DNA of 32,559 bases. Origin: Flammeovirgaceae bacterium. GTDB lineage: Bacteria > Bacteroidota > Bacteroidia > Cytophagales > Cyclobacteriaceae. Below are positions 1-32,559 of this stretch, piece after piece. Each line of letters begins with the position of its first letter. Position 1 is the first letter of the stretch. The stretch lies in assembly GCA_003232185.1 (NCBI GenBank), contig QIMC01000476.1, positions 1 to 32,559 on the forward strand, written 5' to 3'. The position numbers and the translations under genes were made by a program. Under the pieces are notes generated by a model that worked only from the letters and a program-made list of their open reading frames with translations, did no database searches and was not told where the DNA came from.

Positions 1-105
1 CATCATTAATCCAATAATTATATAAATACCCATTTCAATAGATAGCTAAGTTGTGGTTTTATTGTTTTTGGTAAATACCAAGTTATGAAATTTAATTCAT
101 TTGAT

Positions 106-1131
106 CTATGCTGACGAGCTGTCCTTTTTTTGTGATTTTTTCCCCTGAGTAAGCACCATTGCGACAGATATCATTCCCGCTAGTACTATAAGCACCATTT
201 GGGAGGAATGCAAAAGAAAGGCGAAGGATAATCCATCCTCTTTACTCACCCCATAGTAGATTAATACTCCGGCAACCAATATATGATAGGCCCCAATTCC
301 TCCCTGGACAGGGGCTGACATACCAAGCCCACCCATTACCAGTAATGCCAGTCCTGCACGCCATCCAAGATGAGCAGTGGACTCCATGGATTGGAATACT
401 ACGAAACTCATTAGGTAATACATTGCCCAGATGCCAACGGTAGCAATCCAAAAAGCTCCTGGGTTTTTTAAGCGAGTAATACTAATGAACCCTACCCAAA
501 TTTGACTTACAAAAGTTTTAAGCTTCCCCCAACTTTTGCTCCTTACTATTTTACCTTTTAGAAGGTACCACAATAGGATCAATATCAGGAGAAGAGCTCC
601 CGGATAATGTAGATTCTGTATCAGTAATTGGTAGATACCAGAAAACTTCTCCGTGAATAAATCCTGAAAAAAGCCACTTAGCTTCTGAAACTCAATAATA
701 AACGTGATCCCAATAATGATCAATAGTGACAGTACATCAAGTACTCTTTCACTAACCACTGTACCGAGAGAAGAAGTCACCGGAACTTGATCAGTTCTTT
801 TCAATACCAAACAACGTGAAATTTCTCCCAGCCTGGGAACAGCAAGGTTAACCAGATATCCAATAAACAAGGCCGACAGGCTTCTTAAGAATGTCGGATT
901 GTGACCAGTGGGCTCAATGAGCATTTTCCATCTATATGCCCTTAAAAGGTGACTGATAATTCCAATACAAAGAGAAAGGGCGATCCATTGATATTTCACC
1001 TCCTTCATCTGCTCCAGAGTACCAGAGAACCCGTCTTTGTAGAGATACCAAAATAAGAATGCCGCCAGTCCCAGCGAAAACAATATTTTTAAAAAGGACA
1101 AAAGGTTTTTGGTAGTTAGCAATTTCAGCAT
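106..1131 (-). CDS. Flippase-like / lysylphosphatidylglycerol synthase TM-region (UPF0104) integral membrane protein
   Basis: 341-aa ORF with many hydrophobic segments; 'HLLRAYRWKMLIEP', 'NLAVPRLGEISRCLVLKR' and 'PVQGGIGAYH' resemble the UPF0104/LPG-synthase TM family. Start codon lies 3 bp after the panC stop. Confidence 0.85.
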   Translation of the reverse strand: MLKLLTTKNLLSFLKILFSLGLAAFLFWYLYKDGFSGTLEQMKEVKYQWIALSLCIGIISHLLRAYRWKMLIEPTGHNPTFLRSLSALFIGYLVNLAVPRLGEISRCLVLKRTDQVPVTSSLGTVVSERVLDVLSLLIIIGITFIIEFQKLSGFFQDLFTEKFSGIYQLLIQNLHYPGALLLILILLWYLLKGKIVRSKSWGKLKTFVSQIWVGFISITRLKNPGAFWIATVGIWAMYYLMSFVVFQSMESTAHLGWRAGLALLVMGGLGMSAPVQGGIGAYHILVAGVLIYYGVSKEDGLSFAFLLHSSQMVLIVLAGMISVAMVLTQGKKSQKKDSSSA

Positions 1132-1134
1132 TGG

Positions 1135-1992
1135 TCAGTTTAAATTATCAAATAAAGGTACATTATCAATGAGTCGTACCTTGCCTAAAAAAGCCGCCAA
1201 ACAAATGGAAAGCGGTTCTTTTCCATACGGGACGGAGGGGGGTTTTAGTGAGGTGGAATGTACTATTTCAAGGTATTGAAGATTAATTGTTGGAAATTTC
1301 GATAAGTATTTAACTCCCGCCAATTTGGCTTTGTCGATTTGCTGTAATTGTTGTAATTGCTGCCTAACCACAGAAAGAGCTTTAAATAGTTCGCTTGCAA
1401 CTGATCTGTGTTCTGTAGATAACCGTTGATTTCTGGAACTCATGGCCAATCCATCTTTCTCACGGACAATAGCAACTCCAATAACCTTAACTGGAAAACT
1501 AAAATCGTTTACCATTTGCTTTATGATTACCAGTTGTTGCCAATCCTTTTCGCCGAAATATGCACAATCAGGCTGAACCATATGAAATAATTTGGCCACC
1601 ACCAGAGCTACCCCATTGAAGTGCCCAGGCCGTTGGCGTCCTTCCATTACTGATTCCAGGTACCCAAAATCCAAAGATAAACCTGGCTTTGCCGGATACA
1701 TCACCTGGTCTTCAGGACAAAACACTACCTGGCAGGCTTCGTTCTTCAGCATCGCAAGGTCTTGATCCAGGTTTCGGGGGTAATCTTTCAAGTCTTTCTT
1801 GTGGTTGAACTGGGTAGGATTTACATAAATGCTGCAAACTGTAATATCATTGGACCGTACAGATTTTCTGATTAGCTCAAGATGCCCCAGGTGCAGAGCA
1901 CCCATAGTAGGGACTAGCCCTATCTTTTTACCTTGGCTACGTTGTTCAAACAGAAATGCTTTTAAGGAATCTGGAGTGGAGAAAACTTGCAT
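1135..1992 (-). CDS. panC: Pantothenate synthetase
   Basis: Motifs 'GLVPTMGALHLGHLELI', 'VNPTQF', 'PGHFNGVALVVAKLF', 'FGEKDWQQL', 'MSSRNQRL'. Start taken at MQVFSTPDS rather than the longer ORF-track start (2019). Confidence 0.96.
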   Translation of the reverse strand: MQVFSTPDSLKAFLFEQRSQGKKIGLVPTMGALHLGHLELIRKSVRSNDITVCSIYVNPTQFNHKKDLKDYPRNLDQDLAMLKNEACQVVFCPEDQVMYPAKPGLSLDFGYLESVMEGRQRPGHFNGVALVVAKLFHMVQPDCAYFGEKDWQQLVIIKQMVNDFSFPVKVIGVAIVREKDGLAMSSRNQRLSTEHRSVASELFKALSVVRQQLQQLQQIDKAKLAGVKYLSKFPTINLQYLEIVHSTSLKPPSVPYGKEPLSICLAAFLGKVRLIDNVPLFDNLN

Positions 1993-2053
1993 TAACCTTT
2001 CAATAACGGTTACACCCAAAGGCCTAAAACTACCGGTAAAAAGGTAAATAAAC

Positions 2054-2083
2054 TTGAATTACGGCAATAATTTTGTAATTTTG
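2054..2083 (+). promoter_or_regulatory. Putative Bacteroidota-type promoter (TTG-N19-TAATTTTG)
   Basis: TTG at 2054-2056 and TAATTTTG at 2076-2083 match the Bacteroidota -33/-7 pattern, about 38 bp before the 2121 ATG. Confidence 0.5.
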
Positions 2084-2120
2084 TAGTCCCGTAACAAGTC
2101 TTTATTAAAAAACACATACA

Positions 2121-2933
2121 ATGTCAAAACTTCGAATACTCTATGTTGCCAGTGAAATAAATCCATTTCTTCAAACTTCTGAAGTGGCAGACTTTGTAAG
2201 AAGGTTGCCACAAGGTATGCAAGAACGTGGAATGGAAATAAGAATATTAGTCCCTCGATTCGGAATTATTAATGAGCGAAAGAACAGGCTGCATGAGGTG
2301 GTAAGGCTTTCAGGCATCAATATAGCGGTGGGCGAAGAAGAAAAACCTCTGGTGATCAAAGTGGCGTCGGTTCCAAGCGCAAAACTTCAAGTATACTTTA
2401 TAGACAATGAAGACTATTTCCATAGAAAGTCCGTCTTTTTTGATAAAGAAGATAAGTTCTATGAAGACAATGACGAACGAGCGATATTTTTCTGTAAAGG
2501 TGTAATTGAAACAGTTAGGAAGTTAGGCTGGGCTCCTGATATTGTGCATTGTAACGATTGGATTACCAGCTTGATCCCTATGTACCTGAAGACCACTTAT
2601 AAGAACGATCCAATATTTCAAAATGCTAAATGTGTCTTTACCGTTTATGATAATGGTTTTAGCCACAAATTCGATCGAAGCATTATTGAAAAGGTCAAAA
2701 TGATCGATATAGAAGACAGCATGTTGACCAATTTGGAGTCTGCAGACTATGACGGTTTGATAAAAATAGGCGCAGAATATGCAGATGTAGTAATTAGGGC
2801 AGAAGAAGAGGTAAGTGCTAGCCTGGACAAATTGTTTTCAAGTCTGGAGAAAAATCAAAAAATTGAAACCATAGAAAAGGATGATAATTTAGTGGAATCC
2901 TATTATAACTTGTATAATGAATTGGTTGACTGA
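2121..2933 (+). CDS. Glycogen/starch synthase N-terminal (GT5) domain-only protein
   Basis: 270 aa; 'RILYVASEINPFLQTSEVADFVRRLPQGMQERGMEIRILVPRFG' and 'PDIVHCNDWITSLIPMYLK' align by eye with the GlgA N-domain. The GT1-like C-domain is absent and KTGG reads QTSE. Confidence 0.8.
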   Translation: MSKLRILYVASEINPFLQTSEVADFVRRLPQGMQERGMEIRILVPRFGIINERKNRLHEVVRLSGINIAVGEEEKPLVIKVASVPSAKLQVYFIDNEDYFHRKSVFFDKEDKFYEDNDERAIFFCKGVIETVRKLGWAPDIVHCNDWITSLIPMYLKTTYKNDPIFQNAKCVFTVYDNGFSHKFDRSIIEKVKMIDIEDSMLTNLESADYDGLIKIGAEYADVVIRAEEEVSASLDKLFSSLEKNQKIETIEKDDNLVESYYNLYNELVD

Positions 2934-4290
2934 TCAAAAAAAGTTCTTTTTATTAAACGGGCTGATCATTTTATCAGCCCTTTTTTCATGCGAAGATCCT
3001 GGTAGGTTAGGAATTGATCTGATTGACAATGATGATGATTTTGCGGTGTTTTTCACTGAAATCAATCTTGACTCAAAAGTGGTTCAACTGGATAGCATCA
3101 ATACCACAAATCGTGGAATAATGATGACCGGGTACCATACAGACAATGATTTTGGTATGGTGCAGGTTCAAAGTTATTTGAGATTGCTACCGCCAGCTAC
3201 CAGCCCAAACATTCCTGAAGATGTGTTGGAAGCAGACTCGATAAAAATGGATCTACGCTTTAATTACTTTTTTGGACAAAATTACCCAGCAACTCATAAG
3301 CTATATGTTCATGAGTTATCAGAACAATTGCTAGTAAATAATACTTACTACAGCTTTGATAGTACCCCATTTGAGCCAGTTAATGTGATTGACACCACCT
3401 TAACCTTAACAGAGCAAGACACACTTCTAAGCCTAAACCTGGAGTCAATGAGGGAGGAGTTCTTTTTGGCCCTTAAAGATTATCAGGCAGACAGTGCAGG
3501 GGCGGCGAATTTTGTTGAGCAGTTTAAAGGGATGACGCTGATCTCAGATCCGATTAGTAATGCTGTAGTCGGCTTTAATGTGCTACATACAGAAAGTAAT
3601 ATAGTGATGTACTATACAACAAACGATTCCATTGTTAATACAGTTAAAGTTCGTTATTCCACTTACTATAATCAGATAACTTCTGACTTTAACGGAACAG
3701 AATTGGAAGGGATTGAGTTACTTACGGATTTCAGCCCGGTATCAGGGAAATCCTATCTTCAAACAGGTACAGGATTGGTAGTTAAAGTGGATTTTCAATC
3801 ATATTTCGACTTTATAGACAATGATACCACCGGAGTCATTGTAATCAACAAAGCGGAGTTGGTAATGGACGATTTGCAGGGACTTACAAATTCAATTAGC
3901 CCACCGGTGCAAATCTCCTTTTATTTTGCCGACGAAAACAATGAAACCATATCAGTTGGAGATAACCTTATAGTACCAGCTACTATTCAAACTGATTTGG
4001 TATATATTACTGCAACTCGAAATAACCTGGATCCTTTTAATACCAGTGTTAGTTCTGTTCAGGCAGAATTAGACACGACAGATGTCAAGTACAATCCGGA
4101 AATCACCCTATTCTTACAGCTTCTTCATGATGGAGCTTTAAGCAGGAGCGATGCGGATAAGGTATTTACCATGCCTTTTAGTTTTGTTGAGCTTCCCAAT
4201 GCGGTAAGGGATAATGGGCGTAATCTTGACCGGTTTATACTGGAGCCAGCAAATCTCCGATTGGAAATATATTATTCAAGACTTAGATAA
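2917..4290 (+). CDS. DUF4270 domain-containing lipoprotein
   Basis: Lipobox 'LSALFSC' followed by 'EDPGRLGIDLIDND'; position between the GT5 protein and glmS fits the Bacteroidota DUF4270 family. Overlaps the upstream gene by 17 nt. Confidence 0.8.
   Translation: MNWLTDQKKFFLLNGLIILSALFSCEDPGRLGIDLIDNDDDFAVFFTEINLDSKVVQLDSINTTNRGIMMTGYHTDNDFGMVQVQSYLRLLPPATSPNIPEDVLEADSIKMDLRFNYFFGQNYPATHKLYVHELSEQLLVNNTYYSFDSTPFEPVNVIDTTLTLTEQDTLLSLNLESMREEFFLALKDYQADSAGAANFVEQFKGMTLISDPISNAVVGFNVLHTESNIVMYYTTNDSIVNTVKVRYSTYYNQITSDFNGTELEGIELLTDFSPVSGKSYLQTGTGLVVKVDFQSYFDFIDNDTTGVIVINKAELVMDDLQGLTNSISPPVQISFYFADENNETISVGDNLIVPATIQTDLVYITATRNNLDPFNTSVSSVQAELDTTDVKYNPEITLFLQLLHDGALSRSDADKVFTMPFSFVELPNAVRDNGRNLDRFILEPANLRLEIYYSRLR
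2959..2986 (+). terminator. Intrinsic terminator-like hairpin inside the DUF4270 5' coding region
   Basis: Perfect 8-bp stem GGGCTGAT (2959-2966) / ATCAGCCC (2973-2980), 6-nt loop, then TTTTTT (2981-2986). Confidence 0.75.
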
Positions 4291-4350
4291 GTTAAATATA
4301 TTCTTATTATATTTATATGTTAAATCATTATTTAAATCAATATAATAAGG

Positions 4351-6189
4351 ATGTGTGGCATAGTAGCGTATATAGGATCTAAGCAGGCTTCACCAATCGT
4401 ATTAAAGGGATTAAAGAGGCTAGAATACAGGGGGTACGATAGTGCAGGAATAGCGCTAATTGAAGATTCTTTGCTGACAGTATATAAGAAAAAGGGTAAA
4501 GTATCGGACCTCGAATCTCACCTGGGTAATCTTAGTCCTCAAAGTACTATTGGCATCGGTCATACTCGCTGGGCCACCCATGGTGAGCCTAATGACATAA
4601 ACGCTCACCCTCATTTTTCTGCATCCGGAAACCTGGCAATTATCCACAACGGGATAATTGAAAACTATTCCTCAATCAAAACAGATCTTCAGAACAAAGG
4701 ATATAAATTTAACAGTGATACGGATTCTGAGGTCTTTATCTACTTCATTGAGGATATACAACAAAAAACTAAGTGTTCACTGGATGAGGCGGTTCGATTG
4801 GCATTGTTAAAGATCGTCGGGGCATACGCAATTGTTATTCTCTCACAGGATGATCCTGATACATTAATAGCTGCCCGTAAAGGAAGTCCATTGGTGATTG
4901 GAATCGGGGAAAACGAATATTTTCTGGCTTCTGATGCTACCCCTATTGTAGAATACACTAATGAAGTTGTTTACATGAATGACCAGGAGATGGCCATTAT
5001 AAACAAGAACAACCTGATTATCAAAACCACTCAAGACGTTGAGACCATCCCCTATATCCAAACACTGGACATCGAATTGAATGCCATTGAAAAGAGTGGT
5101 TATGATCACTTTATGTTGAAAGAGATTTTTGAGCAACCCCGATCAATTGGCGATTGTATGCGAGGTAGACTTAATGCAGCCAGCGGTCATCTGGTTCTGG
5201 GAGGCATCAGAGAATACGCCAATAAACTGGAGTGCGCTGAAAGAATACTAATCGTAGGTTGTGGTACCTCCTGGCATGCCGGCCTGGTTGCGGAATATTT
5301 TTTAGAAGAATTCTGTCGTATTCCTGTTGAAGTGGAATATGCTTCTGAATTCAGATACCGAAATCCGGTGATCAAAGAAGGTGACGTCATGATTGCAATT
5401 TCCCAGTCTGGAGAAACTGCGGATACTTTAGCCGCTATTGAACTGGCCAAGTCCAAGGGGGCTATAGTTTTCGGGGTCTGTAATGTTGTTGGCTCGACAA
5501 TAGCAAGGATTTCACATGAAGGTGCCTATACACATGCAGGGCCGGAAATCGGAGTGGCTAGTACCAAGGCATTTACAGCTCAATTGACGGTGCTATTTAT
5601 GATTGGATTGCTGGTTGCTCATCAAAAAGGTTCTATTACTGAAAGTAAGTATAGAGAATTATTAGTGGAGATGGAGCAAATTCCCTCAAAAGTAGAGACA
5701 GCATTACGGTTAAACCAACAAATTAAGGGTATTGCGAAAATATTTAAGGATGCCAGGAACTTCCTGTATTTGGGTAGAGGATTTAATTTTCCGGTGGCGC
5801 TTGAAGGGGCTCTAAAACTAAAGGAAATTTCCTATATCCATGCCGAAGGGTATCCGGCCGCAGAAATGAAACACGGCCCCATCGCTTTGATTGATGAGGA
5901 GATGCCCGTCGTGTTTATAGCTACCAATGATAGTTCTTATGAAAAAGTGGTGTCCAATATTCAGGAAGTAAAAGCCCGAAAAGGAAAAGTAATTGTGGTG
6001 GTAACAGAAGGAGACACTCTGATTTCAAAAATGGTGGAATTTGTAATAGAAGTTCCTGCTACACATCCTGCACTAATGCCGATGGTTTCGGTCATTCCCT
6101 TACAACTTTTAAGTTATCACATTGCGGTAATGCGGGGTTGTAACGTGGACCAGCCCAGAAATCTGGCAAAATCTGTGACAGTTGAGTAG
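4351..6189 (+). CDS. glmS: Glutamine--fructose-6-phosphate aminotransferase (isomerizing)
   Basis: N-terminal 'MCGIVAYIGSKQASPIVLKGLKRLEYRGYDSAGIAL', 'GHTRWATHGEPN', SIS-domain 'SQSGETADTLAA', C-terminal 'QPRNLAKSVTVE'. Confidence 0.98.
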   Translation: MCGIVAYIGSKQASPIVLKGLKRLEYRGYDSAGIALIEDSLLTVYKKKGKVSDLESHLGNLSPQSTIGIGHTRWATHGEPNDINAHPHFSASGNLAIIHNGIIENYSSIKTDLQNKGYKFNSDTDSEVFIYFIEDIQQKTKCSLDEAVRLALLKIVGAYAIVILSQDDPDTLIAARKGSPLVIGIGENEYFLASDATPIVEYTNEVVYMNDQEMAIINKNNLIIKTTQDVETIPYIQTLDIELNAIEKSGYDHFMLKEIFEQPRSIGDCMRGRLNAASGHLVLGGIREYANKLECAERILIVGCGTSWHAGLVAEYFLEEFCRIPVEVEYASEFRYRNPVIKEGDVMIAISQSGETADTLAAIELAKSKGAIVFGVCNVVGSTIARISHEGAYTHAGPEIGVASTKAFTAQLTVLFMIGLLVAHQKGSITESKYRELLVEMEQIPSKVETALRLNQQIKGIAKIFKDARNFLYLGRGFNFPVALEGALKLKEISYIHAEGYPAAEMKHGPIALIDEEMPVVFIATNDSSYEKVVSNIQEVKARKGKVIVVVTEGDTLISKMVEFVIEVPATHPALMPMVSVIPLQLLSYHIAVMRGCNVDQPRNLAKSVTVE

Positions 6190-6196
6190 CAAGTTA

Positions 6197-6853
6197 TTAT
6201 TCGGTTAGGGAACGTTTTTTAAGCAGGGGACAAACACTGTATTTGTTTTCATTGGTATTTCGCTGCATGGCTTCAAGAAGTCCACAAACATGACTGTATC
6301 CGATGTTCATGGCCATTTCAAAGGGGCCTGCCGGATAATTTGTACCAAGCTTCATGGCCAGTTCAATATCTGCTTCTTTTGCTGTTCCCTCATCAAGGGT
6401 ATAATATGCCTCGTTAATAATCATGCATATTACCCTGGGAGTGACCATCCCAACGGTATCTTCCACAATTCGATATTCACTATCCAGCTGCCTGCATATT
6501 TCTTGAACTGTAGTTCGGTCCACCGACAGCGTTGTTAATTCCAGCAGCGGTCTATTGAACATTCCAGGAAACCCATTGAATCCCAAAATTTGGTTGCTCC
6601 AATGGTGATTTTTCTCTAATTCAACCAGCGTGGTTTTAACAGAGTTCAGCAGGAGTAATGCCTGAGGGTTGTGATGGTATAGTTTACCATGTTGCGGGTC
6701 ATCTGTAATTTCGAAATCAAATATTATTTCTGCAACTTTAACTTCTTCAAGGTTAACTTCACCACAACTTTTAAAGCATACAGAGTGCTTTGACTTAAAT
6801 TTTGACTTAAATTCAGCCTGAGAGTTTGGGCTACCTACCACCAGAATATTCAT
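6197..6853 (-). CDS. Short 3-hydroxyacyl-CoA dehydrogenase-like protein (C-terminal 3HCDH-like domain)
   Basis: 218 aa; 'GFNGFPGMFNRPLLEL', 'DTVGMVTPRVICMIINEAYYTLDEGTAKEADIELAMKLGTNYPAGPFEMAMNIGY' match the 3HCDH C-domain; N-terminal Rossmann region is shortened and degenerate. Confidence 0.75.
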   Translation of the reverse strand: MNILVVGSPNSQAEFKSKFKSKHSVCFKSCGEVNLEEVKVAEIIFDFEITDDPQHGKLYHHNPQALLLLNSVKTTLVELEKNHHWSNQILGFNGFPGMFNRPLLELTTLSVDRTTVQEICRQLDSEYRIVEDTVGMVTPRVICMIINEAYYTLDEGTAKEADIELAMKLGTNYPAGPFEMAMNIGYSHVCGLLEAMQRNTNENKYSVCPLLKKRSLTE

Positions 6854-6903
6854 ATAGCCGAAGTACTTAGATTCAAATTTGTGTTAATATTAATAAATTA
6901 GAA

Positions 6904-7287
6904 ATGGATAGTAAAAATATAATTAATACGCCTAATGCTCCAGCTCCCATTGGGCCATACAATCAGGCGATCTCAGCGAACCAAACACTATATGTATCTG
7001 GCCAGATCGCTTTGGATCCAGCTACCAATGAATTGGTGACCGGTGACATAGCTACTGAAACCGGTCAGGTAATGAAAAATATCGGAGCTATTCTGGAATC
7101 AGCGGGCTTATCTTTTGCCCAGGTAGTAAAGTGCTCAATTTTTGTTAAGAACCTTGAAAATTTCTCAGCCATAAATGAAACTTATGGTAGATTTTTCAGC
7201 CAAAATCCCCCGGCCAGAGAAACAGTTGAAGTAAGTCGATTGCCAAAGGATGTTAACCTTGAAATCAGTTGTATCGCTTGTTGGTAG
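6904..7287 (+). CDS. ridA: RidA family reactive intermediate/imine deaminase
   Basis: 'NAPAPIGPYNQAISANQTLYVSGQIALDP', 'ARETVEVSRLPKDVNLEISCIA'. Confidence 0.95.
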   Translation: MDSKNIINTPNAPAPIGPYNQAISANQTLYVSGQIALDPATNELVTGDIATETGQVMKNIGAILESAGLSFAQVVKCSIFVKNLENFSAINETYGRFFSQNPPARETVEVSRLPKDVNLEISCIACW

Positions 7288-7351
7288 TTGTGCAATACCC
7301 CTGGCATATTGCATATTTTACATACTTTTGCACAAAATTATCGTCTAAGAA

Positions 7352-8893
7352 ATGAGCAACGTTAGAGTAAGATTTGCTCCCAGCCCTACTGGGGCACTGC
7401 ATATTGGTGGACTGAGAACTGCGTTATACAATTACCTTTTTGCCAAAAGCAAAGGAGGTCAGTTTATTTTGAGAATCGAAGATACCGACCAAGCCAGGTT
7501 AGTAGAAGGAGCTGAAGAATATATTTCACAGGCATTGGAGTGGTTGGGAATAGTGCCGGATGAAAGCCCTAAACATGGCGGGCCCTATGGTCCCTATCGA
7601 CAAAGTGACCGGGTGGATATTTATCAGAAATACGCAAAACAGTTGGTATCGGAAGATTTGGCATATTATGCATTCGATACTGCAGAAGAACTACAGGCCA
7701 TGCGAGACCGGCTAAAGGCCGAAAAAGTAGCAAATCAACAATATAACAGTGTTACCAGGGCTTCTATGAGCAATTCTCTCACCTTGTCTAAACAGGAAGT
7801 AACAGACTTGCTGGAAAAGGGTGTGCCTCATGTGATTCGATTGAAGGTGCCTGCAAAAGAAGACATTCGGTTTGAAGATTTAATCCGAGGATGGGTTAAA
7901 ATCCACAGCTCAACCATGGACGATAAAGTAATATTGAAATCCGGAGGCTTCCCAACTTACCATCTGGCCAATGTGGTTGATGATCATTTGATGAAGATAA
8001 CTCATGTTATACGAGGGGAAGAATGGCTTCCTTCAGCTCCTTTGCATGTGTTGCTGTATCGGTTTTTAAATTGGGAAGATTCTATGCCGGAATTTGCTCA
8101 TTTACCCCTGATTTTGAAACCTGACGGCAATGGAAAATTGAGCAAGAGAGAGGCTGACAAACAGGGGTTTCCCATTTTTCCGATCAATTGGACGAATAGT
8201 AATGGCACCAAAAATATCGGTTTTAAAGAGCACGGTTACCTTCCCGAATCAATCACCAATTTTCTAGCGTTATTGGGTTGGAACCCAGGAAATGATCGCG
8301 AACTTTATTCATTAGATGATCTGGGAAGTGCTTTTTCTTTGGAGCGCATTGTTAAATCTGGTGCAAAATTTGATATAAATAAGGCACAATGGTTCAACCA
8401 ACAATATTTAAGAGATAAATCCCCTGAAGAACTAAATAATTATTTGGCTGCGGACTTGGAAAGCTCTGGTTTAAAAGCAGGAAATGATAAAATTCAGAAA
8501 GTAACCGAACTTTTGAAGGATCGAATTGTTTTTCCTCAAGACCTATTCAGCAATGGAAGATATTTATTCGTGTCGCCGGAACAGTATGATCCACAGGTCG
8601 TACAAAAAAAGTGGGACCACGAAACAGCAGCTTTTCTTCAGGAATACAGGGAGTCGATAAATTCCAGTGAAAATTGGAACGCTGAAATAGCCCATCAGTT
8701 ATTGTCTGATCAATTAGAACAGGCCAAATGGGGATTCGGTAAGATAATGCCTGGATTACGCCTTGCACTTACTGGTATAGGCAAAGGTCCGGACTTAATG
8801 AAAATAATGGAAATTCTCGGGAAAGATGAAACGATTCGCCGGTTGAACCAAGCCATTACCCGGTTGGCAAATACCACTATAAAGAAAGCATGA
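7352..8893 (+). CDS. gltX: Glutamate--tRNA ligase
   Basis: 'VRFAPSPTGALHIGGLRTALYNYLFAKS', 'FILRIEDTDQAR', 'GKLSKREADKQG' (KMSKS-like). Confidence 0.97.
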   Translation: MSNVRVRFAPSPTGALHIGGLRTALYNYLFAKSKGGQFILRIEDTDQARLVEGAEEYISQALEWLGIVPDESPKHGGPYGPYRQSDRVDIYQKYAKQLVSEDLAYYAFDTAEELQAMRDRLKAEKVANQQYNSVTRASMSNSLTLSKQEVTDLLEKGVPHVIRLKVPAKEDIRFEDLIRGWVKIHSSTMDDKVILKSGGFPTYHLANVVDDHLMKITHVIRGEEWLPSAPLHVLLYRFLNWEDSMPEFAHLPLILKPDGNGKLSKREADKQGFPIFPINWTNSNGTKNIGFKEHGYLPESITNFLALLGWNPGNDRELYSLDDLGSAFSLERIVKSGAKFDINKAQWFNQQYLRDKSPEELNNYLAADLESSGLKAGNDKIQKVTELLKDRIVFPQDLFSNGRYLFVSPEQYDPQVVQKKWDHETAAFLQEYRESINSSENWNAEIAHQLLSDQLEQAKWGFGKIMPGLRLALTGIGKGPDLMKIMEILGKDETIRRLNQAITRLANTTIKKA

Positions 8894-9117
8894 CTAAGAA
8901 AAAACACAAACCCAAGAAAGATGAAAAGCCCAAAGTAAATAAAGAATTAGAAGGCTTTGATATTGAAATTGACGCATTTGGTGAGATTACCACTAACTTC
9001 GATATCAATAAAATAAATGAGTTTCTAAACAGGGAGGTAGATGATAAGAAACTTAGGGGCCGAAAAGATCCTTATAAAAAGAGAAAGCCAGGCCGGAAAG
9101 ATGATAAACAAGAATAG
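8890..9117 (+). CDS. Small highly charged protein, ATGA-overlapping gltX
   Basis: 75-aa ORF whose ATG overlaps the gltX TGA; Lys/Asp-rich termini flank a hydrophobic-patterned core 'FDIEIDAFGEITTNFDINKINEFLNREVDDKKL'. Confidence 0.65.
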   Translation: MTKKKHKPKKDEKPKVNKELEGFDIEIDAFGEITTNFDINKINEFLNREVDDKKLRGRKDPYKKRKPGRKDDKQE

Positions 9118-9188
9118 GAACTGAACCTCGAATAATTTACCGGGAATATACTTTGGTGTAGAAATCTTTTAAAAACCAACTCAGGTTT

Positions 9189-10397
9189 ATGGCAAAATTA
9201 CGTATTGGACTTATTCGAGAAGGTAAAAAGCCATTGGATCGGCGGGTGCCGATAGCTCCGGTTTCCGCCCAATATATCAACCGGAATTTTGCCGATGTTG
9301 AGGTAGTCTGCCAGTCAAGCGATCACCGTGCCTATACTGATAAGGAGTACATGGAAGCCGGAGTGGAAGTGGTCCGGGAGGTCTTGGATTGTGATGTTTT
9401 ATTAGGTGTGAAAGAAGTGACGGCAAAGGAATTGATCGCGGAAAAATGTTATTGCTTCTTTTCTCACACCATTAAGGCACAAGATTATAATAGAGATTTA
9501 CTCCGTACCATTCTGGACAAGAAGATTACTTTGGTGGACTACGAATGCCTGACAAACTCATCTGGCAATCGAGTACTGGCCTTTGGTCGATATGCAGGCA
9601 TTGTTGGTGCCTATAATACTATATGGGCTTATGGGCAACGATACCGACTGTTTGATATTCTACGGGCCCGGGACTGTTTCGATCTTCAACAACTACAAGA
9701 TGAGTTTGTTAAGGTGGTACTTCCACCCATCAAGATTGCGCTTACAGGTGGTGGCAGGGTGGCAAAAGGAGCAATAGAAATACTTAATAGTTTGGGAATC
9801 AGGCGTGTGACCGCTAGTCAATTTATTGAACAGATCTATGAGGAGCCTGTTTACACCCAGTTAAATGCCCGTGACTACCACGTAAACAAAAACGGTACTC
9901 TTTTTAATAGGGAGGAATTTTTTGCAGACCCTGTAAACTACCGGAGTAGTTTTTCGCAATTTACCAGTCGTGCTGATGTTCTGATTGCTGGAGCCTATTG
10001 GGATCCAAGAGCACCAGTATTATTTACCAACCACGATGTGCTTAAGCCTGAATTTAAGATTAAAGTAATAGGAGATATCACCTGTGATATCGAAGGCTCA
10101 ATTCCGGCAACCAAGAAAGCCTCGACCATTGAAGAGCCAATTTATGATTACAATCCCAGTGCAGACAAGATTGAGCAGCCTCTTACAGATGAAGCTAATC
10201 TTACAGTTATGTCCATTGATAACTTGCCAGATGAACTTCCCAGAGATGCCAGTTTAGATTTTGGAGAAGACCTAATTCAACATGTACTTCCTCATCTGAC
10301 AGGATCAGATAGTCAAGAGGTAATCTCAAGGGCCACCATCACAAAAGAGGGATTGTTAACTGAAAAATTCAGCTATTTGCAAAATTTTGTAGACTGA
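9189..10397 (+). CDS. NAD(P)-dependent oxidoreductase, alanine dehydrogenase / saccharopine dehydrogenase (LYS1)-like
   Basis: 'RIGLIREGKKPLDRRVPIAPVSA', 'DVLLGVKEV', 'CYCFFSHTIKAQDYNR', 'LVDYECLTNSSGNRVLAFGRYAGIVGAYN', 'IGDITCDIEGSI'. Confidence 0.82.
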   Translation: MAKLRIGLIREGKKPLDRRVPIAPVSAQYINRNFADVEVVCQSSDHRAYTDKEYMEAGVEVVREVLDCDVLLGVKEVTAKELIAEKCYCFFSHTIKAQDYNRDLLRTILDKKITLVDYECLTNSSGNRVLAFGRYAGIVGAYNTIWAYGQRYRLFDILRARDCFDLQQLQDEFVKVVLPPIKIALTGGGRVAKGAIEILNSLGIRRVTASQFIEQIYEEPVYTQLNARDYHVNKNGTLFNREEFFADPVNYRSSFSQFTSRADVLIAGAYWDPRAPVLFTNHDVLKPEFKIKVIGDITCDIEGSIPATKKASTIEEPIYDYNPSADKIEQPLTDEANLTVMSIDNLPDELPRDASLDFGEDLIQHVLPHLTGSDSQEVISRATITKEGLLTEKFSYLQNFVD

Positions 10398-10399
10398 AA

Positions 10400-12073
10400 C
10401 TAATCGTTCATTGAGATGAGGAATTCCTCGTTGCTTTCTGTGCCTTTCATTCTATCCAAAATAAACTCTATGGCTTCGCTGGAGTTCATGTCAGACATAA
10501 ACCTTCTTAATATCCAAATGCGCTGTAAAGTTTCCTTGTCTATTAAAAGGTCTTCCCGACGAGTTCCTGACCCGGTAATATCAATTGCAGGATAAACCCG
10601 TTTGTTTGACAACTTACGATCCAGTAATAGCTCCATATTTCCAGTACCTTTAAATTCTTCAAAGATTACTTCATCCATTTTGGAACCTGTTTCAATTAAG
10701 GCGGTAGCTATAATGGTGAGAGAACCACCGTTTTCAACATTTCTGGCTGCACCAAAAAATCGTTTAGGCTTATGTAAAGCATTCGCATCCACACCACCGG
10801 AAAGAATTTTTCCTGAAGAGGGGATAACTGTGTTATAAGCTCTGGCCAATCGGGTAATGGAATCAAGTAGAATTACTACATCATGACCACATTCGACCAT
10901 CCGCTTGGCTTTTTCCAATATTAGGTTGGACACCTTAACATGGCGATCGGCTTGCTCATCGAAGGTAGAGGAGATAACCTCTGCTTTCACACTGCGAGCC
11001 ATATCTGTAACCTCTTCCGGACGTTCGTCTATTAAAAGTATAATTAAGTGGACATCAGGATGATTTTTGGCAATTGCATTAGCGATTTGCTTCAACAATA
11101 CGGTTTTGCCGGTTTTGGGTTGAGCAACGATCATTCCACGCTGTCCTTTCCCGATGGGAGCAAACATATCCAACAGTCGAGTGGAATACTCACTGGATTT
11201 GGTACTAAGGTTCAGCTTTTCGTCAGGAAATAATGGTGTCAGGTATTCAAATGGAACTCTATCCCTGATTTCGTCCGTAGTTTTGCCGTTTACCGATTCT
11301 ACCCTTAAAAGTGCAAAATACTTTTCACCTTCTTTAGGGGGTCTAATTTGTCCTTTAACAGAATCACCTGTTTTTAAACCGAAAAGTTTAATTTGAGACG
11401 GGCTGACATAGATATCGTCAGGGCTACTTAAATAGTTGTAATCTGAGGATCGCAGAAATCCATAACCATCCTGCATAATCTCCAATACACCTTCGTTGAC
11501 AATCAGTCCATCAAAATCCTTAATATTGTTTTTCTTTGGTTTTGGCTCCCGTTTTTCCCTTGACTGATGATCCCGATTCTCTCTGGGTGCCTGCTCGCGG
11601 TTTTCCTTGGGTGCCTGCTCGCGGTTTTCCTTGGGTGCCTGCTCACGGGTTTCCTTGGGTGCCTGCTCACGGGTTTCCTTGGGTGCCTGATCCCTGCTTT
11701 CTCTGTTTGGCCTTTCCCGTCGATCTCCGCGGTCTGAAGATTTCCGGCCAGGTTTTGCCGGAGCTTCTGATGACGGGGTCTCGATTTTAACGTTGAATGA
11801 ATCTAAAATCTCTCCATCTGACTGCGCTTTGTCTTGACTTTTGGAAACATTTTCCCGTTTGGGAATCTTAGGCCCTCGTTTATTGGGTTCACGTTTGGTC
11901 TCAACAACTTTTTTATCGGGTAGGTCGTTTTCAGGTGTAATGGCCTGTTGATCAAGAATCTTGTAGACAAGGTCCTTCTTTACTAATTTCTTAAAGTTTT
12001 TTACACCTAACTCCTCGGCAATTTCTTTCAACTCTGAAAGAAGTCGAACATTCAATTCTTCAATATTGTACAT
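10400..12073 (-). CDS. rho: Transcription termination factor Rho with long low-complexity N-terminal insertion
   Basis: '[49 protein letters not shown]', '[27 protein letters not shown]', '[18 protein letters not shown]', '[12 protein letters not shown]'. Confidence 0.98.
11585..11704 (-). repeat. 24-bp in-frame tandem repeat (about 5 units) within rho
   Basis: GGGTGCC recurs at 11585, 11609, 11633, 11657 and 11681, period exactly 24 bp; encodes (R)EQAPKE(T/N) octapeptides. Confidence 0.95.
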
Positions 12074-12352
12074 AAAAAAAAAGGATTTTATCCTATTGGG
12101 TTAGAAATGGTTAGTATAAGCTCTAAATGCTATGAATAAATTAATCAGGTTGAATTATTAATCTAGATATGATCTCAGGAGCTGAACAGCCTTGAGCGAT
12201 ATGCAAAGATCTTGCAATAATATACTAATGGTGTAAAATAAACAAGCAATTGAATTAAATTTCTCTTTTACCGGTGACGATAGGGTTAGGTGGTTAAATA
12301 TTACTTATTATCCTTATTATTCATTTATTTTGTGTCCTTTTAAATCACAATC

Positions 12353-13630
12353 ATGCTGGAAATTGCAATTATCAGGGATCATTTTGACCAGGCAGTAAGT
12401 GGGCTGGCTAAAAGAAACATTAAAGATGCTGGGCATTTGCTTTCAGAGGTTCTTGACTTAGACAAAAAGCGGAGAGAAACTAAAACCAGCTTGGATAGCC
12501 TATTGGCTGAGGCCAACGCAAAATCCAAAGAGATAGGGAGATTGATCCAGGCCGGTGAGAAAGAGCAAGCAAAGCAATTCAAGCAAGAAACATCCGATTT
12601 AAAAAATCAGGCGAAGGATCTCCAGGATCAGTTCAACCTCTTGGTCAATAAGCAGCAGGAGGCTTTATACAATCTCCCAAATATCCCCAATCGGAAGGTG
12701 CCCATGGGTAATTTAGCGTCGGAAAATGAGCTGGTTGAGGAGTGGGGTGATTTTCCAACACTTGATGAAAACGCTTTGCCCCATTGGAACCTCATAAATA
12801 CCTATGATATTATTGACTTTGATCTGGGCAATAAATTAACCGGTGCAGGCTTCCCGGTGTACAAAGGGAAAGGGGCTAAATTGGTACGTGCTTTAGTGAA
12901 TTTCTGCCTGGATCAAGCAGAGGCAGCGGGTTACCTGGAAATCCAACCACCTATAGTGGTAAACGAAACCTCGGGCCTGGCAACCGGGCAACTACCGGAC
13001 AAGGAAGGCCAAATGTACGCCATCTCTGATTCCAATTACTATCTTATCCCAACTGCCGAAGTCCCTATAACCAATATATATCGGGATACTATACTGGATG
13101 TTGAGGACTTGCCTGTAAAGAATGTAGGTTATACTCCATGTTTTAGAAGAGAGGCGGGTAGCTGGGGTGCTGATGTACGAGGACTTAACCGATTACACCA
13201 ATTTGATAAGGTTGAAATTGTGCAAATCAATCACCCTGAGCATTCTTACCACGCGTTGGATGAAATGTGCAAGCACGTAGCATCCTTGTTACAACAGTTG
13301 GAGCTTCCTTATAGAAAACTAAACCTGTGTGGTGGAGATCTCGGTTTCACATCAGCACAAACATTTGATTTTGAAGTCTATGCTGCCGGGCAGGACAAAT
13401 GGTTGGAAGTGAGCTCAGTGAGTAATTTCGAAACCTACCAAACCAATCGATTAAAGCTTAGGTGCAAAGGACTGGATAAAAAGAACTTCTTGTTACACAC
13501 TTTGAATGGAAGCGCATTGGCTATACCTCGAATATTGGCGGCAATTCTGGAAAACAATCAATTCCTGCATGGAATCCGTATTCCTGAAGTATTAGTCCCC
13601 TATACTGGATTTGATACTGTTTCAAAATAG
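12353..13630 (+). CDS. serS: Serine--tRNA ligase
   Basis: Coiled-coil N-terminus, 'TSGLATGQLPDKEGQMY', 'LIPTAEVPITNIYRD', 'CFRREAGSWGADVRGLNRLHQFDKVE', 'LHTLNGSALAIPRILAAILEN'. Confidence 0.98.
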   Translation: MLEIAIIRDHFDQAVSGLAKRNIKDAGHLLSEVLDLDKKRRETKTSLDSLLAEANAKSKEIGRLIQAGEKEQAKQFKQETSDLKNQAKDLQDQFNLLVNKQQEALYNLPNIPNRKVPMGNLASENELVEEWGDFPTLDENALPHWNLINTYDIIDFDLGNKLTGAGFPVYKGKGAKLVRALVNFCLDQAEAAGYLEIQPPIVVNETSGLATGQLPDKEGQMYAISDSNYYLIPTAEVPITNIYRDTILDVEDLPVKNVGYTPCFRREAGSWGADVRGLNRLHQFDKVEIVQINHPEHSYHALDEMCKHVASLLQQLELPYRKLNLCGGDLGFTSAQTFDFEVYAAGQDKWLEVSSVSNFETYQTNRLKLRCKGLDKKNFLLHTLNGSALAIPRILAAILENNQFLHGIRIPEVLVPYTGFDTVSK

Positions 13631-13660
13631 CCTGAATTCCAAAAGGTTTTTGGATAAGAT

Positions 13661-14134
13661 ATGACTGATATAAGTATTAGAAAAGGATTGGAATCGGATA
13701 TTCCTGATGTCCTAAAATTAATAAAAGAGCTTGCTGAATTCGAGCGCGCCTTGGACAGTGTAGAAGTTACGGAAGATCAATTGCTAGCCGATGGGTTTGG
13801 ATCCTCACCCGCATTTGAATTTCTGGTGGCAATAGAAAATGACAAAACCATCGGATTATCATTATTCTATTATAGGTATTCTACCTGGAAAGGGAAAGGG
13901 CTCTATCTGGAAGATTTGGTGGTTGCCAACGCTTTACGTGGCAGAGGAATTGGTAAAAAACTATTATTGGAAACAGCAAAATTTGGCAAAGAGCAACATT
14001 GTACGGGAATGTATTGGCAAGTGCTTGACTGGAATACTCCGGCAATTGAATTCTACAAAAACCTGGGTGCTAAATTAGATGGTGAATGGATCAATTGTAA
14101 ATTAGACCAACATTCCCTGGATCAGATTAACTGA
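13661..14134 (+). CDS. GNAT family N-acetyltransferase (diamine/spermidine acetyltransferase-like)
   Basis: 'GLYLEDLVVANALRGRGIGKKLLLETAKFGKEQHCTGMYWQVLDWNTPAIEFYKNLGA'. Confidence 0.92.
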   Translation: MTDISIRKGLESDIPDVLKLIKELAEFERALDSVEVTEDQLLADGFGSSPAFEFLVAIENDKTIGLSLFYYRYSTWKGKGLYLEDLVVANALRGRGIGKKLLLETAKFGKEQHCTGMYWQVLDWNTPAIEFYKNLGAKLDGEWINCKLDQHSLDQIN

Positions 14135-14182
14135 CTTTTATAAAAGAGATAGGTTCAAGATTCAGCCTCAGTTGTCCTTTAA

Positions 14183-15433
14183 TTAGGTTAAAAATATAGA
14201 CGGGGTCAGCAAATTGGGGAAGGCAACAGCAAGTAAAAAGCTAAGTATTGCAATAACAAAACCAAACATAAAAATAGTATAAGATATGCGGAGGAACTGA
14301 TATTTCTTTCCTAGAACCACTCCTAAATAATAAATATCTTTGATCAGACTACCATATAGGTAGTCCCCATCCTTGAGCATTTCCTTCATACCCCACATAT
14401 AGTCGTCAAATTTCATTCTGTGAAAATTGCCAAAGAAAAGTAGATTGGTGCGCTTGTTTTTGATATCAATTCTGGTGAATTTTCCTGACGAAATATTTGG
14501 ACGAGTAGCCAATATAGCAAAAACAATGGCCGCCAGGCAAACTGCTACAATAATCAATGTAGGTATAATCAAGTTTGGATGTTCTTCAAACTTTCGGATC
14601 AAGACACTAACTAAAATGGAGAGTATAATTGAATTTATGGAGATCATGATATTGGCCTTGGTATCGGCCATCCCACTTAAAGTCATATGGTTTTTGGAAG
14701 TGATCCGAAACATGGTTTCAATACCACGTGTAGGTTTTTTAAGCACTTGTTCTTTTAAATTGCTTAATTCATTTTCAAGTTTTTCAGTGTACTTTGAATC
14801 ACTGTTTATGACCTTGAGTCTTTTTTTTATTTTTTTCAGATTTTTTGCTTTTCTGGGACCAAGCGTGCTTTTGCCATAATCAGTAAAATATCGGTGATTG
14901 TCAATAAAAACGGTACTCATATCCAGCCACTCTGATTCTGTAATGATATCATTTTCCAGAATACTGAATTCAGTGCGCAGGAGTTCTGCTTTTTCGAAGT
15001 AGTGCTCGCTACCTAAATGATGCAGATCTGCATCACAGAGTACCTGTTGTGCCAGGTTTTTCGGACTTTGTGGTATTTTAGTAGCCTCAATACAGCCTAC
15101 AACTTCTTCAATGTATTTTTTTTCTGCACCAAGCTGAGTTAAGAACTCCCTAGAAAGCGTAATGCTGTGATCCTCATGTTTTACTTTGTTGGTAATGTAG
15201 CCGATATCATGTAGGTAGGCAGCTGTCATCACTACTTCAACCTGATCATTTTCTAAGTTGGATTGATTGGCTATCTCTTGAACAGCGGCAACCACGTCCA
15301 TGGTATGTTGCAAGTTGTGGTAGACGTATTGATCTGGTAATTTATTAGTAATCAGATCGATTACAAATTTCTTGGTTTGATCTAATACAGGGGAGCCTGT
15401 TTGGGAACCGTTGTGTTTGTGATTCTCTTTCAT
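14183..15433 (-). CDS. HD-domain phosphohydrolase fused to Pycsar-effector-like (DUF5706/PycTM-like) transmembrane domain
   Basis: HD signature 'YHNLQHTMDVV ... TAAYLHDIGY ... HEDHS ... LCDADLHHLG'; C-terminal 'NHMTLSGMADTKANIMISINSIILSILVSVLI', further TM helices and 'FFGNFHRMKFDDYMWGMKEMLKDGDYLYGSLIKDIYYLGVVLGKKYQFLRISYTIF'. Start taken at MKENHKHNG (15433) rather than 15520. Confidence 0.8.
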   Translation of the reverse strand: MKENHKHNGSQTGSPVLDQTKKFVIDLITNKLPDQYVYHNLQHTMDVVAAVQEIANQSNLENDQVEVVMTAAYLHDIGYITNKVKHEDHSITLSREFLTQLGAEKKYIEEVVGCIEATKIPQSPKNLAQQVLCDADLHHLGSEHYFEKAELLRTEFSILENDIITESEWLDMSTVFIDNHRYFTDYGKSTLGPRKAKNLKKIKKRLKVINSDSKYTEKLENELSNLKEQVLKKPTRGIETMFRITSKNHMTLSGMADTKANIMISINSIILSILVSVLIRKFEEHPNLIIPTLIIVAVCLAAIVFAILATRPNISSGKFTRIDIKNKRTNLLFFGNFHRMKFDDYMWGMKEMLKDGDYLYGSLIKDIYYLGVVLGKKYQFLRISYTIFMFGFVIAILSFLLAVAFPNLLTPSIFLT

Positions 15434-15549
15434 AATTCGTATAATCCTACATACTAATATGGCCTTAATGCCATCAACACAACGTTGAATACTGAGTATA
15501 AATATAAGAAAATTAAACAAAATGGCCTTTCTATAATTCTCAATATGTC

Positions 15550-16470
15550 ATGAATGTAAGAATTATCGGAGTTTATCTTTGTACATGCTACCTCATGGTT
15601 CAGTTAATTGCTTGTCAAATTAATGAAACAGACTATAATGCTCGTTTTCAGCCATATACAGATGAGTTTGCAAAATTTTCAGGATACAATCTTCTTCAAC
15701 CTTCCAGTACCTTCATATTACCGGGTATCCTGACAGAGATATCCGGCGTTTCTATGCTCAATGACAGCGTAGTGGCCTGTATTCAGGACGAAGCGGGAGT
15801 CATATTTATGTATGGCATGAAGCAGCGTAAAATTGTGGATCGTATTCGATTTAGTCGCGGGGGAGACTATGAGGGTATCGAAGTGGTTGGCAACCAGGTT
15901 TATATTCTTAGAAGTAATGGCAAGATTTACCAGGTTTCACTTGAAGATAATACCACTATCACCTTGAACACTTCTCTTAAGGGGGATAATAATCCTGAAG
16001 GCTTGGGTTATGACAAAAAGAACAACCAGCTATTGGTTAGTACCAAAGGAAAGGCTGGACTTGAGGGGCAATCCATAGCAGGAAGGGCCATTTACGGTTA
16101 TCATCTTGATAAGGGTTTTAATCATAATCCTGTTTTCATAATAACCTCAAAAGATCTCGAATCCTGGAATGTGAAACAACAAACTCCTTTAAAACTGACT
16201 CAGAAGAAAAAAGCATTTAAGCCCTCCGGCGTTGCTGTACATCCGGAAACCGGCGATATATTCCTAATTGCCTATGTAGGCAGGTTACTTTTGGTTTTAA
16301 GTGCTGAGGGACAAATCAAATACGCTATACCCTTGTCACCAAGGATCTTCAGGCAACCTGAGGGAATATGCTTTACCTCTGTCGGTGATCTAATAATTTC
16401 TTCTGAAGGGCAGGATGGGAGCGGTAAAATTCAAATGTTTAAAAAAGGGGGGGCAGGATTGATGGACTGA
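15550..16470 (+). CDS. SdiA-regulated-like domain putative lipoprotein
   Basis: Signal with 'LIAC' lipobox; 'EISGVSMLNDSVVACIQDEAGVIFMYGMKQRKIVDRIRFSRGGDYEGIEVVGNQVYILRSNGKIYQV' and 'SGVAVHPETGDIFLIAYVGRLLLVLS' resemble SdiA-regulated beta-propeller proteins. Confidence 0.7.
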   Translation: MNVRIIGVYLCTCYLMVQLIACQINETDYNARFQPYTDEFAKFSGYNLLQPSSTFILPGILTEISGVSMLNDSVVACIQDEAGVIFMYGMKQRKIVDRIRFSRGGDYEGIEVVGNQVYILRSNGKIYQVSLEDNTTITLNTSLKGDNNPEGLGYDKKNNQLLVSTKGKAGLEGQSIAGRAIYGYHLDKGFNHNPVFIITSKDLESWNVKQQTPLKLTQKKKAFKPSGVAVHPETGDIFLIAYVGRLLLVLSAEGQIKYAIPLSPRIFRQPEGICFTSVGDLIISSEGQDGSGKIQMFKKGGAGLMD

Positions 16471-16483
16471 TGAATTGGTGATT

Positions 16484-16514
16484 GAGCACTCCCGAGCACT
16501 CCCCTCCGGAGTGC
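16484..16514 (+). repeat. Tandem 10-mer (GAGCACTCCC x2) followed by inverted arm GGAGTGC
   Basis: GAGCACTCCC at 16484-16493 and 16494-16503; GGAGTGC (16508-16514) is the complement of GCACTCC in both copies. Confidence 0.7.
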
Positions 16515-16673
16515 CTGTTTCTATTTAATTTACTAATCTGTCGCTTGGTTGTACCGAGTGACGACTATGTTCAACTGGGGCTTTCTGCTTCCCGCATCGC
16601 GCTTGATTTTTTCGCAGATCAATAGCACTAAACCTCAACCCCTCAATCCCTTAACCCTTCCGTCTCTGCATTT

Positions 16674-17039
16674 TCAAGCAGTCTTTACTTCTTGCTCTGC
16701 TGGTTTTCCCAACAACAAGACTTCATCCGCAATAATCTCTGAAACATAACGCTTCTTACCATCGGGTCCTTCGTAATTTCGATGAACCAGTTTCCCCTGG
16801 ATAGCAACTTCACTACCTTTTCTCAAATATTTATCAGCAATTTCTGCTAAACCACCCCAGGCCACGATCTGATGCCACTGAGTATCTACCGTTTTTTCAC
16901 CGGCGGCATTCTTATAACTTTCACTGGTAGCCATTGAAAAATTAACTACATTTTTCCCACTATCCAGTAGCCGGAACTCAGGGTCTTTGCCAACCCTTCC
17001 AATCAGTTGAATTCTGTTTTTTAAACTTCTCATGGTCAT
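16674..17039 (-). CDS. ssb: Single-stranded DNA-binding protein, short form
   Basis: 'NRIQLIGRVGKDPEFRLLDSGKNVVNFSMATSESYKNAAGEKTVDTQWHQIVAWGGLAEIADKYLRKGSEVAIQGKLVHRNYEGPDGKKRYVSEIIADEVLLLG'. Confidence 0.94.
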   Translation of the reverse strand: MTMRSLKNRIQLIGRVGKDPEFRLLDSGKNVVNFSMATSESYKNAAGEKTVDTQWHQIVAWGGLAEIADKYLRKGSEVAIQGKLVHRNYEGPDGKKRYVSEIIADEVLLLGKPAEQEVKTA

Positions 17040-17160
17040 TCTTATTTTGATGATTGACCATCAATTTAAGAGCAGGCAGTCCCATTTTTCCGGATTGCTT
17101 CCAATAATATTTTTAGAGCAACTCAGGTAGTAATCGGAGGCACAGTTTTAATAAACAATA

Positions 17161-17670
17161 CTATGCCGCTTGAATAGGGACAATACCATGATATTTATAA
17201 ACTTTAAGATTGAAGTATTGAGAGAGGTAGACTTTTAGCCGGTTTTTGGCCAATAAAGCAACCCGGTGGTTGGGCTTTAAAATGGTCATTTGCAGTACTG
17301 CTCTGATGAAATAAGGTGAGTTCATGAAGTCCTCCATCCATATTTCGAAGATTTCCGTCCAATCATCCAGATATTTCTGATAATGACTCTTCCCCGAAAA
17401 GATGAACTCCAATTGATTGCTGCCAATCTTATACCTATAGACTCCGGCAAGTTCTCTATAGAATTCACCTAGATGTTTGACAGATAACACCTGACAATTT
17501 TTAATTGCTTTGATGGTATCGTCTTCCAGATTTAGGGGATTAAAACGGTTAAGGTAGGTATGTTTAACATCGTTGCCCAATTTAGTGAGCAGTTGCTCCA
17601 GAGTATTAGCTTGGGCCTCCTTAAGTATGTAATTTTTATCTTGTGGAAAGGTTAGGTGACTTACATTCAT
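17161..17670 (-). CDS. Hypothetical protein, no recognised family
   Basis: ORF with start taken at MNVSHLTFPQDKN; 'SGKSHYQKYLDDWTEIFEIWMEDFMNSPYFIRAVLQMTILKPNHRVALLAKNRL' looks like real coding sequence. The ORF-track start at 17754 overlaps the M14 peptidase end. Confidence 0.6.
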   Translation of the reverse strand: MNVSHLTFPQDKNYILKEAQANTLEQLLTKLGNDVKHTYLNRFNPLNLEDDTIKAIKNCQVLSVKHLGEFYRELAGVYRYKIGSNQLEFIFSGKSHYQKYLDDWTEIFEIWMEDFMNSPYFIRAVLQMTILKPNHRVALLAKNRLKVYLSQYFNLKVYKYHGIVPIQAA

Positions 17671-17707
17671 GACACAAAGAAAAGAAATTTTCCAAACCTT
17701 CCAAATA

Positions 17708-20266
17708 CTATTTCGGCGCTTTAAATTCAATAGTAGACCCAAAGAACAGTGCATTTAAAAACAGTTTGTTGGTTCCATACCAAACTGCCCTGAAGTTAGG
17801 ATTATCAGTAAACGCTATAATCCGGCCTTTCCCAAGATGAGCGATTCCTACAGCTGGTGTATTCTTTAATTCTTCCAATTTGTTGGCATGGATGTACCCA
17901 GAGATTAGTGGATCAGCAGTGTACATAATGGGATTGGCAAATGGATTGCTTGACCGTTTCATAAATAAAGCAGAGTTTCTGAATACAGGCATGGTAGAAT
18001 GCTCCATGCCAAAGGCCAAAGGGTGGGTCAGATCGAGCTTAACTTTAAAAATAGCCCCTCCAATATTTTGAACATCAACGCTTTTTCTTCTACTATAAGG
18101 CGATTGAGCTAAGGTATCTGCTTCATTCTTTTTGTAGTGTAAACTACTTATTTTTGAATCAGACATCCATTTAGCGCCTGATTTCCAACAAATTACCTGG
18201 CCACCATTCTGAATCCATAGTTTGAGTTTCTCTACTGCTTTTTGGTTCATAGACCTGTAACGCCCAGAAACTAAAACCAGGGTATTGAATTTGTTCAGAT
18301 CCAGTGCCGCGAATTTGTTCTGAGATACCAGTGTCATATTCACATCAAATCTCTGATCAAGTAAATGCCATACCTCCCCAACCTCATATCCGTTGATATC
18401 CTCATCGGCTAGAACCAGAACTTTAGGCTTGGTCAGTGGTTTAACCGTAGGGCTTCCCCAGGACTTTCCTTTACTGCTAAAGCCTGTGGATAGGGACCTA
18501 ACATCAATACCATCATTTTCAGCGATTAGCATCATCAGCTGGTAAATATCATCCGGGTTCATTTCTTGATCAGCAATAGGAATGATAACACTGCCTGGAG
18601 GCATAACCACGCCTGTTTCAAGGATCATGGGTTCAGTAGCAACCTTTACTCTTAATTGTTGTTTGAATAGACGATTTATGGCCCGATAAGAGTAGTACTC
18701 TTGGTTTTCGAAAATATAGGCATAGCTGCTTTTATCCCCGATAACCTGTCCTTTAGGAAAATCTGGGGTCTCAATCAGGTCACCCAATAATGACTGCCGG
18801 AAATAGTGTCCCGATATTTCACTGAACTCCAGATTAAAGGCCAATGGTAGGGTCCAGGCAGATACATCATAAAATAAACTATCTTGAAACTCAGTTCTTT
18901 GTTCAAATAGGGCCTTGATCAACCGATACTGACCCTGATTAAGGGGAACAATATAACTATGGCGGGCTTTGAATTCTGTTCCGTTAACACTTATATCGCG
19001 GGCAGCCTGATAGACATCAATTTGATGCCTTAAGACCACTTCCAGAAAATGATAGACTCTTCCCTGATCCGGAGATTGAAAGACATACGCCTTGAGCTTG
19101 TCACTATCGGATTCGTCAATTGTGCTGGAATAGAAATTCCTTTGGTGTTCTAAAAGTTCGATTCGCAATTCCTTGGCGGCCTTTAGGGTTGACAAGGTAG
19201 TAGTAAACTGATTTTTAATAGCAAAGGGGAAAGTAAGTTCACCATTAATGGTACTCTGTAAATGCCCTCTGGCACTGGCCTGTTCGAAAAGTATACCTAT
19301 GGATCCGTTGACATCCGGATAAGTTGACCCTTTGCCGTAATAAAAATCGTCATAACTCTCTTGTGTGTAATAGAGTGACCCGATCTCGTCCAATGCTTTG
19401 GCATGGTAGGCCGCAATTGATGCGGTCAATTTAAAAGTATTTTTGGGTGTTAGTGGGTGATTTCGTGATGGAATACCTGGCTGGAAGAAAAAAGTGCGGT
19501 GTGACTCCATTTCATGATGATCAGTTAGAACATTGGGTTTCCAATAGTGAAATTTTTCAACTCGTCCTATTGACTCAGGATGCTGTAGTAGTAACCAATC
19601 ACGGTTTAGGTCAAACCAATAGTGATTGGTTCTGCCCCTGGGCCAGGATTCATTGTGCTCCAAGCTTGCAGGGTTCCCGTCCATATTTTTACTGCGATGG
19701 CTATTAACCCAGCTAGCGAATCGATTCATGCCATCAGGATTAATGCTGGGATCAATAAGTATAATCGTATTGTTGAGCAAGTCTTCAATTTCTGGCCCTT
19801 GTGCAGCTGCTAAATAGTATGCAGCTAACAATGAGGCATTGGAGCCACTGGCTTCATTACCGTGTACGCTGTAGCCCAACCATACCACAACAGGCATATT
19901 TTCTATGTCTAAATTGGTATTTTGGGAAGGGTCAGAAAGTTTTAAGTGCTGTTTTCGGATTTCTTCAAGGCTCTGGTGGTTTTCGGGGCTGGTAAAAGTC
20001 AAAAGCATCAATGGCCGTCCCTCATAGGTATAACCATAAGTATCCAAAGTAGCTCTGCCAGAGGATTCAGCTATGGCCTTCATATAACCAGTTAGTTTAT
20101 CATGGCTCAGGTGCCATTCTCCTACAGAATGACCGATAACTGAGGCAGGTGTAGGTATTTCATGGTTATAATCAATAGCTTGTGGAAGGTAATACTGTAA
20201 ATCTTGGGACAGCAAGGTACTATTCAAGAAGAACCCAAGACAAAAAAATTTAAAAACCCTCGCCAT
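17708..20266 (-). CDS. M14 family zinc carboxypeptidase, secreted
   Basis: N-terminal signal peptide (MARVFKFFCLGFFLNSTLLS); 'LGYSVHGNEASGSNASLLAAYYL', 'LIDPSINPDGMNRFASWVNSHRSKNMDGNP', 'FDLNRDWLLLQHPES', 'LTDHHEMESHRTFFFQPG'. Confidence 0.9.
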   Translation of the reverse strand: MARVFKFFCLGFFLNSTLLSQDLQYYLPQAIDYNHEIPTPASVIGHSVGEWHLSHDKLTGYMKAIAESSGRATLDTYGYTYEGRPLMLLTFTSPENHQSLEEIRKQHLKLSDPSQNTNLDIENMPVVVWLGYSVHGNEASGSNASLLAAYYLAAAQGPEIEDLLNNTIILIDPSINPDGMNRFASWVNSHRSKNMDGNPASLEHNESWPRGRTNHYWFDLNRDWLLLQHPESIGRVEKFHYWKPNVLTDHHEMESHRTFFFQPGIPSRNHPLTPKNTFKLTASIAAYHAKALDEIGSLYYTQESYDDFYYGKGSTYPDVNGSIGILFEQASARGHLQSTINGELTFPFAIKNQFTTTLSTLKAAKELRIELLEHQRNFYSSTIDESDSDKLKAYVFQSPDQGRVYHFLEVVLRHQIDVYQAARDISVNGTEFKARHSYIVPLNQGQYRLIKALFEQRTEFQDSLFYDVSAWTLPLAFNLEFSEISGHYFRQSLLGDLIETPDFPKGQVIGDKSSYAYIFENQEYYSYRAINRLFKQQLRVKVATEPMILETGVVMPPGSVIIPIADQEMNPDDIYQLMMLIAENDGIDVRSLSTGFSSKGKSWGSPTVKPLTKPKVLVLADEDINGYEVGEVWHLLDQRFDVNMTLVSQNKFAALDLNKFNTLVLVSGRYRSMNQKAVEKLKLWIQNGGQVICWKSGAKWMSDSKISSLHYKKNEADTLAQSPYSRRKSVDVQNIGGAIFKVKLDLTHPLAFGMEHSTMPVFRNSALFMKRSSNPFANPIMYTADPLISGYIHANKLEELKNTPAVGIAHLGKGRIIAFTDNPNFRAVWYGTNKLFLNALFFGSTIEFKAPK

Positions 20267-20441
20267 AGGAAATGAGTGTATTATTAAGGTCAAGCAGCAT
20301 GAAAAGTAAACATTATTTAGCAAATGATTCAGAATTTCAACCTGGGGGTTGATAATCTAACCTAAAAATGAACTTTTTTTAATGAAAATCATATAGTATA
20401 ATTGTTGAGCAGACTTTAGCCACTGATCTTAACCAATTCAT

Positions 20442-23400
20442 ATGAGAAAATATCTACCTAAAATTCTGCTAAGTGCTTTGTTGGTTTTCAGCACATCTAC
20501 ATTATGGGGCCAGGGATCAACCACTTCAAGCATGAACGGTACCGTTACCGATCCAAATGGAGAAGCGATTCCCGGTGCTACCGTAATAGCCGTTCACCAG
20601 CCCACAAATGCACAATTTGGGAATGTGACTAATGTCACGGGGGCCTACCGGCTCAACAACATGAACGTGGGAGGACCCTATACAGTATCCGTCAGTTTTG
20701 TGGGTTTTGAGTCATTTACCCAAGCGGGAATTTACTTGGATCTTGGTCAAACGTTTCGATTGGACGCTAATATGAGCGAGGATATTACTCAGTTGGAAGC
20801 TGTGGAAATAATAGCCACCACCGGTGATGTATTTGATGGAAACCGATCGGCGCAAGAAACGGTAGTCAACGACTACACCATACAACAACTGCCTACGGTT
20901 AGCAGGAGTCTGAATGATTTTACTAGATTGTCTCCACTGGCCAATACCAATGTGGGTATTAACGGGGCCATATCCTTCGGAGGTCTAAACAACCGCTACA
21001 ATTCCGTTTTTATCGATGGTGCGCCAACTAATGACTATTTTGGACTGGCCAATAACGGCACCAATGGGGGTCAAACCGGGATATCACCTATAAGTGTGGA
21101 TGGCATCTCACAATTTCAGATTGTCCTGGCGCCTTACGATGTACGACAAGGGGGCCTGGCGGGAGCCGGTATCAGTGCGGTAACCAGAACGGGTTCAAAC
21201 GAACTTGAAGGATCAGCTTGGTATCTGGTCAGTAATGAGGGACTGTCAGGAAAGACTCCTACCGATGACCCCAATGTATCCCGGGAAAAGCTGTCAGATT
21301 TTAGTAATAAAACCTATGGATTCCGATTAGGAGGCCCAATTATTAAAGACAAGCTATTCTTCTTTGCTTTGGCTGAGATCCAAAGGGATGAGACTCCACA
21401 GCCATTTAGTATCAGTGAATACCAAGGGGATGCTACTTTGGATGACTTCGATGCCATTGGAGACCATGTTCGAAACCTATACAACTATGAACCGGGTGAA
21501 TACATACAGACCACCAATTTGCTGGATGGAGAAAAGTTTATGTTAAATCTGGACTATAATATCAGTCAGAAACACAAATTAGCGGTGAGATACCGGTATA
21601 CTAAGGCTTCCCAGGTAGGCCCTAGTCAGAGTTCCAGCGCCAATGTTAGTTATGCAAATAGTGGACAAACTTTTCCTTCAATAACTAACAATGGATCTAT
21701 AGAGTTGAAAAGTAATTTTTCAAACTCATCAAACAGTTTGCTAGTAGGTATTACCACCGTTCGGGACGACCGCGAAGTTACCGGCCAGCCTTTTCCAGCC
21801 ATTCAGATTGCAGATGGTCCTGCGGTTATTAATTTGGGTAGTGACCCATTTTCCCATGCTAATGTAGTGAATCAGGATGTGATCACCCTGACCAACAATT
21901 TTAATTTGTATCGAGGTAGGCACACACTGACTTTTGGCACCCACAACGAGTATTTTAACATTTTCAATTTGTTCCTTCCTTTCCATCCTCCGCAATATAG
22001 ATTTAGCAACAAAGAAAAATTCTTGCAAACAATACCAGAAGCATGGCTATTCCTATATGGGCACGAACAATCAGACGAGAATATTGGGGATGAAGCGGTA
22101 TCGGTTTCCGCAGACTTCAGTACCATACAATTGGGTTTCTATGTACAGGACGAATTCCAGGTGAATGAAAATTTTAAATTAACTGGTGGCATAAGGGTAG
22201 ATATACCCATCTTCCTGACCGATGGAGTGGTAAATTCACAATTTAATAACTCTACTATACCCATTATAGAGGGTGAGGGATATAATCTGGAGGGGTCAAC
22301 AGCGGGCAAAGTACCCAGTACTCAACTTCACTGGAGTCCCCGTTTCGGGTTCAACTGGGACATAAGCGGCAACAAGAGCACTCAGATTCGTGGTGGACTG
22401 GGAATTTTTACCAGCCGTATCCCTTATGTGTGGCCCGGAGGTATTTATCTAAGAAATGGTTTGACCAGTGGATTTACTTCCCTCTTTGATGGCGCTGGCT
22501 TTGCCCCACCAAGCGGAGATGGTTCTCAGGGAATACCCTTTGAGCCGGATTTGACAAATCAGCCCGCCATTACCGGAGGCCCCCAAGGTGATGTAGACTT
22601 ATTCGCCGATGATTTCAAGTTCCCCCAGATATTCAAGGCTAGTTTAGGGGTTGACCATAAGCTGCCCTGGTGGGGACTGATTGGGACCGTAGATTTACAG
22701 TACACAACCAAACTGAATGACATTCAGTACCAGAATGTGAATAAACCAATAGATCCAATTCGTGCATTAACTGGCACTCCGGACAATCGGCCAATATTCA
22801 ATAATGATTTACTGGACCCTACTTACAACTACATTACGCTGGCCACCAACACCAGCAAGGGAAATACTTTTAGTTTTAGCGCCCAGTTGCAGAAGCCTTT
22901 GCAAAATGGATTTACCGGTAGCATTGCTTATGCCTATACCCATGCGGAGTCTCTATTTGATGGTACGGTGTTCATCAACTCCTCCCAATGGCAGGAGTAT
23001 CACAGTGTGACCGGTAGAAATAACCCAACCGGCTTGCAGCGGTCTCAGTTTGCCACCGGATCCAGGATCAGTGGTTTTGTTTCCAAGCGATGGGAATATG
23101 CAAATAAATTTGCCACTTCAGTTTCTTTATTCTACAATGGGCAGGACGGCTTGCCATTCAGCTATGTGTACGCTGACAATGGCGGTCTATTGACCAATGA
23201 TGACCCAGGTACAGACGAGGCCAGGAACCTGATCTTTGTACCGGCAAATGCAAATGAAATCATTTTTGGAGAGTTTGTTGATGATGGTATGGGCGGCCAG
23301 TTGGTTGCTGAAATGTCTGAAGCAGATGCCACCGCCCAGTGGGCATTGCTGGATGCGTTTATCAATGGTGATGATTATCTGAGTGAACGCCGGGGACAAT

Positions 23401-23747
23401 ATGCCGAAAGAAACGGTGGTCGGATGCCTTTCGAGAGCATAATGGATTTTAGGGCCGCGCAAGAGTTTTTTATAAATACCGGCGGTCGTCGACACACTTT
23501 GGAAGTATCTATTGATATATTTAACTTTTCAAACCTCCTGAACAAGGACTGGGGACGCAGATATCAAATAAGTGACAACCAGAACTTCCAGTTGATCAAT
23601 TTCGTGGGGTTCTTGCCAACAACTCCTGAAGATCCACAGACACCTACTTTCTCCTTCTCTGATATTGACAATCCATGGAGCATCACGCAGTCTGGGGTAA
23701 ACGGTGCCCGCTGGAATGCGCGGTTAGGATTGAGGTATAGTTTTTAG
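20442..23747 (+). CDS. TonB-dependent receptor with carboxypeptidase-regulatory-like N-domain (Oar-like)
   Basis: Signal peptide; 'MNGTVTDPNGEAIPGATVIAVHQPTN', plug-like 'VVNDYTIQQLPTVSRSLNDFTRLSP', 'GLNNRYNSVFIDGAPTNDYFGL', C-terminal aromatic 'RLGLRYSF'. Confidence 0.92.
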   Translation: MRKYLPKILLSALLVFSTSTLWGQGSTTSSMNGTVTDPNGEAIPGATVIAVHQPTNAQFGNVTNVTGAYRLNNMNVGGPYTVSVSFVGFESFTQAGIYLDLGQTFRLDANMSEDITQLEAVEIIATTGDVFDGNRSAQETVVNDYTIQQLPTVSRSLNDFTRLSPLANTNVGINGAISFGGLNNRYNSVFIDGAPTNDYFGLANNGTNGGQTGISPISVDGISQFQIVLAPYDVRQGGLAGAGISAVTRTGSNELEGSAWYLVSNEGLSGKTPTDDPNVSREKLSDFSNKTYGFRLGGPIIKDKLFFFALAEIQRDETPQPFSISEYQGDATLDDFDAIGDHVRNLYNYEPGEYIQTTNLLDGEKFMLNLDYNISQKHKLAVRYRYTKASQVGPSQSSSANVSYANSGQTFPSITNNGSIELKSNFSNSSNSLLVGITTVRDDREVTGQPFPAIQIADGPAVINLGSDPFSHANVVNQDVITLTNNFNLYRGRHTLTFGTHNEYFNIFNLFLPFHPPQYRFSNKEKFLQTIPEAWLFLYGHEQSDENIGDEAVSVSADFSTIQLGFYVQDEFQVNENFKLTGGIRVDIPIFLTDGVVNSQFNNSTIPIIEGEGYNLEGSTAGKVPSTQLHWSPRFGFNWDISGNKSTQIRGGLGIFTSRIPYVWPGGIYLRNGLTSGFTSLFDGAGFAPPSGDGSQGIPFEPDLTNQPAITGGPQGDVDLFADDFKFPQIFKASLGVDHKLPWWGLIGTVDLQYTTKLNDIQYQNVNKPIDPIRALTGTPDNRPIFNNDLLDPTYNYITLATNTSKGNTFSFSAQLQKPLQNGFTGSIAYAYTHAESLFDGTVFINSSQWQEYHSVTGRNNPTGLQRSQFATGSRISGFVSKRWEYANKFATSVSLFYNGQDGLPFSYVYADNGGLLTNDDPGTDEARNLIFVPANANEIIFGEFVDDGMGGQLVAEMSEADATAQWALLDAFINGDDYLSERRGQYAERNGGRMPFESIMDFRAAQEFFINTGGRRHTLEVSIDIFNFSNLLNKDWGRRYQISDNQNFQLINFVGFLPTTPEDPQTPTFSFSDIDNPWSITQSGVNGARWNARLGLRYSF

Positions 23748-23817
23748 TATATCCTAAGACCAGTTTTATTTGAGTCCAACAAATTTTGTATATTGTTTAG
23801 CACCAAACTAAAAATCC

Positions 23818-25299
23818 ATGCATGGTACATTGAACCTGAAATTTACCGGCATGATTCTCTGCCTGGGGCTTATCCTAACAGCCTGTGTTAAAAGTCAGCC
23901 TGGAGAAGAATCCAGCACCACTGAAGTACCAGAACTACCTCCGGTTGAGTTCGATCTTGATAAGATACAAGAACGCGGCTCCTTAATAGCCATTGTAGAT
24001 AATAGTACTACCAGTTACTTTATTTATAAGGGCCAACCCATGGGTTACGAATACGAGTTGCTGAGGTTATTTGCAGCAGATTTGGGGGTAAAGCTTGAGT
24101 TGGTGATCACTACTGAAATCGATGATGCCATGTCTAAATTGAACAGTGGTGAAGGGGATATCGTGGCGTTTAACTTAACCGTTACCAAAAAACGAGCTGA
24201 AAGAATCGCCTTTACAGATCATTTGACACTATCACGTCAGGTTTTAGTTCAGAAAAAACCTGATAATTGGCGCAAAATGAAGTTACATGAAATCGAAAAG
24301 AAAATGACTAGGGATCAGGTGGATCTGATAGGACAGGAGATTCACGTCCGTAAAAGCTCAAGTTTTGTAAGCCGTTTACAAAATCTATCTGAAGAAATAG
24401 GAGGTGATGTAATAATTGTGGAGGAACCTGGTAATGTGGAAGTAGAACACCTGATACACAGAGTGGCAGAAGGAGAAATTAAGTATACGGTAGCAGATGA
24501 GAAGGTAGCCAAGTTGAATGCCACCTATCATAAAAATCTGGATATAGAAACTCCCATAAGCTTTTCCCAAAGAATTGCCTGGGGGGTACGTCTTAGTAGT
24601 GGTCAACTGTTGGAAGCTTCAAACTTGTGGCTTTCTCGAATGAAAAAAGAAGTACCTTTCTATACCATTTACGATCGATATTTTAAAAGCTCTAAAGCCT
24701 CACTTCGACGGGTACACAGCGATTACTCAACGCTTGTCGGTCACCAGCTGAGTCCCTATGATAGTCTGATCAAAGACGGTGCTATGGAATTGGGTTGGGA
24801 TTGGGAATTACTGGCATCTTTAATTTTTCAGGAATCTAAATTTGATCCCAAGGCCGATAGCTGGGTAGGGGCAAGCGGTCTAATGCAACTCATGCCGGCA
24901 ACTGCCAAGCAATTTGGCGCTACCGATCCAACTGATCCACAACAAGGAATCTCTGCGGGCGTAAAATATTTAATATGGCTGGAAGAATTCTGGCAGCCAA
25001 AAGTTCCAGATGAGGAAGAGCGCATTAAGTTTATTTTGGGCTCCTACAATGTGGGCCAGGGCCATGTCCTGGACGCCAGAAAATTATGTGCTAAATATGG
25101 TAAGGATTCAACTATTTGGGATGATCACGTGGCCTTTTATTTATTAAAGAAGTCTGAGCCGGAGTTTTACAACGACCCAGTGGTATCAGCCGGATATTGT
25201 AGAGGCCGGGAACCTGTACATTATGTAAAGGAAATAATTTACCGATCTGCTCAATATAAGCAGATAATGCTGAACAAACCTGTGCTATCTGAGCTTTGA
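23818..25299 (+). CDS. MltF-like lytic murein transglycosylase: solute-binding domain plus SLT domain, lipoprotein
   Basis: Lipobox 'LILTAC'; SBP_bac_3-like 'GSLIAIVDNSTTSYFIYKGQPMGYEYELLRLFAADLGVKLEL'; SLT 'LASLIFQESKFDPKADSWVGASGLMQLMPATAKQFG', 'GVKYLIWL', 'LGSYNVGQGHV'. Confidence 0.92.
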   Translation: MHGTLNLKFTGMILCLGLILTACVKSQPGEESSTTEVPELPPVEFDLDKIQERGSLIAIVDNSTTSYFIYKGQPMGYEYELLRLFAADLGVKLELVITTEIDDAMSKLNSGEGDIVAFNLTVTKKRAERIAFTDHLTLSRQVLVQKKPDNWRKMKLHEIEKKMTRDQVDLIGQEIHVRKSSSFVSRLQNLSEEIGGDVIIVEEPGNVEVEHLIHRVAEGEIKYTVADEKVAKLNATYHKNLDIETPISFSQRIAWGVRLSSGQLLEASNLWLSRMKKEVPFYTIYDRYFKSSKASLRRVHSDYSTLVGHQLSPYDSLIKDGAMELGWDWELLASLIFQESKFDPKADSWVGASGLMQLMPATAKQFGATDPTDPQQGISAGVKYLIWLEEFWQPKVPDEEERIKFILGSYNVGQGHVLDARKLCAKYGKDSTIWDDHVAFYLLKKSEPEFYNDPVVSAGYCRGREPVHYVKEIIYRSAQYKQIMLNKPVLSEL

Positions 25300-25571
25300 T
25301 AAGTACCCTATCATGAAAGCTTCCACTTTTGAATCAAGCCAACTTCATATACTTCTGGCAGATTTCGAATACTTCCTCAAAACTGTTATAAGCAGACACA
25401 GATTTCAACATCATTTGGTGCTCGCCAATTTTCAATTATTAATTGTATCGATTTTTTGGATAACCTGAAATATCGGAGCGTCCTTAATTATCCCTATTTG
25501 ATGATACCTTAGGTAGGTTATTAGCAATAATCTGGTTTAGTTAGAGACTAGAATGATTGGATTGAGGGTAT

Positions 25572-25605
25572 AAAAAAGCCCTGCCGCGCAGTGCGCAACA
25601 GGGCT
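25572..25605 (-). terminator. Rho-independent terminator of the 25631-26395 gene
   Basis: AGCCCTG (25577-25583) / CAGGGCT (25599-25605) with inner GCGC-AGT-GCGC; A-tract at 25572-25577 reads as a U-tract on the minus-strand transcript. Confidence 0.8.
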
Positions 25606-25630
25606 ATCACCCAAATAAATACTTTGTATT

Positions 25631-26395
25631 TTAGGAAGCTACTGTGGTAACCTCATCTGGTAATTCAGATATTTTGGATAATGGAGCAACTCTAAAGGCT
25701 TTTTTGACCTTATGGCCACAATAGGTACAGTTTTGATATTTCAATAACTGACCAGGGTCATTCTCTGTAGGAGTCTCCAACAGTTCTTCCTTAACAACTT
25801 TCAAGGTTTGATAGGTACACTCAGGACACGCAATGGCGTGTAAATGACCCGGATATTTTTCAATTTGTGTATAACCGGTATCTTCATCAACCCAAACATC
25901 ATAATCTATGGAGAAGATATTTTCTTCAGCCTGCATACCTTCATCCAAATGGACATCTTCCTCGTCTTCACTTAGAAGTTTCATGGGTTTACCGGTCTTG
26001 GGAGAGACCCTTGGCTTATACCTCAATTGTTGAAGCTTCCTTTCCAGGAAAGTAGGATAGTAGAAGTTCAATAAATTATGAACCACAGAAATTGCCAAGA
26101 TGGACATCATAGTGGCTACGAACAAACTAACAACGAACCAGACAACCGTAGGATCAGCAGAAAGTGTAGTAAGGTAAACGGCAATTCCTGATATCAGGAA
26201 TACACTGGTATAAAAAAGTAATTTTATCTCATGAATATTTCTGAAATCATATTTGGCCTTGGACTCTCTACTAAGCAGTAACTTGATCCAATAGTAGGCT
26301 AGAACACCCAACCCACAACCCACAACCCCATAGGAGATTACTGCGGCCCATTGGTTCCACAATGCAATACTTTCAATTTTTTCGTATAGTAACAT
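25631..26395 (-). CDS. Membrane protein with C-terminal zinc-ribbon-like domain, uncharacterised
   Basis: 254 aa; hydrophobic helices near the N-terminus and mid-protein; 'CPECTYQTLKVVKEELLETPTENDPGQLLKYQNCTYCGHKVKKAF' contains paired CxxC. Confidence 0.7.
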   Translation of the reverse strand: MLLYEKIESIALWNQWAAVISYGVVGCGLGVLAYYWIKLLLSRESKAKYDFRNIHEIKLLFYTSVFLISGIAVYLTTLSADPTVVWFVVSLFVATMMSILAISVVHNLLNFYYPTFLERKLQQLRYKPRVSPKTGKPMKLLSEDEEDVHLDEGMQAEENIFSIDYDVWVDEDTGYTQIEKYPGHLHAIACPECTYQTLKVVKEELLETPTENDPGQLLKYQNCTYCGHKVKKAFRVAPLSKISELPDEVTTVAS

Positions 26396-26516
26396 GGTCT
26401 TAACTTTTTAAAGCAGCTCAATTAATCTAAAATTCAACTAGGTACTAACTGTTTATGACTACGATTTAGCACTATTTGGCAGGGGAGAAAAGCAATATTT
26501 TATTCAAAAATTACAT

Positions 26517-26556
26517 GGGTATAAAAGAGATGGTATTTACCATGAATTAAATACCC
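26517..26556. promoter_or_regulatory. Coaxial nested dyad (possible operator or RNA hairpin)
   Basis: Outer GGGTAT (26517-26522) / ATACCC (26551-26556) and inner ATGGTA-TT-TACCAT (26530-26543) share one axis, separated by 7 nt on each side. Confidence 0.5.
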
Positions 26557-26592
26557 CTGGGAGAAATCAATAGACTGAAAAGCCAATAAAGG

Positions 26593-28521
26593 TTAGGTTA
26601 GAGAGTCCGCAGTTCGGCCGACCATCATTTCTATTGCGGCTTCGGCGATGGCTTTGGGGTCAAAACCACATTCCTGATGAAGTTCAATTTGCTGGCCATG
26701 CTCAATTATTTTGTCCGGAATGCCCAATCTTTTTACTGAGGAGTGGTAACCGTGATCAGCCATAAATTCCAATATTGCACTACCGAACCCTCCTTGAAGG
26801 CAACCATCTTCTACGGTCAGTATTTTAGGAAACTTCGCAAATATCTTGTGCAGTAGTTCTTCATCAAGAGGTTTTACAAAACGCATATCATAATGACCTG
26901 GATACAAATGGTGTTTCTGAAGTTCTTTGCAGGCCTCAATGGCATAATTGCCAATATGGCCGATGGTTAAAATTGCCAGTTCTGTTCCATCCATGATCAT
27001 TCTACCGGTGCCAATGGTAACCTCCTTCATCTCTGTTTTCCATTCCGGCATGACTCCGTGCCCGCGGGGATACCTTATGGTAAACGCCTTTCCTTTTCTT
27101 GGCAGTTGGGCGGTATACATCAGATTTCGAAGTTCGGATTCGTTCATAGGGGCGGATACGATCATATTGGGCAAGCACCTCATATAGGCCAGGTCGTATG
27201 CGCCATGATGGGTTGGTCCATCTGCCCCTGCAAAACCTGCCCGATCAAGACAGAAATTCACTGGCAGGTTCTGTATGCAAACATCATGGATAACCTGATC
27301 ATAAGCCCGTTGCATAAACGTACTGTAAATATTGCAATAAGGTATAATACCCTGAGTGGCTAATCCAGCACTAAAAGTAACCGCGTGTTGCTCTGCTATA
27401 CCCACGTCAATGGCACGGTCTGGCATAGCTTCCATCATGATGTTCATGGAAGAACCTGAAGGCATGGCAGGGGTTATTCCCATGATCTTGTCGTTTTTCT
27501 TAGCCAACTCCACCATAGTATGCCCAAAGACCTGTTGATATTTGGGAGGTTGTGGCGTGTTATATGTCTTTTTGAAAATCTCTCCGGTAACTTTATCGAA
27601 AGTTCCTGGGGCGTGCCATTTGGTTTGATCCTTTTCGGCTATAGGAAATCCTTTACCTTTAACTGTTATACAATGCAAAATTTTAGGACCGGGAATATGC
27701 TGAAGGTCTTTGAGCACATGAACCAGGTGATCCACATCATGCCCGTCTACCGGGCCAAAGTAGCGAAGGTTTAGCGATTCAAATAAATTGCTCTGTTTGA
27801 GTAGCACGGATTTCAACCCATTTTCTACATTTGATACTACCTCCCGGGCAGAAGAGCCAAACGTACTGAGCTTTCCGAGTGCATGCCACAGTTCGTCTTT
27901 TACTTTATTATAGGTTTGAGAAGTGGTAATGTCCGTCAGATAGTTTTTTAATGCCCCAACATTAGGGTCAATTGACATACAATTATCGTTCAGGATTATT
28001 AGCAGGTTGCAATTAGAGACCCCAGCATGATTCATGGCTTCAAATGCCAGCCCGGCGGTCATGGCACCATCACCGATAACTGCAATGTGTTGCTTATCGC
28101 TGATCTGAAGATATTCTGAAGCATGGGCCATTCCCAGTGCGGCGGAGATTGAGGTAGAGCTATGTCCAACTCCAAAAGTGTCGTAAATACTCTCATCTCG
28201 CTTGGGAAAGCCTGAGATTCCACCATATAGTCTGCTGGTGTGAAATATGTCTTTTCGTCCGGTTAATATTTTGTGACCATACGCCTGATGACCTACATCC
28301 CAAACCAACTGGTCTACCGGAGTATTAAATACATAGTGAAGAGCTATCGTTAGTTCAACAACCCCAAGACTGGCTCCAAAATGCCCCCCGTATACCGAAA
28401 CTAAGTCTACAATGAATTGCCGGAGCTCCTGAGTTAAAAGCACCAACTGTTCCTGCTTTAGCTTTTTCAGGTCTTGTGGACTATCAATAGTAGCTAATAA
28501 TTTGCCGGGCTCAATTAACAT
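26593..28521 (-). CDS. dxs: 1-deoxy-D-xylulose-5-phosphate synthase
   Basis: 'GHFGASLGVVELTIALHYVFNTPVDQLVWDVGHQAYGHKILTGR', 'VIGDGAMTAGLAFEAMNHAG', 'YCNIYSTFMQRAYDQVIHDVCIQNLPVNFCLDRAGFAGADGPTHHGAYDLAYMR'. Confidence 0.98.
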   Translation of the reverse strand: MLIEPGKLLATIDSPQDLKKLKQEQLVLLTQELRQFIVDLVSVYGGHFGASLGVVELTIALHYVFNTPVDQLVWDVGHQAYGHKILTGRKDIFHTSRLYGGISGFPKRDESIYDTFGVGHSSTSISAALGMAHASEYLQISDKQHIAVIGDGAMTAGLAFEAMNHAGVSNCNLLIILNDNCMSIDPNVGALKNYLTDITTSQTYNKVKDELWHALGKLSTFGSSAREVVSNVENGLKSVLLKQSNLFESLNLRYFGPVDGHDVDHLVHVLKDLQHIPGPKILHCITVKGKGFPIAEKDQTKWHAPGTFDKVTGEIFKKTYNTPQPPKYQQVFGHTMVELAKKNDKIMGITPAMPSGSSMNIMMEAMPDRAIDVGIAEQHAVTFSAGLATQGIIPYCNIYSTFMQRAYDQVIHDVCIQNLPVNFCLDRAGFAGADGPTHHGAYDLAYMRCLPNMIVSAPMNESELRNLMYTAQLPRKGKAFTIRYPRGHGVMPEWKTEMKEVTIGTGRMIMDGTELAILTIGHIGNYAIEACKELQKHHLYPGHYDMRFVKPLDEELLHKIFAKFPKILTVEDGCLQGGFGSAILEFMADHGYHSSVKRLGIPDKIIEHGQQIELHQECGFDPKAIAEAAIEMMVGRTADSLT

Positions 28522-28727
28522 TCAGCTCCTGTTTTTTTATATAAACTGACATAAAAGTACAATGTTTTGGAAACTACTACAATATTTTCTGCAGGCAATC
28601 AGTCTATCCACTTTTTTTTTAAGGTCCTGTAATTAATTCGAAGTATAAATGATATCTTTGACTAGTGCCGAGTCAAAGGTTAAATGACGGGTAAGGGGGA
28701 AGTAGATTTAGCCTTGACACTAGCCCA

Positions 28728-28735
28728 TATTTTTG
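28728..28735 (+). promoter_or_regulatory. Putative -7 element TATTTTTG for scpA
   Basis: Exact match to TAnnTTTG; no well-spaced -33 TTG seen. Confidence 0.35.
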
Positions 28736-28765
28736 AATTTTACCCCAGAATTAACCAATATTAAA

Positions 28766-29515
28766 TTGAGTTTTGAGATAAAGCTTCCTCTGTTTGAAGG
28801 CCCTTTTGATCTGCTTTTGTTTTTTATACAACGCGATGAGCTGGATATTTACGATATCCCCATTACCACCATCACGGTTGACTTCTTAGCATACATCCAG
28901 GAGCTGGAATATCTAAATATTGAGGTGGCTAGTGAATTTATTCTAGTAGCTGCTACCCTCATGCGTATCAAAGCTAAAATGTTGCTGCCCCGTCCGGTGT
29001 TGGATGAAGATGGCAATGAGATTGATCCCAGGGAAGAGTTGGTGAGACATTTACTGGAGTATAAAAAGTATAAATCGGTACTGTCCCAATTGCAAGAAAT
29101 GGAGTTGAACCGATCACAACGGGAGCCCCGTGGCAACACATTATCTGAAATTCGGACCCTGTCAGCAACCACCAACGTTGAGGCAGAACTGCAGGACGTG
29201 GATCTTTACAAATTGCTTAAGACCTTTCAAGGAGTAATGGAGCGATTCGAAAATGAGCGTCAGCGACCAGTACACCAGGTGGTTCAATACCCATATAGTA
29301 TTGAAAAACAAAAGACCCTGTTGATGCAGGACCTGGTGCCAGGGCAAAGGCTTTCATTCATTGATATTATTAGCAAAGAAGCCAATAAAGTGGTGGTAAT
29401 TTTCAACTTTTTAGCAATTCTGGAACTACTTCAACTTCAGTTGATCACGTTACATTTAGGCATAGGATTCAACAATTTTTGGATCGAAAGGCTGGAGGAA
29501 GCCTTGGTAGAATAG
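28766..29515 (+). CDS. scpA: Segregation and condensation protein A
   Basis: 'SFEIKLPLFEGPFDLLLFFIQRDELDIYDIPITTIT', 'EFILVAATLMRIKAKMLLPRP', 'REELVRHLLEYKKYKS'. TTG start at 28766 preferred over the 28733 TTG of the ORF track. Confidence 0.88.
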   Translation: MSFEIKLPLFEGPFDLLLFFIQRDELDIYDIPITTITVDFLAYIQELEYLNIEVASEFILVAATLMRIKAKMLLPRPVLDEDGNEIDPREELVRHLLEYKKYKSVLSQLQEMELNRSQREPRGNTLSEIRTLSATTNVEAELQDVDLYKLLKTFQGVMERFENERQRPVHQVVQYPYSIEKQKTLLMQDLVPGQRLSFIDIISKEANKVVVIFNFLAILELLQLQLITLHLGIGFNNFWIERLEEALVE

Positions 29516-30595
29516 ATGTCCCAGGACTCTGGAAAAATAATCGAAACCTTAAATCCTAATAAAGTATGGATTCCGGTCTTATTCGGACTGGGAATAGTGG
29601 CTTATTTGTTCTACAGCGATCCTGATGTAAGTGTTGAAAACCTGGCCTTAATCATGAACGCCCGTCCGGGGATGTTCTCTCTGGCACTACTTATGATCCT
29701 GGCCCGTGCAGTGCTTTATATTTATCGCATCAAAGTAATCGCTAAAGAACACCTTGACTGGACCAGTTCGGTTTATGTAATTATTCTTTGGGAGTTTGCA
29801 AGTGCTGTTACACCATCAGTAGTGGGTGGCACTGCGGTTGCAGTGTTTATTCTGTTGAAAGAAGGAGTGAGCTTAGGTAAATCATTGGCCTTGGTCATGC
29901 TCACCGCCATCATGGATAATCTGATTTTTGTGGTCTTTGCCCCGATGGTTTTCTTTTTTGCTGAGGGGCAGATTATCCCTGAATCACCCCAGCCATTAGA
30001 ATTCATGGGATGGTCATTCAGCCCACAAACAGGTATTCAAGTACTGTTTTGGATTAGCTACGTGCTTATTGCTCTTTATACTTTGAGTATGGCATATGCC
30101 TTATTTCTCAAACCAAGGGCTTTCAAATGGATTTTGTTAAAACTGACCACCATTAAGTTTTTAAGACGCTGGCGTCATAGTGCATACGAGCATGGGAATG
30201 AAATTATTTGGGCTTCCAGTCAGTTAAAAGGAAAACGACTGACCTTTTGGTTGACAATTTCTGGAGTAACGATATTGATATGGGCTGTAAGATATTTACA
30301 ACTGAACCTGATCATTGCCTCCTTCATCGATCTTCCAATTGCCGACCATCTTTTAATATTTGCCCGTCAGATCATTCTGTGGATTATTATGCTGGTATCA
30401 CCCACGCCGGGGAGCAGTGGAGCCGCAGAGTTCTTCTTTCCCCTGTTTTTTGAAGATTACCTGGGTCAGTACACACTCATTGCCAACATCAGCTGGAGGG
30501 CATTGTCATTCTATCCATATTTGCTTTTAGGAGCCATTTTTCTACCCCGATGGCTACGGAAGGTTTATAAGGTTAAGCAATCTAAAGCTTCCTAA
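29516..30595 (+). CDS. Flippase-like / lysylphosphatidylglycerol synthase TM-region (UPF0104) protein, second paralog
   Basis: Polytopic; '[45 protein letters not shown]', '[18 protein letters not shown]'. ATG directly abuts the scpA stop. Confidence 0.82.
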
Positions 30596-31011
30596 TACCG
30601 CTCTAATTCAGAGAAGAAAAATCCTGCCTCAATCAGTGCATTTTCGTCAGAATCTGATCCGTGGATGGCATTTGCTTCTATGGAGGTGGCAAATAATTGA
30701 CGAATGGTGCCGGCCGCAGCATCTGATGGGTTAGTGGCTCCAATAAGTGTTCTGAAATCGTCGACTGCATTGTCTTTGGTCAGAATCATGGCAACAATGG
30801 GCCCGGAAGACATATAATTACACAGATCTTGATAGAAGGGGCGCCCCCTATGGACTGCATAAAATTTCCCTGCTACTTCCTGATTCAATCGGGTTTTCTT
30901 AATTGCTACAATATTGAATCCTGCTTCTTCAATCATCTTGATGATGGCTCCGGAATTACCAGCACTTACTGCATCTGGTTTGATCATAGTGTATGTTGTT
31001 CTTCCCTTCAT
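30592..31011 (-). CDS. ndk: Nucleoside-diphosphate kinase
   Basis: '[37 protein letters not shown]', '[28 protein letters not shown]', '[12 protein letters not shown]'. Confidence 0.97.
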
Positions 31012-31180
31012 ATCTCGATTTTATTATTTGTTGCTTGAAACAGCGCGCTAAGTTATTACTTTTTACAAATTAATTCATGCCTCCAATCATTCCTTTTGAT
31101 TATGCCACTCTTTGTTTTTTATGTATTTATTCACACCTTTGCAGATCACAATTCAGCCGATATTGCCGGCTTGGGTATCA

Positions 31181-32176
31181 ATGCAGGATTTTCAAGCTTT
31201 TAAAGAGCTACTTAACACTCCCAAAAATATTATAATAGTTACCCATCATAAACCCGATGCTGATGCATTGGGTTCTTCATTGGGTCTCTGGGGATATTTA
31301 AAGAAAAAAGGTCATCGGGTTACCGTTATTACCCCTTCTGACTACCCTGATTTCCTCCATTGGATGAAAGGGAATGACGAAGTACTCATATATGAAAAGA
31401 GCAAAAAAACAGCAATCAATCAATTGATTGATTCGGCAGACATCATTTTCTGCCTTGATTTTTCAAATTTACATCGCATCAATGAACTGGGTGAGCATGT
31501 AGGTCAATCAGATGCCGTAAAGGTATTGGTGGACCACCATTTGGATCCGGAGGATTTTGCCACCTACAAGTTTTGGAGCATAGAGGCTGCGGCTACCGCT
31601 GAACTTATATACGAGCTCATCATGTCATTGGGTGATGCTGAGTTGATTGACCAGGATATAGCCGAGGCGCTTTACGCAGGAATTATGACTGATACCGGCT
31701 CCTTTCAGCATTCTAATACAACCCAAAATGTACACCGAATTACCGCTTCTCTAATTGAATTTGGGGCAGATACCCATAAAGTGGCCAGATCTATATATAA
31801 CTCAAATACTCTGGATAGACTGCGTTTTATCGGATTCTCATTGAGTCAGCGTTTAGAAGTGCTGGCAGGGCTCAATGTGGCTTTGTTTGCCATTTCTAAG
31901 CAAGACCTGGCCATGTTTAATTCAAAAACAGGAGATACGGAGGGATTGGTAAACTACGCGTTGTCCATTCGGGGGATTGTATTGGCTGCATTGATGATCG
32001 ATCATGGGGAATTAATAAAGATTTCTTTTCGTTCTGTAGGAGACTTTCCGGCAAATGAGCTGGCCCAGAAGTATTTCAACGGTGGAGGACATAAAAATGC
32101 TGCCGGCGGCAGATCTACTAAATTTAAAAAATTATTGCCATCATTTAAATCTAAACTAACCAGTTCATCAAAATAA
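31181..32176 (+). CDS. DHH/DHHA1 family phosphoesterase (NrnA-like oligoribonuclease / pAp phosphatase)
   Basis: 'VTHHKPDADALGSSLGLWGYL', 'FCLDFSN', 'VLVDHHLDP', 'AGIMTDTGSFQHSNT', DHHA1 'FNGGGHKNAAGG'. Start taken at MQDFQAF. Confidence 0.92.
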   Translation: MQDFQAFKELLNTPKNIIIVTHHKPDADALGSSLGLWGYLKKKGHRVTVITPSDYPDFLHWMKGNDEVLIYEKSKKTAINQLIDSADIIFCLDFSNLHRINELGEHVGQSDAVKVLVDHHLDPEDFATYKFWSIEAAATAELIYELIMSLGDAELIDQDIAEALYAGIMTDTGSFQHSNTTQNVHRITASLIEFGADTHKVARSIYNSNTLDRLRFIGFSLSQRLEVLAGLNVALFAISKQDLAMFNSKTGDTEGLVNYALSIRGIVLAALMIDHGELIKISFRSVGDFPANELAQKYFNGGGHKNAAGGRSTKFKKLLPSFKSKLTSSSK

Positions 32177-32182
32177 GAAAAA

Positions 32183-32559
32183 ATGTTTGAAAGAATAATA
32201 TCAGTATTGACAGTTGTAACGCTATTGGTTTCCAGCTGTGGAAAACAAGCGGGATTCGAAACCACCGACTCAGGCCTTGAATATAAATTTGTAAGCAAAG
32301 GTGATTCTGGGAACCAGCCCGAGGAAGGACAGATTGTAACCCTCAACTTATCTATGATCAGTGCAGGAGACAGCATATTGTTGGAGGCGACCAACATGCC
32401 TATTCAAAGGGTGGAACAAATGTGGAACCTAAAGGGTGGAATTGAAGAAGCTTTTGCTATGCTATCTCAAGGCGATAGTTTAATTGCCAAAGTGAAAGCC
32501 GGTGATTTGTATACACGAACCTGGCAAATGCCTGTTCCTCCTAATATAAAAGAGGATGA
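32183..32559 (+). CDS. FKBP-type peptidyl-prolyl isomerase-like lipoprotein, truncated by window end
   Basis: Reading frame from the ATG gives MFERIISVLTVVTLLVSSCGKQAGFETTDSGLEYKFVSKGDSGNQPEEGQIVTLNLSMI..., lipobox plus FKBP-like start; no in-frame stop before 32559 (the terminal 'tga' is out of frame). Confidence 0.65.
   Translation, partial: MFERIISVLTVVTLLVSSCGKQAGFETTDSGLEYKFVSKGDSGNQPEEGQIVTLNLSMISAGDSILLEATNMPIQRVEQMWNLKGGIEEAFAMLSQGDSLIAKVKAGDLYTRTWQMPVPPNIKED

Follow-up and report, generated by a model that had tools for sequence, protein, structure and literature searches.

Intrinsic (Rho-independent) terminators combine a perfect GC-rich stem and a short loop with a T run that begins where the stem ends, all on the correct strand, and intra-operon partial terminators, placed between codirectional genes, set the ratio of two products. 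Terminators within genes are usually seen as accidents to be avoided. Early terminators inside open reading frames (ORFs) are known singly, e.g., ispU in E. coli, where, as in translation-controlled attenuators, a trailing ribosome could open the terminator (PMC7815308); Borrelia commonly has 3′ ends within ORFs (PMC10319736). Intrinsic terminator hairpins of E. coli can be kept from forming by a ribosome that follows closely (PMC5021804), and in some bacteria transcription outpaces translation (PMC13323073); for the Cytophagales, a literature search found nothing on transcription–translation coupling. Overlapping genes can be translationally coupled by termination-reinitiation (PMC6728339). 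In the open-access literature, we found no earlier account of a conserved terminator running through signal-peptide codons; the restriction to open-access papers makes this weak evidence.

The locus described here lies in a window of 32,559 nucleotides from a Flammeovirgaceae bacterium (assembly GCA_003232185.1, contig QIMC01000476.1, positions 1 to 32,559 of the forward strand), to which coordinates refer unless another locus is named. On the + strand, divergent from panC on the − strand, a short GT5 gene (2121–2933; 270 aa, starch/glycogen synthase catalytic domain only; Pfam PF08323, E = 3.5e-58) is followed by a DUF4270 lipoprotein gene (2917–4290; 457 aa; Pfam PF14092, E = 2.9e-20) and then by glmS, the next same-strand gene (4351–6189; NCBIfam TIGR01135, E = 2.7e-247). 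As to the function of DUF4270, solved structures gave insignificant matches only, and the open-access literature a single mention in a table. Using the Bacteroidota promoter consensus (TTTG/TAnnTTTG, quoted in PMC7366714), we found a candidate GT5 promoter, TTG-N19-TAATTTTG, at 2054–2083 (+), a perfect Bacteroidota-type match and the sole TTG-N18–21-TAnnTTTG match within 1900–4500; a consensus scan of this kind does not amount to proof. The consensus scan listed no terminator-like sites in the DUF4270–glmS gap between 4290 and 4351. Near the end of DUF4270, a −7-like TAGTTTTG at 4179–4186 could serve a separate glmS promoter; a matching −33 element was not seen there.

GT5 and DUF4270 overlap by 17 nt (2917–2933, +), with the DUF4270 ATG lying within the last GT5 codons (NELV.* / ATG). 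The lipoprotein signal-peptide codons, as read from the translation (MNWLTDQKKFFLLNGLIILSALFSC), span 2917–2991 (+) and end with the lipobox Cys at codon 25 (2989–2991, +). Within them, a left arm GGGCTGAT (2959–2966, +; codons 15–17) and a right arm ATCAGCCC (2973–2980, +; codons 19–22) form the hairpin GGGCTGAT-CATTTT-ATCAGCCC (2959–2980), and a T6 (the U tract; 2981–2986, +; codons 22–24, CTT TTT TCA) abuts the stem and is followed by CATG. The stem, in codons 15–22, and the T tract, running to codon 24, fall within GLIILSALFS, in the hydrophobic core that the lipobox Cys immediately follows. Beginning 26 nt past the GT5 stop codon and 42 nt past the DUF4270 start codon, the stem is a perfect 8 bp, and the hairpin has a stability of about −12.3 kcal/mol (synonymous-shuffle p = 0.005). 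The traits of an intrinsic terminator are thus found in the window, namely a stable GC-rich hairpin and, on the transcribed strand, a T6 that adjoins the 3′ side of the stem. An earlier note on this DNA had placed a hairpin plus U6 in codons 15–24 and described the 17-nt overlap; its coordinates are exact, and the site stands far above chance. Over positions 1–16000, however, the consensus scan counted nine terminator-like sites against 12.9 expected by chance from shuffles, so the count of this class alone proves nothing and the case rests on comparison.

In every sequence feature open to test, the element resembles intrinsic terminators; unlike them, it lies within the downstream gene, whose signal-peptide codons it shares, and termination here is a prediction from sequence. 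Like intra-operon partial terminators, it lies between codirectional genes, with a second promoter match absent in the window, and it would work most like an intra-operon attenuator; unlike them, it lies among codons at loci with overlapping or abutting genes, and its read-through is a prediction. With translation-controlled attenuators and early 3′ ends of the ispU type it shares a place within an ORF and a hairpin that a trailing ribosome could open, but it has neither a leader peptide nor a conserved antiterminator; it occurs phylum-wide at one junction through differing sequences and usually gives way to a terminator in the spacer once the genes move apart. The conserved overlap of the GT5 stop and the DUF4270 start recalls termination-reinitiation, although the overlap measures 17 nt rather than ATGA or TGATG and a terminator follows immediately downstream.

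We compared the window with four genomes of the same genus, in which DUF4270 identity is 62–74%. GGGCTG...TCAGCCCTTTTTTCATG was found at an unchanged position in all four, and the T6 was likewise the same, while the flanking residues and loop codons vary. When we counted the codons with an identical amino acid in all five genomes, 7/7 alignable hairpin and tail codons (GGG CTG TCA GCC CTT TTT TCA) were synonym-invariant, compared to 20/188 elsewhere (downstream) in DUF4270, where the figures by degeneracy were 1/39 for six-fold, 3/64 for four-fold, and 15/71 for two-fold codons. The earlier note had named absence of the stem in close relatives as one result that would refute its proposal; the stem is present in all four, with its synonymous sites kept, and the idea of a terminator-type element sharing bases with signal-peptide codons is borne out, with selection acting on both stem and tail.

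GT5 was found in 240/247 genomes of the family, and the relatives read at the junction downstream of it include Roseivirga, Fulvivirga, Marivirga, Reichenbachiella, Chryseolinea, and Marinoscillum. Judged by these names and identities, the window probably belongs to the Cytophagales, in the Cyclobacteriaceae as GTDB defines that family. Stems were found by folding, imperfect ones included, and were compared with a null in which codons were redrawn synonymously from local usage with the protein kept. A signal-peptide terminator (score >0) was present at 104 of 243 Bacteroidota lipoprotein loci after GT5, against 7.4 expected from the synonymous shuffles, and a score >10 at 85 of the same loci against 2.8; the score has the textbook d’Aubenton Carafa form, without a fit to Bacteroidota, and serves for ranking only. 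An independent pattern scorer that does not use this score gave 94/214 loci against 7.1 expected; in all these counts the loci are related genomes and not independent samples. Positive loci with p ≤0.02 fall in 19 GTDB families besides the window’s own (about 20 in all). The positive loci have a median of 10 pairs and −14.3 kcal/mol, and their T tracts are richer than the synonymous expectation given the stem position (median p 0.11; 94% of loci beat the median shuffle).

The hairpins themselves vary in sequence, length, and position, e.g., CGGGATTAGCACTCATGCTGATCCCG-T9 (L087), GCAGGGTACCTGCTATTGGCGGGTACCCTGC-T7 (L085), and GCCATTGCTGATACCAGCTGTAATTGCAATGGC-T8 (L092). In 25 nonredundant sequences of one fixed geometry, 161/200 stem cells were paired, compared to 131.6 on average and 143 at most in the shuffles, indicating covariation in this group. 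The two larger geometry groups, with the Cys at residues 22 and 23, showed no shared stem in the fixed-column pairing test; hairpin positions differ among their members. Seven of eight distant lipoproteins checked were DUF4270 by Pfam. About half of the loci fell under the score cutoff, some of them keeping the hairpin with a weak tail, and others, for example L019, L043, and L159, having no recognizable hairpin plus T tract. Start codons were predicted, and several distant loci use TTG or GTG; the choice of start codon leaves the embedding unaffected, since the hydrophobic core contains the T tract. One sublineage (L013, L015, L017, L018, L022, L025, L095–L097, and L180), in which GT5 ends in IYT(E/D)LA(G/S/N), has lost the −17 ATG, and the apparent DUF4270 start is a TTG located 41 nt upstream of where the GT5 stop ends; several of its members carry a weaker hairpin spanning the GT5 stop codon (e.g., TTGCCGGCTAAGCTGGCCGGCAG in L017).

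The signal was specific to this junction and to the sense strand. With the pattern scorer, windows 100–300 nt further down the same genes were positive in only 9/642 cases, and the sense strand in 94/214 compared to 21/214 for the antisense. Among DUF4270 paralogues not adjoining GT5, 0/8 had such a terminator. In 800 kb from two genomes of the family, scores >0 were obtained for 1/88 other lipoprotein signal regions, 8/625 gene starts, and just 49/297 ordinary 3′ ends with a spacer. These low control rates mark the GT5/DUF4270 junction as special, bearing a terminator more often than an ordinary gene end. A genome-wide habit of the lineage was ruled out, as only 3/109 overlapping-pair candidates in the 800 kb plus the window had such a terminator. 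One of the two besides the GT5/DUF4270 pair, a thymidine kinase/PorZ-like overlapping pair (tdk-porZ) at L275 8026–8096, has a similar hairpin and T tract in a single genome, and its relatives do not.

We then related the position of the terminator to the spacing of the genes. The ATG overlap, noted earlier for the window, proved to be itself conserved, with the DUF4270 ATG at −17 relative to GT5 in 125 loci. Where the genes overlap, a signal-peptide terminator was found in 81/160 loci, and where the lipoprotein starts within 50 nt after the GT5 stop, in 21/54. Conversely, where the start lies >50 nt past GT5, the terminator was in the untranslated spacer in 16/29 loci and in the signal peptide in 2/29; L252 and L250 keep the signal-peptide location despite spacers of 66 and 108 nt. 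In half of the spacer cases (8/16), the T tract begins only 6–19 nt ahead of the start codon, which leaves too little room for a second promoter downstream of the terminator. The spacer terminators at >50 nt imply that the central conserved feature is something other than a dependence on translation of DUF4270; these loci share a predicted termination between GT5 and DUF4270, and whether it is embedded tracks how close the genes lie. At L175, L179, L218, L232, and L238, DUF4270 is missing and glmS directly follows GT5, with an ordinary terminator between the two at L238 and L232.

The element is very probably an intrinsic terminator under selection, one by which transcription passing from GT5 into DUF4270 is attenuated, and its selection across about 20 families suggests that the terminator limits the output of the DUF4270 lipoprotein. 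In the explanation that we favor, and consider somewhat probable, a functional intrinsic terminator between the two genes is partly read through, making DUF4270 a minor product of the GT5 transcript. RNA polymerase leaving GT5 would form the hairpin and pause on the T tract; a fraction of polymerases would terminate, and the remainder would complete DUF4270 and perhaps glmS. If DUF4270 starts upstream of the GT5 stop or shortly past it, a terminator would fit only in the signal-peptide codons, where a hydrophobic core that accepts many different residues can encode a GC stem as well as a T run. In overlapping lineages, a ribosome entering DUF4270 at the overlapping ATG could open the hairpin and so raise read-through; the hairpin would be clear of this ribosome during initiation but would be met by it during elongation. 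Given the sole promoter match before GT5 and the short gaps from T tract to start codon, read-through from GT5 is the simplest source of DUF4270 mRNA; a promoter inside GT5 may exist, and its transcripts would likewise have to pass the terminator.

The earlier note had assigned the element a different main function, that of a translation-dependent attenuator, in which ribosomes reinitiating at the overlapping ATG open the hairpin and transcription otherwise stops. The strong conservation of the overlap speaks for it, as do the E. coli precedent (PMC5021804) and the location of the hairpin, whose median distance from the DUF4270 start codon in overlapping lineages, 25 nt, puts it just clear of a ribosome that is initiating; where embedded, the T tract is always coding. 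The terminator overlaps translated codons in the window and most close relatives, and L252 and L250 retain the signal-peptide site. Against this, the terminator precedes the start codon, beyond DUF4270 translation, in the 16/29 loci with spacers >50 nt, the window hairpin lies far enough past the GT5 stop to be beyond a terminating ribosome, and tight coupling is not universal (PMC13323073). Of the proposal, the embedding in codons stands, whereas embedding as a conserved requirement does not. We regard translation dependence as plausible but rather unlikely to be the main function, and rank partial termination first and translation dependence second, since the spacer versions sit beyond the reach of DUF4270 translation.

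Alternatively, the hairpin could act after transcription, guarding a processed GT5 mRNA at its 3′ end or slowing ribosomes during membrane targeting of the signal peptide, with the T tract a by-product of Phe and Leu codons. Hairpins close to start codons can slow ribosomes, and the signal-peptide core is T-rich in any case; yet the T tract exceeds the synonymous expectation given the stem, the signal is strand-specific (94 sense, 21 antisense), DUF4270 paralogues and other lipoproteins are without the hairpin, and the spacer versions lie outside any signal peptide, which together make this reading improbable. Still less probable, and by our estimate highly so, is an RNA switch in which an alternative antiterminator structure or a ligand-binding leader governs the hairpin: short TGATCA matches upstream of the window hairpin could pair with the stem region, but the stretch from stop to hairpin varies freely in the genus with no alternative pairing kept, its length differs widely among lineages, and no Rfam family matched in 2000–4500 with E up to 1. 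That the peptide GLxxxSALFS merely happens to be encoded by an inverted repeat has next to no chance of being correct, even though a GL...(S/P/L)AL motif recurs in many relatives, because protein-preserving shuffles give 7.4 loci and not 104 and the hairpins come with quite different peptides and stems (e.g., L085, L087, L092, L233, L330, and L365); chance and protein-driven coincidence alike are ruled out by the shuffles, shifted windows, paralogues, and other lipoproteins.

Selection appears to keep a terminator in a protein-coding segment over great evolutionary distance, a sign that the bases of a signal peptide can hold a further message. We raise, tentatively and as doubtful, a dual code across the Bacteroidota, in which the same bases would serve as export signal and translation-sensitive terminator, rebuilt repeatedly with different sequences, and ribosome entry would decide whether the mRNA is completed; on this reading, signal-peptide codons may be a general site of hidden terminators. 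The junction offers a natural comparative test of transcription–translation coupling in Bacteroidota, where little is known about it, and codon-optimizing or annotating such genes without heed to the RNA could remove a control element. A second pair, in which an MbnP-like gene precedes a cytochrome c peroxidase-like lipoprotein gene that overlaps or adjoins it, shows hints of the same design (L309 1689–1740, equal to site L261 10684; L404, L407, L411, L413, and L418), with signal-peptide-codon hairpins of differing sequence in several genera and weaker T tracts.
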